Part shown: in pieces, positions 1 to 64,000 of the stretch
Layout: every line of letters begins with the position of its first letter
Numbering within the stretch: the first letter of the stretch is position 1
NCBI GenBank assembly: GCA_031275395.1
Contig: JAISOU010000032.1
Span: 1 to 64,000 of the forward strand
From: Helicobacteraceae bacterium
Lineage (GTDB): Bacteria > Campylobacterota > Campylobacteria > Campylobacterales > SZUA-545
DNA: 64,000 nt
Direction of reading: 5' to 3'
Made by a program: the position numbers and the translations under genes
Notes under the pieces: generated by a model
Seen by the model: the letters and a program-made list of their open reading frames with translations, nothing else
What the model was told of the DNA's origin: nothing
Database searches by the model: none

Positions 1-477
1 ATCGCTATCAAAGAAGATCCTAACAATGCCGTAAGCTACTACAGTCGCGGATTAACTTACGATAATTTAGGCGATTACAGAAAAGCGATCGCAGATTTCA
101 CGCAAGCGATCAAGATCGAGCCAAACTATGCGAACGCTTACTATAATCGCGGGCTTGCTTATTATAATTTAGGCGATAAAAGCAAAGCGATCGCGGACTG
201 GACGCAAGCGCTTAAAATCGAGCCAAACTATGCGGACGCTTACGTCAATCGCGGAAGAGCTTACAAAGATTTAGGCGATTACAGAAAAGCGATCGCAGAT
301 TTCACGCAAGCGATTAAGATCGATCCAAACGATATAATGGCTTACAATAATCGCGCCGGTGCTTACGCTCTTCAAGAAAACTATAAAAAAGCGACGCAAG
401 ACGCAAAAAAAGCGTGCGAATTAGGCGATTGCAAAGCATTGAAAGCGCTAGGCGAAAATAATCTATCGCGCGATTGA
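1..477 (+). CDS. TPR-repeat protein, 3' part only
   Basis: Frame 1 is open from the window edge to a TGA at 475-477, giving 158 residues without a start; the N-terminus lies outside the window. The residues form about four 34-residue TPR units, each with the pattern A-Y-x-N-R-G-x-A-Y and G-D-Y-x-K-A-I-A-D, ending in a short helix with the motif KACELGDC. TPR proteins are protein-interaction scaffolds; the partner here is unknown. The same C-terminal motif closes the TPR protein at 46348-47271, so the two are probably related. Two repeat units are almost identical at DNA level (separate entry). Confidence 0.85.
   Translation: MAIKEDPNNAVSYYSRGLTYDNLGDYRKAIADFTQAIKIEPNYANAYYNRGLAYYNLGDKSKAIADWTQALKIEPNYADAYVNRGRAYKDLGDYRKAIADFTQAIKIDPNDIMAYNNRAGAYALQENYKKATQDAKKACELGDCKALKALGENNLSRD
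67..330 (+). repeat. Near-identical TPR-coding repeats, 204-bp period
   Basis: Positions 67-126 and 271-330 match at 58 of 60 bases by eye. The spacing of 204 bp equals two 102-bp TPR units. Such high DNA identity, including synonymous positions, suggests recent unit duplication or gene conversion within the TPR gene. Confidence 0.8.
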
Positions 478-619
478 AGCTATAAGTTGCGATCCGTTGT
501 TTTGTTATAGGCAAATCTGTCGTATTCGGCTATTTCAGCGACTTTAGCGCGCGCTTCGTTAGGAACGCAAGGCGCAAAAGATCGCGTTAATAGCTACAAA
601 CGGTTTTTATCGAGCGCTT

Positions 620-1882
620 TTACTCTTTTTTTCGTTCGATCAGAGCGCCAAGCGCTTTTAATTTTTCTTCGATTCGTTCGTAGCCGCGATCGAGATGATA
701 TATGCGGTGAATACGCGTCTGTCCTTTTGCCGCCAATCCAGCCAAAACAAGCGCGCTAGAGGCTCTTAGATCGGTCGCCATAACGTCCGCGCCTATTAGC
801 TCGGTTTTGCCCGCGATCGTCGCGGTAGAGCCGCGCAGCGTAATTTTCGCGCCCATTCTAGCAAGCTCGCCGACGTGCATAAAGCGATTTTCAAATAGCC
901 GTTCCTCGATCGCGCTTACCCCTTCGGCTTGCGTGGCGAGCGCCATAAATTGCGCCTGCATATCGGTCGGAAAACCCGGGTATTCGGCGGTTACGATCTC
1001 GACGGGGCGAAGGCGCGGCGCGGGTTTGATCGTTATGAAATCCGCGCCAAACTCCATAACAAATCCCATCTCTTGTAGCTTATCCGTAACGGCGGTTAGA
1101 TGTCGCGGGTTGGCGCGTTCGATCGTTACGTTTTCGCCCGCGAGCGCCGCCGCGCAAAGATACGCGCCCGTTTCTATGCGATCGGGAATAACGCTAATCG
1201 GCGGGATTTTTAGCGGCGCTCCTTGCGTCCCCGTAACCTCCACGACGTCGCCGCCAATACCGTCGATTTTAACGCCCGCGCTTTGGATCATCTCGCATAG
1301 TTGGACGATTTCAGGCTCTTTGGCGCAATTGACGATCTGCGTTTTGCCGCTTGCCAACGCCGCCGCCATAATCGCATTTTCGCTTCCCGTAACCGTGATT
1401 TTGTCAAAGACAATCGTCGCGCCTTTTAACCCTTGCTGCGCGATCGCGTGGATATAGCCCTCTTCGATCGCGATCGTCGCGCCTAGCTTTTCCATAGCTT
1501 TCAAATGCAGATCGACGGGGCGCTGTCCGATCGCGCAACCGCCCGGCAAAGACACGCGACATTCGCCAAAACGGGCGAGCAGAGGCCCTAAAACGAGTAT
1601 CGACGCTCTCATCGTTTTAACGATGTCGTAGGTGGCGATCACGCGGTTGATTTTGCTTGTATCGACCGTAACGCGATCGCCTTCTAACTCGTATGAGCCG
1701 CCTAAAAGCTCCAAAAGTTTCAAAAACGTTTTCGCGTCCGTTACGGCGGGCAGGTTTGAGATTTTGACGGGGTTTTCGGCTAAGATCGTCGCGGCTAAGA
1801 TCGGAAGCGCGGCGTTTTTCGCGCCGGATATTTTTAGCCTCCCGTTTAACTTTTTGCCGCCCGTAATTTCAAGACAATCCAT
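620..1882 (-). CDS. murA: UDP-N-acetylglucosamine 1-carboxyvinyltransferase MurA
   Basis: MurA transfers enolpyruvate from PEP to UDP-GlcNAc, the first committed step of peptidoglycan synthesis, in the cytoplasm. The 420-residue product covers the usual family length. It begins with an LEITGG strand, then SGAKNAALP, and carries the catalytic cysteine in [12 protein letters not shown] at residue 116 (Cys115 in E. coli). The chosen start is the ATG at 1882, preceded by AAGGA; a longer reading from 1918 would add 12 residues with no family support. The gene stands alone between the upstream TPR gene and a small secreted-protein gene. Confidence 0.96.
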
Positions 1883-1933
1883 AAAAATCCTTAGCGAAAT
1901 TCGCCGTGATTGTGCCAAAAAAACGCTACAAAG

Positions 1934-2254
1934 CTAAAAATAACACTCCGAATATTCAAAATCGCTTAGCGCTACGCAGCTAACGCGAATCGGGTCTAAT
2001 ACGCGTTTTCGCTTGACAAACGGCGCGAAACGATCGGGAAAGTTTAGGATAAAAAGGACTTTCGTCGCGTCAAACCAACGGTACACCGTTAGTTTGCACG
2101 GCGTTTGTTCGCAACCTGTCGCTTCGATAAAACCCGACACGCTTACCCTTTTGTTTCTGATCGCGCCGCGATCGACGCGACCGAAAAAAATATCCTCCGT
2201 ATCGGCGCTAAAGAGTAAGCAAGTTAAAATTAAACTCGAAAAGAGCGATTTCAT
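1934..2254 (-). CDS. Small exported protein of unknown function
   Basis: The 106-residue product starts with a typical signal peptide (MKSLFSSLILTCLLF followed by SADT). The mature part has four cysteines, two of them in GCEQTPCK and two near the C-terminus, which could form disulphides in the periplasm. I do not recognise a family. It is transcribed away from the WD40-like gene at 2279, with only 24 bp between the two starts, so promoters must overlap the coding starts. The ATG at 2254 is preferred over an upstream in-frame start at 2323 because only it gives a signal peptide. Confidence 0.6.
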   Translation of the reverse strand: MKSLFSSLILTCLLFSADTEDIFFGRVDRGAIRNKRVSVSGFIEATGCEQTPCKLTVYRWFDATKVLFILNFPDRFAPFVKRKRVLDPIRVSCVALSDFEYSECYF

Positions 2255-2278
2255 AGAGATTATATCGGAAGGCGAAAG

Positions 2279-4456
2279 ATGGAGTTTAATCAAGAGTTTA
2301 AATTGTCCGCGTCGATCCACCATTTGATCCTAAGCGAAAATGTCGTAGCGCTTTTGGATAACAAAAGGACGATTCACTTTCTTAGCCCCATCGACGGCAA
2401 AGCCTTGAGCGTTCAATACTTCGAGCAAAAGCAAGAGGGAGAGGAGCAGGAAGAAACCTACGCATACTTTCGCGGCGACGCTTCGGCGGGCGATTTCTTA
2501 TGCCTTTACTTTCCCAAGCAGATAAAAACCGTCCTTTTTGAATACGACAAAAAAAGCGGGCAATATCTTAAAAAATCGGTTTTGGAGTGGTCGAGCGACG
2601 CGACGGAGATCGCCGCTTTTTCAAACGATTGCGCGCTGTTGGCAACCGGCGATAACGCGGGGCGAGTCTGCGTGTATCGGACGGATAACGGCAAACTTTT
2701 GACGATTGCGCCGCGATCGAGCGAGTATATCTCGGCGATCGCGTTTAACGGCGACGCGTCGTTAATAGCTTACTCAAGTTTTAAGAAAAATCTAACTATT
2801 TACGATCTGAACAGATTTACGATGTTATGCGATTATCTTAATAAAGAGGTAATTTGCGTAATCGCTTTTTTGCATCAATCCTCTTTGCTGATCGCGGGCG
2901 GCAGAGATAACCGCGTCTTTTTATTCGACGCGATTAGCGGATATATCGTTAGAGAGCTTGCGGTTACGATCAATTGGCCTATCGCGATCTATGTCGATCA
3001 GGACGATCAATTTTGTTTTGTTTCCGATAAAGCGGGTTACTTATATTTTATCGATCTAACGACCGCCGAACCCGATAAAGAATCTGTCTATAACTCCAAG
3101 CATATTATAGTGGATATAAAACGGCGAGGGGAATCGATCTATTTTTCGTTTGAAGACGGACGCGTAACGATTGTGGATATGGCGATAGAAAAGGAGAAAT
3201 TCGCCGAAGCGATCGCCGCTAGAAATATGGCGGTTATGCACGAATTATCCCAAGCCGATCCGATCTTGAGGTTCAGCGCGGCGGGCTTAATCAACAGTAT
3301 GGATTCGCAGTTTGAGGAAAGGTTTGCGAAAGCGACGGTAAATATAGGGCAAGGCAAGTTCGATCTAGCCAAAGAGGATATGGGCGATCTGCTTAGTTAC
3401 CCAAACTATCTAAAGCGTTTTGAAGCGGTGATAAAGCACGCGGCAAAGGTCGTTACCTTTTGGCAGCTAATGCAATCGGGGCAATACTACGAAGCGTATC
3501 ATTTGGCGAACGAGGGGGATTTTTATCGAAAATTGCCGCTGTTTAATATGCTTGAAGATCGCTTTAAGGAGCGCTTTAACGAAGCGGTGATAAACCTTAA
3601 CGGCGAAAACCCCGATCCAAAAAAAGCCAAAGAGGATCTGGCGCTTTATATGAAAGTACCGATTAAAGAATCCGCGATTAAAAATATGCTAAAAAATCCG
3701 GAGATTTTTAAACGCGCCCTAAACGCCTATAATCGCAAAGATTGGCCTGATTTGGCGGGATTGATTGACAGGTTTAAGATGATCAAGGACGCGCCGTGCG
3801 CGATCGACTACCAAGAGATGATCAAAAAGGAGTCCGAAAAGTTTTTCGCTCTGATGGCGGCGGGCAAATTTGACGAGGCTTTTGAACCCGCAAAGTTCTT
3901 GAAAGAAAACGCTAAATCAGACGCGCCGACGCTTAAGATAGAGTTTGATAAATTAGATATTGTCGAGCAGTTTAGCCAAATCGTTAATAACAAACAGTAT
4001 GGCGCCGCTATGCAAGCCGCGATAAGAAATCCGTTTTTAATCACCACAAACGCATATAAAAAATTGGATCAAATGTTATCTGCTAGGTTCAAAGCGGCGC
4101 ACCTATTCGCCACGCAAAGGCAGTTTGAGGCGGTCGATAAAATGTTGCGTCCTTTTTTAACGAATCCTTTTTCGCAAAATCGCGCGATCGGTATCTATAA
4201 AACGCTTTATCTGGAACAGATCGACGCGCTGGGCGTTCAAATGCGTCAAAACCACTGGATTAACGCTCTGAAAAACTATATCTGCCGTTTTGGTTTGGAC
4301 AGCGAGATCGAGCTTTTAGCCAAAAAGTTTGATCAGGAACGACTCCTAGAGCCTTTTAGAGAGTTCAAAACGCCCAATTTCCTGCGCTATCCTCTGATAC
4401 CAAACGTCGTAACGACGCCCTTTGCAAAGCCAACCGCGAAACCAAAACCCGCATAA
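2279..4456 (+). CDS. WD40-like beta-propeller protein with helical C-terminus
   Basis: The 725-residue product has no signal peptide. Residues about 1-310 contain repeated strands typical of WD40-type propellers (for example ATGDNAGRVCVYRTDNGKLL and AGGRDNRVFLFDAISG). Residues 320-700 are predicted by eye to be alpha-helical repeats rich in K, E and A. Propeller proteins usually act as assembly platforms; the specific role is unknown. The start ATG at 2279 follows GGAAGG closely. The gene is directly upstream of secA with a 61-bp gap. Confidence 0.75.
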   Translation: MEFNQEFKLSASIHHLILSENVVALLDNKRTIHFLSPIDGKALSVQYFEQKQEGEEQEETYAYFRGDASAGDFLCLYFPKQIKTVLFEYDKKSGQYLKKSVLEWSSDATEIAAFSNDCALLATGDNAGRVCVYRTDNGKLLTIAPRSSEYISAIAFNGDASLIAYSSFKKNLTIYDLNRFTMLCDYLNKEVICVIAFLHQSSLLIAGGRDNRVFLFDAISGYIVRELAVTINWPIAIYVDQDDQFCFVSDKAGYLYFIDLTTAEPDKESVYNSKHIIVDIKRRGESIYFSFEDGRVTIVDMAIEKEKFAEAIAARNMAVMHELSQADPILRFSAAGLINSMDSQFEERFAKATVNIGQGKFDLAKEDMGDLLSYPNYLKRFEAVIKHAAKVVTFWQLMQSGQYYEAYHLANEGDFYRKLPLFNMLEDRFKERFNEAVINLNGENPDPKKAKEDLALYMKVPIKESAIKNMLKNPEIFKRALNAYNRKDWPDLAGLIDRFKMIKDAPCAIDYQEMIKKESEKFFALMAAGKFDEAFEPAKFLKENAKSDAPTLKIEFDKLDIVEQFSQIVNNKQYGAAMQAAIRNPFLITTNAYKKLDQMLSARFKAAHLFATQRQFEAVDKMLRPFLTNPFSQNRAIGIYKTLYLEQIDALGVQMRQNHWINALKNYICRFGLDSEIELLAKKFDQERLLEPFREFKTPNFLRYPLIPNVVTTPFAKPTAKPKPA

Positions 4457-4517
4457 AAGACGTTTTGCTTAACTGTCGCTATGGTAAAATCCGCCTTTTA
4501 TCCGCCAAAGGTTATTG

Positions 4518-7091
4518 ATGATAAAAACGATTTTTACCAAGATTTTAGGCACGAGAAACGACAAGGAGCTAAAGCGCTACGGCAAACGGCTTGAGGCGAT
4601 CAACAAGTTAGAGCCAAAATATGCCGCGCTGGACGACGAGGATTTGAAAGCGGCGTTTAACAGGTTGCGCGAAAAAGCGCAGGGCGGCGAAAGCCTAGAC
4701 GATCTTTTAAACGATAGCTTTGCGATCACCCGCGAAGCCTCTAAGCGCGTTTTGAATATGCGCCATTTCGACGTTCAGATTATCGGCGGTTTGGTTCTAC
4801 ACGAAGGGCAAATCGCCGAGATGAAAACGGGCGAGGGCAAAACGCTTGTCGCTACGCTTCCAATCGCGCTAAACGCCCTAAGCGGCAAGGGAGCGCATAT
4901 CGTAACCGTCAACGACTATCTAGCCAAACGCGACGGCGAAGAGATGGGCGTTTTGTATAACTTTTTGGGATTTAGCGTAGGCATTTTGACAAGCTCTTTA
5001 TCGCTTGGCGCGGAGCGCGCTTTGGCTTATCGCGCCGATATTACCTACGGCACAAATAACGAATTTGGCTTCGATTACCTGCGCGATAATATGAAATACA
5101 GCCTAGAGGAAATGACTCAACGGGAGCATAATTTTGCGATCGTAGACGAGGTTGATAGCATTTTGATCGACGAGGCAAGAACGCCGCTAATTATTTCGGG
5201 ACCCACAAACCGCAAAATGGCGCACTACGCGCAAGCCGACGAGGTCGCCAAAAAACTAGAAAAAGAAACTGATTTTACGATCGACGAGAAAAATCGCGTC
5301 GTAATGATTACCGATAGCGGCGTAGAAAAAGCGCAAAAACTTTTCGGCGTAGAAAACCTCTACGATCTAGAACACGCAATCTTAGCGCATCATCTCGATC
5401 AGGCGTTAAAAGCGCGTTATCTTTTTGAAAAAGACGTGCATTACGTCGTTAAAGAGGGCGAGATTGTGATCGTCGACGAGTTTACGGGGCGGCTTTCGAC
5501 CGGAAGGCGCTATTCGGAAGGCTTGCACCAAGCGCTAGAGGCAAAAGAGGGCGTGGCGATCAAAGAGGAGAGCCAAACGTTAGCCGATATAACGTTTCAA
5601 AACTATTTTAGGCTTTATAAGAAACTTGCGGGTATGACCGGAACGGCGCAAACGGAAGCGAGCGAGTTTAGCCAGATTTATTCCTTAGAGGTTATTTCAA
5701 TTCCGACAAACGTTCCGGTAATAAGAAAAGATTATAACGATCTGATCTATCGCACGGAAGCGGAGAAATACGAAGCTGTAATCGATCAGATCAAAACGCT
5801 GTATAAAAAGGGGCAACCGGTTTTAGTAGGCACGATCAGCATTGAAAAGAGCGAAGCGCTTTCTAAACGGCTGACCTCCGCTCATATTCCGCATAATGTT
5901 CTTAACGCCAAACAGCACGAAAAAGAGGCGCAAATTATCGCGCAGGCGGGTCAAAAAAATATGGTTACGATCGCCACGAATATGGCGGGGCGGGGCGTGG
6001 ATATTAAGCTCGATAGCCAAACGAGAGAGCTAGGGGGTTTATTTATTATCGGCACGGAGCGCCACGAATCGCGCCGAATCGATAATCAGTTGCGCGGACG
6101 ATCGGGTAGGCAGGGCGATCCGGGCGAAAGCCGTTTTTATCTTTCGCTAGAGGATAATTTATTGCGTATTTTTGGCTCTGATCGGATTAAAAGTATTATG
6201 ACGCGCTTGGGCGTAAAACACGGCGAATATATCGAATCGGGAATGGTTACGCGCGCCGTTGAAAGAGCGCAAAAGAAAGTGGAATCTATGCACTTTGAAT
6301 CTCGAAAACATCTTTTGGAATACGACGACGTAGCCAACGCGCAAAGAAAGCTCATCTACGCCTTTCGCCGCGAGTTGCTTCAAGAGAATATCGAGATCAA
6401 AGAGAAGATCGGCGAAAACATTGGCGTTTATCTTGAAAGGCTCTTTAACGAATGCGCGATCATAGACGGCTTCGCAAGCGCCGATTTTCTTTTAGACAAA
6501 CTCTCCAAAACGTTAAGCGAAGAGTTAAAGATAGAGATAGAGATCGAGATCGACGGAAGGTTAAACGCCTCCGCGCTTCGTAAAGAGATCGAAGAGGAAG
6601 TAAGAAAAAATTACGAAAATAAAATGGCGGTAGTAGCGCCAGAACAGCGATCGGAAATCGAGCGGATTTTATATTTGCAAAATCTTGACGAACAGTGGCG
6701 CGAACACCTATATCAAATGGACGTGCTAAAAACGGGAATAGGTTTAAGAGGTTATAACCAAAAAGATCCGCTTGTCGAATACAAAAAAGAGAGCTTTATG
6801 CTTTTCAACGAATTAACGGCTAATCTTAAAATGACCGTCGTTAAAACCTTATTTGGAATCAGGTTTAGAACCCGCGACGAACAAGAGGCGATCAACCGAA
6901 TGCGCGAGCAAATGCAAAAAGCCGCGAAAGAGGATTTGACCTATGCAAGCGCGTCGGGAGAAACTCCAAAGCCAAAAATTGAAAAGAAAATCCCGCGCAA
7001 CGCGCCCTGCCCTTGCGGTAGCGGCAAAAAGTATAAAAATTGCTGCGGACTATCCGGGCCAAAACGCGGCGTTTTCGCGCCAAACGACTAA
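4518..7091 (+). CDS. secA: Preprotein translocase ATPase SecA
   Basis: SecA is the ATP-driven motor that pushes unfolded preproteins through SecYEG. The 857-residue product shows the N-terminal DEAD motor (Walker A MKTGEGKT at about 102-109, Walker [15 protein letters not shown]), the preprotein cross-linking region, the second motor domain with GRGVDIKL and [11 protein letters not shown], and a C-terminal zinc-binding tail with [13 protein letters not shown] that contacts SecB or the ribosome in other species. The ATG at 4518 follows AAAGG and is preferred to the adjacent in-frame TTG at 4515. The stop at 7091 abuts the next gene. Confidence 0.98.
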
Positions 7092-8297
7092 ATGGCAAAA
7101 AGAGGTTTAGTCGGTTTTATCGTTAAACGATATCTGCGTTTCGATCCGGAGCAACCATTTATATCTATCGCGGCGATTTTGGCTTTTTTGGGCGTGGCGA
7201 TAGGCGTTATGGTTCTGATCGTCGCTATGGCGATTATGAACGGCGTAAGTAAAGAGTTTAAGGATAAGTTATTTGTTATGAACTATCCCATAACGATCAT
7301 TCCAAACTATAGAAAGACAATCGATCAATCATTTGTCAATCGTCTGCAAGAACAGTTTCCGCATTTACGCTTTAGCCCCTTTTTACGAGTCGGCGCGGTA
7401 AGCCGAAAGAGAGACGAAATGGAGGGCGCTTTCGTCTTTGGCGTCGATTTTGAAGCGGAACGAAAGATCAATCCTGTTTTTGATCGAGCTTTGACAAAAA
7501 ACAGTTACGAGCCCTTCGAGGCGATCGCGGGCAAAGCCCTTATTGAAGAGTTTGCTCTTGCGAAAGACGAAAAACTGCTTTTAATTTTTACTCAGGCTCA
7601 GCCGGCGGGACTAGCGCTAACTCCTATTATGAAACGCTTTGCGGTAGCGGATAGCTTTGAATCGGGTTTGCGGGCCTACGATAAGACGTATTTTTACGCG
7701 CAATACGACGATCTGCGCGTAGTCTTGGGCGTTGAAAAAGGTAGGTATCACGGCGTTCATATCGACGCAAAAGAACCGATGAAAGAGATCGATAAGATCA
7801 AAGAGGCTATAGGCTATTACGCTAGCGCTAGGGGTTGGTGGGAAGGTAACGCCGGTTTTTTTGGAGCTTTGGAGGTAGAAAAACGCGCGCTTTTTCTAGT
7901 GCTAATGCTGATCGTTCTCGTCGCGGCGCTAAATATTATATCCTCGCTTTTAATGACGGCGTTAAACCGCCGAAAAGAAATAGCGCTTTTAAGCTCTTTG
8001 GGCGCTACTCCGCAAGAGATTGGCAAAATATTTTTCACGCTTGGCGCTTCGATCGGAATCGCCGGAATCGCTTTGGGATCGACGCTTGGCGGCGCGGCTT
8101 TATGGGCGCTGGATCGTTTTGATATTTTTGAGCTGGACGCGGCTGTTTACGGGTTTAGCAAATTGCCCTTAGATCTTCCGCCGATCGACTTTTTGCTTAT
8201 CGTGATTGGGGCGTTCGCGATCGTGTTGCTTAGCTCGTGGTATCCCGCCAAAAAAGTCGCTCAAACCGATGCGCTCGATACGCTTAGAAACGAATAA
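7092..8297 (+). CDS. LolC/LolE-type (FtsX-like) ABC transporter permease
   Basis: This 401-residue protein has one membrane helix near residues 22-44, a large periplasmic domain, and three C-terminal helices (about 265-290, 310-335, 370-390), the FtsX/MacB permease layout. In the Lol system such subunits release lipoproteins from the inner membrane for transport to the outer membrane. The ATG at 7092 immediately follows the secA stop, so the two are probably cotranslated. The same secA neighbour is known in other Campylobacterota, where one fused LolC/E-type subunit does the work of both. No LolD ATPase lies in the window. Confidence 0.85.
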   Translation: MAKRGLVGFIVKRYLRFDPEQPFISIAAILAFLGVAIGVMVLIVAMAIMNGVSKEFKDKLFVMNYPITIIPNYRKTIDQSFVNRLQEQFPHLRFSPFLRVGAVSRKRDEMEGAFVFGVDFEAERKINPVFDRALTKNSYEPFEAIAGKALIEEFALAKDEKLLLIFTQAQPAGLALTPIMKRFAVADSFESGLRAYDKTYFYAQYDDLRVVLGVEKGRYHGVHIDAKEPMKEIDKIKEAIGYYASARGWWEGNAGFFGALEVEKRALFLVLMLIVLVAALNIISSLLMTALNRRKEIALLSSLGATPQEIGKIFFTLGASIGIAGIALGSTLGGAALWALDRFDIFELDAAVYGFSKLPLDLPPIDFLLIVIGAFAIVLLSSWYPAKKVAQTDALDTLRNE

Positions 8298-8326
8298 TGG
8301 TATATTAGGATAGCTAAGGATTTGGT

Positions 8327-9382
8327 ATGATCTTGTTTAAATATATCGCGGCGTTGTACGCCGTTTTTGCGCTTTTAACGATCTTGCTTCTTAGCCCTGT
8401 TTGGATTAGGCGTTTGATCGTCAAAAAGGCGTTGTACGTCGTTTTTATGCTTTTAGCGATCTCTCTTCTTAGCTTTGCCGTTGTTAATGCCGCGCCGAAT
8501 AACTTTTTCTACGGCGGCGATCTTAATCCGAATATGACTCCCGAAAACCTTGAGCAACTCAAAAGAGTTTATGGTTTAGACAAGGGCGCGATCGAGCGAT
8601 ATTTTTCTTGGCTTAAAGCTATTTTTCAGCTTGATTTTGGCGTTTCATTTACTACGGGCAAAAACGTCCGCGACGAGATTGTAGATAGGCTTGGCGTTAC
8701 GATGGCGATTAGTCTTGTTTCTATGTTTTTTATTTTCGCCTTTTCGCTCTTGCTTGGTATTAAAGCCGCTTTAAGTAACGGCAAGCTTTTAGATCGAATT
8801 TGCAAGCAAGCCGCGCTGATTAGTTATGCGTTTCCTTCTTTTTATCTTGCGTTGCTACTTATTATGGTTTTATCGGTTTGGCTAGGTTGGTTTCCGATCG
8901 CCGGTTTGGAAAGCTCCGGCGAAAAAAGCGGCTTTATGCGTTACGCGGATATGGCGTGGCATTTAGCGCTTCCGATCGCGGTCGTCGTTTTGGGCGGTTT
9001 TGGCAGTTTGACGCTCTATATTCGCGCTTTGACGATCGAGATTATTAAAAGCGATTATATCTTTTACGCGCGCGCTAGAGGATTAAAAAGAGGCGAAATT
9101 ATTCGCCGCTATATTTTGCCCAATTTATATCCGCCGATCGTTACCATTTTGGGCTTGTCTTTGCCCGGAGTGATCGGCGGAAGCGTAATATTGGAAAGCA
9201 TATTTTCTATTAACGGAATGGGCTTGTTTTTTTATCAAAGCGCGTTAAGCCGCGATTACCCCGTAATTATGGGAATATTGATCATAGGCGCTTTTTTAAC
9301 TTTGCTTGGTAATATATTAGCCGATTTAGTATTGATAAAACTTAACCCGTATTATCGTTTAGGAGCGCGAAATGATCGGTAA
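8327..9382 (+). CDS. DppB/OppB-family ABC transporter permease
   Basis: The 351-residue product is a binding-protein-dependent transport permease: after the first helices come the periplasmic PxxxxxGGxxN region, five further helices and the EAA-like cytoplasmic loop (YARARGLKRGEIIRRYILPN), as in peptide or nickel transporters. Start ATG 8327 has AAGGA upstream. It has an extra N-terminal hydrophobic segment produced by an in-frame near-duplication (copies at about 8348-8395 and 8426-8473). No partner permease, ATPase or binding protein is adjacent, so the substrate cannot be inferred. Its end overlaps the Nudix gene by 11 bp. Confidence 0.85.
   Translation: MILFKYIAALYAVFALLTILLLSPVWIRRLIVKKALYVVFMLLAISLLSFAVVNAAPNNFFYGGDLNPNMTPENLEQLKRVYGLDKGAIERYFSWLKAIFQLDFGVSFTTGKNVRDEIVDRLGVTMAISLVSMFFIFAFSLLLGIKAALSNGKLLDRICKQAALISYAFPSFYLALLLIMVLSVWLGWFPIAGLESSGEKSGFMRYADMAWHLALPIAVVVLGGFGSLTLYIRALTIEIIKSDYIFYARARGLKRGEIIRRYILPNLYPPIVTILGLSLPGVIGGSVILESIFSINGMGLFFYQSALSRDYPVIMGILIIGAFLTLLGNILADLVLIKLNPYYRLGARNDR
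8348..8473 (+). repeat. In-frame 48-bp imperfect repeat, 78-bp period
   Basis: The stretches beginning at 8348 and 8426 both read GGCGTTGTACG then CGTTTTT, GCTTTTA and CTTCTTAGC, with only a handful of mismatches over 48 bases. The 78-bp period is 26 codons, so the duplication keeps frame and adds a hydrophobic helix to the permease N-terminus. Confidence 0.65.
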
Positions 9383-9938
9383 CGTCCGAATAGAAAAGCT
9401 AACCGAACCGCGTTTTGTCGAGCCTTTGCGAGTCTTTTATACCGAAGACGGAGTCGATAAAAGCTGGGAGATGATCAGGGCGCACGATAGCGTGGCGATT
9501 TTGATTTATGATAGCGATCTGGATTCGTTCGTGATCGTTAAGCAGTTTCGCCCCGCAGTTTTTTTGCGAAACGACGACGGCTTTACCTACGAGCTTTGCG
9601 CGGGTATTTTGGATAAAAATAAATCCGAAGAGCTAACCGCGATCGAGGAGATCGAAGAGGAAACGGGGTATAAAATTACAGTCGATCGGCTTGAAAAGAT
9701 CGCTTCGTATTACACGGTGGGCTTTGCGGGAAGTCGTCAAACGCTATTTTTTGCGAGCGTTCGGCAGAGCGAACGATATGGCGAGGGCGGCGGCGTAGAT
9801 ACGGAAAAGATCGAGGCTATTTTTTTGCCGCTTGACGAGGCGAAGGCTTTTATCTATGACGAAACGCGGGTAAAGACCTCTAGTCTTGCCTTCGCGCTTT
9901 TTTGGTTTTTTGAACGTGAAAGGGGAAAATATGCTTAA
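9372..9938 (+). CDS. Nudix hydrolase, NUDT14/ADP-ribose pyrophosphatase-like
   Basis: Nudix enzymes hydrolyse nucleoside diphosphate derivatives such as ADP-ribose or UDP-sugars. The 188-residue product has a Nudix box at residues 78-100 (from GILDKNK to EEIEEETGY). The metal-binding glutamates E93, E96, E97 and the glycine G99 are kept, but the usual first Glu is Lys84 and the usual Arg is Glu92, as happens in some sugar-nucleotide Nudix subfamilies. The preceding ELCAG fits the UDP-sugar/ADP-ribose group. It overlaps the upstream permease by 11 bp and the next small gene by 8 bp, so the three form one transcription unit. Exact substrate unknown. Confidence 0.85.
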   Translation: MIGNVRIEKLTEPRFVEPLRVFYTEDGVDKSWEMIRAHDSVAILIYDSDLDSFVIVKQFRPAVFLRNDDGFTYELCAGILDKNKSEELTAIEEIEEETGYKITVDRLEKIASYYTVGFAGSRQTLFFASVRQSERYGEGGGVDTEKIEAIFLPLDEAKAFIYDETRVKTSSLAFALFWFFERERGKYA

Positions 9939-10128
9939 CGATATTTTGCGCAAAGAGCAAAAACTGATTATGACGCAGCTTGGCGTTTTTGCGTGTCTGA
10001 TAACGCTTCTTTTGGTCGTCGGCGCGGTGGTTTATAGCAAAACGAGCATTCACGATCGCGTCGACGCGATCGAACAAAAACAGAGCATAACCGGCGGTTT
10101 TCGCAACCTGCAACAAGGAGCGGAATAA
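9931..10128 (+). CDS. Small single-pass membrane protein
   Basis: A 65-residue protein with a short basic cytoplasmic start (MLNDILRKEQKL), one membrane helix at about residues 17-38, and a hydrophilic tail of about 27 residues. The ATG at 9931 has a strong GAAAGGGG site and overlaps the Nudix gene end by 8 bp, implying translational coupling. I recognise no family and infer no function beyond membrane location. Confidence 0.7.
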   Translation: MLNDILRKEQKLIMTQLGVFACLITLLLVVGAVVYSKTSIHDRVDAIEQKQSITGGFRNLQQGAE

Positions 10129-10175
10129 AATATTGCGGCTTTAAGCGTTAAAAGCATAAAATCGTCGCTTTAATT

Positions 10176-10260
10176 GCGGTCGTGGCGGAATTGGTAGACG
10201 CACCGTCTTCAGGCGGCGGCGGGGCGACCCGTGGAGGTTCGAGTCCTCTCGACCGCACCA
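10176..10260 (+). tRNA. tRNA-Leu (anticodon CAG)
   Basis: The 85-nt gene folds as a class II tRNA: acceptor arm GCGGTCG paired with CGACCGC, D arm with GGTAGACGC, anticodon stem CCGTC/GGCGG around loop TTCAGGC (CAG at 34-36), a long variable arm, the T arm GAGGTTCGAGTCCTC, and an encoded CCA. The loop and long variable arm fit leucine. Confidence 0.96.
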
Positions 10261-10297
10261 TAAAGAAACAAGCGCCGCGAGCAAAGCGTTTCTTGAT

Positions 10298-10749
10298 TTA
10301 TTTAAGAGTAACGCGATCTACCAAGTCGTCGCCGTTTGAGCGCTTGATTTTCAACAAACTCCACGTAAATAATAACGCGACCATAATAGAATATATCGCC
10401 GTTATCCGACCATAACTGACAACGCTGAGAAGAGTGAATGTAAATATCTCCCCGATATACGATCCAAAGCGGGGTATTTTATCGTAAAAGATCGCTATAA
10501 ACGTCCAGCATACGGGGTGGCTAAGAAATCCGCAAATTAAGCCGACAAAAACGGCGGAAAGATATGTAAATCGTCCCTTTATTTTAATGAGAGGTCGAAA
10601 TATAAAATCGGTAAGAAATATGGCGAGCGAAGCAAAAATAAGAATGATAAAAAAGGATTTATATTCGTCGCCGGCGCTATGCCGGACGGCGCGAGAAGCG
10701 CGCCAAAAATCAGGTTTTGTTTAAGCGCGCGTTTCGTAGCTATTTGCAT
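10298..10749 (-). pseudogene. Frameshifted small membrane protein gene
   Basis: Reading the minus strand, an ATG at 10749 begins MQIATKRALKQNLIFGALLA, which looks like a signal or anchor sequence, but this frame soon becomes unnatural and stops. A second minus frame is open from 10720 to a TAA at 10298-10300 and encodes three to four hydrophobic helices, yet it has no usable start codon. Joining them needs one frameshift at about 10650-10690. The ATG lies one base after the stop of the CNNM gene, so it was the second gene of that operon. It could also be an assembly error. Family not recognised. Confidence 0.6.
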
Positions 10750-10750
10750 T

Positions 10751-11800
10751 TTATTCTCGCGACCCGTTTTGAGTTTTCTGGCTCTTTTTCATTTTAAGTT
10801 TCGCAAACTCCTGCATATCTTCAACCTGATCGTATTCGTCCATAATATCGACGTCTAAAAGCTGTTCGATCGCGTCTTCCAACGTAACTATTCCAGCCGT
10901 CTGCCCGTAGTTATCAACGACCAAAAAAAGATGTTCTTTGCGGCGAATAAACATATCCAACGCCTTAAAAACGGGGATATTTTCCGATATGCGAAAAATC
11001 GGCAACGCAATCTCCTCGATCGTTCGATCGCTATGTTCTAAAACCTCTTCCTCTAAGATTTTTTTGCTATGAACCACGCCGATCACGTCGTCGATATTTT
11101 GATTAAAAACGGGAATGCGCGATCGGATAAAAATATCCGATTTTCTCGCCGCGTCGCCGACTTTTATATCTTTTTGAAGCGCGAAAACGACGCTTCTGGG
11201 CGTTAAAATATCTTTTACCTTATCCTCGTTTAGCGTCATTAGATTTTCGATTAGATCGGCTTCCTTTTCGCGTACCGCGCCGCTCTGTTCGCCAAGCTCG
11301 GTCATCGCCAAAATCTCGTCGCGGCTAATCTTGTGGCTATGCGCGCTCTCTTTGCCGAACATTCTGCTAATAAGCGTGGCTAACAACGTAAATGGATAGG
11401 TGATTGTAATCAGCACGGCAATCGTCTTTGCCGAAGCGGGCGCAAGCGCCTTCCAATACCTCGCGCCAATCGTCTTAGGGGCAATCTCTGAAACGTAGAG
11501 GATCAAAAGCGTCAAAATCACAGACGTAAGCGCCATATATTTATCGCCAAATAGCTTTTGCGCCTCCGCGCCTACGCCAGCCGCGCCGATCGTGTGAGCG
11601 AAAGTGTTCAGCGTCAAAATGGCGGAAATGGATTTATCCACGTTCTTTTTGACCGCTTTTAGCGTCGTCGCGCCGCTTGGATTACTCTTATGGAGCGACT
11701 GAATATAGCTGTGCGTCGTGGATAACAAAACGGCTTCCAAAACGGAGCAAATAAATGAAATAACCAAAGCCAAAAAAAGATAAGCAAGCAAAAGCGTCAT
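10751..11800 (-). CDS. CNNM/CorC-type membrane protein with CBS domains
   Basis: The product of about 350 residues has an N-terminal CNNM (DUF21) membrane domain with four hydrophobic segments (motif YVSEIAPKTIGARY), then a tandem CBS pair (about 200-320: ILTPRSVVFAL to TLEDAIEQLL) and a charged tail. The family, often called hemolysin-like, is linked to magnesium or sodium transport; it lacks the usual C-terminal CorC_HlyC domain after the CBS pair. The ATG at 11800 is chosen; an in-frame TTG lies just before. GAGG is about 10 nt upstream. Confidence 0.9.
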   Translation of the reverse strand: MTLLLAYLFLALVISFICSVLEAVLLSTTHSYIQSLHKSNPSGATTLKAVKKNVDKSISAILTLNTFAHTIGAAGVGAEAQKLFGDKYMALTSVILTLLILYVSEIAPKTIGARYWKALAPASAKTIAVLITITYPFTLLATLISRMFGKESAHSHKISRDEILAMTELGEQSGAVREKEADLIENLMTLNEDKVKDILTPRSVVFALQKDIKVGDAARKSDIFIRSRIPVFNQNIDDVIGVVHSKKILEEEVLEHSDRTIEEIALPIFRISENIPVFKALDMFIRRKEHLFLVVDNYGQTAGIVTLEDAIEQLLDVDIMDEYDQVEDMQEFAKLKMKKSQKTQNGSRE

Positions 11801-12409
11801 CAAGGTTTAACCTCGCGCCTACTATATGGGTCTGACAAGAATTTCCTTCCGTAAAGTTAAATGCGTAACTAGTATGATAAAAATGCAAGGCTTAAAGTAA
11901 GGTAAGACGGGCGCAAAAAAGCGTCGATTTTGGCGAAAAAATCAAAAAATCTCGCCCGCAACCGCGTAAAATCGGCGATCGGAAGCGGTTTTGACGTTTT
12001 TACCGACCAAAAACTTTCGGGAGATTTTCTCGCCTCGCTTAAGCGCAAAAATACGCGAAATCATCGATTATCCGCGCTTTCGTTACTTTAATTGCCCGCG
12101 CGATTCTAGCCAAAAGCGCCTCGCGCTTGCGAAGTTTTTTCGATTGTTCGATCGCCCAAGACGCCAAAAATCGCCGCCGTTTATTTTATTTACGATTTCA
12201 CCGTAAAACGCCGCTCTAACTTCTAATTCGTCTATAACCAAGCCAAGTTTTCCGACGATTTTTTATTATCGGGGCGTTCGCGCCGTATAAAGTTTGCGTA
12301 GATTGATCCGCAAACTCCGCTCAAAGGCAATTAACGCTTTTTCGCTCTTTTATGCTCCTCTATATAGTATTCGCGCCGGCGCGCTTTTTTCATTTATTGG
12401 CTTTATCGA
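11801..12409. other. 609-bp stretch without an intact gene
   Basis: This interval lies between the start of the CNNM gene and the end of nusA, both on the minus strand. No frame gives a convincing complete protein. On the minus strand about 12120-12260 has two short stretches with protein-like composition in different frames (for example KLGLVIDELEVRAAFYGEI and KKLRKREALLARIARAIK), each bounded by stops and without starts. A 20-codon ATG frame ending in basic residues begins near 12393. It may be a decayed gene; I see no RNA gene. Confidence 0.4.
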
Positions 12410-13513
12410 TCAGCTGTTAAACAACGCGCTTAAAACGCTTGCGTCTTCGCTTTTTGCCTCTTTAGACGCGCCGTCAATCTCTTGCAACTCTATTTCGTAT
12501 CCCGTTAGCATAGAGGCGAGGCGAATATTTACGCCCGCTTTGCCGATCGCTTTCGCTTTTTGCGCCGATTCAATCATAACGGTCGCCTTGTTCTCCTCCG
12601 CGCAGATGACCTTGCTAACGGTAGCGGGACGCATTGCGCGGGCAATAAACTCTTCAGGACGATCGGAGTAGTCGATCGCGTCTATGCTTTCGCCGTTTAG
12701 TTCGCCGCCAACCGCGTTTATTCTCATACCTCTAGCGCCGACCGTAGCGCCGACGGGATCGACGTATGGTTTATGGCTTAAAAGCGCCACTTTTGCCCGT
12801 TCGCCCGGTATTCTTGCGCACTTTTCAATCGTGATCGAGCCGTCCGCGATCTCTGGCACTTCCAATCTTAATAGCTCCTCTAAAAACTTTGGCGCTGTGC
12901 GGCTTAGCTCGATCTTAATGCCGTCTTTTATGTTCATCGTTACGCGGCGCACGACGGTTTTGATCGTTTCGCCGACCTTAAACTTTTCGCCTTTGATTCG
13001 GTTTTTCTTGGGTAGGACGGCGCGAACCTCGCCAATTTCGATATAGGTGTTCTCCTCGCCGTCGATTCGCTCTACCACGCCATTTATCAATTTGCCGACT
13101 TTGGATTTGTAGTTTTCATACACCGCGTTTTCGGTAACTTTTTGCAAGGCGCGTTCCAATTCGTGATGAAGCGCCATCGCGGCGGTGCGCCCAAACGCCT
13201 CCAAACCGATCTCTTTTTTTAATTCGTCGCCTACTTCGGCTTCCTCGTCTATTTTTAGCGCCTCTTTTAAGCTGATCACGCCGTATTTTTCTTCGGTTTT
13301 AAGCCGTTCGTCGTCGTTTGCCACGACCTCGATCTCCTGATATAGGCGGTAGGCTTTTTTCTCGTCGTCCAATATCGCGTCAAACTCTAAACGCTGTCCC
13401 AATACGCGCTTGGCGCTGTTTATGTAGGCGATCTTCAAAGCGTCGCGCACGGTTTGCGTATTCAGCCCCCGCTGGTTGGCGATCGAGTCGATAACGTCTA
13501 AAATTTTTTCCAA
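12410..13513 (-). CDS. nusA: Transcription termination/antitermination factor NusA
   Basis: NusA binds RNA polymerase and nascent RNA and modulates pausing and termination. The 367-residue product has the N-terminal polymerase-binding domain, an S1 domain (about 130-200, GVVERIDGEENTYIEIGEVRAVLP in part) and two KH domains (PGERAKVALLS; IGKAGVNIRLAS). It lacks the acidic C-terminal repeats found in E. coli, as is usual in this phylum. The start is a TTG at 13513 with AGGAG five bases upstream; the ATG-initiated longer frame from 13699 would overlap the divergent gene and has no family support. Confidence 0.95.
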   Translation of the reverse strand: MEKILDVIDSIANQRGLNTQTVRDALKIAYINSAKRVLGQRLEFDAILDDEKKAYRLYQEIEVVANDDERLKTEEKYGVISLKEALKIDEEAEVGDELKKEIGLEAFGRTAAMALHHELERALQKVTENAVYENYKSKVGKLINGVVERIDGEENTYIEIGEVRAVLPKKNRIKGEKFKVGETIKTVVRRVTMNIKDGIKIELSRTAPKFLEELLRLEVPEIADGSITIEKCARIPGERAKVALLSHKPYVDPVGATVGARGMRINAVGGELNGESIDAIDYSDRPEEFIARAMRPATVSKVICAEENKATVMIESAQKAKAIGKAGVNIRLASMLTGYEIELQEIDGASKEAKSEDASVLSALFNS

Positions 13514-13601
13514 ATAGGCTCCTTCTTTTTTGCGTTCAAACGCATTTTTAGGCAAAAACGCTACAATACGATCAATCATTATACAAAAAGGCGTATTCAA
13601 G

Positions 13602-13844
13602 ATGGAACTCAAACTCGCAAGGACGGAGCTAAACGCAAAGCCAAAATCCATCGCGTTTGAAAGGCTGATAGAAGCGCTAAAGCAAAACGACTCCGCCATT
13701 TTCTATTTCGACAAAAGCAATTCGCACAAAGATTTGATGGAAGCGATCAAGGAATTTGAAAACGAAGGATTGACCGTCTATTTCAAAGAGATACGCTACG
13801 GTCTTGATCAAGAGGATTACCTCTATCAGATCCACGCCCTCTAA
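13602..13844 (+). CDS. HP0268-like small nuclease-family protein
   Basis: The 80-residue product resembles H. pylori HP0268 as I recall it: a start of the type MxLxLA, then a central FYFDKSNSHKDLMEAI (YYFAPTNAHKDM in HP0268) and a C-terminal DYLYQIH. HP0268 has been reported to have nicking endonuclease and RNase activity in vitro; its role in cells is uncertain. It also precedes miaB (HP0269) in H. pylori, as here with a gap of 6 bp, so the context agrees. The ATG at 13602 is chosen because upstream in-frame sequence resembles no part of the family. Confidence 0.8.
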   Translation: MELKLARTELNAKPKSIAFERLIEALKQNDSAIFYFDKSNSHKDLMEAIKEFENEGLTVYFKEIRYGLDQEDYLYQIHAL

Positions 13845-13850
13845 AAGCTC

Positions 13851-15143
13851 GTGCCGAAAGTCTTTATAGAAACGCTCGGTTGCGCGATGAACGAGCGCGA
13901 CAGCGAGCTTCTTTTTGCCGAGTTGCATAGCAAAGAGGGCTACGAGAAAGCGCAAAAGCCCGAAGAAGCCGATCTGATTTTAATCAATACCTGTAGCGTG
14001 CGCGAACGCCCGATCAGCAAGCTATTTAGCGAGCTTGGCGCGTTTAATCTGCTCAAAAAACCGACCGCCAAGATCGGCGTTTGCGGTTGCACGGCTTCTC
14101 ATTTAGGCGCTTCGATCTTTCGTAGAGCGCCCTACGTCGATTTTGTCTTAGGCGCGCGCAACGTTTCAAAGATTACAAAGGCGGTTAGCGAACGGCGCGC
14201 GGTCTATATCGATACCGACAACGACGATAGCGAGTATCCGTTCGCAAACTACCGATCAAGCAAATATCAAGCGTTAATCAACATATCGTATGGTTGCGAC
14301 AAGCAGTGCGCCTATTGTATCGTGCCGCACACGCGGGGCAAGGAGGTTAGCATTCCGCCGAAACTCGTTTTGGACGAAGCGAAAAGAGCGGCGGATAGCG
14401 GCGCGATCGAGGTTGTTTTGTTGGGGCAAAACGTCAATGGCTATGGCGGTCGTTTTGCCTCGACTAGCGATCCGATCGGCTTTTCCGAACTTCTTGAAAA
14501 GATCAGCCTGATCGACGGCTTGAAGCGTATTCGTTTTCAATCGCCGCACCCTTTGCATATGGACGATCGCTTTTTGGGGGTTTTCGCCGACAATCCTAAA
14601 GTGTGCAAACATATGCATATGCCGCTTCAAAGCGGATCGAGCCGCATTCTGAAAGCGATGAGGCGCGGATATACGAAAGAGCGCTTTTTGGAGTTGGCGG
14701 CGAGAGTGCGCGAGGTCGCGTCGGACGCTACGATCTCGACCGATATTATCGTAGGTTTTCCGAACGAGCGCGACGAGGATTTTGAGGAAACTTTAGAGGT
14801 TATGAAAGCGGTTAAGTTTGAACAGCTCTTTTCGTTTAAGTTTTCGCCGCGCCCTATGACCGCCGCCGCCAAAATGGAAAACCAGATCGACGATGAAACG
14901 GCTTCGGCGAGGCTTAACGTCGTCCAATCGCTCTACAAAAAACGCCTCTACGAAGCGATGAACGCGCAGATTGGCAAAACGTTCGAGGTTTTTTTAGAAC
15001 CCTCAACCGACGGAACGGGACTTTACGGCAAGGCGCATAACTTTTACGCGATGAGAATCTTAAAAGGCGAAGTCGGAACTTTTGCGCGCGCAAAAGCGAT
15101 TGCGATCGAACGCGGCGCGCTAAAGGGCGAAATTATCGCCTAA
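13851..15143 (+). CDS. miaB: tRNA-2-methylthio-N6-dimethylallyladenosine synthase MiaB
   Basis: MiaB is a radical-SAM methylthiotransferase that adds a methylthio group to i6A37 of tRNAs reading UNN codons. The 430-residue product has the N-terminal MTTase domain with three cluster cysteines (C11, C48 and one of C78/C80), the radical-SAM CxxxCxxC at 149-156 (YGCDKQCAYC), and a C-terminal TRAM domain. The start is GTG at 13851, six bases after the HP0268-like stop, so translation is probably coupled. Length and motifs are normal. Confidence 0.95.
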   Translation: MPKVFIETLGCAMNERDSELLFAELHSKEGYEKAQKPEEADLILINTCSVRERPISKLFSELGAFNLLKKPTAKIGVCGCTASHLGASIFRRAPYVDFVLGARNVSKITKAVSERRAVYIDTDNDDSEYPFANYRSSKYQALINISYGCDKQCAYCIVPHTRGKEVSIPPKLVLDEAKRAADSGAIEVVLLGQNVNGYGGRFASTSDPIGFSELLEKISLIDGLKRIRFQSPHPLHMDDRFLGVFADNPKVCKHMHMPLQSGSSRILKAMRRGYTKERFLELAARVREVASDATISTDIIVGFPNERDEDFEETLEVMKAVKFEQLFSFKFSPRPMTAAAKMENQIDDETASARLNVVQSLYKKRLYEAMNAQIGKTFEVFLEPSTDGTGLYGKAHNFYAMRILKGEVGTFARAKAIAIERGALKGEIIA

Positions 15144-15256
15144 GCTTTTCGCAAGCCAAAAAACCCGACGTATTCGTAAATCTTACGCATTTTTGGCAAA
15201 GCTAGCAAACGCCGCTATTCCCGCGTCCGACGGTTTTGTTTGGTTTCAAGCAATAA

Positions 15257-16642
15257 TTAAACTGTCGGCGGGCGCGGATAGGATTTTTGGAGAGCGGCGC
15301 AACGCTCGTTAAGCAGATCGAGCGATTTTCTTAAACGCGATAAAAGTTGCAACGAAGATATATGGCTGTCCATAGTCTGAATCGCTATATCTTCGGAAAG
15401 GCTTATTTCGTTAATGAATTTTTCTTTTTCTTCTTCCGCAAGCGCGAGATTCTTAACGCTTCTTATTGCAATATCGGAAGCCTCGCTTATTCTTTGCACG
15501 ATCCGATCGCTACGATCTAATATATCGTTCGATCTGTCTTGAAAATTGCTCATATTATCTACTAAAACCGCCAAGTTTTGACCGATCTGCTCAAAATCGT
15601 TTATATTGTAAAAATCCGCTGATTGCTCCGTATTGATCTCCGCGCCGATTTTCATCTGCTCCAACTCTTTTGTTCTGATAATAAAACGATCGAAAATCCG
15701 TTTAGTTTTTATGTTATACGCGATCGCCAGAAAACCTAATACCAGCAAAAGCGCGACGCAAATTAAGCGCGCATAGTATAGTTTTATATTCGCCGCCGCC
15801 GACTCCATTTGGATTTCGTTTATCACGCGCTCTATTTCGGTTAGAAGCGCGCCGCTTTGCATACCGATTCGACCTAACGCCAACACGGCCAGATCGGAGT
15901 TTTTAATCAACTCGTTTATCTCTACGGAATAATCGCGCCATGCGGCGGCAATTTCCTTGATTATTACATAAACTTCCGGATATTTTTTATAACGCGGTTC
16001 GCCAAGCGCCATTTTAACGCCCTGATCGTAATAGTTGCTGATTTCAGATAAAGTTTTTATATCGTTTTCGCCCCAGTGATCTTTATTGCGTTCTGATTCT
16101 ATCGCCAGATCGTGCGCTAACGATTTTAGATTGTTCGCCGCTTCTATATCCTGTTGTTTCAGGTCGCGGGAACTTATAGAATTAACGAGCGAATCTCCAA
16201 GCGCCATCATTTTGACGCTTTGTCTGTTTAACTGCAAAGCGGCGGACTCGATCTTTGTTTTAGCTTCCAAAATAGCGCGAACGCTTGCGTTATAATCGAT
16301 CCATTCTTTCGTAATTCGTTCCAGCCGCGCCGTCGCCTTATTGCTTTGCGTCGGTTTGAAGCCGCAAGTTTCGTCGCCAAAGCGCAAGCGGTCTAGCCCC
16401 TCCTGAAACTCGATCGAAGCGATCTCTAACTCTTCAAAATTACGTCGATCCTGCGCGAATAAAGCGTAAGCCTCTTTTGCGATCTTTTGCGAAAGCATAC
16501 GTTCGCGCTCTAAAACGTCGCTTGTGAAACTATCCGCGCTTCCTTTTTTATTTAATAAAATCGCGGCAACCAGAAACGCGCCCGCGCAGATTACGATAGC
16601 CAAATTGACGGCGATCAGACGTTTAATGATGTCTTGATCCAC
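15257..16642 (-). CDS. Membrane sensor with PilJ/NarX-type domain, no output domain
   Basis: The 461-residue protein has an N-terminal helix (about 10-30), a periplasmic region starting with ERERMLSQKIAKEA, the hallmark of PilJ/NarX-type sensing domains, a second membrane helix (about 295-318) and a long cytoplasmic coiled coil. No histidine kinase, GGDEF or complete methyl-accepting hairpin is visible, so the signal output is unclear. It starts 9 bp after the Crp/Fnr-family regulator gene, and the two probably form a sensing pair. NarX-like sensors detect nitrate or nitrite; that ligand is inference here. Confidence 0.75.
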   Translation of the reverse strand: MDQDIIKRLIAVNLAIVICAGAFLVAAILLNKKGSADSFTSDVLERERMLSQKIAKEAYALFAQDRRNFEELEIASIEFQEGLDRLRFGDETCGFKPTQSNKATARLERITKEWIDYNASVRAILEAKTKIESAALQLNRQSVKMMALGDSLVNSISSRDLKQQDIEAANNLKSLAHDLAIESERNKDHWGENDIKTLSEISNYYDQGVKMALGEPRYKKYPEVYVIIKEIAAAWRDYSVEINELIKNSDLAVLALGRIGMQSGALLTEIERVINEIQMESAAANIKLYYARLICVALLLVLGFLAIAYNIKTKRIFDRFIIRTKELEQMKIGAEINTEQSADFYNINDFEQIGQNLAVLVDNMSNFQDRSNDILDRSDRIVQRISEASDIAIRSVKNLALAEEEKEKFINEISLSEDIAIQTMDSHISSLQLLSRLRKSLDLLNERCAALQKSYPRPPTV

Positions 16643-16651
16643 CTCAAGCTC

Positions 16652-17311
16652 CTATGTTTCGTAAATAGCTCTCAGCTTATCGCGATCTTTAATCGTCGTA
16701 ACGCCGCCTTTCTCCTCTATAATACCCTCTCTTTTGATCTTTGTTAGTATCCTAGAGAGCGTTTCTGGCTGAATGTTTAGCATATAGGCAATCTCTTGCT
16801 TTTTATATGCGTTAAAATCGTCCAGTTTAGTAACTATCATATTAGCGACTTTCGCCGCGCTATCATAGACTAAATCGCGCGAAATAATATGCTTTAGTAA
16901 AAAGAATCGTTCCGCAAACATTTTATATAAAAAGTGTTCGATCTCCCGATTCTCTTCGCATAGAGCGTCCAGCCGATCTCTCTCGGCGTAAGCGACTAAC
17001 GAATCGCCTATACTTTCCACGTTGCTAAAATAGCGTAACATAGTTTCTTCCGACCGCGGAGAATATAAAGTGATCAGCCCACTTTCGTTTTGCCAAAAGA
17101 GAAATATCTCGTTGTCAAAACGATTAACCTTATATGATTTAACGCGACCATGCACCAGAAAATATATCCGATCCATAGTTTCGTTCTCATAAAAGAGTAT
17201 TTCTCCGCTATGTAGCTTCTTTGGCTTTAACAAACTTAACAACGCCGTCCGATCTAATTCGCTAAGCGATAAAAAGAGCGGGCAAGTTCTCATCGTTTCA
17301 ATACTTGACAT
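16652..17311 (-). CDS. Crp/Fnr-family transcription regulator
   Basis: The 219-residue product has an N-terminal cyclic-nucleotide-binding fold (LHSGEILFYENETMDRIYFL, HGRVKSY), a dimerisation helix and a C-terminal winged helix-turn-helix (KKQEIAYMLNIQPETLSRIL). It lacks the N-terminal cysteine cluster of FNR, so it probably does not bind a 4Fe-4S cluster. A TATAAT box ends one base before the upstream in-frame ATG at 17335, which would leave that ATG almost without leader, so I prefer the ATG at 17311. The longer 227-residue form remains possible. It is cotranscribed with the PilJ-type sensor. Confidence 0.85.
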   Translation of the reverse strand: MSSIETMRTCPLFLSLSELDRTALLSLLKPKKLHSGEILFYENETMDRIYFLVHGRVKSYKVNRFDNEIFLFWQNESGLITLYSPRSEETMLRYFSNVESIGDSLVAYAERDRLDALCEENREIEHFLYKMFAERFFLLKHIISRDLVYDSAAKVANMIVTKLDDFNAYKKQEIAYMLNIQPETLSRILTKIKREGIIEEKGGVTTIKDRDKLRAIYET

Positions 17312-17335
17312 AAACGTACCGCCATGTTTTTTCAT

Positions 17336-17341
17336 ATTATA
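17336..17341 (-). promoter_or_regulatory. -10 box of the Crp/Fnr-family gene
   Basis: A perfect TATAAT on the minus strand, about 24 bases upstream of the chosen start codon. No clear -35 is seen, as is usual for sigma-70 promoters in this phylum. Confidence 0.5.
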
Positions 17342-17395
17342 TTGCCTTGCCTCATAATTTTGCTTTGATACAAATCAACCTTGAACAAAATCTCC

Positions 17396-19105
17396 TCAAA
17401 CCAGCTCGTCGTATCCGTTTGAAATTGGCATTCTACGATCTCTGCCAAAAGCGCGATCGCTAATTTTTGCGCCGACGGGCGCTTGAGCGCGTTTGTATTC
17501 GTTACGCTGAACAAGAGCGATGATTTTGCGCGTAATCTGCGGGTCGTAGCCCTTCGCGTCGATCTCGCTTAGGCTCAAATCCTCTTCTACATATAGCCTA
17601 ATCAGCTCGTCCAATAACTCGTAATCGGGCAACTCGTCAGAATCTTTTTGATTTTCGCGTAGCTCCGCGCTGGGCGGTTTCGTCAAGACGTTTTGCGGTA
17701 TTGCCGCGCTTATAGAGTTACGATAGCGGCAGAGATCATAAACTTTGGTCTTCAAAACGTCCTTGATCGGCGCGAAACCGCCGCACAAATCGCCGTAAAG
17801 CGTCGAATAGCCAACGCTCAATTCGCTCTTGTTACCCGTCGAAAGGACAAGATAGCCAAACTTATTGCTAAGCGCCATTAGTAACGCGCCGCGAATACGC
17901 GCCTGCAAGTTCTCTTCGGTTAGATCGCGCGCCCTACCCCCGAATTGCGGCTTAAGCGCGTTTTCAAAGGCGAACATCAGCGCGTCGATCGCTATCGTTT
18001 CCGTTTGAACGTTCAGATTTTTCGCAAGCTCCAAAGCGTCCGCGACGCTTTCCGTCGAGCTATACGGCGAAGGCATTAAAACGCCAAGTACGTTTCCGCA
18101 ATCTAAAGCGTCGGCGGCGATCGCGGCGCACAAGGCGCTATCCACCCCGCCGCTTACTCCCAAAACCGCTTTTGTAAAGCCGTTTTTACGGGCGTAATCT
18201 TTAAGAGCGATCTTCAGCGCCGCATAGATCGCCGCGTCTTGCTCTAACGGCTGCGTCGATCGCGGCGTTAAGGGCGGTTTTTGGCGATCGGCGGCGTTTA
18301 GCTCGACTTCATTTGTTTCGCTAGGAACGCCGCGACGCATTGCGCGGACGCGCCCATCTTTTACGCGAACGCGAAAGCTATCTTCTAAATCCAAATCGCA
18401 AACAAGCAGATCCTCCTCGAAACTCTTAGCCAGCGCCGCTCTGTTTCCTCGCGGATCGTAGATCGCGCTCGCTCCGTCAAAAACAAGCTCGTCCTGCGCT
18501 CCGACTAGATTGACGTAGAGAATAAACGATCGCAGATCGCGCGCGCGCGAAGAGAGCAGATCGCTTCGCGCCGCGTTTTTGGAGGCGCTAAACGGCGAAG
18601 CGTTAATAACGATAAGTCCGTCGAGAGCGCACAGCGTAGAATCCAACGCGCCGTTCCAAAGATCTTCGCATATCAAAACGCCCAATTTGAAACCGCCGAT
18701 CGATAGCGTAAGATTACGATCGCCCGCCGCAAAGTAGCGCTCTTCGTCGAAAACGCCGTAATTTGGCAAACTTCGTTTGCGGTAGATCGCCTTGATCTCG
18801 CCGTCGTCGATCACGGCGGCGGCGTTAAAAATATCCGTTTTACGATCGACAAAGCCTACAATCGCGGCGATCTCTTTTGCTTCGCGGGCGATCGTTTTGA
18901 TCGCCGCTTCGTTTTTGGCTATAAAATCGGGCTTATACAAGAGATCTTCGGGCGGATAGCCCGTAACGGCAAGCTCGGGAAAGACGATCAGATCGACGCC
19001 AAGCGCCCTGCCCTCTTTGATTTTCGCAACGATCTCTTCCGTATTTCGCGCCGTATCGCCCACGACGGCGTTTATCTGCGCTAAGGCGACGCGAAAGTCG
19101 CCCAT
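17396..19105 (-). CDS. nadE: Glutamine-dependent NAD+ synthetase
   Basis: The enzyme makes NAD+ from nicotinic acid adenine dinucleotide, ATP and glutamine in the cytoplasm. The 569-residue product joins an N-terminal nitrilase-type glutaminase domain (catalytic triad E44 in FPELAVTGY, K110 in YRKRSLPNYG, C146 in LICEDLW) to a C-terminal synthetase domain with the ATP-binding SGGVDSAL. Many Campylobacterota have only the short ammonia-dependent form, so the full-length version is notable. It lies one base after the diguanylate cyclase gene and probably ends the long Msh operon. Confidence 0.95.
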   Translation of the reverse strand: MGDFRVALAQINAVVGDTARNTEEIVAKIKEGRALGVDLIVFPELAVTGYPPEDLLYKPDFIAKNEAAIKTIAREAKEIAAIVGFVDRKTDIFNAAAVIDDGEIKAIYRKRSLPNYGVFDEERYFAAGDRNLTLSIGGFKLGVLICEDLWNGALDSTLCALDGLIVINASPFSASKNAARSDLLSSRARDLRSFILYVNLVGAQDELVFDGASAIYDPRGNRAALAKSFEEDLLVCDLDLEDSFRVRVKDGRVRAMRRGVPSETNEVELNAADRQKPPLTPRSTQPLEQDAAIYAALKIALKDYARKNGFTKAVLGVSGGVDSALCAAIAADALDCGNVLGVLMPSPYSSTESVADALELAKNLNVQTETIAIDALMFAFENALKPQFGGRARDLTEENLQARIRGALLMALSNKFGYLVLSTGNKSELSVGYSTLYGDLCGGFAPIKDVLKTKVYDLCRYRNSISAAIPQNVLTKPPSAELRENQKDSDELPDYELLDELIRLYVEEDLSLSEIDAKGYDPQITRKIIALVQRNEYKRAQAPVGAKISDRAFGRDRRMPISNGYDELV

Positions 19106-19106
19106 A

Positions 19107-20375
19107 CTACAAGCCGATATCTAGCGCGACGCAGTTGCGCCCGCTCTTTTTGGCTTTGTAAAGCGCGAAATCGGCGCGTTTAACAAACTCTTCGACGCTC
19201 TCGCCCTCTTTTAACTCCGCCACGCCAAAGCTACAAGTGATTCGTCCGATCGACTCGAAAGTCTTACTCTCGATCAAAACGCGGAGCTTTTCCGCAATCG
19301 CGCTCGCGCCGCCTAGATCGCTCCCGGGAAGTAAAATCGCAAACTCTTCGCCGCCTATGCGCGCAAAAATATCGCTCTTTCTGATCTCGCCTCTAACGAG
19401 CCTCGCGATCTCGACAAGCGCCATATCTCCGGCGCCATGTCCAAAGTTGTCGTTGATCTCTTTGAAGCGATCGACGTCAAGACTGATGATCGACACCGCT
19501 CTTTCGCTCCGTTTGACGCATATTTCGCGGGAAACTTCGTCGTCAAACTTTCTGCGATTGAAAATCTTGGTAAGCGAATCGGTCAGCGCGTCGCTAAGCG
19601 CCCTTTCGCGCTCTTTGGCGATGCGTGTAATGTCGGCAAACGACGCGATAATCCAATCCTTTTGGTCGATCCGATCGGCTTTAACGACAAAACTACCGCT
19701 CTTTGCGTTATCTTTTAACGACCTCATTCTTACGATGCGACTACGCTCTTTCGTTTTGGCAAGCTCCGCGATCCATTTGGTATATTTTCGATTCGGATCG
19801 CCTTTGGAAAATAGACGCTCAATCAAGCAATTCGCGTTAAAGCTCTCTATATCAGCTTCGCCCGCGAACTCCAAAAACGCGCGGTTCGCATAAACAATCC
19901 GTTCTTCTTGTAAAACCAACATCATTACGGATACGTTGTTTAAGATTTTTTCGTTAAGCGCGCCTTGCGCGTAGCCGCCGCGTTTTGTTAAAATCTGGCT
20001 TCCAATACGGCGCACCGCCCGCGCAAGCATATCGGTCGAAACGGGCTTTTTCAGGTAGCAATCAACTCCTAGATCGATCGAGCGCATAAGAAAGTTTTCG
20101 TCGCTAAAAGCCGTAGTTACAATCGATCTGGCTTTCTTGTCGCTCTCTTTGATCCGCTCGAGTAGATCTAGCCCGTTCATATTGGGCATTCTCACATCGA
20201 CGATAACCAGATCGGGATGATACTGCGCGTAATAGACGAGTCCGCCTTCGCCGTCGCTCGCCTCGTATAGCTCCTTGACGCGGCGGCGTAAAAAACCGCC
20301 GACAACCTCTCGCGTTTGCGCTTCGTCTTCGACGTATAAAACGCTAATATCGAGAGGCGCTTCGGTTTCGGTCAT
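19107..20375 (-). CDS. Response regulator with PAS and diguanylate cyclase (GGDEF) domains
   Basis: The 422-residue product has an N-terminal receiver (phosphoacceptor D60 in VIVDVRMP, conserved K109/K110 before P), a PAS-like middle part (about 140-250) and a C-terminal GGDEF domain with an intact GGEEF (341-345). An inhibitory RxxD site (R332-D335) sits five residues upstream. It should therefore synthesise c-di-GMP with product feedback. It overlaps the end of the mshE-like gene by 4 bp, so expression is coupled to the pilus ATPase. The cognate kinase is not in the window. Confidence 0.93.
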   Translation of the reverse strand: MTETEAPLDISVLYVEDEAQTREVVGGFLRRRVKELYEASDGEGGLVYYAQYHPDLVIVDVRMPNMNGLDLLERIKESDKKARSIVTTAFSDENFLMRSIDLGVDCYLKKPVSTDMLARAVRRIGSQILTKRGGYAQGALNEKILNNVSVMMLVLQEERIVYANRAFLEFAGEADIESFNANCLIERLFSKGDPNRKYTKWIAELAKTKERSRIVRMRSLKDNAKSGSFVVKADRIDQKDWIIASFADITRIAKERERALSDALTDSLTKIFNRRKFDDEVSREICVKRSERAVSIISLDVDRFKEINDNFGHGAGDMALVEIARLVRGEIRKSDIFARIGGEEFAILLPGSDLGGASAIAEKLRVLIESKTFESIGRITCSFGVAELKEGESVEEFVKRADFALYKAKKSGRNCVALDIGL

Positions 20376-22081
20376 GATTTTGCTACGCGTATAACTTCCT
20401 CTAGCGTAGTTTCTCCGCTAGCGACCTTGCGAAGCCCGTCGGAGAACATTTCGTCGAAGCCCGCCTTTCTCGCTTCGCTTATAATCTGCGATTTCGCCGC
20501 GTTGGCGACGATTAAACTCGCGATGTTTTCGTTAATCTCCAGCACTTCGCTGATCATAGTGCGTCCTGCGTAGCCGCTCATTCCGCACTTGGGACAACCT
20601 TCGCCTTTATAAAAAGTAATCTTGTTAAGATCGACTTCCGCAGGCGCCATATGTTTGATCCGCTCTATTAACTCTTTGGGGTATTTGACCTCTTTTTTGC
20701 AATGAGCGCATATTTTTCGTACAAGCCGCTGCGCCTGAATCGCCACAACCGACGAAGCGAGCAAAAACGGCTCTACGCCCATATCGGTTACGCGGGTAAT
20801 CGCGCTTGGCGCGTCGTTGGTGTGAAGCGTGGTGAAAACTAAGTGTCCCGTTAGCGCCGCTTGGATCGCGATCGAGATCGTTTCTTTGTCGCGCGACTCG
20901 CCGATCATGATAATATCGGGGTCTTGGCGCAAGATCGAGCGTAAAGCGCCCGCAAAGGTCAGCCCCGCTTTTTCATTAACCTGAACCTGCTGGAGCATCT
21001 CCATACGATACTCCACTGGATCCTCAACGGTGATCATCTTATGCGTTACGCTTTTGACCTCGTTAAGCGCCGCGTAAAGCGACGTAGTTTTACCGCTTCC
21101 CGTCGGGCCTGTAACGAAAACGATCCCGTCGGGTCTTCGCATAGCCCTACGGAAACGTTCTAGGTTGGCGGGCGTGAAACCCATCTCGTCGAGGCGAACA
21201 AGCGTTTTACTCTTGTCCAAAATCCGCATAACGATCGATTCGCCATGAGCGATCGGTAACGTGGAAAGACGAAAGTCAAACTCTTTGTTATCGACCGTAA
21301 AGCTAAAACGCCCGTCCTGCGGCTTGCGCCTTTCGCCGATATCGAGATCTCCTAGAAGTTTAATACGCGAGCTTAAAGGCGGGTAAAGATCGGATTCAAA
21401 AACGAATTGCTCGGTCAAAACGCCGTCGATACGCACGCGCACAAGACAGCTATTTTCGCTCGGTTCGACGTGAATATCGCTTCCCCTCCGAAACACGGCC
21501 GTTTTAATGATGATCTCGATTAGACGCATAACCGCCGATTCGCCGTGCGCGTTTGCTAGCGTTACCTCCGCCGCGCCAGAAGCCATCTCCCTGCGGATTT
21601 CGTTTAACGTAGAGCGAAGCCCCTCTTGCGTTTCAATCCGCGCCACGATCCTCTGCACTTCGGATTGCGCGGTGATTGCGAGAATTAAAGGTTTGTCGGG
21701 AAGAGCGCGTTGAACCGCGTCCTGCGCCGCAATATCGAGCGGATCGACGAAAGCGATCAGATAACCGTCGATCTCTTCGCGCACGGGAACGATCGAAAAA
21801 CGTTTCAGGGCGTTGACATTGAGTTTAGAAGCGAGCTTCATATCACCCTCGAACGTGCCCGGCTCAAGGTATTGAACGCGCATTTGCTCCGCTAAAGTTT
21901 TTAGCACCTTCTCTTCGGATACAAGCCCTTCATCGACGATGAGTTGCCCTAATTTACGCCTTTTGCTATCGTTTTTTTGCAAATCAAGGACGCGATCTAA
22001 CTCCTCTTTTGTGATTAGTTCCGCGGCGACTAAAACGTCGCCAAGCTTAACCTTTCTAAAACTACTAACAGAGTAATCCAT
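20372..22081 (-). CDS. mshE: MshE/GspE-family extension ATPase
   Basis: This hexameric ATPase class powers assembly of type IV pili or type II secretion pseudopili from the inner face of the membrane. The 569-residue product has an N-terminal MshEN-type domain with two tandem motifs (LGDVLVAAELITKEELDRVL; LGQLIVDEGLVSEEKVLKTL), Walker A GPTGSGKTT, the Asp box and Walker B region, and a four-cysteine zinc site (CAHC, CPKCG). In Vibrio MshE the MshEN motifs bind c-di-GMP; here Lys replaces the usual Arg before each LG. It is followed, with a 4-bp overlap, by a diguanylate cyclase gene. Confidence 0.93.
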   Translation of the reverse strand: MDYSVSSFRKVKLGDVLVAAELITKEELDRVLDLQKNDSKRRKLGQLIVDEGLVSEEKVLKTLAEQMRVQYLEPGTFEGDMKLASKLNVNALKRFSIVPVREEIDGYLIAFVDPLDIAAQDAVQRALPDKPLILAITAQSEVQRIVARIETQEGLRSTLNEIRREMASGAAEVTLANAHGESAVMRLIEIIIKTAVFRRGSDIHVEPSENSCLVRVRIDGVLTEQFVFESDLYPPLSSRIKLLGDLDIGERRKPQDGRFSFTVDNKEFDFRLSTLPIAHGESIVMRILDKSKTLVRLDEMGFTPANLERFRRAMRRPDGIVFVTGPTGSGKTTSLYAALNEVKSVTHKMITVEDPVEYRMEMLQQVQVNEKAGLTFAGALRSILRQDPDIIMIGESRDKETISIAIQAALTGHLVFTTLHTNDAPSAITRVTDMGVEPFLLASSVVAIQAQRLVRKICAHCKKEVKYPKELIERIKHMAPAEVDLNKITFYKGEGCPKCGMSGYAGRTMISEVLEINENIASLIVANAAKSQIISEARKAGFDEMFSDGLRKVASGETTLEEVIRVAKS

Positions 22082-22090
22082 AGCGCGCTC

Positions 22091-22633
22091 TTACCAATAT
22101 AGATGTTGGGCGACGAGCGTTCCGTCGCTGTACCTGCGAATACGCACCTTGAAGCGCCCGTTTTCGGTAATGCTATCGAGCAAAGCCTGATCGGTTCCTA
22201 GGTCGATCATATAAGAGCCATCGTTGCGTTTTTCATATTTGCCCCGCGCGTAGGCGTTGAAAACCTTAGATATGATATGCGGCGTGTCTGGCAAATAGGT
22301 ATCGCCCAGATCTACGCCGTCGGCTAACGCCTGATAGAGTAGCTTTTTTTGCAACGCGACGCTCAGAATATAACTCGCGTTTTGGCGGTTGCCGGGAGTT
22401 TCGCGCATATAGATACCCGCTAGCGCGGCGTAGTCGATATAGTCGCTATTTAAGCAGGCAAAGCCGTAAGCGTTGAGAAACGTTTCGTCGTTTTTGTAAG
22501 TCCGCGCAATTTTCGCGCCCTCTAAACACGCCTTTTCGTATTCCTTTTTTTGATAAAGTTCGAGCGTCTTATCCGTCGGCGACGCCGCATAGAGCGAAGC
22601 CAAAGTAAACGATAAAATAATTAGAAGTCTCAT
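22091..22633 (-). CDS. Exported protein of the Msh operon, unknown function
   Basis: The 180-residue product has a clear signal peptide (MRLLIILSFTLASLYAA) and a helical region with TPR-like spacing (YQKKEYEKACLEGAKIA). The C-terminal part (about 125-180) is strand-rich. It overlaps the upstream TPR gene by 4 bp and ends 9 bp before mshE, so it belongs to the pilus/secretion operon. A periplasmic assembly role is inferred from context only. Confidence 0.7.
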   Translation of the reverse strand: MRLLIILSFTLASLYAASPTDKTLELYQKKEYEKACLEGAKIARTYKNDETFLNAYGFACLNSDYIDYAALAGIYMRETPGNRQNASYILSVALQKKLLYQALADGVDLGDTYLPDTPHIISKVFNAYARGKYEKRNDGSYMIDLGTDQALLDSITENGRFKVRIRRYSDGTLVAQHLYW

Positions 22634-23448
22634 CTTGTTCCTCCGTCTGATTCAATCTGTAAAAGTAAAGCGCTAAGACGAGCCGACGATCGCGCGTTAA
22701 GATAGCCTCTTAGCGCGTTGATAGCGCGATCGCGCGCGCCCAACTTGTAGCTTGCCTGCGCGAAAACCGCCCAACTGCGCTCGTCTTTTTCGTTCAGCTC
22801 GTTTGCGCGTAAAGCCCAAGAGTAGGCTTTTTGAAAATCGTTTTGCTTCAAGTAGGTTTCCGCAATATCGACCGCTTTAGAGTAAGTAGGTTGTCTATTA
22901 AAGGCGTCTTCTAAATCTTTTAGGGTAGAAACTTTCGACATAGAAACGTTTGCGCCTCTTGTCGTCGGTTGCGAATAATTTTGCGACGATCGAACGATCG
23001 GAGAAACGTTTTGTACGGGCGGGGGCGAAGATTCGGCGATCGCCAACGCCACGCGCCGATCGAGATCGGTGATAAAATCGTAATTGGCGCTAAGTCTCAT
23101 CTTTGGTTTAGTCGGAACGTAACGCTCCGCTTTTGGCGAACTCGCAACCTCGATCGGCAAAGTCGGTTGGCTCTCGACCGCGATTGGTTGCGTCGATTGA
23201 TTTACGGATTCGCGCGGAGTTTGATCGGGCGTTTTTTGCTCGATAGGTTTTGGATCGGATACGATTACGCCCCCGCCGCTAACGACCGTTTGCGTCTGCT
23301 CTTGCGCTTCAATCTCTTTTTCGCCCAATAAAAAATAGACGACCGACGCGCCCGCTATAAGCGTTACGACAAACAAAGAGGCGGTTTTTAGTATTTTTTT
23401 TGTCTTATAAATAATCCAGCTTCGTTCAAGCCGATCGATTCTATCCAT
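22630..23448 (-). CDS. MshN-like membrane-anchored TPR protein
   Basis: The 272-residue protein has one membrane helix (about 22-43), a proline-, glutamine- and threonine-rich periplasmic linker (about 50-165), and a C-terminal TPR region (from about 175, with AFNRQPTYSKAVDIAETYLK). This layout matches MshN of MSHA pilus loci, though the sequence match is not strong enough to be certain. It starts two bases after the stop region of the AAA ATPase gene and overlaps the next gene by 4 bp. Confidence 0.7.
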   Translation of the reverse strand: MDRIDRLERSWIIYKTKKILKTASLFVVTLIAGASVVYFLLGEKEIEAQEQTQTVVSGGGVIVSDPKPIEQKTPDQTPRESVNQSTQPIAVESQPTLPIEVASSPKAERYVPTKPKMRLSANYDFITDLDRRVALAIAESSPPPVQNVSPIVRSSQNYSQPTTRGANVSMSKVSTLKDLEDAFNRQPTYSKAVDIAETYLKQNDFQKAYSWALRANELNEKDERSWAVFAQASYKLGARDRAINALRGYLNARSSARLSALLLQIESDGGTR

Positions 23449-24243
23449 TTAGAACATTCCTAATTCAATCGCCGCCATCTCGATATATTTATTGGAAAAA
23501 CGTCTCGGCAGTTTATGCGGTCTGTTTTGCTCGTAATCGTCCAATAGATCGAAAAAACGGTTCATCAGTCTGTTTAGATCGCGCAGGTTTCCGCGCGTAA
23601 GATCGTATATTCTATCAAAGTTTGCCTGACTAAAACGTTCGTAAAACTCGGAAAGCTCGCCAAGCAACAGCTTGGTTTCGATAAATCGCGGAACTTCGGC
23701 GGGCTCGATCGGGGAACAGTCGATATTTTCAAAGGTGCGCGTTCGGAAATGCTCCTTTGCCAATACGTCTTCTTGATCGACGCGGTGAACTACGACGACA
23801 AAGCGAAAAACGCCCTCGTTTGAAAGCATTCTGATCCACTCGAGACGATCCTCGTCGTAAAGTTGCGCTTCGTCAAGTAAGATATAGATCGGCTTAATCT
23901 CTCCTTCGCTAAAAGCGGCGATAAGCCCGTGCATATCTTTCGATTTGACGGTCTTGCCATAGAGCGATTTATATATCACAAAAAGCTGTTCGTTCGTAAA
24001 AGTCGCGCTCGAATAGAAAAACATCGGATATCGATCGCGCTGATCGTGATAGAAACGCCTCAACACATAGCTTTTGCCTGTGCCGGGCGTTCCCGTGATC
24101 AGTAAGATTTTGAATGGGTTTTTGAAAGCGTTTTCAATTCGGCTATAGACCTGACTTGTGCGCGTCAAAAGGACGTAATAAGAGTTGCTTTCGCTATCCT
24201 CAAACAACGTCCTCGCGCGCGCATAGAGCCTATCACTCGTCAT
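23449..24243 (-). CDS. mshM: MshM/ExeA-type AAA ATPase
   Basis: The product of about 264 residues has Walker A GTPGTGKS (about residue 51) and Walker B IYILLDEAQ followed by the sensor region. This is the ExeA/MshM ATPase family, which remodels peptidoglycan attachment or helps assemble the secretin in type II secretion and MSHA systems. No C-terminal peptidoglycan-binding domain is present, matching MshM rather than ExeA. The ATG at 24243 is chosen over the TTG just upstream. The gene overlaps the secretin gene by 11 bp. Confidence 0.85.
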   Translation of the reverse strand: MTSDRLYARARTLFEDSESNSYYVLLTRTSQVYSRIENAFKNPFKILLITGTPGTGKSYVLRRFYHDQRDRYPMFFYSSATFTNEQLFVIYKSLYGKTVKSKDMHGLIAAFSEGEIKPIYILLDEAQLYDEDRLEWIRMLSNEGVFRFVVVVHRVDQEDVLAKEHFRTRTFENIDCSPIEPAEVPRFIETKLLLGELSEFYERFSQANFDRIYDLTRGNLRDLNRLMNRFFDLLDDYEQNRPHKLPRRFSNKYIEMAAIELGMF

Positions 24244-25807
24244 CAAACTCTTTCAGCTTGGGTTCTCTATTAACCTGAACCTCTTTGATAGATTCAAGCA
24301 TAGATTCGCTAAAACCAAGCGCTTTAAGCGACGGTTGCGGTTTATTATCCACAACGATGCTAGGGGTAAGCACAAACACAATTTCGCGATTCGTTACGCT
24401 CGTCGTTTTGGAGCCAAACAGCTTGCCCAAAAAGGGAATATCGCCTAACAACGGGATTTTATTTTCATGCACGTCGTTACGAGTGTCAATCAAACCGCCA
24501 AGTACAATCACGTCTCTATCGCGCACCCGCACAACCGAGCTAATTCTGTGGCTTTTAGTGTCGGGCGCAATTTGACGCACGCCGAATATATCGTTGCCTA
24601 AAGTGTCTGTACCAATAAGCGGAGGTTTAATGTCATTCTCGCGCACCAGATCGCTAAAAGAGGGGTTTAACCGTAGCGTAATATAGCCGTCCTCGTCAAT
24701 CTGCGGCGTAATATCCAAAAGCACGCCGACAAAAAGCGAATCGTTCTCGGCGCTCTGCGTCGAAGAACCGCTGGAACTACCCGAAAGCGTGGTGCTAGAT
24801 AGCGTTTGGTAGTTAAGATTCCTACCGACGCTAATCAGCGTGGGCTGATTGTTCATCGCAAGCACTTTAGGATTGGATAGCGACCTTGTTTCGCCCTGCG
24901 TCTTTAAGAAGTTAAACATTCCCGCAGCGTTGAACCTTACGCCCCCGCTAAAGATAAACCCTTTATCGACGGTTCGATCAGACGTATGTTGAGTCCACGC
25001 GTCGTTGTAATGGTAATTGCCAACAGTACCACCGCCGCTACTATCGCCAAAGTTAATCGACAGCGCCGACCAATCGATACCGCTGGTATTCTCATCCTCT
25101 AAGAGAACTTCGTAGATCTGAACGTCGATTAACACCTGCTTTTTAAGCGAAGTAAGGAGCTTATCAAGGTATTCGCTAACGCGATCGATCTGACGACGCG
25201 TCCCCGTTACCGAAACCAAACCGCTGGTAGGATTGACGAACACGGAGTTTTTCGAACCCGCCACCGCGCCGTCTTCGGGACGGTTTAAAATAGAACCGAT
25301 CTCCTCGCCAAGCGTCGTCCATAGATCAAACTTCTCTTCGGTCTTGATTGTAGTCGTGCTATCGCTACTGGAGCTATCCGACCCAGACGAGCTACTGCTA
25401 CTACCCGTAGCGGTGCCAATTTTAACGTCTGCGCTACTCGATCCAGAGCGGCTGTTATTAACGAAATCCACTCTGAACAACCGCGTATCCAAATAACGAA
25501 TAGTTAGCAGATCGTTAACAAGCGTTCCGTGCAAATTCGCTCTCTGCAAGAAGAAATCGACCGCCTCGTCGGCGCTAACCGCGCGTAGGGTTACATAACC
25601 GATCTGCGCCGATTCAAACTGCGCTTGAGTCCCCTCCCCTTCAAGCGAAAGCGATAAATCGCACTCGTCAATAATCGACAAGAGCGCGTCTTTAAGCCCG
25701 ATCGGCTCCTTGATCGACACGTCAAATCTTTCCCCAGGGCAAGCCGCGTATGTTGCGACCGCCAAAGCGAACGCAATAGTCAATGCTCTCAGCGCTCTCA
25801 TTTTCAT
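24233..25807 (-). CDS. mshL: MshL-type outer-membrane secretin
   Basis: Secretins form the gated outer-membrane ring through which pili or secreted proteins pass. The 524-residue product has a signal peptide (MKMRALRALTIAFALAVATYA), an STN/N0-type domain (about 30-105), a serine-rich low-complexity linker (about 130-150), an N1/N2-type domain, and the C-terminal secretin domain with VIVLGGLIDTR, KIPLLGDIPFLGKLF and a final strand ending in REIVFVLTPSIV. It is not visibly a lipoprotein. It overlaps the upstream and downstream genes by 4 and 11 bp. Confidence 0.92.
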   Translation of the reverse strand: MKMRALRALTIAFALAVATYAACPGERFDVSIKEPIGLKDALLSIIDECDLSLSLEGEGTQAQFESAQIGYVTLRAVSADEAVDFFLQRANLHGTLVNDLLTIRYLDTRLFRVDFVNNSRSGSSSADVKIGTATGSSSSSSGSDSSSSDSTTTIKTEEKFDLWTTLGEEIGSILNRPEDGAVAGSKNSVFVNPTSGLVSVTGTRRQIDRVSEYLDKLLTSLKKQVLIDVQIYEVLLEDENTSGIDWSALSINFGDSSGGGTVGNYHYNDAWTQHTSDRTVDKGFIFSGGVRFNAAGMFNFLKTQGETRSLSNPKVLAMNNQPTLISVGRNLNYQTLSSTTLSGSSSGSSTQSAENDSLFVGVLLDITPQIDEDGYITLRLNPSFSDLVRENDIKPPLIGTDTLGNDIFGVRQIAPDTKSHRISSVVRVRDRDVIVLGGLIDTRNDVHENKIPLLGDIPFLGKLFGSKTTSVTNREIVFVLTPSIVVDNKPQPSLKALGFSESMLESIKEVQVNREPKLKEFDDE

Positions 25808-26217
25808 CCACCTACCTTCACGATGTATTTGTTTTTCTGCGCGCCGTCGTTTAACGATAGCGCCTTTCTTGCTTTGCCGTTGATTAAGATCACGGAATCA
25901 ACCAACACTCTTTGAATCCTCCAACCGCCAACGGTCGTTTCCCCCGCCTTCTTCCACTCGCCGTTAATTAACGCCCTAGTCCCTATAACCGATTCCAACT
26001 TCGGCTCTTTGGGCGCCGCTACCGCCACGACGGGAGCGCCCCCCTCGTCGAGTCTTGGCGGATAGAAAAACGGATTGCGAAAGAACGGCAACTCGGGACG
26101 ATTCGCTTCCGCGATCTCCGTCATCTGCGATTCTACGATCTCAATATCCTTTGGATCGGGTTGCGCGGCGCCAAAAACCAACGAAGCGCCTAAAACTAAC
26201 AGAACGATCTTTTTCAT
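25804..26217 (-). CDS. MshK-like periplasmic pilus assembly protein
   Basis: The 137-residue product has a signal peptide (MKKIVLLVLGASLVFGAA), a proline-rich middle and a C-terminal strand-rich region (VIGTRALINGEWKKAGE to SLNDGAQKN) resembling the small MshK/PilP-like proteins that link the inner-membrane platform to the secretin. The chosen ATG at 26217 follows a GGGGG run at good spacing; an in-frame TTG four codons upstream is less likely. It overlaps its neighbours by 4 bp on both sides. Confidence 0.7.
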   Translation of the reverse strand: MKKIVLLVLGASLVFGAAQPDPKDIEIVESQMTEIAEANRPELPFFRNPFFYPPRLDEGGAPVVAVAAPKEPKLESVIGTRALINGEWKKAGETTVGGWRIQRVLVDSVILINGKARKALSLNDGAQKNKYIVKVGG

Positions 26218-26861
26218 CTTAGCCCCCAAAGTACGCTTTTAGCCTTAAACGCCACGCGATTTTCCTCGTCGATTTCAAGCGATAACGCCTCGATCGGCGT
26301 AATCTTTTCGCTCGCCTCGACCAAAAAGAGATAACGAAGTACGGAGGTAAAACCGCCGCGCCCGTTAAGATCAACCGACATAACGGGATTGAAGCCGGGT
26401 TTCTCCGCTTCGACTACGTTCTCCTGAACGAGAATCGAAACTTGGTAATCCGTAGCTTTTTGGGTAACAAAGTCCAAATGTTGCGCCCACTCCAACCGCG
26501 TAAAGAATAGGTGATCGAGCTCGGTTAAACGCGATTGGATATAAGCTTCGGTCGCCACAACGCGTTCAATGTTGTCTTGTAATAATTGCGTTTCGACGCG
26601 CAATCGCTCGACCTCTTGCAATCCGCCGCTTTGCCTGAAGTCTTCGATCTCCTTATAATTTCTCTCATAAATCGCTCGCTTTTCCACGCTAACCTTCTCG
26701 ACCTTTGGAATGACAAACTTCCAGTCTCCCAGTAAAAGCAACGCGGGAATCGCAAGGGCGATCAGATAAAGCTCGTTTGACTTGCGAGATTTCAGCCAAT
26801 CGTCTAGCCGCGTAACCAAAGAGTCAAACTTGGCTCCCAGTCCTTCATTTTTGGCGCTCAT
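26214..26861 (-). CDS. MshJ/PilO-like inner-membrane platform protein
   Basis: The 215-residue product has one membrane helix (about 31-50), a long coiled coil (about 60-115) and a C-terminal ferredoxin-like domain (about 130-210, SILVQENVV and SLEIDEENRVAFKAK), the plan of PilO/GspM/MshJ. Such proteins brace the pilus motor across the inner membrane. It overlaps the genes on either side by 4 bp. Assignment rests on topology and operon position. Confidence 0.75.
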   Translation of the reverse strand: MSAKNEGLGAKFDSLVTRLDDWLKSRKSNELYLIALAIPALLLLGDWKFVIPKVEKVSVEKRAIYERNYKEIEDFRQSGGLQEVERLRVETQLLQDNIERVVATEAYIQSRLTELDHLFFTRLEWAQHLDFVTQKATDYQVSILVQENVVEAEKPGFNPVMSVDLNGRGGFTSVLRYLFLVEASEKITPIEALSLEIDEENRVAFKAKSVLWGLR

Positions 26862-28384
26862 GGCAACCTCACTTTCAGCTCGGCGGTAAACGCGCCGTTT
26901 TCGCCTTTAACAATCTTGTTCAACTCGGGTTGATAGTTGTCTTCGGCTAACCGTTCAAGCAATTTGGTAATTTGGGTGTCGCGTCCCGCTCTAATCTGCG
27001 CCGCAACGCCGCGTCCCTTCATATCGATCGATACAAGACGCACGCTTAACTCCGTTAGCCGTTCAAACAAACCCGCCAAACCGGTCGCCGCAGGTTGCGA
27101 CAAAACGCGCATCTCGTGAACTTTGGTAAGCAGTCCTTTTGCGTCGTTTAGTTTAGTTTGCTCGGCTTGTAGTTGCGCTTGCAACGTATCGCGCTGCCCG
27201 ATAAGCATCGCTCGCTCGCTCTTTAAACGTTCAAAGGTGTCCCGCGTCTGTTGTAGATCCGACATCTGAGCTTTATCCCTATACATAAACCAACCGATAA
27301 GTCCGCCGTAGTATAGAGGCCAAGCAAGCGCGACGACCAAAGACGCCGCGATCCAAGCGACCGCTTTCCCTCCAGGTCTTGATAAAAGCGAGCCCGGTCG
27401 GCTTTTTACCGTGCAATTAAAAGGGTTCGCGTTAAGGTTATTGACGATGTTATCCGCTTCAAGAAGCGTAAGCACCGCCATCTGATCGACGTATTGATCG
27501 CTTTTTGTGAAGAAGGGCGTATAAAAGACAAACTCGTGTCCTTCAATCTCCAAAAGCTCCTGCGCTAAATCCTCAAGACCCGGCACAGTCCCTTCGCTCG
27601 TACCGATAAAGACGCGATCAAGATTGGTTACGCCGGCGATCCTGCCCGCGTAGAGCAGTATGTTTTTAACGCCGAAAAGCGCGTTTGAAATTGCCTCGCG
27701 CAAGTCAGCCAACGCGCTAAGGTTCTGCTCCTTATTCTCGCTTGCCGAAGCGCTTGTGAGCATCGAAACAAAGTCTTCGTACTCCATTCGCGCATGGCTT
27801 AACTGCGAGTAGGAATCCATCAGCTTCTTGATGCCGTGATCCTGACTTTTGCCATAGACGTATTCGCCGCCTTCAAAAATCGAGATAACGAGAGAATCTT
27901 TTTGGAAATAGATGAAAACGTCGCGCTTTGGCTCCAAAATGTTGGCGTTGTAAAGCGCGTAAGGAAGAGTGCTGGTAGGAACTACCGAATCGATATACGG
28001 CGCGTAAGAAAGAAGCGAATTCGTCGCGCCCTCTAGCGCGCCAAACGAAGCCGCTATAGCTCCTATCGTCCATTGTCGTTCGTCCTGCCGACTGATCCGT
28101 TTCGTAAAAGAGGTCTTGTATTCCAACATCGGGTTTAACCCCGCGTCTTGGAACACTTTGATCTCGACATTCTCGGCTAGCTGCTCGTTCGTCATATCCC
28201 GAGCAACGTCGAACTGGTGGAAAATAAGCTCTTTATCCGGAAACGCTACTACTGTACATCCCGGATTTTCAAGCTCCGCCAGATCGTCTTGCCTGACCTC
28301 GTCGCCTAATAGCGTCCAACATTTGTCGGGCGTGGAAGCTAAGTAAGCGACCCTTGCCTTAGACGCTAGTTTGTTGTTTGCCAA
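26858..28384 (-). CDS. MshI-like protein, PilM-type domain fused to a PilN-type part
   Basis: The 508-residue product begins with an actin-like PilM/MshI domain (about 1-330), followed by one membrane helix (about 342-362), a coiled coil (about 370-420) and a short PilN-like periplasmic domain. In MSHA loci MshI joins the cytoplasmic ring to the inner-membrane platform. It is the first gene of the operon: 28 bp separate it from csd6 upstream, so the Msh genes may be read from the csd6 side or from a promoter not clearly visible here. Confidence 0.8.
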   Translation of the reverse strand: MANNKLASKARVAYLASTPDKCWTLLGDEVRQDDLAELENPGCTVVAFPDKELIFHQFDVARDMTNEQLAENVEIKVFQDAGLNPMLEYKTSFTKRISRQDERQWTIGAIAASFGALEGATNSLLSYAPYIDSVVPTSTLPYALYNANILEPKRDVFIYFQKDSLVISIFEGGEYVYGKSQDHGIKKLMDSYSQLSHARMEYEDFVSMLTSASASENKEQNLSALADLREAISNALFGVKNILLYAGRIAGVTNLDRVFIGTSEGTVPGLEDLAQELLEIEGHEFVFYTPFFTKSDQYVDQMAVLTLLEADNIVNNLNANPFNCTVKSRPGSLLSRPGGKAVAWIAASLVVALAWPLYYGGLIGWFMYRDKAQMSDLQQTRDTFERLKSERAMLIGQRDTLQAQLQAEQTKLNDAKGLLTKVHEMRVLSQPAATGLAGLFERLTELSVRLVSIDMKGRGVAAQIRAGRDTQITKLLERLAEDNYQPELNKIVKGENGAFTAELKVRLP

Positions 28385-28412
28385 TCTATCCCTCCTTCTC
28401 CCTAAGCTAAGT

Positions 28413-29393
28413 TTAGCGCTCTAACGCTATCTCGAAGCGATCGCCGCTTTTGCGAAGATAGAGTTCCTTCACGCGACTCGAACTATGGGTTCTTGCCTTG
28501 TAATCTTGCCAAAAACTCGCCTTATAGATCAACTCGTTAAGCGAATTTGGGTAAGGAACCACTTCAATATCGGAAAATTCAATTCTTTTTGTTTCGCCTT
28601 TTCCGAAAATTAAACGTTTAATCTTATCAAAGTCTAACCTTGAAATACCATCCGATCTGCGAAAATCTTTTGCATAAAGCGCCAAATATCCCTCTAAATC
28701 GTTGTTTTTCCACGTCCAGCGCCACTTATAGATCGTCGCTAAGACCAGAGCGATATCCTCTTTGCGCGCCTCTAAAACGCCGTTTTCGTTAATCAAAAGC
28801 GCTATTTTCTTGTGATCGACTTGCGTTTCAAGCGAGCTTAACGCCTCGTTGTCGATCGCCACGCACCCTTTTGTGTTTGGATTTTGACGCGAACCGTTTA
28901 GCGGAAACCCGTGCAACCATATCCCGTGCCCCGTCTTTTTAAGCATACGATCGAAGGCGTTGGGGTAGTTGGTAACATAGGCAAGCGGGCCATAGTATGG
29001 ATCGTATAGTCCTCCGCCGTTTTGCTTCAGTTTAGACGCGATGTCGTAAGCTCCGACCGGCGTTTTATTATCGCCCGCTTTGAACTTATCGCCAACCGCG
29101 TCGCCCATCGTCGCGTCGTAGTCGGCGATATGGGTTAGTTTGCTCTCTTTGTAGTCGTAAAACGACAAACGCCGCGCCGCTTTATCGACGATCAAGATAT
29201 GCTTTTGCGATTCAAAATAGCCAAAGCGCGTCTCTATTTTTTGAAGCCGTTCTAGCCAATAACTCGGATCGCTAAGCGTTTCGTTCGCCTTGATCTCCAG
29301 CGCTTCTAACCCTTTGCTACGATAAATATCCGCGAAATCTTCCGCCGCGACCAGGTCGATCGCAAACGCGAAAAGAAACCAAAATTTCCTCAT
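28413..29393 (-). CDS. csd6: Csd6/Pgp2-type L,D-carboxypeptidase (YkuD fold)
   Basis: Csd6 (H. pylori) and Pgp2 (C. jejuni) trim tetrapeptides of peptidoglycan to tripeptides and set helical cell shape. The 326-residue product has a signal peptide, an N-terminal dimerisation region, the YkuD catalytic domain with H161 (HGIWLHGFPLNGSR) and C177 (NTKGCVAI), and a C-terminal NTF2-like domain (about 215-325). Both catalytic residues lie close to their H. pylori positions. The start overlaps the era stop by 4 bp, the same order as HP0517-HP0518. A curved or helical cell is therefore likely. Confidence 0.9.
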   Translation of the reverse strand: MRKFWFLFAFAIDLVAAEDFADIYRSKGLEALEIKANETLSDPSYWLERLQKIETRFGYFESQKHILIVDKAARRLSFYDYKESKLTHIADYDATMGDAVGDKFKAGDNKTPVGAYDIASKLKQNGGGLYDPYYGPLAYVTNYPNAFDRMLKKTGHGIWLHGFPLNGSRQNPNTKGCVAIDNEALSSLETQVDHKKIALLINENGVLEARKEDIALVLATIYKWRWTWKNNDLEGYLALYAKDFRRSDGISRLDFDKIKRLIFGKGETKRIEFSDIEVVPYPNSLNELIYKASFWQDYKARTHSSSRVKELYLRKSGDRFEIALER

Positions 29394-30286
29394 TCCCCTC
29401 CCTTATAGCCTAATTTGGCAAGACTCGAGTCTTGTTTCCTCCAATTTGGAAGCAAGACGACCTTTAACTCCAAAAAAACCTTCTTGCGCGAAAATTGTTC
29501 CATTATTATCCTTGCCTTCCGTCCGATACGTTTGATTGTAGCGCCGTTTTTGCCGATCGCCATTGCTTTATGCGAAGGTTTTTCCGCGAAGATCGTAGCG
29601 CTAATTCGATCGAGCGTCGCGCCCTCCTCAAAGCTCTGCGCCTCTACTCCGCAGGCGTATGGCGCCTCGTCGCTTAAGGAGTCGAAAATCGCTTCGCGGA
29701 TCATCTCGGCGTATATTTCGCGCATCGTCGCGTCGGTTAGCTCGTCGGGATCGTAATAAAAGGGGTGATCGGGCAGATTTCGCGCGATTTCAAATAAAAG
29801 CGCGTTAAAATCCTTTTTTTTCGCGCTAATCGGCGCGATCGCCAAAAAACGATCGGAAAAAGACTGATACTCGGCGAGTTTTTTAATTCTTTGTTCATAG
29901 TTAAAATGATCCGATTTTGTTAATGCGACAATATGTTTTTTATCCCCCGCGATCGCAAGAAAGTTCTCGTAATCGCGGGTTTGATCCGCCATATCGGCTA
30001 AAAAAACGCTTAAATCGGCGTTTTCGATCGCGCTTAGAGCCTCGCGCCGCATAAACTCGTTTAGCTTGCCGTCCCTTTTATCCAGCCCCGGCGTGTCGAT
30101 AAAGATAATCTGCGCGTTTTCATACATCACGATCGCAAGCTGTCTTTTGCGCGTCGCGCCCGCTTTGCGGCTAGTTAGGGCGATTCGATCCCCGATCATC
30201 GCGTTGATCAGGGAGCTTTTACCCGCATTGGGACGGCCGATCAAAGCGACAAAGCCCGCTTTAGAGGATATATCTGGCGGCGTCAT
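29390..30286 (-). CDS. era: Ribosome-assembly GTPase Era
   Basis: Era binds the 3' end of 16S rRNA and helps 30S maturation. The 298-residue product shows G1 GRPNAGKSS, G3 DTPG, G4 TKSD and a C-terminal KH domain (AIGKNGATIKRIGRKAR). The start at 30286 overlaps the hslU end by 26 bp; no nearer in-frame ATG keeps the whole N-terminus. It overlaps csd6 by 4 bp. Confidence 0.96.
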   Translation of the reverse strand: MTPPDISSKAGFVALIGRPNAGKSSLINAMIGDRIALTSRKAGATRKRQLAIVMYENAQIIFIDTPGLDKRDGKLNEFMRREALSAIENADLSVFLADMADQTRDYENFLAIAGDKKHIVALTKSDHFNYEQRIKKLAEYQSFSDRFLAIAPISAKKKDFNALLFEIARNLPDHPFYYDPDELTDATMREIYAEMIREAIFDSLSDEAPYACGVEAQSFEEGATLDRISATIFAEKPSHKAMAIGKNGATIKRIGRKARIIMEQFSRKKVFLELKVVLLPNWRKQDSSLAKLGYKGGE

Positions 30287-31592
30287 CGCTCTTGAAAACT
30301 TGATCGAGTTTGCTATGTATCAAATCGGCGCTAATCGCGATTTTCTTTCCCGCGTTCTCGTCGGCTTCAAAGCTGATCTCCTCTAAAGCCTTTTCCATAA
30401 TCGTGTGCAAACGCCTCGCTCCTATATCCTCGGTCTTGTCGTTCGCCTGTTTTGCCAGACTCGCCATAGCGCGCAAAGCCGAATCGTCAAAATCCAGCTC
30501 CACCCCTTCGGTCCGCATAAGCGCGACGTATTGCTTAATAAGCGAGTTTTTTGGCGTGGCTAAAATCTGATACAGATCGTTTTCGTCCAAAGAGTTCATC
30601 TCTACGCGAAGCGGAAAACGCCCCTGCAACTCGGCGATTAGATCGCTGGGTTTTGTCATGTGAAACGCGCCCGCGCCGATAAATAGAATATGATCGGTGC
30701 CGATCGCGCCGTATTTTGTGGAGACGCTACTGCCCTCGACGATCGGCAATAGATCGCGCTGAACGCCCTCTTTGCTCGGATCGCCGCTGCGAGAAGCGCC
30801 GTTTGGAAGCGCGATCTTGTCCATCTCGTCGATAAAGATAATACCGCCCTCCCCCGCTCTTTGCAACGCCTCGCGCCGCACTTTTTCCATATCCAGCAAA
30901 CGATCGGACGCCTCTTGGCGCAAAATCTCCTTCGCCTCTTTCACGCTCGTCTCTTTTTTGACGGGCGCGTTCATCTGCCCGAACATCTTTCCTAGCGACT
31001 CTTGAATCCGCGCCATCTCCGGCGGCAGATTGTCCAATCCCGATACCTCTACGTGCGTTTTGGGCGAAATCTCGACCTCTATGTTTAAGCGATCGACCTC
31101 GCCGTTTTTCACTTTGGACTTCATCGCCTCTTTCGCCGCCTTTTGCTGCGCTATCAACTCCTGCGAAGCGCCCTTTGGAAGCGGCGGAACTAGCTCGGAA
31201 GCGATCTTTTCATAGACGTAATCGTTAAGCTCCGGTTCTTGGCGCTCTAGCTCCTCCTCCTTAACGATCTTAATCGCCGCGAAAACCAGATCGCGCACCA
31301 TCGATTCCACGTCGCGCCCGACAAAGCCGACTTCCGTATATTTCGTCGCCTCGACCTTGACAAACGGCAGTTTTAAAAGTTTCGCCATTCTGCGGGCGAT
31401 CTCGGTTTTGCCTACGCCAGTAGGGCCGATCAGTAGGATATTCTTGGGCAAAACCTCTTCGCGTATATCGCCCTCTAGCTTTAATCGCCTCCAGCGGTTT
31501 CTTAACGCGATCGCGATCGCTTTTTTCGCGTCGTTCTGACCGATAATAAAATCGTCTAAGTATTTGACAATCTCTTTTGGGGTTAGATTCAT
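30261..31592 (-). CDS. hslU: HslU, ATPase subunit of the HslVU protease
   Basis: HslU is an AAA+ unfoldase that feeds substrates into the HslV chamber. The 443-residue product starts MNLTPKEIVKYLDDFIIGQ, has Walker A GPTGVGKTE, Walker B IIFIDEMDKIA, the intermediate domain (about 110-240) and a C-terminal tail ending DDAARYIL that would insert into HslV. It lies two bases after hslV. Length and motifs are normal. Confidence 0.97.
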   Translation of the reverse strand: MNLTPKEIVKYLDDFIIGQNDAKKAIAIALRNRWRRLKLEGDIREEVLPKNILLIGPTGVGKTEIARRMAKLLKLPFVKVEATKYTEVGFVGRDVESMVRDLVFAAIKIVKEEELERQEPELNDYVYEKIASELVPPLPKGASQELIAQQKAAKEAMKSKVKNGEVDRLNIEVEISPKTHVEVSGLDNLPPEMARIQESLGKMFGQMNAPVKKETSVKEAKEILRQEASDRLLDMEKVRREALQRAGEGGIIFIDEMDKIALPNGASRSGDPSKEGVQRDLLPIVEGSSVSTKYGAIGTDHILFIGAGAFHMTKPSDLIAELQGRFPLRVEMNSLDENDLYQILATPKNSLIKQYVALMRTEGVELDFDDSALRAMASLAKQANDKTEDIGARRLHTIMEKALEEISFEADENAGKKIAISADLIHSKLDQVFKSDDAARYIL

Positions 31593-31594
31593 AT

Positions 31595-32131
31595 TTAGGC
31601 TTTCAAGGTTAATGTTTTTATATTTTGATTGGTGTAGATACAGATTTCGCCCGCGATTTTCAGCGACTCTTCCACCAATTTTTCGGGATCGAGGTTTGAA
31701 AATGCGCGCAAGGCTCTAGCGGCGCTTAAAGCGAACGTTCCGCCGCTTCCAATCGCCGCCAAAGCGTTGTCTTCAGGCTCGATCACGTCGCCCGCGCCGC
31801 TTAGCACAAAGAGGTTTTTGGTATTTAGCGCGATCATCATCGCCTCCAAGCGCCGTAACATCTTGTCGCTTCGCCACGCTTTAGCGAAAGCGATCGCGCT
31901 TTTAAGCAGATCGCCCTTTTGCGAATCCAAAATCCGCTCAAACATATCAAAAAGCGTAAAAGCGTCCGCCGTAGATCCCGCGAAACCCGACAAAATCTTG
32001 CCGCCGCACAACGTTCTGATCTTTACCGCGTTGTTTTTCATCACCGTCGCGCCTAGGCTAACCTGTCCGTCGCCGCCAATTACCGCTAGATCGTCCGAGC
32101 GGTAAGCGAGTATCGTCGTCGCTTCAAACAT
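31595..32131 (-). CDS. hslV: HslV, peptidase subunit of the HslVU protease
   Basis: HslV is a proteasome-like N-terminal threonine peptidase. The 178-residue product begins [11 protein letters not shown]; removal of the four-residue propeptide would expose the catalytic Thr5. The GGDGQVSLG and [11 protein letters not shown] segments are typical. It follows rplI by 7 bp and precedes hslU by 2 bp. Confidence 0.97.
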
Positions 32132-32138
32132 CGCTTGC

Positions 32139-32582
32139 CTACTCGCCGACGACGTCGGCTTTAAAGCGCGGGTGAATCCCGCGCCCTAATTTCACGCTAA
32201 TCTCGTAAAGCCCAGTCGCTTTGATCGCGCCGTCCATCTCTATATCTTTTTTGTCGATTTCAAGCCCGTTTGCCTTTAACGCTTCGGCTACGTCCTCTTT
32301 TTTAAGCGCGCCGAAAAGCGATCCGTTCGCGCCGACCTTTTTTACGATCTTTATCGTTACGCTCTCCAATTTTGTCGCAAGCTTTTTTAGCTCCTCGAGG
32401 CGCGCCTGTTCGCCCTCCGCTCGCGCCTTTTCCTTTGCCTGCCATTGGCGGACTACCGCGTCTGTGGCAAGTTTCGCCAGCCCCTTGGCGATCAAAAAGT
32501 TCTGCCCGTAACCCTCTTTTACCTCTTTGATCTCGCCCGCTCTGCCCAAAGATTTGACCTCTTTTAATAGCAATACCTTCAT
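32139..32582 (-). CDS. rplI: 50S ribosomal protein L9
   Basis: The 147-residue product has the L9 N-terminal domain ([34 protein letters not shown]), the long connecting helix and the C-terminal rRNA-binding domain. The ATG at 32582 follows AGGA; the frame remains open 11 codons upstream but those residues are not part of the family. First gene of the rplI-hslV-hslU-era-csd6 unit, the order known from H. pylori. Confidence 0.97.
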
Positions 32583-32718
32583 TTTTCGTCCTGTTTTTGA
32601 GATTTTTACGACCAAAGCTTTATATTTTATCAGGTCGCGGCTTTTGCCCCCGCTTTATTATTAAATTAAGCTAGGATTCGATAGGCTACGCGGCGTTTTT
32701 TACATTTTAAGGATAACA

Positions 32719-34086
32719 ATGAAAAAGTTTCTAATCGCCGCGCTTGTCGCAATCGCGCTTATTTTAACGATCTTACCTCTCTCTATGGGGCTTGTCGCGC
32801 AGGGCTATTTTGCCTTCGCGTTCGATAATCTCCACGCGCGTCTGCCAAAACAATACGAACAGATTTTTGGGACTTTACCCGTCGATCTGAAGCTAAAGAG
32901 CTACGCGGGGGGCTTATTCGGCGCGAAAACGGTTTCCGAGCTTGTCGTCGCCGACGGTTCGCCAGACGACGGGCGAGAGTTGTTGGTTATCGAATCCGAC
33001 GTTTCGTATGGTTGGCATTTTACGAAAGCCTTTCCCTATTTGCACCTTGTAAAAGCGCATACGATCGTCCGTTTAAGCAAAGAGCTGCAAAGCGCGCTTC
33101 TCATACGGCTAATTCCGATATTTGACGAAGGCAAGATATTAGAGGGCGATATTTATTTTACGCCCAAAATCGCCGGAAGCGGCGTTTTGGCTACGCCCGC
33201 CGTATCGATCGGCTATATATTAGACGCTAAGCCGATTATTATCTCGTATAACTACGGAATTGGCGCTCGCGCTACGCATATCGCGATCGATTGGTCTTCG
33301 TTTTCCATCGCAGATAAGGATACGCAAGAAAGAGGCATAATTGAAGGGGTACGCCTGACGATCGACGGAAACGTTTTAGATATAAACGACGACGCTAAAC
33401 TGGAGTTCGCTATTAAACAAATGAGCGTCTCCGACATAATGAAACTTGAAAATCTAAATATAAAAAACGCTCAAACAATCAAAGGCGGCGCGTATAACGG
33501 CTTAAACGAGTTTTCATTCGATCTATTCGAGGGCAGAAATACCCACGAATATAAATACTACAAAATAGATCGAGCTTTTCTTTCGATCGCAAGCTCTAAT
33601 CTAGATCATGAAAGCCTCGTTAAACTACGCGATTTTGCGCTAAACGACGACGAAAATTATTGGTTAGACGACAAAGAAAAGCTCTCTAAAGAGATACTTC
33701 CTTTGCTCGCCAAATGCGTGCGGAACGTCAATATAACGGTTAAATTGACTATAAGAGTCGGCGATAAATCGTGGGATCTCGACGCGAACGTCAGATTAAA
33801 TCCGGAGGTTCCCTTTCCAGATTTTACGGATATAGACGCGATCGATCCCAAAGATTTGCTTAAAATGGCGATCGTCGATCTCGACTGGTCGGCGCACGAA
33901 GAGATTTTTAAGCTTTTTGGATCGGAATCCAGCCTTAATTCCGACGATTTGGAGCGCTCGATCGACGAAGGTTATTTCAAACGCGAAAACGGCGTTTTAA
34001 GCGCCAAAGTCCATCTCGAAAACGGCGTTTTTACAGTCAACGGCAAAACGCCCGCGGAGCTTAAAAATTGGATAGATTCTATTTAA
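32719..34086 (+). CDS. DUF945 family protein (YdgA-like), copy 1
   Basis: The 455-residue product has an N-terminal signal anchor (MKKFLIAALVAIALILTILP) and a long exported part with the features SYAGGLFGAKTVSEL and WHFTKAFPYLHLVKAHT, as in DUF945/YdgA proteins, whose biochemical role is unclear. It is followed 60 bp later by a paralogue with a nearly identical first 30 residues and recurring blocks (EGDIYFTP, ISYNY). It starts after a GGATAAC-type site. Cell-envelope location is inferred. Confidence 0.8.
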   Translation: MKKFLIAALVAIALILTILPLSMGLVAQGYFAFAFDNLHARLPKQYEQIFGTLPVDLKLKSYAGGLFGAKTVSELVVADGSPDDGRELLVIESDVSYGWHFTKAFPYLHLVKAHTIVRLSKELQSALLIRLIPIFDEGKILEGDIYFTPKIAGSGVLATPAVSIGYILDAKPIIISYNYGIGARATHIAIDWSSFSIADKDTQERGIIEGVRLTIDGNVLDINDDAKLEFAIKQMSVSDIMKLENLNIKNAQTIKGGAYNGLNEFSFDLFEGRNTHEYKYYKIDRAFLSIASSNLDHESLVKLRDFALNDDENYWLDDKEKLSKEILPLLAKCVRNVNITVKLTIRVGDKSWDLDANVRLNPEVPFPDFTDIDAIDPKDLLKMAIVDLDWSAHEEIFKLFGSESSLNSDDLERSIDEGYFKRENGVLSAKVHLENGVFTVNGKTPAELKNWIDSI

Positions 34087-34146
34087 GCTCGCGTCTGATA
34101 TGCTTCGTGGCGTTTTTTTCGCATTATTTCCAAATCAAGGACGACG

Positions 34147-35463
34147 ATGAAGAAGTTTATAGCCGCCGCGCTTGTCGCGATCGCGCTTGTTTTAGTGATC
34201 TTGCCGCTCTCTATGGGGTTTGTCGCGCAAGGCTATTTGACGCAGGACGGCTTGAAGAAGTTCTTTCCCGCGCAGGTTAGAGCGCAAACCGCTCCGTTTA
34301 AGATAGAGTCGAAAAGCTACGAACGCGGTCTGTTCGGGGCGAAAGCGGTTACGGCGATTACCTATAGCCAGTTTGGTTCGACGATCGAGATATTCGAGGT
34401 CAAAACCGATCTTTCGTTTGGCTGGCATCTATCTAGCTCTTTTCCATACTTCAACCTTGTTAAAGCGCATACGGTCGTATCCCTTAGCCAAGAGGCGTTG
34501 CGACAAGATCGCTATTTAGCGAACGCGCTTAAAGAAGGCGGTAAGATATTAGAAGGCGATATCTATTTCACTCCCGGTATTGGCGGCGCGTCGGGCGAAT
34601 TAGCTTTGCCCGAGATCGACTCCAACAGAGCGCGGGTTAGATCGGGTTCGCTTAAGTTGAACGTCGCGGGAAAAGATAACGTTAGTTTGAATTTTTATCT
34701 GCCGCTTATTTCGTACAATTATCCCGGTCGGGATAGCTTAAAAATCGAAGAGGTTCGTTTAACGGCTAACGGCGATCTCTACGATATAAACGGCGAATCG
34801 CAAGGGGAACTAACGATTAAGAGCTTCGAATTTGACGAAAGGTTACGCGTCGACGACTTTAAGATCGTAAGCTATCAAAAGATCTCCGGCGGCGTATCTA
34901 ACGCCTACACGGAAATATCGGCTAAAGAAGCGAAGTTGCTAGACGCCTATACCGACGTGGTTCCCGCTATAGAAAAACCGGTCGTATCCCTTGCTTTAGA
35001 AAAACTAGAGCGCAAAGCGCTTGCGGATTTTTCGGAAAAATACCAAGCGTTTTTAGACTCTTCAGCGTCCGGTCGGTCAGATTTTGAGGCGATGGTGAGC
35101 GCCGCTCAATCGCTATTTAATCTATTTGATAAAGGCGCGGTTTTTACGACAAAGATCAATTTCGCCATTTACGATAAATCCGTCGATTTATTTCTAAAGA
35201 TAACGACCGATCCGAACGTTGAAGTTCCGAATTTCTCAAGGCTATCTCAAGACGCGTTGTTGCAAAAGTTTGTCGTCGACGCGACCCTATCGGCGCATAA
35301 CGACGTATTAGAGCTTTTGGAAGCCCCGCTCGAAGTTTTTGCGCAGTTTGAAAGCGAAGGCTATATTACGAACAAAGACGACGTATGGAACTTTGTTTTT
35401 CGCTTGGAAAAAGGCGAAACTACTTTAGGCGGCAAACCGCTTCCTCTCTCTTCGCTATTTTAA
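34147..35463 (+). CDS. DUF945 family protein (YdgA-like), copy 2
   Basis: The 438-residue product parallels the preceding gene: signal anchor MKKFIAAALVAIALVLVILP, then SYERGLFGAKAVTAI, WHLSSSFPYFNLVKAHT, EGDIYFTPGIGG and LISYNYPG. Away from these blocks the two have diverged strongly, so the duplication is not recent, though the DNA of the first 60-90 coding bases stays close. Function unknown. A terminator-like hairpin follows the stop. Confidence 0.8.
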   Translation: MKKFIAAALVAIALVLVILPLSMGFVAQGYLTQDGLKKFFPAQVRAQTAPFKIESKSYERGLFGAKAVTAITYSQFGSTIEIFEVKTDLSFGWHLSSSFPYFNLVKAHTVVSLSQEALRQDRYLANALKEGGKILEGDIYFTPGIGGASGELALPEIDSNRARVRSGSLKLNVAGKDNVSLNFYLPLISYNYPGRDSLKIEEVRLTANGDLYDINGESQGELTIKSFEFDERLRVDDFKIVSYQKISGGVSNAYTEISAKEAKLLDAYTDVVPAIEKPVVSLALEKLERKALADFSEKYQAFLDSSASGRSDFEAMVSAAQSLFNLFDKGAVFTTKINFAIYDKSVDLFLKITTDPNVEVPNFSRLSQDALLQKFVVDATLSAHNDVLELLEAPLEVFAQFESEGYITNKDDVWNFVFRLEKGETTLGGKPLPLSSLF

Positions 35464-35467
35464 GCTA

Positions 35468-35497
35468 AAAGCCCGCGGCATTTCGCCGTAGGGCTTT
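35468..35497. terminator. Bidirectional hairpin between convergent genes
   Basis: AAAGCCC then GCGGC, a short loop, GCCG and GGGCTTT form a stem with A-rich left and T-rich right flanks. It lies between the DUF945 gene ending at 35463 and the PAS gene ending at 35496, so it can serve both. Confidence 0.7.
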
Positions 35498-36230
35498 ATA
35501 TCGTTACTAACGGTATCTCAAGAGAAACGCGATCGGCTTCAAAAGAGGCGGCTACGTTAATGCCGCTTGCAAGCGCTTCGATCGCGTCGTCGTATTCGGC
35601 GTTTCTTGGAGCGCCTTTAATCAACATTTCGATTAGCGGATATTTTTCGCCGCCCACATATAAAAACTCTCCGACTTTCAGTTTTAAGCCCGTCGTAACT
35701 ATAGGGCATTTGGGATCAAATCCGTCGTATATTTTTCGTAAAACTTTTGCGAAGTCGTTTTGGGATAGACGAAACTCTGGAATCGTGGGATCAAACTCGT
35801 TGCGAAACGACGATATATTTAAGCGGTTTTTCGCAAGCGAAATCGCCACGTCGATCAAAACGTAGATATTCGTAGAGTCGTAATTTTTGATCTTTGCTAT
35901 GGCGCTCTCTCTAGCGGCGGGCGTTTGGTACAGCTTTATGCCGATCGAGTTTTCGTCTTCGTAGCCGACGGTGATTGCAAAAAAATGAAACTTTGCGAAA
36001 CTTAGCGGCAGAAAAGTCGTTTTATAACCAAAGTCGATCGAGGCGTAAGATAGAGCTAGATCGTTAAAGGTTTTAATCGATTCGTAACCGCTTAAAAGCT
36101 CGGCGGATCGATTGAGATAGACAACGTTTCCATTTTGGTTAAAAATAAAGAACGGATTATAGTCGTATTCCAACCAGTTGCGATAGCGCGACGTTTCGAC
36201 TTCGAGTTCAGAATTCGAGTCCAAGCTCAT
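35496..36230 (-). CDS. PAS-domain protein, possible sensor partner
   Basis: The 244-residue product begins with a PAS domain (about 18-110: NPFFIFNQNGNVVYLNRSAELLSGY in part). The rest (about 115-240) has a degenerate kinase-like pattern but no phosphoacceptor His box or clear ATP-binding motif, so catalytic activity is doubtful. It overlaps the AAA-Fis gene by 23 bp, suggesting they act together. No membrane segment, so a cytoplasmic signal is likely. Confidence 0.65.
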   Translation of the reverse strand: MSLDSNSELEVETSRYRNWLEYDYNPFFIFNQNGNVVYLNRSAELLSGYESIKTFNDLALSYASIDFGYKTTFLPLSFAKFHFFAITVGYEDENSIGIKLYQTPAARESAIAKIKNYDSTNIYVLIDVAISLAKNRLNISSFRNEFDPTIPEFRLSQNDFAKVLRKIYDGFDPKCPIVTTGLKLKVGEFLYVGGEKYPLIEMLIKGAPRNAEYDDAIEALASGINVAASFEADRVSLEIPLVTI

Positions 36231-36951
36231 TGATCTTCTTTCTTAAAGTATTTCTATTGATCCCAAGCGCGCCCGCAAGTTTTAGTTGCGATCCGCATTC
36301 GCTCATTCCCGCCGCGATCAGCGGCATATCGTAGAGATAGAGGTAGTCGCGGTAGATATTAATTCCCGCCGTCGTTCGCAATTTATCTCTTAAAAAGCGT
36401 TCCATCAGCGCCAAGAGCGCGCTTTCATCGACCGAATCAAAAAGCGCCGCCAAGTAGATCGAGCGACGTAGCGAATGGGCGTTGTCGCTTAGATCGATTT
36501 TGACGCGATCAAAATCGATCTCGTAATCTAACATTAAAATATCCTTCGCCTCTTTTACGAAAGCGTCGGTCAAAAGCGCCGTATCTTTTGGACGTTCGCG
36601 AAGCGGCGGCAGACTGAGCGTCAGACCAAAAAAACGATCGATTACTCCCTGTTCAATATTTCGCGTCGTCGTCGCCACAACGCGCTTGCCGCCAAGCTCC
36701 AAACGTTCGGCTTTTTGATAGCGGTCGAAGTTTTCTATGATCAGAGATTCCGATCGTAAAAGTAGCTGTTCGATCTCCTCTTCGTTTTCGCCGTTTACGA
36801 TCGCGGCGTTTGGCAGAATCTCTTTTGCCAACGTCGTTTTGCCCGCGCCTCGCTCGCCCGTGATTAGCACGTTGATCGCCAGCGTTTTAACCAGAAGCGC
36901 GGTTTTGGCGATCTCCAGCGAACATTCGTCGGCGGCTAAAAACGCGCTCAT
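36208..36951 (-). CDS. Compact AAA-Fis regulator related to sigma-54 activators
   Basis: The 247-residue product has Walker A GERGAGKT (about 32-39), the SLPPLRERPKD signature of sigma-54 activators and a C-terminal Fis-type helix-turn-helix (LAGALGINRNTLRKKINELG). It lacks the GAFTGA loop needed to contact sigma-54 and its AAA core is shortened, so it may be a non-activating DNA-binding regulator. It overlaps aspC by 4 bp and the PAS gene by 23 bp, forming a three-gene unit. Confidence 0.75.
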   Translation of the reverse strand: MSAFLAADECSLEIAKTALLVKTLAINVLITGERGAGKTTLAKEILPNAAIVNGENEEEIEQLLLRSESLIIENFDRYQKAERLELGGKRVVATTTRNIEQGVIDRFFGLTLSLPPLRERPKDTALLTDAFVKEAKDILMLDYEIDFDRVKIDLSDNAHSLRRSIYLAALFDSVDESALLALMERFLRDKLRTTAGINIYRDYLYLYDMPLIAAGMSECGSQLKLAGALGINRNTLRKKINELGLEF

Positions 36952-38120
36952 CGTCTATATCCGTCGGCAAACTTAGCGATCTGCGCGATCGCTTTTTCTA
37001 TAACCTCTTCGTTGGCGGCGAAACTCATTCTAAAATATCCCTCTTGAGAAAATCCGATACCGGGCGTACAAACCACGCCGTATTCGTCGAGAAGTTTAAG
37101 GCAGAACGCGGTCGAATCTTTTTCTAGTGCTTCGTGCGATACGAAAAGATAAAACGCCCCGTCCGGCGCGATCGGCTTTAATCCGTCGATCTTCGATATA
37201 AGCCCAAGCGCGAGATCGCGGCGCTTTTCAAACCTCCGGCGCATAGTTTCAATATCTTTATCCGCCCGTCCGTCCAGCGCCGCGATCGCCGCTTTTTGGA
37301 CGATCGAACAGGGATTTGTGGTCGATTGGCTTTGCAGTTTTGTAACCGCTTTGGCGATCTGCTCGTCCGCCGCCGCGAAATATCCAAGCCGCCAACCCGT
37401 CATAGCGACGGATTTTGACAAGCCGTTAACCGTGATCGTCCGTTCGTAAAGATCGCGGCTTATAGAGGCGCACGCCGAAAACTTAACGCCATAAACAAGT
37501 TTTTCATAGATTTCGTCGCTGATAACGAGCGCTTTAGTTCCTTTTAAGACCTCGCCAAGCGCGGCAAGCTCGTCGCGGCTATAAACGGATCCCGTCGGAT
37601 TCGAGGGCGATCCGATCACGACGATTTTCGTTTTGTCGCTTAACGCGGCTTCAAGCTCTTTTGGCGTTATTTTGAAGCCGTTTTCGGATTTCGTTTGCGT
37701 CAAAACGGCTTTTGCGCCGTGATAGCGCGCCATCTCAGGGTAACTTACCCACGCGGGCGCGGGGATTATAACCTCGTCGCCAAAATCCGCCAAAACCGCG
37801 AAAAGCTGAAATAGCGAATGTTTCGCGCCGTTGCTAACCACGATATTTTTTGGAGAGTAATCAAGATTGTTATCCCGCTTTAATTTTCCGGCGATCGCCG
37901 CTTTTAGCTCGTCCGTTCCCGATACGGCGGTATATTTGTTAAACGCCGAATTGATAGCGGCGATCGCCTCCTCTTTTACGACCTGCGGCACGTCAAAATT
38001 GGGTTCGCCCGCCGAAAGGTTAAGCGTTTCGCGCCCTGCGGCTTTAAGCTCTCGCGCCTTTTGCGCCATCGCCAAAGTGAGCGACTCCTCCATACGACCA
38101 ATCCGCGCGGAAAGCGTCAT
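36948..38120 (-). CDS. aspC: Class I aspartate aminotransferase
   Basis: This PLP enzyme exchanges amino groups between aspartate and 2-oxoglutarate. The 390-residue product shows SAGEPNFDVP near the start, the cofactor-binding NPTGSVYS and DEIYEKLVYG, the PLP lysine in NGLSKSVAMTGWRLGY (about residue 232) and a C-terminal R in YFRMSFA that binds the substrate carboxylate. Related class I enzymes act on other amino acids, so the exact donor is not proven. It leads the operon with the AAA-Fis and PAS genes. Confidence 0.92.
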   Translation of the reverse strand: MTLSARIGRMEESLTLAMAQKARELKAAGRETLNLSAGEPNFDVPQVVKEEAIAAINSAFNKYTAVSGTDELKAAIAGKLKRDNNLDYSPKNIVVSNGAKHSLFQLFAVLADFGDEVIIPAPAWVSYPEMARYHGAKAVLTQTKSENGFKITPKELEAALSDKTKIVVIGSPSNPTGSVYSRDELAALGEVLKGTKALVISDEIYEKLVYGVKFSACASISRDLYERTITVNGLSKSVAMTGWRLGYFAAADEQIAKAVTKLQSQSTTNPCSIVQKAAIAALDGRADKDIETMRRRFEKRRDLALGLISKIDGLKPIAPDGAFYLFVSHEALEKDSTAFCLKLLDEYGVVCTPGIGFSQEGYFRMSFAANEEVIEKAIAQIAKFADGYRR

Positions 38121-38233
38121 TTATAATCCTTTTTTATATAAAAATGAGTGAAAATATAGCAAAATACATCTAAAACCGCCTATTTTTTAGGCGATTTATC
38201 GTCAAAACGGAACAGACGAGCGCAAAACCCCGC

Positions 38234-38944
38234 CTAATTTACGGGCTTTTCTATAATCGGCGCTATCAGATCCCTCCAGCGCTCGTATCCCGCGCCGTTT
38301 AGATGCGCTCCGTCGTAGGTATATTTCATATCGAGCGATCCGTTTTTGGCTAGTTTTTCGTTTAGGTTTATAAACAAAACGCCTTTTTTTGCCGCGATCG
38401 CTTTTAGTTTATCGTTTAATTCGTCTACGTTTTTATTGATTGCCGCCGATCTTTGAAAATCTTGCGCGACGTATAGCGTGGATTGAACGATCGCCTCGAT
38501 TTTTCGCTTTTGCAGTTCGTCGATGATCTTTTCTATATTCGCCGCCGCCGTTTCCGTCGGAATACCGCGGGTAATATCGTTTATGCCGCCCATGATAAAG
38601 CAGAGTTTTGGCTTCAGCCGATAAACCTCGTCTAGCCTGTTCAAAAAGCCCTCCGTTATATCAGCCGCAATGCCGCGATTTGCTATATCGTCTCTCGATA
38701 ACAATTCGTTCCATTCGACCCATTCGGTTATAGAATCTCCCAACATAACCGCTTTTACGCCGTCGCTTTTATAGATGCGAAAAAGACCGTTTCGCCCCTC
38801 GTATCTTGGATTGTTTTTGTAGATAGCGGAAGACTGTTTGACCTCCGTATTTTGCACCGCGTTTAACTGCGCCGCAAAAACGACCGCCGCCAAACATATC
38901 GACCTTAAACCCGCTCTGTATAATTCAATCGCCGCTTTTGCCAT
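38234..38944 (-). CDS. Exported SGNH/GDSL-family hydrolase
   Basis: The 236-residue product has a hydrophobic N-terminus (about 12-32) acting as signal or anchor. SGNH blocks are present: block I GDSITEW (catalytic Ser), block III GGIND, and block V DGAHLNGAGY with the Asp and His. The family hydrolyses esters, including acetyl groups on sugars; the substrate is unknown. It stands alone between aspC and a tRNA gene. Confidence 0.85.
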   Translation of the reverse strand: MAKAAIELYRAGLRSICLAAVVFAAQLNAVQNTEVKQSSAIYKNNPRYEGRNGLFRIYKSDGVKAVMLGDSITEWVEWNELLSRDDIANRGIAADITEGFLNRLDEVYRLKPKLCFIMGGINDITRGIPTETAAANIEKIIDELQKRKIEAIVQSTLYVAQDFQRSAAINKNVDELNDKLKAIAAKKGVLFINLNEKLAKNGSLDMKYTYDGAHLNGAGYERWRDLIAPIIEKPVN

Positions 38945-38973
38945 ACTCTACTCCAAATGAAGAAATTAAAAAG

Positions 38974-39049
38974 TGGCGCGCCCAGCAGGACTCGAACCTG
39001 CAACCTTCGGCACCGCAAACCGATGCTCTATCCGTTGAGCTATGGACGC
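38974..39049 (-). tRNA. tRNA-Arg (anticodon GCG)
   Basis: A 76-nt cloverleaf on the minus strand with encoded CCA. Acceptor GCGTCCA pairs with TGGGCGC; D arm GCTCAACGGATAGAGC carries A20, an arginine determinant; the anticodon stem TCGGT/GCCGA encloses loop TTGCGGT, giving GCG at 34-36; T arm GCAGGTTCGAGTCCTGC. Most bacteria read CGU/CGC/CGA with an ACG (inosine) tRNA, so the G34 form is unusual. Confidence 0.9.
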
Positions 39050-39115
39050 CCGTAAGTAATTGAAGGGCGTGATTGTATGATTTTATTTATTAAACATCGA
39101 TTAAAGGCGGGCAAT

Positions 39116-39442
39116 ATGAGGGCGATTTTGGGCGTTTTATTGGCGTTAAACCTATATGCGAACGGCGGCGATTACCAAAGAGGCGAAAGGCTTTTTTATA
39201 CGCAATTAGCCGATACGATCGGGCTAAACGGCGCGGATTTTGCCTACAGACTAACGATTGCGGAGTGGGAAAAGCTCTTTGAAAACGACGGCGAAGGTTT
39301 TATCCGCGCTCTTGGCGACGAATATCCCGCTCTAAAACGCGCGATCGCAAAGCAGAGCTTTATCAAAGCCTTGCCGGATCTAAAAGCGTTTTTGATCTTA
39401 TACGCCAAAGACGGCGGCGGCGGTTTTGTCGGCGGCTACTAA
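39116..39442 (+). CDS. Small exported protein, cytochrome c-like length but no haem motif
   Basis: The 108-residue product has a signal peptide (MRAILGVLLALNLYANGG). The mature part, with YQRGERLFYTQLADTIG, LTIAEWEKLFEN and KALPDLKAFLILYA, has the helix spacing of small monohaem cytochromes, but no CxxCH is present, so it cannot bind haem covalently. The ATG at 39116 follows AAAGG; an upstream in-frame ATG at 39077 would bury the signal peptide. It ends in a glycine-rich tail. Confidence 0.65.
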   Translation: MRAILGVLLALNLYANGGDYQRGERLFYTQLADTIGLNGADFAYRLTIAEWEKLFENDGEGFIRALGDEYPALKRAIAKQSFIKALPDLKAFLILYAKDGGGGFVGGY

Positions 39443-39534
39443 ACGGGCGGCTATCGGCGAGTAACCCGCGCTAATGCAATAAAGAGGATTTTTAGAATAC
39501 GGCGATCGTTAAAATAACGGCGGCTACGCCTATA

Positions 39535-41751
39535 TTAAAACTTCGCGAGCGTAGCGCCTATGCCGCCCATATTTGCGGGCGCGTCTGAAAAACTTGAAAT
39601 ATGCGGATAAGATTTTAACGCCTCTCGCACCGCTCTTGCCAAAGCGCCGCTTCCGATTCCATGCACGATCAGCGCTTCGTCAAAACCCGCGATCAGCGCG
39701 TCGGATAAAAACTTATCCAGCAGTTCTAGCGCCTCCTCTACTCTTAATCCGTGCAGATCGATCTTAAAACTTGCCATTTGCGGTTTTTCCACAAAAACTT
39801 TAGGAGCTTTTTGAGGCAAAATCGCGGCTTTTTTTAACTCGTTAATAGGCGCGTATAACCGCGCCGAACCGCTTTCTATCAGCGCGCGATCGCCTTTAAT
39901 CGACGTGATTTCGCCTATCGTCCCCAAATATTTGACGCTATCTCCTTCGCGAAAGGTTTGCGGCGTTTGATCCGACCTATCGAGGCTTGAGGGTTCGATC
40001 GCGTTTTTTAGCGCGTTCGCCGCGTTTAGGGCGCGGTGGCGATCGGCTTCGTTTGGCGCTTTAGCCGCCGCTTTAGCCGCGTCGATCGCCGCTTTGTAAT
40101 CCTTTTCAAGCGCGCCGCGCCGCTTTTTATACTCCTCGTTTAACGCCTCGCGCTCCGCGTTTAACGCCTCTTTTTGACGCGCCACATCGTTTCGATCGGC
40201 GTTTAATTCGGCGATATTCTGTCGCATTTGTCGCTCCAAAGCGCTCGATCGCTCTATGAGATCGTTTAGCCGCTCTCTATCCTCGCCGTAAATGCGCTGC
40301 GCCTCGCTAACGACGGTATGCGAAATACCGTAGCGCAAAGCCGTTTCAAAGGCGTAACTGCGTCCGATCGAGCCTTGCAAAAAACTAAAAGTCGGCTTTT
40401 GATTTTTCTCGTCGTAAAGCGCCGCAAAAAGTTCTACGCGATCGTTTTTTGCCGTCAAAGCCGCCAGACGCTTGTTGTGCGTCGTAACGACGATGCGCGA
40501 TCCGCGATCGCTTAAGCGTTCCAAGATCGCCTTAAACAAACTCGCCGCTTCGTCGCTATCCGTGCCAAGCTCGATCTCATCAACGCCGACGATCAGATTT
40601 TCTTTGGAAAAAAGCGGCGCGAACCGCCTCATTCGCCCCGCGAAAGTCGAAATATCGTTTCTCGCGTCCTGCGGATCGGCGATAACCGCTTCGATACCCT
40701 TAAAACGCCCGATCGCGCTTTTATGCCCGTCGATCTTCATAGGAATCAGATATTTTGCCATTAAAACCGCGCTTAATATCGATTTAAGAAGCATTGTTTT
40801 GCCGCCCGCGTTAACGCCCGTAATCAGCGCGATCGGCTTAGAAAAATCGATCGAGATCGGCGTAGGGTTTTTAAGCGCGGGGTGGCAAAAAGCGCTTAAA
40901 ATAACGTTGGACGAGTTATTTGGCGCGACAATCGTTAGATCGTTAGCCTTTGCGAAATTAACTCGCGCCGCCAGAGAATCGAAGCGATCAAACGCCGCGT
41001 TGATAAAGCGCAAACTCTTTACCCACGCAAAAAGCGCGGCGGAATGTTCGCGCTCTAGCTTTGCGATCGCGCTTATCCTTTCGTTTTCCAAATCCTCGAT
41101 CGCGCCTTTAATCTCTCCTAGCGCTCTTGGCAGAACGTAGAAAAAACCCGCCTGCGTCCGATCGACGACGCGTCCGGAAAGCAGGCGGTTGAAGCCGCCG
41201 CGAAGCAACAACGTTTCCTCGCCGCCGACTATATGAACCTGCCGATCGACAAGATACGGCGCGAGTTTTGAATCCGAAGCGACGCGCGAAAGCAGATATT
41301 TCGCCTGTTTTTTCTTCTCGTCTATCGCGCTTTTTAGACGCGCGATCTCCTCGTTTGCGATAATTTCGCCGTCGTGATCAAAAATAGCCGTAAGATTTTT
41401 CAGCGGCTTAACGGTTTCGATCGCGCCAGCCCACTCCGCCGCTTTTTCGCCGATCTTTCCCTCGTAATCCCTAAGCTTTAATATCTCAAAAAAACGGGCG
41501 ATTCGCGCAAAATCAAAAAGCTCGCCGATACGCGCAACCCCGCCTTTGGCAAGCCTTGCGATCGCGCCATCAAGGTTTTGAACTTGCGGCAAAGCGGGAA
41601 TATCGAGCGATTCCAACTCGTTCAAAAGCGCCGCGTTTTGCGCCAAATCGCCTTCAATTGTAAAGGGTTTTTCGCGCGCGAAAAACGAGGCGAGAGCCAA
41701 GAAGCGCTCCTCTAAATCCAAGCGTTTGATCAGTAATTCCATTTGCGACAT
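39535..41751 (-). CDS. mutS2: MutS2 family ATPase with Smr endonuclease domain
   Basis: MutS2 suppresses recombination or acts on stalled ribosomes, depending on species; in H. pylori it limits recombination and helps repair oxidative damage. The product of about 738 residues has the MutS core helices, the ABC-type ATPase (ITGVNAGGKTMLLKS, later IVGVDEIELGTD and TTHNKRLA), a long coiled coil, a KOW-like linker and a C-terminal Smr domain (DLHGLRVEEAL, HGIGSGALARAV). The start at ATG 41751 gives MSQMELLIKRLDLEERF; the frame is open to 41982 but that would run across the gapA start. Confidence 0.92.
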   Translation of the reverse strand: MSQMELLIKRLDLEERFLALASFFAREKPFTIEGDLAQNAALLNELESLDIPALPQVQNLDGAIARLAKGGVARIGELFDFARIARFFEILKLRDYEGKIGEKAAEWAGAIETVKPLKNLTAIFDHDGEIIANEEIARLKSAIDEKKKQAKYLLSRVASDSKLAPYLVDRQVHIVGGEETLLLRGGFNRLLSGRVVDRTQAGFFYVLPRALGEIKGAIEDLENERISAIAKLEREHSAALFAWVKSLRFINAAFDRFDSLAARVNFAKANDLTIVAPNNSSNVILSAFCHPALKNPTPISIDFSKPIALITGVNAGGKTMLLKSILSAVLMAKYLIPMKIDGHKSAIGRFKGIEAVIADPQDARNDISTFAGRMRRFAPLFSKENLIVGVDEIELGTDSDEAASLFKAILERLSDRGSRIVVTTHNKRLAALTAKNDRVELFAALYDEKNQKPTFSFLQGSIGRSYAFETALRYGISHTVVSEAQRIYGEDRERLNDLIERSSALERQMRQNIAELNADRNDVARQKEALNAEREALNEEYKKRRGALEKDYKAAIDAAKAAAKAPNEADRHRALNAANALKNAIEPSSLDRSDQTPQTFREGDSVKYLGTIGEITSIKGDRALIESGSARLYAPINELKKAAILPQKAPKVFVEKPQMASFKIDLHGLRVEEALELLDKFLSDALIAGFDEALIVHGIGSGALARAVREALKSYPHISSFSDAPANMGGIGATLAKF

Positions 41752-41796
41752 ATTAGCGCCCGTTAGATCAACCGCGTTAAAGCCCATTAAGCGTAA

Positions 41797-41802
41797 TATA
41801 CT
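41797..41802 (+). promoter_or_regulatory. -10 box of gapA
   Basis: TATACT, 27 bases before the gapA ATG, in a locally AT-rich stretch. The gapA site GAAGGGAG follows. Confidence 0.5.
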
Positions 41803-41829
41803 TATACCAAAAACGCGAAGGGAGAAAAT

Positions 41830-42822
41830 ATGAGCGTAAAAGTCGCAATCAACGGATTTGGACGAATTGGAATGCTCGCCGCGAAGGTAATCGCGGGGCG
41901 AAACGATCTGGAGCTTGTCGCGATCAACGCGACGGGCGCGCCCGATATGATCGAGTATCTGCTCAAATACGACTCGGTTCACGGGCGTTTCGAGGGCGTA
42001 AAGCTACTCGACGAAAAGACGATCAGGATCGGCAAAAACGAGGTTAAAATAAACTCTACGCGCGATCCGAACGAAACCGATTTTGGCGAAGCGACGGCGC
42101 TGATAGAAAGCACGGGAAAGTTTCTGACAAAAGAAAAAGCCGGCGCGCACCTGAGAAACAACGTTAAAAAAGTCGTTTTAAGCGCGCCCGCAAAAGACGA
42201 CACGCCAACCTACGTTATCGGCGTAAATCATACGCAATACAAGGGCGAAAATATCGTTTCCAACGCGAGTTGCACGACAAATTGTCTAGCGCCGATCGCT
42301 AAGGTGATCAACGATAATTTCGGCATTGAAAACGGCTTGATGACGACCGTGCATAGCTACACCAACGACCAAAACATCTTGGACGTGAAACACCCTTCGG
42401 ATCGCCGCCGCGCCCGCGCCGCCGCGCTTAATATGATCCCGACCACCACGGGCGCGGCAAAAGCGGTAGGCTTGGTTCTGCCGGAGCTTGCGGGCAAGTT
42501 AAACGGTTTTTCGATCCGCGTGCCTACGCCCGACGTTTCAGTCGTCGATCTGACGGTCAATCTAAAAAAATCGGCGAGCAAAGAGGCGATCAACGAAGCG
42601 ATCAAAGCGGCGGCAAACGGCGCTTTCAAAGGGCTGATCCTAATCGACGAGGATAAGTGCGTTTCAAGCGACTTTATCACCTGCCCCGCAAGCGCGATTT
42701 TCGCGCCGGATTCTACGCAGCTTATCGGCGATAAGTTTGCCAAAGTCCTAGCGTGGTACGACAACGAATGGGGTTACACAAACCGCCTTGTCGATATGGT
42801 TACATACGTGGGAACGCATTAA
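41830..42822 (+). CDS. gapA: Glyceraldehyde-3-phosphate dehydrogenase
   Basis: GapA oxidises glyceraldehyde-3-phosphate to 1,3-bisphosphoglycerate with NAD(P). The 330-residue product has the dinucleotide motif NGFGRIG, the catalytic Cys148 in SNASCTTNC and the His in VHSYTNDQ. GAAGGGAG precedes the ATG. It is divergent from mutS2 and ends in a strong terminator, so it is monocistronic. With pfkA next to it, the pair suggests a glycolytic cluster. Confidence 0.97.
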   Translation: MSVKVAINGFGRIGMLAAKVIAGRNDLELVAINATGAPDMIEYLLKYDSVHGRFEGVKLLDEKTIRIGKNEVKINSTRDPNETDFGEATALIESTGKFLTKEKAGAHLRNNVKKVVLSAPAKDDTPTYVIGVNHTQYKGENIVSNASCTTNCLAPIAKVINDNFGIENGLMTTVHSYTNDQNILDVKHPSDRRRARAAALNMIPTTTGAAKAVGLVLPELAGKLNGFSIRVPTPDVSVVDLTVNLKKSASKEAINEAIKAAANGAFKGLILIDEDKCVSSDFITCPASAIFAPDSTQLIGDKFAKVLAWYDNEWGYTNRLVDMVTYVGTH

Positions 42823-42846
42823 CTATACGCGCTTCGATCGCCAAAT

Positions 42847-42882
42847 ACGGCGGCTCTTTCAAGCTAAAAAGCCGCCGTTTTT
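42847..42882 (+). terminator. Rho-independent terminator of gapA
   Basis: ACGGCGGCT and AGCCGCCGT form a 9-bp GC-rich stem around a 14-base loop, followed by a T-run (TTTTTC). It lies 25 bp after the gapA stop. Confidence 0.85.
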
Positions 42883-42992
42883 CGGTTTTGTAGATCTGAT
42901 TACGAGTTAAATAACCGCGTATAATCAAAGCGCAAGGTTTTGGTTAATTGAAAACTCCCGTATAAACGCGCTATTTTATATTGGTAATTTAA

Positions 42993-42998
42993 TATAAT
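42993..42998 (+). promoter_or_regulatory. -10 box of pfkA
   Basis: TATAAT inside an AT-rich stretch, 43 bases before the pfkA ATG and after the gapA terminator, so pfkA has its own promoter. Confidence 0.6.
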
Positions 42999-43041
42999 AA
43001 TGAACAAGACGCAAGCAAACTAAAACGACAAAAGGATTTTT

Positions 43042-44004
43042 ATGAGCGGCATTGCGGTAATGACTAGCGGCGGCGATAGCGCGGGAATGAACCCGGGCGT
43101 TAAGCAATTTGTAGAACATAGCATTGAAAAAGGTTTGAAACCATACCTGATTTACGACGGACTAGAGGGTATGATCGACAATCGAATCAAACCTGCGGCG
43201 CACCGCGACGTTTCGGGAATTATTTACAAAGGCGGGACGATTATCCGATCGTCGCGCTCAAAGCGGTTTTTTGACAAAAATTATCGCCAGCGCGCCTTTG
43301 ACAACCTTAAATCGCACGGGATCGATAAACTTGTCGTTTTTGGCGGCGACGGCTCTTTTCGCGCGCTGGACGTTTTTTACGAAGATTTCAACGTGCCGTT
43401 TATGGGTATTCCGGCGACGATCGACAACGATATTTTCGGCACGGATTATTGTCTGGGCGCGGATACGGCGTTAAACATTATCCGCCAAGCGATCGACGAC
43501 GTGCGCGATACGGCAAGCTCTTTCAAACGCGCCTTTGTGATTGAAACAATGGGGCGCGATTGCGGATATTTGGCTCTGGTCAGCGCGCTTACCAGCGGCG
43601 CGGAGATATGCCTAATTCCCGAACTGCCCTACGATCTAGAAAGCCTTGGGCGGCGTTTCAAAAAAGAGGTGCAGGCGGGGCGCACCTATATTATCGCTAT
43701 TGTCGCCGAAGGGGTAAAGTTTGCGACGCAATTAACCGATTGGCTCGAAAACGAGATCGGAATGGAATCGCGCCTAACGATTTTGGGGCATATTCAGCGC
43801 GGCGGTAGCCCAACCGTGCATGATCGTCTGATGGGATTCGAATTTGCCACGCTCGCGATCGACGGGTTGCTTGAAGGCAGAAGCGGCGAGGTCGTTTGTT
43901 ACAAGGAGTCAAGAATGGTCTATAAGTCGATTGACGAGGTTACAAGCGGCAAATACAAGATCAATCCGCTCCATTTAGAGGCGGGCAAAAAACTAACAAG
44001 ATGA
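43042..44004 (+). CDS. pfkA: 6-phosphofructokinase
   Basis: PfkA phosphorylates fructose-6-phosphate, the committed step of glycolysis. The 320-residue product has the usual short bacterial length. GGDGS at 101-105 has the Gly that favours ATP over pyrophosphate; the catalytic TIDND is at 126-130, preceded by Ala where ATP enzymes usually have Gly and PPi enzymes Lys. MGRDCGYLA and HIQRGGSPTVHDR are also present. C. jejuni and H. pylori lack this enzyme, so its presence is notable. It overlaps the DUF815 gene by 4 bp. Confidence 0.94.
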   Translation: MSGIAVMTSGGDSAGMNPGVKQFVEHSIEKGLKPYLIYDGLEGMIDNRIKPAAHRDVSGIIYKGGTIIRSSRSKRFFDKNYRQRAFDNLKSHGIDKLVVFGGDGSFRALDVFYEDFNVPFMGIPATIDNDIFGTDYCLGADTALNIIRQAIDDVRDTASSFKRAFVIETMGRDCGYLALVSALTSGAEICLIPELPYDLESLGRRFKKEVQAGRTYIIAIVAEGVKFATQLTDWLENEIGMESRLTILGHIQRGGSPTVHDRLMGFEFATLAIDGLLEGRSGEVVCYKESRMVYKSIDEVTSGKYKINPLHLEAGKKLTR

Positions 44005-44762
44005 TCGATTGGACTAAAACGCGCGCGGCAATCTGGCTAGGCGACGGTTTCAAAGCGGTTACGAGGATCGATCCGATCGCGCTTGAGGATCTTTTAGGCA
44101 TCGATAGGCAGAAGGGTCTGTTGTTAACTAATACTCGCAACTTTCTGCAAGGCAAGCCTAGCGCTCACGCGCTTTTATGGGGGCAACGCGGTTGCGGCAA
44201 AAGCTCTTTGATCAAAGCGGTTTTCAACGCCTTACGCGACGACGGTTTGCGTCTGATCGAGGTCGATCGCGACGAGCTTTGCAATCTGCCCAAGATCGCC
44301 GATCTGATCGAAAACCAGCCGTTTAGATTTATCATATTTTGCGACGATCTTAGTTTTGAAAACGACGAGCGCGGATACAAGGGGTTAAAGCGGATTTTGG
44401 AAGGCTCGATCGAACTGCCGCCCGAAAATATTAAGATTTATGCCACAAGCAACCGCCGCCATTTGGTCAGCGAAAGCCTTAGCGACAACGCCAACGCGAT
44501 CGTGGCGGGCGAAGGAGGCGAACTGCACTACGCGGACGTTGTGGAGGAGAAACTCTCGCTATCGGATCGCTTTGGATTGACGCTTAGTTTTTACGGGGGC
44601 GAGGAAGATCGCTATCTGACTATGGTCGATCGATATTTCAAGGATTACAAAGGCGACAAAGAGGCGTTGATTCTTGAAGCCAAACGTTTTGCGCAACTTC
44701 GCGCAAGCCGATCGGGGCGCGTAGCCAAGCAATTTGTCGCCTATTTTGAAACAATAAACTAA
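44001..44762 (+). CDS. DUF815 AAA+ ATPase
   Basis: The 253-residue product has Walker A GQRGCGKSS (about 60-68), Walker B FIIFCDDLSF and an arginine-finger region (ATSNRRHL), the pattern of the DUF815 family of AAA+ proteins, whose role is not established. It overlaps pfkA by 4 bp, so the two are cotranslated, but no functional link is known. Confidence 0.85.
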   Translation: MIDWTKTRAAIWLGDGFKAVTRIDPIALEDLLGIDRQKGLLLTNTRNFLQGKPSAHALLWGQRGCGKSSLIKAVFNALRDDGLRLIEVDRDELCNLPKIADLIENQPFRFIIFCDDLSFENDERGYKGLKRILEGSIELPPENIKIYATSNRRHLVSESLSDNANAIVAGEGGELHYADVVEEKLSLSDRFGLTLSFYGGEEDRYLTMVDRYFKDYKGDKEALILEAKRFAQLRASRSGRVAKQFVAYFETIN

Positions 44763-44819
44763 TTCAAAAACCAAAGCAAATTACGAGCGCAAAATCCGCC
44801 TCATTATGAACAAGGGGGA

Positions 44820-44825
44820 TATAAT
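44820..44825 (+). promoter_or_regulatory. -10 box of dapF
   Basis: TATAAT preceded by a G-run, 25 bases before the dapF ATG. Confidence 0.6.
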
Positions 44826-44850
44826 ACGGCAAAAAAAAGGAAGGAAATCT

Positions 44851-45606
44851 ATGATTTGTAGCAAATATAGCGCAAGCGGAAACGATTTTATCGTTACGCA
44901 CTCGTTCAAGGAAGCCGATCGAAGAGAGTTGGCGGTTAGATTGTGCGATCGCGGTCACGGCGTCGGCGCGGACGGGTTGATCGTTCTTATACCGCATAGC
45001 AAATACGATTACGCTTGGGAGTTTTATAACGCGGACGGATCGCTTGCGGCTTTGTGCGGCAACGGCGCGCGCGCGGCGGCTTTATACGCTTTTGACAACA
45101 AATTGGCGGGCGAAAAACAGCGTTTTTTGACGGGCGCGGGCGTAATCGAGGCGATCGTAGGAGCGCGCGGCTTGGTCGAGGCGCGACTAACCGAACCGAA
45201 AATCATACGCGACGACATTCAGGAGCTGGGGCTGACGTGGCGGCTAATCGACGCGGGCGTGCCGCATTTGACGACTCATAGTAGATTATCCATTTTTGAT
45301 CGTCTGCCGTTATCCGAATTAAGAATGAAATACGACGCTAATATAGACGTTTATTCCGTAAAAAGTAGAATGATCAAGGTGCGTACTTTCGAGCGCGGCG
45401 TAGAAGCGGAAACGCTCGCTTGCGGCACGGGTATGGCGGCGTGTTTTTTTGCGCTCTATAGCGAAAAAAAGGTCGCGAGCCCTTGCGTTGTATTTCCCAG
45501 AAACGGCGACAAAATCCTGCTTTCAATAGTCGATAATCGCGTTTGCATAAAGGGTAAAACCGTTAAACTTTTTGACGCGATCATTAACGACGAACAAGCG
45601 GTTTAA
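44851..45606 (+). CDS. dapF: Diaminopimelate epimerase
   Basis: DapF converts LL- to meso-diaminopimelate for lysine and peptidoglycan synthesis. The 251-residue product has the two catalytic cysteines, C69 in LCGNGARAAALYA and the second in ACGTGMAA (about residue 191), and starts with YSASGNDF. The ATG at 44851 follows AAGGAAGG; an upstream ATG at 44806 would precede the -10 box. The stop overlaps the end of the convergent lipoprotein gene. Confidence 0.96.
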   Translation: MICSKYSASGNDFIVTHSFKEADRRELAVRLCDRGHGVGADGLIVLIPHSKYDYAWEFYNADGSLAALCGNGARAAALYAFDNKLAGEKQRFLTGAGVIEAIVGARGLVEARLTEPKIIRDDIQELGLTWRLIDAGVPHLTTHSRLSIFDRLPLSELRMKYDANIDVYSVKSRMIKVRTFERGVEAETLACGTGMAACFFALYSEKKVASPCVVFPRNGDKILLSIVDNRVCIKGKTVKLFDAIINDEQAV

Positions 45607-46085
45607 TATAAATAGCCGTTACCGTCTATGTATAGCCAAAAATTACCCTCTTTACGATCGCTAATTTTAACGTCGATCTGTAAAGAGGAGCTTAACGAAA
45701 CGTTTTGCCAATAAGTTTGGCTATAGTCGTTTCCCAAAACGCCCTCCCAACTTCCCCAGCGATTTCTTTGCGTCCAACCGCACCTGATATTCGCGCTTGA
45801 ACTTAGCCGCGTTAAATCGCAAACGAGATGTTTTTCATAAGCGTTGATCTCCTCTTTGGTAACGTATTGCGGCGATAAAAGCGTCCAAAATCCGCTCGAA
45901 ACCGAAACGTAACCCGATTGATTTTCGCCAAGCGATATTTTTATTCTCGATCGCGCTACGTCGTTGATCGTTATGCGGTCGATCGCCTCTATAGAAGTCC
46001 CCGATCGCTCGTCGTTATGGCGAACGCTCTCGTCGCACCCGCTAAATAAAAACAGCGCCATTAGGCAAAATACCGCTTTTTTCAT
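45603..46085 (-). CDS. Putative lipoprotein
   Basis: The 160-residue product has a type II signal peptide with lipobox LFSGC (Cys at about 17), so it is probably lipidated and membrane-anchored. The mature part has a strand-rich C-terminal domain with several Trp and Tyr residues (GCGW in part, QTYWQNV, FWLYIDGNGYLY). No family recognised. It is convergent with dapF with the stops overlapping. Confidence 0.7.
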   Translation of the reverse strand: MKKAVFCLMALFLFSGCDESVRHNDERSGTSIEAIDRITINDVARSRIKISLGENQSGYVSVSSGFWTLLSPQYVTKEEINAYEKHLVCDLTRLSSSANIRCGWTQRNRWGSWEGVLGNDYSQTYWQNVSLSSSLQIDVKISDRKEGNFWLYIDGNGYLY

Positions 46086-46347
46086 ACCGACTATTATGCC
46101 GCGTTTTTGTGAATAAAACATAAACCCGCCGCAATCTTAAACGCCTTTTGAGCCAAAATACGAAAAGGCTCAAACCGGTTTAGCCGTTTCCTAAGCCCGT
46201 CAAAGCTAGGATAAGTCTTATGCAGATCGACGATCTTTATCAAAAAACGCAAAGATGTCGGGGTTTGCGACCGATTGGCGTAAAGGCTCTCTCATAAACG
46301 CGAACGTATTTATGACAGCGATAACGCTAGGTAAATTGTATTAAGAG

Positions 46348-47271
46348 TTAAAAATCCCAAAAAGATTTTTCCTGACTTTCCGCTTGCGCTTTATTGACTT
46401 TTTCAACTAGCGAACAGTCGCCTAGTTCGCACGCGCGGCGAGCGTCGGCGGAGGCTTCTTTGTATTTTTCTAAATCATAGTAGGCGTTGGCGCGTCTAAG
46501 ATAGGCTTTTGGATCGTTGCCGCTAAGAGAGATAACCGACCCGTAATCGCGGATCATCGAGTCGCGATCGCCTAGTTTTTCATAAGCGGCGGCGCGATCA
46601 AGAAAAGTTTGCGTCGATCTTGAATCGAGCTTAATCGCCTGCGTGTAATCGGCGATCGCCGCCGAAATATCGCCCGTAGAAAAATAGACTTTGCCGCGTC
46701 CGCCGTAAGCCGTCGCGTTTTGCGGTTCTATCTGGATAAGAGTCGTATAGTCGTTGATCGCGCTTTTGGTATTGCCCATACCGAGATACGCCGCGGCGCG
46801 ATCGCCGTAGGCTTTCGCGGGATTTCGCTCCAAACTTATACCCTGCGTGTAGTCGCCGACCGCCGCCTTGAAGTTGCCCAGCGCATAATAGGCGTTGGCG
46901 CGTTCGTAGTAATTTGCGGCGATTGGAGCGAGATTAACGGCAAGATTGAGGTCTAAAACCGCTTTATTGTACTCTTTCATCTCGTAGTAAGCTTTCGCCC
47001 TGCTTACATAGATCCTTGCTCCAAGCCGTTTGTTGTATTCGATCGCCTTTGTGTAGTCGTTGATTGCGTTTAGATAGCTTTTAAGCTGAAAATAAGCGTC
47101 GCCTCTGGCTATGTAAGCCTGCGCGTTTTTTGGGCGCTCTTTGATCTCTTTGTTGAACTGCTGGATAGCCGCTCTGTAATTGCCCTCGTTAACCGCTAAC
47201 AGTCCGCGCTGAAACGAGCTTGCGCAAAAGGCGCAAACGCACGCCAGTAAAAATGCAAACAACAATCTCAC
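46348..47271 (-). CDS. Exported TPR-repeat protein
   Basis: The 307-residue product has an N-terminal signal peptide (about 1-18, ending CAFCAS) and seven to eight TPR units (such as NAQAYIARGDAYFQLKSYLNAI), then a C-terminal motif RRACELGDC. That tail matches the TPR protein at the start of the window. The GTG at 47271 is chosen because GGAG lies about 8 nt upstream; an in-frame TTG at 47283 is the alternative. A periplasmic scaffold role is inferred. Confidence 0.85.
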   Translation of the reverse strand: MRLLFAFLLACVCAFCASSFQRGLLAVNEGNYRAAIQQFNKEIKERPKNAQAYIARGDAYFQLKSYLNAINDYTKAIEYNKRLGARIYVSRAKAYYEMKEYNKAVLDLNLAVNLAPIAANYYERANAYYALGNFKAAVGDYTQGISLERNPAKAYGDRAAAYLGMGNTKSAINDYTTLIQIEPQNATAYGGRGKVYFSTGDISAAIADYTQAIKLDSRSTQTFLDRAAAYEKLGDRDSMIRDYGSVISLSGNDPKAYLRRANAYYDLEKYKEASADARRACELGDCSLVEKVNKAQAESQEKSFWDF

Positions 47272-47331
47272 ATCACTCTCCAACTCTTCAAAACTTTATC
47301 TCGTCTATTATACGTTTTTCTTGCAAACTTT

Positions 47332-48159
47332 TTATTGAGGGCGCACAATTAAAATCTGCGCTTTTGCCCGCGCTTTGGCAAAATAGTCGCTAACCGATCT
47401 CTCTTCGTAATCGGCTCGGAGCTTTTCGCTAATCTGCGCTTTGACGCTATTGAGCGGCTTTTGCGCCGAACCTCTCTTTTCTCGCACAAGAAGCGTAACC
47501 ATACGATCGGCGGCGGGAAAAATTGGCGTAAAACCGCCGATCGGCGTTTGAATCAATACGGCAAGAAGCCGCGGATTTAGCTCGGAGGTTTTCAAAACTT
47601 GCCGCGCCGTAGTTACGGCCGGATCGACCATCATCGGATTTTGAGCCGCCGCCTGCAAAATCCGCTCGTCTTTGGCGGCGTATTGAATTGCGACAATTTC
47701 GCTAGGTTGAGTAAATAACGACGGGTTGGCGGCGTAAAAACGCTCGATCTCCTCTTCGGAAACGGGTATTTGCGTCCCCGCTAAAACGTAAGCCGCGATC
47801 TTTTCGTTCAGCAACGTTTCTTTGATCTCTTCTTTGTATTTGTCAAAATCCGCGCCGCGCCGAATTAAGACCTCTTTAAGCGTCGCGGCGTCAAGGTTGT
47901 TGCGTTTGGCGATCAGATCGACGCGCGAATCAACCTCGTCCGCGCCGACGCTTATACCAAGCTCTTTAATTTTAGCTTCGCGCAGGCGAACGTCGATCAG
48001 GCGATCAAGCGCGATCGCTTTCGTAATTTTCTCGCTTGCGGCAAACGTATCAATATCGTAAAGCGTGATCGGCTCTCCCTCGACTACCGCCGCGATCGCG
48101 TTGATCGGCGCGGCGGACGCAAACGCCGATATAAAAGCGAAAATCAATAACAGACGCAT
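47332..48159 (-). CDS. SurA-like periplasmic chaperone
   Basis: The 275-residue product has a signal peptide (MRLLLIFAFISAFASAA) and a SurA N-terminal-type helical domain (about 18-140: IAAVVEGEPITLYDIDTFA). A single divergent parvulin-like segment follows (about 150-230), probably without isomerase activity. The layout resembles C. jejuni Cj1289, a SurA-like factor for outer-membrane proteins. CAAGGAG precedes the start. Confidence 0.85.
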   Translation of the reverse strand: MRLLLIFAFISAFASAAPINAIAAVVEGEPITLYDIDTFAASEKITKAIALDRLIDVRLREAKIKELGISVGADEVDSRVDLIAKRNNLDAATLKEVLIRRGADFDKYKEEIKETLLNEKIAAYVLAGTQIPVSEEEIERFYAANPSLFTQPSEIVAIQYAAKDERILQAAAQNPMMVDPAVTTARQVLKTSELNPRLLAVLIQTPIGGFTPIFPAADRMVTLLVREKRGSAQKPLNSVKAQISEKLRADYEERSVSDYFAKARAKAQILIVRPQ

Positions 48160-48287
48160 TGAAAAACTCCTTGAAACGGCAAAGATTCGATCGGCGGCGG
48201 ATCGGTCAATATTAGATCGACGCTATGATCCGGTATTTCTTTCAGCTTCGCAAAAGCGTCGGTATTGTAAATAACGCTATTTTCCAT
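48144..48287 (-). pseudogene. Truncated N-terminus of a DNA methyltransferase
   Basis: A 47-codon frame starts at ATG 48287 with AAAGG at good spacing. It reads MENSVIYNTDAFAKLKEIP then HSVDLILTDPPP, which is the typical start of N6-adenine/N4-cytosine DNA methyltransferases, including the catalytic DPPY motif, here DPPP. The similarity stops right after DPP and the frame ends inside the SurA-like gene. The rest of the enzyme (SAM-binding motif and target domain) is absent. It is a relic, probably of a restriction-modification gene. Confidence 0.65.
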
Positions 48288-48295
48288 ATTTACCT

Positions 48296-48349
48296 TTAGC
48301 TTTCTTGAGCGAATACCAACGCTCTAATCGCCTTTTCGTTTTCAATCAC
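48296..48349 (-). other. 17-codon open frame with a strong ribosome binding site
   Basis: A GTG at 48349 is preceded by AAAAGGGAAG and opens a 17-residue frame (reading MIENEKAIRALVFAQES) that stops nine bases before the methyltransferase relic. It looks like the start of a lost gene or a leader peptide. Confidence 0.35.
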
Positions 48350-48376
48350 AAACTTCCCTTTTATAAAATCCGTATT

Positions 48377-49366
48377 TTAGCAAAACGCCGATCGGGAGCG
48401 AATGACAATCCGATCAGGTTCGCAAAACAAACCTAATTTGTAAGCGTCGATCGCCGCTCTGGCGATCATAGCCGCGTTGTCGCCGCAATACTCGGCGGGG
48501 GCGAACAGCGGTTCGCAGTCGTAATCGCGGCATAGAGCGGCAAAACGATCGCGCAGGAGTTTATTCGCGCTTACGCCCCCGATTAACCCCATTCGTTGCG
48601 GGCGCGCCTTGCTAACGTAGCGACGCGTTTTGTCCAAAAGATGATCGATCGCCGCTTTTTGAAACGAAGCGGCGATATCGGCTTTTGTACGATCGTCAAG
48701 AGCGCCCAAAGATTCGATCGCCAGACGAACGCTGTTTTTTAACCCCGAAAAACTAAAAGCCAAACACGGATCGTTTCGAAGCGGCAACGGAAAATCAAAG
48801 CGTTTCGGATCGCCTTTTTGCGCCAGCTCTTCGATCGCGCCGCCGCCCGGATAGCCCAACCCCAACATTTTGGCGATCTTGTCAAAAGCCTCGCCAAGCG
48901 CGTCGTCAAGACTCGCGGCGATCTGTTTAACGCGGCTGAAATCTTGCGCCTCGATCAGGAGCGTATGCCCGCCGCTTACCATCGCCGCGCTAAGAGGAAA
49001 AGCGCTTTTGGTTTGCAAAAAAAGCGAATACAGATGACCTTTAATATGATGAATCGGCAAGATCGGTTTTTTCAAAGCCAACGAGAGCGCCTGCGCCATC
49101 ACCACTCCTTCGGCAAGCGCGACGGTCAGCCCCGGCTCGTTTGCGACGGCGATCGCCTCGATACGCGAAAAATAGGGTTTCGCGCCCTCTAAAAGTTTCG
49201 GCAGATTTTCGGCGTGAAGCCTTGCGGCAAGCTCTGGAACTACGCCGCCAAAGGGATTGTGCGCCTCGTTTTGCGAAACTTTCGCCTCAAAAACGATCTT
49301 TAGAGTAGCGCGATCGATTATGGCGATCGCGCTGTCGTCGCAGCTCGATTCGATCGCCAAGATCAC
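48377..49366 (-). CDS. tsaD: tRNA N6-threonylcarbamoyladenosine transferase TsaD
   Basis: TsaD transfers the threonylcarbamoyl group to A37 of ANN-decoding tRNAs. The 329-residue product has MILAIESSCDDSAIAI at the start, the metal-binding HHIKGH (His pair), MVSGGHT and a C-terminal DNAAMIA. It overlaps the upstream regulator gene by 4 bp. Length is normal. Confidence 0.97.
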   Translation of the reverse strand: MILAIESSCDDSAIAIIDRATLKIVFEAKVSQNEAHNPFGGVVPELAARLHAENLPKLLEGAKPYFSRIEAIAVANEPGLTVALAEGVVMAQALSLALKKPILPIHHIKGHLYSLFLQTKSAFPLSAAMVSGGHTLLIEAQDFSRVKQIAASLDDALGEAFDKIAKMLGLGYPGGGAIEELAQKGDPKRFDFPLPLRNDPCLAFSFSGLKNSVRLAIESLGALDDRTKADIAASFQKAAIDHLLDKTRRYVSKARPQRMGLIGGVSANKLLRDRFAALCRDYDCEPLFAPAEYCGDNAAMIARAAIDAYKLGLFCEPDRIVIRSRSAFC

Positions 49367-51360
49367 TTCGCGCCAATCTGTCCCAAAGGCTTGGAGTATA
49401 AAAATCCTTGCGCGTAGCCGATCCCAAGCCGTTTTGCCAACTGCGCGATCGACTTTTTGCTCGCGCTTTTTGCGATAACGTCCGCGCCTAACTTTTCCGC
49501 AAAACTAGCGATAATCTCCGTATAAGCCAAACTGTTGCGATCCGAGTCCATATTTGCGACGATCGCGCCGTCGATCTTGACGAAATCGGCGTTAAGTTTT
49601 ATGATATTTCTAAAGCTCAAATAGCCGATTCCAAAATCGTCGATCGCTACGCGAGCGCCCCAAGATTGAATATCTTTGGCGAACTTCGCTATGTTGGGAA
49701 AGTTGCTATCGAGCGGTTCCGCTTGCGAAAACTCCGCCACGAAGCGCCGCGCTACGCCCGTTTTTTCAATAACCCGCTTAAGGTGTTTTTTGGTTTCTTC
49801 GTTGCGAACGTCGTCGGCGTTTAGGTTCAGGCTAAAGTCGTAGGATTTGTCGGCGAAGTATTCGCACGATTTTTCAATCATAATCCGCGACATTTTGCTA
49901 TATTGCCTCGTCTTTCGCGCCAATTCCAAAAACTCTCTGGCCTCCATAAAAGAGCCGTTATCCTCCGCGATACGCATTAAACATTCGTATTGGACTACCG
50001 CGCCCGTTTTTAGATCGACGACGGGCTGAAAAAATGGAACGATGCGATCTTCGTCGATCGCTTTTTTGATCTTTGCAACCAATTTGACGTTTTTCGCAAA
50101 CTCTTCTTCGAGTCCTTCTACGTCCTCGTAACAAACCGCGTTTTTATGTTCGCGCTTGGCGATTCTTAGAGCCATATCCGCTTTAGTCGTCGCGTTGGTT
50201 TTAGAAAGCGAGTAACCCGCCTTTGCGCTAATCAGTATCTCATAGCCGTCAAAAACAAAGGTTTCTTGATCGAGCCGCGCCAAAAGATTTTTCACAAACT
50301 CTCTCATTCCGCCGCATTTGCTCTGATCCCGCGCTAAAACGCCGAACTCGTCGGCGGATAGTTTATAGACCGTAGCGTTTCCGTGCATTTCGGTTAAGTA
50401 GCGTTTTAGCGCTTCGCCTACGCCGATTAAAACCTTATCGCCGATCTTGTTTCCATAAACGTCGTTGATCGAACTAAATCCGTCGAGATTAACGAGTATT
50501 AACGCGGGTAACGGCGCGGATTCAAGATCGTATCGAAGGGCGTTGCGGTTGGGAAGCGAGGTTAATTCGCTAACGTAATGCCTTGTCGCCATCGCCGTAA
50601 TATCTTGGCGCAAATCGAGATACTCCAAAACCGCGCCCGCGCCGTCCATAATAGGCGCGATCGTCAGGTGAAAATACTTTGTATCGCCGTTTTTGGCTAC
50701 GTTGCGAACGACGCCGTTAAATATCCGCTTATTGGAGATCGCAAGATAGATCGCGTCAAGCGTTTCCGGCGATTCTTTCGGGTGCGCGAGTAGGCTGTAT
50801 GTTTTGCCTACGATCTCGTCGCGCGAGTAGCCAAGAATGGCGCAAAAAGCGTCGTTAACCTCGATGATTTTGTTATTGGCGTCGGATTTTGAAACGATCG
50901 CGCTTGCATCAACCGCTTTTTTGTAATCGGTCAAAACTTTAACGCTGGCGCTTAACTCCTCCGTTTTTTGCTTAACTTTGCGCTTTAAACAGTAGTTTTG
51001 CGCGCACCGCTCCAAAACGGATAGCAACCGCCCTAGCTCGATCGGCTTAAATAGATATTGGCTAACGCCCAGATCGATTGCGTTTATCATAAACTCCGCG
51101 TCAATAAACGCGGAAACGACGATAATCGGCGTTTCGGAATTGGCTAGGCGAATCTCGCGCGCCATCGTAATTCCGTCCATAACGGGCATTTTAATGTCGG
51201 TGATAACAATATCGGGTTGGTATAGCGAAAAGATATGAAGCCCCTCTTTGCCGTTTGTCGCCAAATAGAGTTCGCCCACATAACGCCCAAGCGATTTAGC
51301 AATCGCGTCAAGCACGCCGTGATCGTCTTCTACAAGTAAAACTTTCAGCTCCGCTAACAC
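49363..51360 (-). CDS. Response regulator with PAS and degenerate GGDEF-EAL domains
   Basis: The 665-residue product has a receiver (phosphoacceptor D55 in VITDIKMP), a coiled linker, a PAS domain (about 145-255), a GGDEF domain whose signature is SADEF (335-339) and an EAL domain whose signature is ECL (459-461). DDFG (574-577), K595 and QGF (651-653) are kept, but the AEGVE segment is AKSAS (630-634), losing the glutamate that acts in catalysis. It probably neither makes nor degrades c-di-GMP efficiently and may be a c-di-GMP receptor. It overlaps tsaD by 4 bp. Confidence 0.9.
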   Translation of the reverse strand: MLAELKVLLVEDDHGVLDAIAKSLGRYVGELYLATNGKEGLHIFSLYQPDIVITDIKMPVMDGITMAREIRLANSETPIIVVSAFIDAEFMINAIDLGVSQYLFKPIELGRLLSVLERCAQNYCLKRKVKQKTEELSASVKVLTDYKKAVDASAIVSKSDANNKIIEVNDAFCAILGYSRDEIVGKTYSLLAHPKESPETLDAIYLAISNKRIFNGVVRNVAKNGDTKYFHLTIAPIMDGAGAVLEYLDLRQDITAMATRHYVSELTSLPNRNALRYDLESAPLPALILVNLDGFSSINDVYGNKIGDKVLIGVGEALKRYLTEMHGNATVYKLSADEFGVLARDQSKCGGMREFVKNLLARLDQETFVFDGYEILISAKAGYSLSKTNATTKADMALRIAKREHKNAVCYEDVEGLEEEFAKNVKLVAKIKKAIDEDRIVPFFQPVVDLKTGAVVQYECLMRIAEDNGSFMEAREFLELARKTRQYSKMSRIMIEKSCEYFADKSYDFSLNLNADDVRNEETKKHLKRVIEKTGVARRFVAEFSQAEPLDSNFPNIAKFAKDIQSWGARVAIDDFGIGYLSFRNIIKLNADFVKIDGAIVANMDSDRNSLAYTEIIASFAEKLGADVIAKSASKKSIAQLAKRLGIGYAQGFLYSKPLGQIGAK

Positions 51361-51415
51361 CGTATATATCTTTTCGCGTTAATTTTAGACATAATAATAA
51401 CCTTTAATTATTTGA

Positions 51416-51617
51416 TTACGCGGTAAGAATTTCTTTCGCTTCGACAAAAAGAGAGTCGGATACCGCCGCTTTTGCTTTTTGCGCCGCAAGCGCCAAGATG
51501 GTTCGCGCGCGATCGTTACGCCCCCCCCCCCCCCCCAGTTACGGCGGGATAGAGCCTGTTTGCGCGGGCGATTAAGCGATCGCCTCCTAGATGATGTTGC
51601 GAAAGAGTAACCGACAC
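51416..51617 (-). pseudogene. Small gene put out of frame by a poly-G tract
   Basis: On the minus strand a GTG at 51617, about 9 bases after GAGGGG, starts MSVTLSQHHLGGDRLIARAN and reaches the G-run. With 16 Gs it stops one codon later. Fifteen Gs would instead join it to RNDRARTILALAAQKAKAAV and a stop at 51416, a 66-residue product whose two halves both use codons like the neighbours. The other frame open through the tract (51651 to 51385) is very rich in Arg and Lys and less natural. The family is not recognised. Confidence 0.45.
51521..51536 (-). repeat. 16-base homopolymer (C on +, G on -)
   Basis: Sixteen consecutive C on the plus strand, between leuC and the GGDEF-EAL regulator. Tracts of this kind mutate in length by slipped-strand mispairing and are the usual contingency switch in Campylobacter and Helicobacter. 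Confidence 0.9.
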
Positions 51618-51684
51618 CGCGTTTGTCCCCTCGTTCTTTGATTAGCGTCATTGCAATTATATCGCTTTTTCGCGCTAAAGCGGT

Positions 51685-52944
51685 TTAGAATTCTCTCGGA
51701 TCGGCTATTTCGCCCGCGATCGCGCTTGCCGCAACGACCGCCGTGTTTGCAAGATAAACCTCGCTCGTTTTAGCGCCCATTCTACCTACAAAGTTGCGGT
51801 TGCTGGCGCTTATGCACCGCTCGTTATCGCCCAAAATACCCATATAGCCGCCCAAACACGCGCCGCAGGTAGGATTGCTAACGACCGCGCCCGCTTCGGC
51901 GAAAATCTCGTAAAGCCCCTCTTTTTGCGCCTGTAAGGCGATTTTTTGCGTCGCGGGAGTAACGATCATGCGCAAATGGCGGGCGACTTTGCGCCCCTTT
52001 AATATGTTCGCGGCGATTCTAAGATCGCTTATGCGTCCGTTTGTGCAACTGCCGATAAACGCCTGATCGATCTTTACGCGCTCGTTAACGGCTTCGCTAA
52101 TCGTCCGCTTATTATCGGGCAGGAACGGAAAAGCTACGATCGGCTCCATTTTATCCGCGTCGATCGCGATCGTCCGCTCGTAGAAAGCGTCTTTGTCCGA
52201 CGCGAAAATCTTGGGCTTCCTAGCGAGTTTTTTGTCGCTTAAAAAGGTTTCGGTAATCTTGTCGTAAGCGATTATTCCGCTTTTCGCGCCCGCCTCGATC
52301 GCCATATTACAAAGGCTGAAGCGATCGTCCATTCCAAGACGCTCTAAACTGTCGCCGACAAACTCCAGCGCTTTGTAGGTCGCGCCGCTAACGCCTAAGC
52401 GCGCTATCGTTTCAAGAATTATATCTTTGCCATAGACGCATTTTGCGGGTTCGCCGCGTAGCTCGATCTTAATCGAAACGGGAATCTTAAACCAATTTTT
52501 TCCCGTCGCCATCGTATAGGCTAGATCGGTCGATCCCATACCCGTCGCAAACGCGCCCAAAGCGCCGTGCGTGCAGGTGTGGCTATCCGCGCCGATAATA
52601 ATATCGCCCGGGACGATCAACCCCTTTTCGGGCAAAAGCGCGTGTTCTATGCCCATCTCTTTTTCGTCGAAAAAGTGGGGCGGATTATGTTTAAGCGCGA
52701 AATCGCGGCTAATTCGCGCCTGATTAGCGGCGCTGATATTTTGGGCGGGGATAAAGTGATCCATACAAAGCGCGAAGCCTTCGGGGTTAGCGAGCCGCGC
52801 CGCGCCCGCGCCCTCGAAAGCGCGAATACTCAATGGAGTCGTAATATCGTTACCGATCGTCATATCGACGCCGACGCGAACTATTTCGCCCGATCGCGCC
52901 GCCTCGCCGCAATGATCGGAAAAGATTTTTTCAGTGATCGTCAT
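51685..52944 (-). CDS. leuC: 3-isopropylmalate dehydratase large subunit
   Basis: LeuC with LeuD isomerises 2- to 3-isopropylmalate in leucine synthesis. The 419-residue product (short LeuC/homoaconitase-type form) has ADSHTCTHGA, GSCTNGRISDL and TCGACLGGY; three cysteines bind the 4Fe-4S cluster. The ATG at 52944 (MTITEKIF) matches family starts; an ATG at 52959 lies at the expected transcription start. leuD and the other leu genes are not in the window. Confidence 0.93.
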   Translation of the reverse strand: MTITEKIFSDHCGEAARSGEIVRVGVDMTIGNDITTPLSIRAFEGAGAARLANPEGFALCMDHFIPAQNISAANQARISRDFALKHNPPHFFDEKEMGIEHALLPEKGLIVPGDIIIGADSHTCTHGALGAFATGMGSTDLAYTMATGKNWFKIPVSIKIELRGEPAKCVYGKDIILETIARLGVSGATYKALEFVGDSLERLGMDDRFSLCNMAIEAGAKSGIIAYDKITETFLSDKKLARKPKIFASDKDAFYERTIAIDADKMEPIVAFPFLPDNKRTISEAVNERVKIDQAFIGSCTNGRISDLRIAANILKGRKVARHLRMIVTPATQKIALQAQKEGLYEIFAEAGAVVSNPTCGACLGGYMGILGDNERCISASNRNFVGRMGAKTSEVYLANTAVVAASAIAGEIADPREF

Positions 52945-52966
52945 ACCGTAGGTTTTCATGCGGCGA

Positions 52967-52972
52967 ATTATA
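52967..52972 (-). promoter_or_regulatory. -10 box of leuC
   Basis: TATAAT on the minus strand, 22 bases before the preferred leuC start. It lies back to back with the fcl promoter. Confidence 0.55.
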
Positions 52973-53014
52973 ACTCAACAATCCAAATCGGTATAGCGCG
53001 TAAGCCAATAACGT

Positions 53015-53020
53015 TATAAT
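53015..53020 (+). promoter_or_regulatory. -10 box of fcl
   Basis: TATAAT, 28 bases before the chosen fcl ATG. An ATG that overlaps this box (53019) is therefore unlikely to be the start. Confidence 0.55.
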
Positions 53021-53048
53021 GCCTGAAGTTTTTTATAGAAAAGCGGTT

Positions 53049-53987
53049 ATGTATAGCAAAAAAATATACGTTGCGGGGCATAAAGGAATGGTCGGATCGG
53101 CGATCGTTCGCCATTTGCGATCGTTAGGCTACGAAAATCTTATTTTGCGCGATCGCAAAGAGCTTGATCTGCTTGATCAAAAGGCGGTTTTTGATTTTTT
53201 GCAATCGCAAAAGATCGATTTTATCTTTTTAGCGGCGGCAAAAGTGGGCGGAATTAACGCCAACAACATATACCGCGCCGATTTTATCTACGAAAACCTA
53301 CAGATCGAAACAAACGTGATTTACGGCGCTTTGCGATCAGGCGTTAGCGGCTTATGTTTTTTAGGCTCTAGCTGCATATATCCGCGCGAGTGTCCGCAAC
53401 CGATCAAAGAGGAATATCTTTTAACGGGCGCGTTGGAATCCACGAACGAACCTTACGCGATCGCAAAGATCGCCGGCGTTAAGTTATGCGAGAGCGCTAA
53501 CGCTCAATACGGCGCTAATTTTTTTAGCGTTATGCCTACAAATCTATACGGATTAAACGATCGTTACGATCTGGAAAACAGCCACGTTTTACCCGCGCTG
53601 ATTCGCAAAGCCCGCGAGGCGAAATTACGCGGCGACAAAGAGATTGTCGTTTGGGGTAGCGGCGCTCCTAGACGCGAGTTTCTCGACGCGGACGATCTGG
53701 CGGACGCTTGCGCGTTTCTTATGCAAAAAGGCGTTAATAGCGGACTATACAATATCGGTTGCGGCGAAGATATTACAATCTGCGAATTAGCCGAAACAAT
53801 AATGGATATAGTAGGTTTTAGCGGCAGGATTGTATTCGACGCGACAAAACCGGACGGAACGCCGCGAAAACTATTAGACGTTTCGCGTATGAAATCGCTT
53901 GGCTGGAGCTATAAGATCCCGTTAAAAGAGGGGATAAAAAAAGCGTATGCGGACTATCTAAGCAAAGAGAAGGTTATCAATGGCTAA
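53049..53987 (+). CDS. fcl: GDP-L-fucose synthase
   Basis: Fcl (WcaG) is a bifunctional epimerase-reductase that turns GDP-4-keto-6-deoxymannose into GDP-L-fucose. The 312-residue product has the Rossmann start [13 protein letters not shown], the SSCIYP block and the catalytic YAIAK (Tyr-x3-Lys). It overlaps gmd by 8 bp, so the two steps are cotranslated. The ATG at 53049 is chosen because 53019 lies in the -10 box. Confidence 0.95.
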
Positions 53988-55047
53988 AGTCGCTTTAATT
54001 ACGGGCGTTACGGGGCAAGACGGCGCTTATCTTTCCGAGTTTTTGCTCGATAAGGGTTATATCGTTCATGGGATCAAACGAAGAACTAGTTTGTTTAATA
54101 CCGCTAGAATCGATCATTTGATGCATGATCAACATGAAAAAAACGTTCGTTTTTTCTTGCATCACGGCGATATGACGGATAGCTCTAGCCTATCGCATAT
54201 TATTCAAAAAACGCAACCCGACGAGATTTATAACTTAGCGGCGCAAAGCCACGTAGCGGTGAGTTTTGAAGAACCCGAATATACCGCCAATTCCGACGCG
54301 CTAGGCGCTCTTCGTCTGTTAGAGGCGATCCGTATGCTTGGTTTGGAAAAAAAGACGCGCTTTTATCAGGCTTCCACAAGCGAGCTTTACGGCTTGGCGC
54401 GCGAGATCCCGCAACGAGAAACCACGCCGTTTTACCCGCGCAGCCCATACGCCGTCGCTAAACTTTACGCCTATTGGATTACCGTTAATTACCGCGAAGC
54501 ATACGGCATATACGCCTGCAACGGGATTTTATTTAATCACGAAAGCCCGATTCGCGGCGAAACCTTTGTTACGCGCAAGATCACGCGCGCGCTAGCGCGA
54601 ATTAAGCTCGGCGCGACGGATTGTTTATATTTGGGCAACCTAAACGCAAAACGCGATTGGGGACACGCCCGCGACTACGTCGAGATGATGTGGCTTATGT
54701 TGCAGCAAGAAAAGCCCGAAGATTTCGCGATCGCTACGGGGACGCAATACAGCGTGCGGGAGTTTGTCGAGGCGGCGGCAAAAGAGCTTGACATAACGAT
54801 TCGTTGGCGCGGCGAGGGCGCGGACGAAAAAGGTTACGATCAAAACGATCGCGTTATCGTGGCGGTCGATCTGCGCTATTTTCGCCCAGCCGAAGTGGAA
54901 ACCTTGCTTGGAGACGCGGCAAAAGCGCGGCAACAATTAGGTTGGAAGGCAAAAACATGCTTTAACGATCTGGTTACAGAGATGGTCGCGGCAGATTTGC
55001 AAGAGGCAAAAAACGAAGCGCTAATAAATACAAAGGGCGAGCGATGA
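53980..55047 (+). CDS. gmd: GDP-mannose 4,6-dehydratase
   Basis: Gmd converts GDP-mannose to GDP-4-keto-6-deoxymannose, the step before Fcl. The 355-residue product has the nucleotide-binding [30 protein letters not shown], the QASTSELYG block and the catalytic YAVAK. It overlaps fcl by 8 bp and the methyltransferase gene by 4 bp. No mannose-1-phosphate guanylyltransferase is in the window. Confidence 0.97.
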
Positions 55048-55601
55048 AGTTACATTTGGGCTGCGGCAAACGGTATATTCCGGGATTTACGCATATAGAC
55101 GCGGTGGATTATCCGCACGTCGATCACGTTAGTCAGATCGACGTTTTACCCTATATCGCGGATAATAGCGTCGATCTGATCTACGCCTGCCACGTTTTGG
55201 AGCATTTCAAACGCAGCGACGTCGCGCGAGTTCTTACGGAGTGGAAGCGCGTATTAAAACCAAACGGTATTTTGCGGCTCGCCGTACCAAACTTTGCGGC
55301 GGTATGCGAGGTCTATCAAAAATACGGTAGATTGGACTTGGTAATCGGCTTAATTTTTGGACGGCAGGACTATCTATACAACATTCATTACAACCTTTTT
55401 GACTATCCCGCGCTTGTTAAACTCCTTAAGGAGGTTGGCTTTACAGGGGGGGGGGGGGGGGAGCAAGATTGGCGTTATGATTGGCGCGGAACCGAACATG
55501 CGCAAATCGACGACTATTCGCAGGCTTATATCCCGCATATGGACAAGGATAACGGCATTTTAGTTAGCTTAAATGTGGAGGCGCAAAAACCCGCCGTATA
55601 A
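55044..55601 (+). CDS. SAM-dependent methyltransferase, phase-variable
   Basis: The 185-residue product starts [19 protein letters not shown], where LGCGK is the SAM-binding motif, followed by the [12 protein letters not shown] post-motif, as in small class I methyltransferases of surface-polysaccharide loci. A 16-base G tract falls in frame as five glycines then Glu, and the C-terminal part ([19 protein letters not shown]) is normal, so the gene is ON as sequenced. It overlaps gmd by 4 bp, suggesting O-methylation of a fucose-containing glycan. Confidence 0.88.
55446..55461 (+). repeat. 16-base poly-G tract inside the methyltransferase gene
   Basis: Sixteen consecutive G after TTTACA. In-frame at 13, 16 or 19 bases, frameshifted otherwise. 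Confidence 0.95.
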
Positions 55602-55680
55602 AGCGTCGTAAATCCAAATTAAAACCCAACGCATTTCTAAACCCGTCTTTAACGCGGCAAAACCCGCATAGAGTTATTCC

Positions 55681-55711
55681 CGCTTGCGAAAAGCGCGGCT
55701 TTTCGCAAGCG
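55681..55711. repeat. Perfect 14-bp inverted repeat with 3-base loop
   Basis: CGCTTGCGAAAAGC, GCG, then GCTTTTCGCAAGCG. No T-run follows on either strand, so it is not a standard terminator. It lies inside a larger imperfect palindrome bounded by ATTCCCGC and GCGGGAAT (about 55675-55755), resembling the MITE-like family at 59413-59613. Confidence 0.8.
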
Positions 55712-55804
55712 GACGTTATTGCAAAGAGCGCTAGGCTACGCTAAAGTCGCGGGAATGATTGCCTGTAGATTTTGCCGATAATGCGTAGGTTTTGCAAATG
55801 CGCT

Positions 55805-55834
55805 CGCGTCCGATTTTGGCGTAGATCGGACGCG
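55805..55834 (-). terminator. Hairpin just downstream of tsf
   Basis: CGCGTCCGAT and ATCGGACGCG form a perfect 10-bp stem with a 10-base loop, 7 bp after the tsf stop. A weak T-run makes intrinsic termination uncertain. Confidence 0.45.
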
Positions 55835-55840
55835 ACGATA

Positions 55841-56728
55841 TTAACGTTGGGTTTGCGCCGCGACTTCAGCCGCGAAATCGTTTGATTTTTTCTCTATGCC
55901 CTCGCCTACTTCAAAGCGGGCGAAAAAGACGATTTTAGCGCTTGCGCCTTGCGCTTTTGCCGCGTCGTTCAACGCTTGCGCGACGCTCTTTTTGTCGTCT
56001 TTAACAAACGTCTGCCCTTCAAGAGTATTATCTTGAATAAATTTATTGATCTTGCCCTGCGCGATCTTCTCTAGCATCGCTTCGGGCTTGCCCTCTTTTT
56101 TAAGTTGCTCGATCGCGATTTCGCGCTCTTTAGCGATCGCTTCCGCAGGAACCTCCGCCGCGTTCAAATATAGCGGTTTCATAGCCGTCGCGTGCATAGC
56201 TATATCTCGCGCAAACTCCTCTAACTTCGCGCCCGTTTCGATCGCCACGATCGCGCCTACGCGAGAGTTTGAATGTAGATAGCCGTTGATTGCGCCGTTA
56301 GTTAGCGAATACTTGGCGAAACGGCGAACGTCGATCTTCTCGCCTAACTTGGCGATCGCCTCGCTAGCGCGATCGCTTAAACTTGCTCTAAGCTCGTCCG
56401 TCGTCTTAAAATCGCCGTTTCTAACGCGCTCGATCGCGTCGTTTGCAAAGGATTTGAAATGGTCGTTTTTCGCCACAAAATCGGTTTCGCAGTTGATTTC
56501 GACGATCGACGCGCTTTTGAAATCGTCGCTTACTTTCAGGACGATCGCGCCTTCCGCCGCTACCTTATCGGCGACTTTTGCGGCTTTTGACAAGCCCTTT
56601 TTGCGTAGCCATTCGACGGCGGCGCTTATATCGCCGTCCGATTCAATCAAAGCCTTTTTGCAATCTAACATTCCGGCGTTGGTAGATTCTCGCAAATGTT
56701 TGATCATCTCAGGGGTAACGCCCGCCAT
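55841..56728 (-). CDS. tsf: Elongation factor Ts
   Basis: EF-Ts recharges EF-Tu with GTP. The 295-residue product has an N-terminal UBA-like domain (VTPEMIKHLRESTNAGMLDCKKAL), the EF-Tu-contact TDFVAKN and two dimerisation repeats. The start overlaps the rpsB stop by one base, the usual rpsB-tsf arrangement. Confidence 0.97.
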   Translation of the reverse strand: MAGVTPEMIKHLRESTNAGMLDCKKALIESDGDISAAVEWLRKKGLSKAAKVADKVAAEGAIVLKVSDDFKSASIVEINCETDFVAKNDHFKSFANDAIERVRNGDFKTTDELRASLSDRASEAIAKLGEKIDVRRFAKYSLTNGAINGYLHSNSRVGAIVAIETGAKLEEFARDIAMHATAMKPLYLNAAEVPAEAIAKEREIAIEQLKKEGKPEAMLEKIAQGKINKFIQDNTLEGQTFVKDDKKSVAQALNDAAKAQGASAKIVFFARFEVGEGIEKKSNDFAAEVAAQTQR

Positions 56729-57537
56729 TAAATATCCTCCTCTAAACGCTCTACAAACGCTTCGTCGTTTGCCGCGTCCGCTAAAACCTCTTGTAATACA
56801 ACTTCAGGATCGCCTTCGATCGGCGCTTCGGTTTGAACGGGCGGTCTGCCGTCCTGCGAGGCAAGCTCTTTGCCTTCGATCACCGAGTTAGCCATCTCGA
56901 CGCAAAAAAGCTCTATAGCGCGAATCGCGTCGTCGTTACCCGGTATCGGATAGTCGATCGCGTCGGGATCACAGTTGGTGTCCAAAGGCGCGACAATTGG
57001 AACGCCAAGTCGCCGCGCTTCGGCGACGGCGATTTTTTCTTTCACCGCGTCCAGCACAAAGATAAGATCGGGCAGGGTTTTCATATAGCGAATACCGCCC
57101 AGATATTTTTCTAATTTTTCACGTTGGCGCTCGATCAAAAGCGCCTCTTTTTTTGTTAGCAGGTCGATCTTGCCGCTTGATTTTAGCTCTTCGATCACGT
57201 CTAATTTGCGGATCGACTGGCGGATCGTTTTGTAGTTGGTCAGCATACCGCCAAGCCAACGGTTATTAACGTATGGCATTCCGCAACGCTCGGCTTGTTG
57301 CGCGATAATAGCGCTCGCCTGTTTTTTGGTGCCTACGAATAAGATCGTCTTGCCCTCCGCAACCGCGTCGCGCACGACGTTTGCCGTGTAGCGAAAGTAG
57401 CGTAGCGTCTTTTGCAAGTCGATGATATAGATGTTCTTACGAACGCCAAAAATGAACTTCTTCATCTTTGGATTCCAACGGCGCGTTTGGTGTCCGAAAT
57501 GCACGCCGCACTCAAGCAAGTCTTTCATGGTTACCAT
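56728..57537 (-). CDS. rpsB: 30S ribosomal protein S2
   Basis: The 269-residue product starts [21 protein letters not shown] and has the S2 core ([30 protein letters not shown]). The ATG at 57537 has AAAGGA about 8 bases upstream; the frame is open to 57609 but those residues are not in the family. It has a C-terminal acidic extension ending ERLEEDI. Confidence 0.97.
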
Positions 57538-57987
57538 GAAGTTATCCTTTGCGTTAAAATTGGGTTTAGCCTCGCCGCCCGTTAGTTTCGCTATGAAACA
57601 ACCCTTCAAGGACTGACGGCTGTGAAATAAAAGGCGGCGGTTTATACCATAAAAACGCTTAAAACCGCCAAATCGCGCCGCTTCGTTATTCCCGCCTTCT
57701 TCCGCGCCTTGCGCTCCTCCGTTTCACTACGGAGCGGGCGCGGCGGTTTTACTAATAATACGTGATATTTCTGAATATGGCAGTTTTTTTTGGTTTGGAT
57801 TGTCGTATTTCGAAAACTGTCTTTAACAATGCAAAATAACGGGACGCAACCCGCGACTTTAGTCGTTCAACAACGATATTGCAAAGCGCTACTCCCGATC
57901 GTTCGTAGATTTTGAGTATTAGCGGCAAACGCCTAAAACGCCGATCGTTAATTGCGCGGCTAGGTTAAACGGCGCGGCTAAAAAAGA
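57538..57987. other. Intergenic stretch of about 450 bp with a repeat remnant
   Basis: Between the divergent rpsB and ROK genes. It holds the rpsB leader, a hairpin (CTCCG at 57717-57721 paired with CGGAG at 57730-57734) inside a larger GC-rich palindrome, and a block at 57703-57721 that matches the MITE-like element at 59494-59512 (CGCGCCTTGCGCTCCTCCG). No gene seen. Confidence 0.6.
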
Positions 57988-57993
57988 TATAAT
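57988..57993 (+). promoter_or_regulatory. -10 box of the ROK kinase gene
   Basis: TATAAT, 30 bases before the TTG start and just before a GGAGAG site. Confidence 0.6.
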
Positions 57994-58023
57994 CAAGCCA
58001 AAATTACAGCGGAGAGAGTTGCG

Positions 58024-58899
58024 TTGAAACTGCTTTTTGATATAGGCGGCACCAAGCTAAGGCGCGGCGTTTTGAACGATCGCGGCGAATTTGTTCTACT
58101 TGACGATCGGCTAAGTAAAGGCGATCTTAAAGCCAAACTAGAAGCTCTGATCGCCGAAACGATAAAGCGCTATCCGATCGATTTTATCGGCGCGAGTTTC
58201 GCGGGGCAAACGCAAAATAACCGTCTGTTTTTCGCGCCCAATATCGAACTGGGCGCGTTAAAAAACGAGGACTTTTCCGACTGGATTTTTGATCGTTTTT
58301 CTATAAAAGCGGCGATCGATAACGATCTAAAATGCGCCGCGATCGCCGAAGCCGCCGCAAGATCGACGACGAGAACGCTTTTTGCGCTCTTTGTCGGCAC
58401 GGGAATCGGCGGCGCTTGCGTCGAAAACGGCGCGATCGGACGCGGCGCAAATAACAACGCGGGCGAAATAGGACATATCCCGTTTGAAAAAACGCCTTTT
58501 TTATGCGGCTGCGGCGGCGCGGATTGTTTAGAGGCAAGCGCGAGCGGAAGCGCGATCGCGAAATGGAGCGAACGTTACGGCTTTCAAGCTCGCACGATCG
58601 CCGAGCTTTCCAACCTCGACAATCCAAAAGCCGCCGAAATCCTCGATCGGTTTCATCGCGGAATCGACTACGCGGTTAGAACGATTATCGCGTTGTTTAA
58701 TCCTGATACGATCGTTCTTGGCGGCGGCGTGGCGCTCTCTTGCGAAAGCGCTTTAATACGCGCCAAAAACGCCGCGCAAAACGCCTTCAAACCCTCGCGC
58801 CGCGTTACGATCGAGCTTTCGTCGCTTGGCGACAAAGCCAACCTTTTGGGCGCGGCTTTGCTTGACGCAGATTTGAGCAAACCTAAAACCACTCGTTAA
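58024..58899 (+). CDS. ROK-family sugar kinase
   Basis: The 291-residue product has the ATP-binding DIGGTK, the GTGIGGA phosphate loop, the ExGH motif (GEIGHIPFE) and the ROK zinc signature CGCGGADCLEA. Such proteins are usually glucokinases or N-acetylhexosamine kinases; with no regulator domain (no N-terminal helix-turn-helix) it is an enzyme, not a repressor. It starts with TTG after GGAGAGAG. With pfkA and gapA in the window a glucokinase role is plausible but not proven. Confidence 0.88.
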   Translation: MKLLFDIGGTKLRRGVLNDRGEFVLLDDRLSKGDLKAKLEALIAETIKRYPIDFIGASFAGQTQNNRLFFAPNIELGALKNEDFSDWIFDRFSIKAAIDNDLKCAAIAEAAARSTTRTLFALFVGTGIGGACVENGAIGRGANNNAGEIGHIPFEKTPFLCGCGGADCLEASASGSAIAKWSERYGFQARTIAELSNLDNPKAAEILDRFHRGIDYAVRTIIALFNPDTIVLGGGVALSCESALIRAKNAAQNAFKPSRRVTIELSSLGDKANLLGAALLDADLSKPKTTR

Positions 58900-59099
58900 A
58901 ACCAAGCAAATACGAAAAGTTAATAGCGCCAAACGCCTATCGATCACCGCGCTTTGACGAGCGCTTCCCCGCTAAGTTATTTCGCCCCGCCCCTTTGCTT
59001 TTGCGATCCGCTCATCTGTCTAGCGACGCTCAATCATTTCTATGCAACCGCAATATGCTATGATTCGATCTTTTGTCGCTTCTATTCATCATTCCTTTC

Positions 59100-59173
59100 G
59101 CCCCAATAGCTCATTCGGATAGAGCGCAGGCTTCCTAAGCTTGAGGCGGCAGGTTCGAATCCTGCTTGGGGCA
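59100..59173 (+). tRNA. tRNA-Arg (anticodon CCT)
   Basis: Acceptor GCCCCAA pairs with TTGGGGC, the anticodon stem CAGGC/GCTTG encloses loop TTCCTAA (CCT at 34-36), and the T arm is GCAGGTTCGAATCCTGC. It decodes AGG. CCA is not encoded, unlike the two other tRNAs here. Confidence 0.93.
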
Positions 59174-59246
59174 TATCTAAACAATCCCGTTCTACGACAA
59201 GGTTTAAGAGATAAAACCGTCGTTTAAGTTTTCGCCGTTTCCTCTT

Positions 59247-59414
59247 TTAGCCGCTTCTTTTCGATAGATATGGCGCTACGTAACGTTCGTAGCGAACGGG
59301 TTTTAGCTTGCTAATATCCACGATAATTAAGCCGTCGATACAGTTGTTAAATTCTGGATCGTAGCCAAAATCGACAAACTGAACGCCGCCCGTTTCGCAC
59401 AACTCCGAATACAG
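59247..59414 (-). pseudogene. C-terminal stump of an acyltransferase-like gene
   Basis: A minus-strand frame of about 55 codons ends in TAA at 59247-59249 and has no start; upstream it runs straight into the MITE-like element. It reads LCETGGVQFVDFGYDPEFNN then CIDGLIIVDISKLKP and a basic tail, which resembles the C-terminus of OlsB/hemolysin-type GNAT acyltransferases as I recall them. The missing N-terminus is not visible beyond the element, so the gene is truncated there. The family assignment is tentative. Confidence 0.5.
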
Positions 59415-59613
59415 TCATTCCCGCGTAGGCGGGAATCCAAACCAAAAACCAATGCATTGCGATCGCCTTCAATTTGAATACGCACGCTTCCTTCGCGCCT
59501 TGCGCTCCTCCGCTCCCTCCGCGACTGCGCTCCTCCGCTTCGCTCCGCGAGCGGTCGCTCCGCTTTGGAGCGGGCGCTTCGCGTATTTGGATTCCCGCCT
59601 ACGCGGGAATGAC
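59413..59613. mobile_element. 201-bp MITE-like element with 29-bp terminal inverted repeats
   Basis: The 29 bases at 59413-59441 are the exact reverse complement of 59585-59613. Each arm is itself palindromic (ATTCCCGCGTAGGCGGGAAT). The inside has no gene but several GC-rich inverted repeats. There is no transposase, so it would need one elsewhere. Similar end sequences (ATTCCCGC...GCGGGAAT) and internal blocks occur at 55675-55755 and 57690-57750. It abuts a truncated gene. Confidence 0.75.
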
Positions 59614-59718
59614 TGCAAATGTAGGTTTTGCGGGTAAATGCGTAGGGTATTAGAAACGCGTAAGTCTTGGTTTGGATTTAAGCCTGTCTATTCAAACGGC
59701 AAAAACGAGGGTTTTTAA

Positions 59719-60828
59719 TTAAACGTTTAGTATAGGAGCTATGCGATCGAATAGCTGTTCGTAGGTGTAAGTTTCCTTGAAATCTTTGATTCTGCCGCCC
59801 GCCGCGTTCGCATGTCCGCCGCCGCCGAAAAGTTTCGCCGCCATAACGCTAACGTCGATCTTGCCGTCGGCGCGAAGGCTTATGTTGCCGTTTCTGCCTA
59901 CATCGAGAATAAAATCGTAATCGGGGCATTGGCTTAGAAAGGCGTTGCCCAATACCGATATATTGCCGATCTGAAAGGTTAAAATCCCTTTATGCCCTTC
60001 GTAATTTACTTTCATACGATCGCGGTTTTGTATAAGCAGTTTTGTTACGAAACGCGCGGAAAGATTATCGATCGTATCGCGTTCGCCGCCGCCCCTTAAA
60101 TAACTTTTTTTGATCGCTATGATCTGATCGTCAAGATCAATATTGCGATAACCTTCAAGATACTCGAACGCCGCTTCCAAAAGGCTTAAATGATAGTCGT
60201 TTTCCTCGAAGCTAAACAGCGCCGAGCTGATCTCTCTAGCGTCCATAACCAAGCGATTTAGCGCTTTGCCAAACTCAAAGCGATCGCGTTCGTCTTCTAA
60301 CCACAGATCGTAGGCGTTAACGCACGCGACGTATTCGCCAAGCTCTTTATCTCTCGCCGCTTCGCAATCGCCGACGCGCTCGCTACACCAATCATATACG
60401 ATCTTTGTCGCGCACTTTGATTCGTCTAAAAAATACCACTCAAACTCTTCGGCTAAAGCCGCGCCGCTTTTGTGATGATCGAGCAGTTTTAACTCGATCT
60501 TATGTCCGGATTTTTTCAAAGAGCCCACAATCTCGTTAATCAGTTTGCAATCTTCTCTCGTTATATTCAGATCGCTAATCAATATAAGATTTTCATCGCG
60601 GTTAGGCGTTTTTTCTATCAGCGATCCGATTAACGATAATTTCGCGCTTACCTCCAACCCGTAGCCCGAATTAAATCGTTTTGTTTGCCCCAAAAACCGC
60701 TTTGCGACTAACTGGGCGCTATATCCGTCCAGATCGTTGTGCGAAAGGTGATAAATATAGTTTTTGGACGGCGCGTTTTTAACGACGTCAAGATCGTTTA
60801 GCCGTTCGCGCAAATCGCTAAAAGTCAT
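59719..60828 (-). CDS. DHH-family phosphoesterase
   Basis: The 369-residue product has the DHH metal motifs ([26 protein letters not shown]) and a C-terminal DHHA1 domain with [13 protein letters not shown]. The family includes NrnA-type oligonucleotide/pAp phosphatases and c-di-AMP phosphodiesterases; which one this is cannot be told. It overlaps nrdB by 11 bp, so cotranslation is likely and a nucleotide-metabolism role would fit. Confidence 0.85.
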
Positions 60829-61837
60829 CGAAGCTCAAACTTCCCTTCGAGTAGTTGCTCACGGTCGCCTCGAAAAAGTTGCTCTTTTGCTCGTTAAACT
60901 GACTAAACTTATCGACCCATTTAATCGGGTGTTGCGCGTTGTAAAGCGGCTTTAGCCCAACCGCTTTCAAACGATTATCGGCAAGATATTTAATATACTG
61001 ATCGATAATCTGATCGGTAAAACCTAATATGCTGTTATTGGATATATACTGCCCCCATTCGATCTCCAATTTTGTCGCCTCGTCGAACATCTCGTAGGCT
61101 TTAGCTTCTAGCTCTTTGGTGAAAAGATCGGGACGCTCTTTACGAAGCGAATTAAGGATATTTTGAAACATAAGCAAATGGCTGATCTCGTCGCGCTGAA
61201 TAAAGCGGATCATCTGCGCGCTACCAAGCATTTTGCCCGCTCGCGCTAACGTATACATCGCCGTAAAACCGCTATAAAAATACACGCCCTCCAAAATCTG
61301 TATGGCATACATAGCCAAAACTTTCATCTCGTCGGTAGGATTATTAACAAGCGCGTCGTAAACGGAAGCGATATAGCTGTTTTTTTTGTATAAGAGCGCG
61401 TCTTTGCGCCACATATCGTAGATCTCTTCGGTATTTTCGCTGATACTCTCTACCATCACGGCGTAGCTAGAGCTATGTAAAGCCTCTTCAAAACTCTGCC
61501 GCGCCACAAGCACGTTGATTTCGGGCGCGGTGATGATCGGGTTGATATTGTCCTGCAACTGGTTGGTTTGAATGCTGTCCATAAAGATCAGCTGACTTAA
61601 AACCAGATCGTACATACGCTTTTCTTCCGCGCTCAATATTTTGTAGTCCTTCGCGTCCTGCGTCATATCGACCTCTTTGGGGAACCACGTGTTTGCGAGC
61701 ATTAAATCCCAAAGATTGATCGCCCATTGATATTTAACCTTGGTCAGTTCTACAAGACCCGTAGGATTGCCCGAGATGATCTTGCGATCGTCTACTCCCT
61801 CTTTGGATAGCGGGTTATATATGATTTTGCGGCTCAT
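60818..61837 (-). CDS. nrdB: Ribonucleotide reductase beta subunit
   Basis: NrdB carries the di-iron/tyrosyl radical centre of class I ribonucleotide reductase. The 339-residue product shows the iron ligands [21 protein letters not shown] and the C-terminal tail ending SFDDF that docks on NrdA. The ATG at 61837 follows GGGAAAGG; the TTG just upstream is less likely. No nrdA is in the window. Confidence 0.96.
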
Positions 61838-61942
61838 CAAACGCCTTTCCCAAAAGAAATATCCGTATTATACTATTCGCCATAATATCGCCGAAAAAGC
61901 GCCGCTAAAACTTGATAGCGAGTTTTACAGAAAGGAGTTTCG

Positions 61943-62656
61943 TTGCAACCGCGTATTCTGCTTAGCCTTGCGATCGCCGTAGCGCTCTATTTGCCGATTT
62001 TGGCGGCGTTCTTCTTTATTTTACGATCGCTCGAGTTTGAACGCGCGCAGAGGCAAGAGTTTATTCCGATTGCGTTAAGCTACTTTGAAGAGCCGATCGC
62101 GCCTAGCGTCGCGACGCCTCCGCAACCGGCGATCGCCGCGCCAAACGTCGCCGACCCAAAACCGCCGGCGGAAGAAAAAACCCCGATCGAGCCAAAAAGC
62201 GAAGCTGGCGCGTTAAGCGCGAGCGAATTAAACGCCCTTTTCGCTCCGACGACTCTCGACGAACAGACGGCGCAAAGCGCAAAACCTAGCGAAACGCCAA
62301 GCGCGATCGCGGCGGAGCTAGGCGATCTTTACGGACTGATGATCCGCGAGCTAACGCCCGAAGAACGCCGTTTTATGGAACAAAACCTTAACCCGATTCA
62401 GACAATCACGCAACGTTATCTGTGGCAAAGAGGTTATCCGCGTTTGGCGGTTACGAAAGGAATGAGCGGCGAAGTTATACTCGGCTTCACGCTTTTTCCC
62501 AACGGCGATATTTCGTCGATCGAAACGATCAGAAGCTCCGGCTGGAGTTTGCTAGACGATCACGCGATCGAAACGATCCTTGTCGCTTACAAAGATTATC
62601 CGCGTCCAAGCGAACAAGTCCGCGTCCGAATGCGCGTTACCTACCAATATCGTTAA
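61943..62656 (+). CDS. TonB-like energy-transduction protein
   Basis: The 237-residue product has an N-terminal membrane helix (about 8-30), a proline-, alanine- and glutamate-rich periplasmic linker (about 48-115) and a C-terminal TonB-type domain (about 150-237: RGYPRLAVTKGMSGEVILGF, and a final RVRMRVTYQY strand). Such proteins couple ExbBD proton flow to outer-membrane transport; ExbB and ExbD are absent here. The start is TTG with AAAGGAG at good spacing. Confidence 0.85.
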   Translation: MQPRILLSLAIAVALYLPILAAFFFILRSLEFERAQRQEFIPIALSYFEEPIAPSVATPPQPAIAAPNVADPKPPAEEKTPIEPKSEAGALSASELNALFAPTTLDEQTAQSAKPSETPSAIAAELGDLYGLMIRELTPEERRFMEQNLNPIQTITQRYLWQRGYPRLAVTKGMSGEVILGFTLFPNGDISSIETIRSSGWSLLDDHAIETILVAYKDYPRPSEQVRVRMRVTYQYR

Positions 62657-63324
62657 ACGATCGCGGTTTTATCGATCGCGTTAAGAGCGAGGCGCAGATC
62701 CGCTACAGCCTCTTTTTTCGCGTTTTGATTGAGCCGCAGATAGCCTAGCGAAAAGCTCGGCGCGACCATAGCGCGATCAAACGCGCAGCGCCACAATCTG
62801 CCCCGCGCCGCCTCGATCGTTTCGTTTGACTCGCACAGCGCGCTAAAGGCTTGCTTTCCCAAAGCGATAATAATTTTGGGCTTAAGCCGCTCGACTTCGG
62901 CGACAAGATAGCTTTTACACGCCGCGAGAACCGCCGCGTCCGCCTTTCCGCGCGAGTGGCATTTAATTGCGGCGGCGACATAAACGTCGTCGATCGTTAG
63001 CCCCATAGCTTTTTCGATCATATTCTTTAGCATTTCGCCCGAATCGCCGCAGAACCATCTACCCGTTTCGTCTTCGCGCGCGCTTGGCTCGTCGATTACG
63101 ATCATAATTTGGTTTTTCATCGCGCCCGCGCCGATCAGCGCATTTTTGCGAAGTTTGGCTAAATGGCATAGGTGGCAGTTTGCGATCATATCGCCAAGCC
63201 GTTTGGGTTCTTTCGGCAGATTTTCGCTTTGGACAATCGGCTCGCTTTGAAAATATCGCTCGCCAAAACGTTTCAGCGCGTAAAGTTTCGATAGTTGTTT
63301 TAGTAAAATTAAACGTCGTTGCAT
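62653..63324 (-). CDS. Family-4 uracil-DNA glycosylase-like protein
   Basis: The 223-residue product has four cysteines fitting a 4Fe-4S site (C50, C53, C122, C136) and the fold-diagnostic GRWFCGDSGEMLKNMI. The usual catalytic motif GEAPG is DEPSA here (about 78-82), a marked change that may alter activity. The C-terminal motif HPS is PSFS-like (APSFSLGYLR). The start ATG 63324 is inferred; the frame remains open much further but over the divergent ybeY. Confidence 0.8.
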   Translation of the reverse strand: MQRRLILLKQLSKLYALKRFGERYFQSEPIVQSENLPKEPKRLGDMIANCHLCHLAKLRKNALIGAGAMKNQIMIVIDEPSAREDETGRWFCGDSGEMLKNMIEKAMGLTIDDVYVAAAIKCHSRGKADAAVLAACKSYLVAEVERLKPKIIIALGKQAFSALCESNETIEAARGRLWRCAFDRAMVAPSFSLGYLRLNQNAKKEAVADLRLALNAIDKTAIV

Positions 63325-63367
63325 CGCGCAATTATCGTAAAAAAGCGCTTTTTGCCGATAATGTCGT

Positions 63368-63778
63368 ATGATAGATTTTGCCAACGAAACCGATTTTAGC
63401 TTCGATCCGTCTCCGTTAGAAACGATCGCGCAGGAATTGAGCGATAAGAGGATAGAGCTTATTTTGATCGACGACGATTTTATGCGCGAGCTGAATAGCA
63501 AAACTCGCGGTATTTGCAAAACGACCGACGTTCTTAGCTTTCCGATCGCCGCTTTCGCCCATTCGCCGCTAGGATCGATAGCGATCTCGATCGATACCGC
63601 CGCAAAACAAGCCAAAGCCTTTGGACATAGCGTGGAAAGCGAAATTGCCATTTTATTCCTGCACGGACTTTTGCACCTTTTGGGATTGGATCACGAAAAA
63701 GATAACGGAGAGATGGCGCTTAAAGAGGCCGAGTTGCGCGCGCGCTTTAACCTACCGATCGTCCTTACGGAACGCTAA
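63368..63778 (+). CDS. ybeY: rRNA maturation endonuclease YbeY
   Basis: YbeY is a metal-dependent endonuclease for 16S rRNA 3'-end maturation and quality control. The 136-residue product has the zinc motif HGLLHLLGLDH (H-x3-H-x5-H) at about residues 100-110 and the CKTTDVLSFP strand. It is divergent from the glycosylase gene with a 43-bp gap. Confidence 0.95.
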   Translation: MIDFANETDFSFDPSPLETIAQELSDKRIELILIDDDFMRELNSKTRGICKTTDVLSFPIAAFAHSPLGSIAISIDTAAKQAKAFGHSVESEIAILFLHGLLHLLGLDHEKDNGEMALKEAELRARFNLPIVLTER

Positions 63779-63817
63779 AACAACGATCGCTAACGGCGAT
63801 CCGCGAATTACCCTACC

Positions 63818-64000
63818 CTACCCGTCTAAAAGTTTGGCGATTAAAAGCGAATCGGTTGCGGCTATAATTTGAGCGCGCCCGATCGACGTTGGTTTAATAT
63901 CGTCGATCTCGCTTTCGTTAATCAAAATCGGCGGATCTATTTGAGGCGACCAATCAAGATTTTTAGCCGCGATTAAATGCTCCGACTCTTCGCTTGCGCC
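63818..64000 (-). CDS. C-terminal end of an unidentified protein, truncated by window
   Basis: A minus-strand frame is open from the window edge to TAG at 63818-63820 (60 residues). It reads GASEESEHLIAAKNLDWSPQ near the edge and ends SIGRAQIIAATDSLLIAKLL plus DG. Composition and codon use are like real genes here. I do not recognise the family. Confidence 0.65.
   Translation of the reverse strand, partial: GASEESEHLIAAKNLDWSPQIDPPILINESEIDDIKPTSIGRAQIIAATDSLLIAKLLDG

What the first reader, a model, noticed from the sequence alone, without database searches (positions are those of the whole stretch)
51416..51617. Phase-variable small gene in the OFF state at a 16-base poly-G tract
The sequence before and after the tract is coding-like in two frames that join only when the tract has 15 or 18 bases. 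A 66-residue product would result. It sits between leuC and the GGDEF-EAL regulator, so the switch might also affect the regulator's transcription. The protein is unrecognised, so this may be a new phase-variable effector.
Basis: partly seen in the sequence, partly recalled or inferred. Interest (0 to 1): 0.6.

Follow-up and report, generated by a model that had tools for sequence, protein, structure and literature searches.

The report
G-tract in a c-di-GMP regulator's leader
A run of 16 G bases, of the kind bacteria use to switch genes on and off at random, lies in a short reading frame just upstream of a signalling-protein gene in a Helicobacter-related bacterium, and it looks more like a switchable lead-in to that gene than like a gene for a new small protein.

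Summary
In detail: a 16-G tract (minus strand, 51521-51536) lies between leuC and a REC-PAS-GGDEF-EAL regulator, and a 66-codon frame joins only at 15 or 18 G. The locus is shared with one sister species (15 G). It sits in a spacer of about 300 bp that six other relatives lack; there leuC and the regulator abut.

The 'new small effector' reading is weak. The frame changes between the two species like non-coding DNA (5 silent : 16 replacement codons, against 138 : 82 in the flanking genes, p = 0.0008). No protein family matches.

What is kept is translation anatomy: a strong Shine-Dalgarno, a start codon, and three tract-dependent stop positions (about 125 nt upstream of, 24 nt upstream of, or overlapping a 12-codon mini-ORF whose stop overlaps the regulator's start). 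Best reading: a phase-variable leader ORF tuning the regulator. Expression effects are untested. Tracts in this lineage do switch: a neighbouring methyltransferase tract is in frame here and out of frame in the sister. A neutral tract remains a serious rival.

The parts
51521..51536 (-). Poly-G tract, 16 G (15 G in the sister species)
   Evidence: conserved in position in G005, and one of the minority of tracts shared by the two genomes
51361..51684 (-). Lineage-specific spacer between leuC and the regulator (324 bp, including the remodelled start region of the regulator gene)
   Evidence: Absent in G001, G002, G003, G006, L052 and L053, where leuC and the regulator abut; no other DNA match apart from tract-driven and short chance-level hits
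51416..51617 (-). Leader ORF: GTG start (ATG in G005); 66 codons at n=15, 33 codons at n=16, 77 codons at n=17
   Evidence: strong Shine-Dalgarno GAGGGGA, -7.9 kcal/mol, spacing 8, in both genomes
51656..51661 (-). TATAAT, possible -10 element of a promoter for leader ORF and regulator; no -35 consensus; coordinates approximate
   Evidence: Seen by eye, identical in G005; a strict two-hexamer sigma-70 scan finds no promoter, so weak
51355..51393 (-). Mini-ORF of 12 codons (Shine-Dalgarno AAAGG) whose TAG stop overlaps the regulator's GTG start, at the position of the ancestral regulator start; coordinates approximate to a few bases
   Evidence: 12 codons and the overlap are kept in G005; alignment of regulator N-termini
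49363..51360 (-). Response regulator, REC-PAS-GGDEF-EAL, 665 aa; GGDEF motif reads SADEF and the EAL domain has lost the AEGVE glutamates (AKSAS), so enzyme activity is doubtful
   Evidence: Pfam; orthologue alignment; alignment to solved EAL domains
51685..52959 (-). leuC, 3-isopropylmalate dehydratase large subunit, upstream neighbour

Best explanation
A phase-variable leader ORF for the downstream REC-PAS-GGDEF-EAL regulator. Shown: in two sister species a spacer carrying a ribosome-binding site, a start codon and a G tract separates leuC from the regulator, and tract length modulo 3 sets where ribosomes entering at that start must stop. The three stop positions, measured from the A of the mini-ORF ATG, are about 125 nt upstream (33-34 codons; the present state of both genomes), 24 nt upstream (66-68 codons), or overlapping the start (77-81 codons). 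The mini-ORF's stop overlaps the regulator's start, and the regulator's own start has no good Shine-Dalgarno. Inferred: slippage changes the tract length within populations. Ribosomes ending near or on the mini-ORF promote re-initiation and coupling into the regulator, while early termination leaves about 120 nt untranslated and lowers regulator expression by lost coupling or Rho-dependent polarity. The peptide sequence itself would matter little, which fits its neutral evolution.
For: Spacer present only in the two sisters. Start codon kept although its first base changed (GTG/ATG), with identical strong Shine-Dalgarno and spacing. Same three-way stop logic in both despite indels beside and downstream of the tract: -24 in both, -124/-127, +7/+13. 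Mini-ORF of 12 codons overlapping the regulator start in both. Amino-acid sequence not conserved, as expected if only the frame matters. Tract conserved in place while most tracts are not shared. Tracts in this lineage do switch phase: the methyltransferase 4 kb away is in frame with 16 G here and out of frame with 15 G in G005. The principle has an experimental precedent in Streptococcus gallolyticus pil1 (PMC3894217).
Against: No expression, read-level or promoter data. Only two genomes, both in the same early-stop phase. The spacer is not clearly more conserved than four-fold sites (7/81 and 15/102 changes against a rate of 0.149). No intrinsic terminator or significant RNA structure in the leader, so a pil1-style attenuator is absent and the coupling or polarity step is inference. 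The regulator's catalytic motifs are degenerate, so its output is uncertain.
Confidence: 0.45

Rival explanations
1. Chance or neutral: a lineage prone to G-tract growth acquired a non-functional tract in intergenic DNA, and the short frames are accidental.
For: 61 tracts of nine or more G in this genome, many outside long ORFs. Substitution pattern in the spacer is neutral. Open frames arise in about 4% of shuffles. The two species are only about 15% diverged at four-fold sites, so simple inheritance could preserve the tract.
Against: Strong identical Shine-Dalgarno with a maintained start codon, preserved three-way stop geometry and mini-ORF overlap. Most tracts are not shared between the two species but this one is.
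Confidence: 0.33
2. A phase-variable 66-68 aa small protein, ON at 15/18 G, currently OFF.
For: Both halves kept open in both species with net in-frame indels. Downstream half has coding-like codon usage. Good Shine-Dalgarno.
Against: 5 silent: 16 replacement codon changes against 138: 82 in neighbouring genes, Fisher p = 0.0008. Both genomes OFF. No Pfam, PHROGs, NCBIfam or convincing PDB match. Beyond G005, only chance-level hits in the genomes searched.
Confidence: 0.13
3. A G-repeat in an mRNA leader acting as an sRNA target or length-dependent rheostat, as RepG does on tlpB in H. pylori.
For: G tract within a presumed 5' leader in a Campylobacterota lineage. RepG control was shown with leader repeats of 6-16 G (PMC8295292).
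Against: No Rfam match above gathering score in the region. No RepG-like RNA was sought across the genome. The tract lies about 160 nt upstream of the regulator start, inside a plausible ORF.
Confidence: 0.09

Closest known systems
Streptococcus gallolyticus pil1/pil3 leader-peptide phase variation (GCAGA repeats, PMC3894217)
   Same: A repeat inside a leader ORF; repeat number sets where the ribosome stops; the stop position would set downstream expression; peptide sequence secondary
   Different: Mononucleotide G tract, no terminator hairpin found, coupling through a mini-ORF proposed instead of anti-termination; downstream gene is a regulator, not a pilus operon; no experimental proof
Poly-G translational phase variation in Campylobacter and Helicobacter (PhasomeIt, PMC6321876)
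   Same: Poly-G on the coding strand, out-of-frame state, many tracts per genome
   Different: Campylobacter tracts peak at 9-10 G; here internal tracts have median 14 G. The frame at this locus is a short, neutrally evolving leader rather than a conserved gene
RepG / tlpB G-repeat leader control in H. pylori (PMC8295292)
   Same: Variable G-repeat in the leader of a signalling gene
   Different: No sRNA known here; three-frame geometry predicts modulo-3 rather than graded control
C. difficile pdcB switch (PMC9286219)
   Same: Phase variation of a c-di-GMP-domain protein through its upstream region
   Different: Promoter inversion by recombination there; repeat slippage in a leader ORF proposed here

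Membership tests
Simple-sequence-repeat contingency (phase-variable) locus | Homopolymer tract far longer than chance | tested here: met
   16 G against an expectation near 0
Simple-sequence-repeat contingency (phase-variable) locus | Tract length varies between related genomes | tested here: met
   16 against 15 in G005, alongside a CGAA insertion beside the tract; only two genomes
Simple-sequence-repeat contingency (phase-variable) locus | Reversible length variation within a population, with an expression effect | not testable with these tools
   No reads, no culture
Phase-variable protein-coding gene | Joined frame under purifying selection | tested here: not met
   Replacement-rich, neutral-like change, p = 0.0008 against neighbouring genes
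Phase-variable protein-coding gene | A homologue with the frame joined (ON) | tested here: not met
   Only homologue, G005, is also out of frame
Leader-peptide phase variation (pil1 type) | Repeat inside a leader ORF with ribosome-binding site upstream of the regulated gene | tested here: met
Leader-peptide phase variation (pil1 type) | Stop position shifts with repeat number relative to a downstream control element | tested here: met
   -124, -24, +7 relative to the mini-ORF start; same logic in G005
Leader-peptide phase variation (pil1 type) | Transcription terminator hairpin between leader ORF and gene | tested here: not met
   No terminator-like site, no significant structure
RepG-type G-repeat regulation | A trans-acting sRNA with a C/U-rich loop pairing to the repeat | not tested
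   Only an Rfam scan of the locus was made; no genome-wide sRNA search

The most novel reading that the evidence does not exclude
A three-state, mononucleotide-slippage leader ORF that sets expression of a c-di-GMP-type response regulator by translational coupling through a mini-ORF, so that one slipping tract diversifies a signalling output across a bacterial population.
Probability: 0.3. Interest if true: 0.65.

Novelty: new variant of a known kind. Interest (0 to 1): 0.4.

Why it matters
Poly-G phase variation is usually described as on/off switching of surface genes in pathogens. If the leader reading is right, slippage here would set a signalling regulator among three levels, through ribosome stop position alone and with no need for a functional peptide. 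It would also warn annotators that out-of-frame 'small genes' at such tracts can be control regions rather than proteins.

Tried and rejected
Small-protein family search of both joined products (Pfam, PHROGs, NCBIfam) and of the window product against PDB: nothing. The 88-aa ATG frame open through the tract in both genomes: rejected as coding because its codon usage is strongly non-coding and its Shine-Dalgarno is poor. Spacer as a repeat or mobile element: no second copy, apart from tract-driven and short chance-level hits. Weak protein hits in other genomes (for example G013, G011, G006): low-scoring, not at the leuC-regulator junction, several driven by the glycine run; taken as chance. Rfam RNA: nothing near its gathering score. 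Terminator and structured leader: none. Structure prediction was not run: the joined product is not encoded by the window as it stands, and its sequence is not conserved.

Full report
What is there. On the minus strand the order is leuC (51685-52959), a 324-bp spacer, then a 665-aa response regulator (49363-51360). Pfam gives REC, PAS, GGDEF and EAL domains for the regulator. The spacer holds 16 G at 51521-51536. As assembled it ends after 33 codons.

Who it is. The window belongs to a genome of 2.08 Mb in 96 contigs. The nearest relative, G005, corresponds to a MAG titled 'Helicobacteraceae bacterium isolate Kf353_bin5', matched by its contig of 16744 bases and identical sequence. A termite or cockroach gut origin of this MAG series is my guess from isolate names, not a tool result.

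Comparative evidence. G005 has the same spacer with 15 G. In G001, G002, G003 and G006, and in L052 and L053, the leuC stop and the regulator start lie within about 20 bp or overlap, with no spacer. In G004 a different sequence follows leuC. So the spacer is most simply a gain in the common ancestor of the two sisters. Alignment of regulators shows that the two sisters lack the first 6 to 10 residues of their relatives and start at the residue just before LAELK. At the old start position lies a 12-codon mini-ORF with a Shine-Dalgarno (AAAGG), whose TAG overlaps the regulator's GTG/ATG, in both species.

Is the 66-aa frame a protein? Four-fold sites in leuC and the regulator differ by 0.163 and 0.140. 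In the joined frame, 7 of 81 bases upstream and 15 of 102 downstream differ. Five changed codons are silent and 16 are not, close to the 5.1 silent expected without selection. The flanking genes have 138 silent and 82 replacement codons (Fisher p = 0.0008). Codon usage is coding-like only in the downstream half. No family is matched, and PDB hits are above E = 0.5. This argues against a conserved effector, with the caution that the frame is short and only one pair of genomes exists; fast-evolving proteins are not excluded.

What is kept instead. The Shine-Dalgarno (GAGGGGA, -7.9 kcal/mol, spacing 8) is identical, and the start stays a start although its first base changed. The tract's three phases put the ribosome's stop at -124, -24 or +7 relative to the mini-ORF's A in the window, and at -127, -24 or +13 in G005. 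Both assemblies are in the early-stop phase. That geometry is what a leader-ORF switch needs: coupling or re-initiation in two phases, a long untranslated gap in the third. This last step is inference. I saw no terminator and no notable RNA fold, so the attenuator of the S. gallolyticus pil1 system has no counterpart here.

Is the tract of a switching kind? The genome has 61 tracts of nine or more G, and the six other genus members held have 26-60. A second genus of the family (g6) has 26-53, whereas the other relatives have 0-4. Half of the tracts in this genome lie near contig ends, some with 30-70 G. Those may be assembly or sequencing artefacts, but the tract in question is flanked by unique sequence on both sides and recurs in G005. 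Internal tracts have median 14 G, longer than the 9-10 typical of Campylobacter. Shared tracts mostly differ in length between the sisters (16/15, 16/15, 15/18, 18/20, 20/19). The methyltransferase tract at 55446 is in frame here (16 G, 185 aa) and out of frame in G005 (15 G). So length change with a coding consequence does occur in this lineage.

The regulator's output. The GGDEF motif reads SADEF. In the EAL domain the stretch that aligns with AEGVE of solved EAL domains reads AKSAS in both sisters, whereas L052 and L053 keep the first glutamate. Catalysis is therefore doubtful, and 'c-di-GMP regulator' is a domain-based label.

Verdict. Observation confirmed; interpretation partly supported. 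I favour a phase-variable leader ORF of the regulator (0.45) over a neutral tract (0.33), a small protein (0.13) and an sRNA-target rheostat (0.09).

Noticed in passing
window 55446-55461, gene 55044-55601 (+): A second 16-G tract inside a methyltransferase gene that follows gmd and an fcl-like gene; in frame here, 15 G and out of frame in the sister species G005, as in Campylobacter-type phase-variable glycan methyltransferases.
   Followed up: yes
G000 whole genome; genera g1 and g6 of the family: Dozens of G tracts per genome (26-61) in two genera, near zero in five other genera of the family (g2-g5, g7), so the phase-variation habit was gained or lost within the family.
   Followed up: partly
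L213, L235, L236, L206, L196, L239: G tracts lie in large genes that look by eye like TonB-dependent receptors (L213, L235, L236), an acyltransferase (L206), a sulfatase-like enzyme (L196, in frame) and a TPR protein (L239); several are out of frame as assembled. No family search was run on them.
   Followed up: partly
L241, L228, L212, L215 (contig ends): Runs of 33-70 G at contig ends, possibly assembly breaks at long tracts or poly-G sequencing artefacts.
   Followed up: no
L137 (G004), downstream of leuC: A long tandem run of a 5-base unit (AACGC) starting a few codons after an ATG, possibly another repeat-based switch.
   Followed up: no
window 49363-51360 (-): GGDEF motif SADEF and EAL stretch AKSAS in both sisters: both enzyme domains look degenerate in the lineage that carries the leader spacer.
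   Followed up: partly
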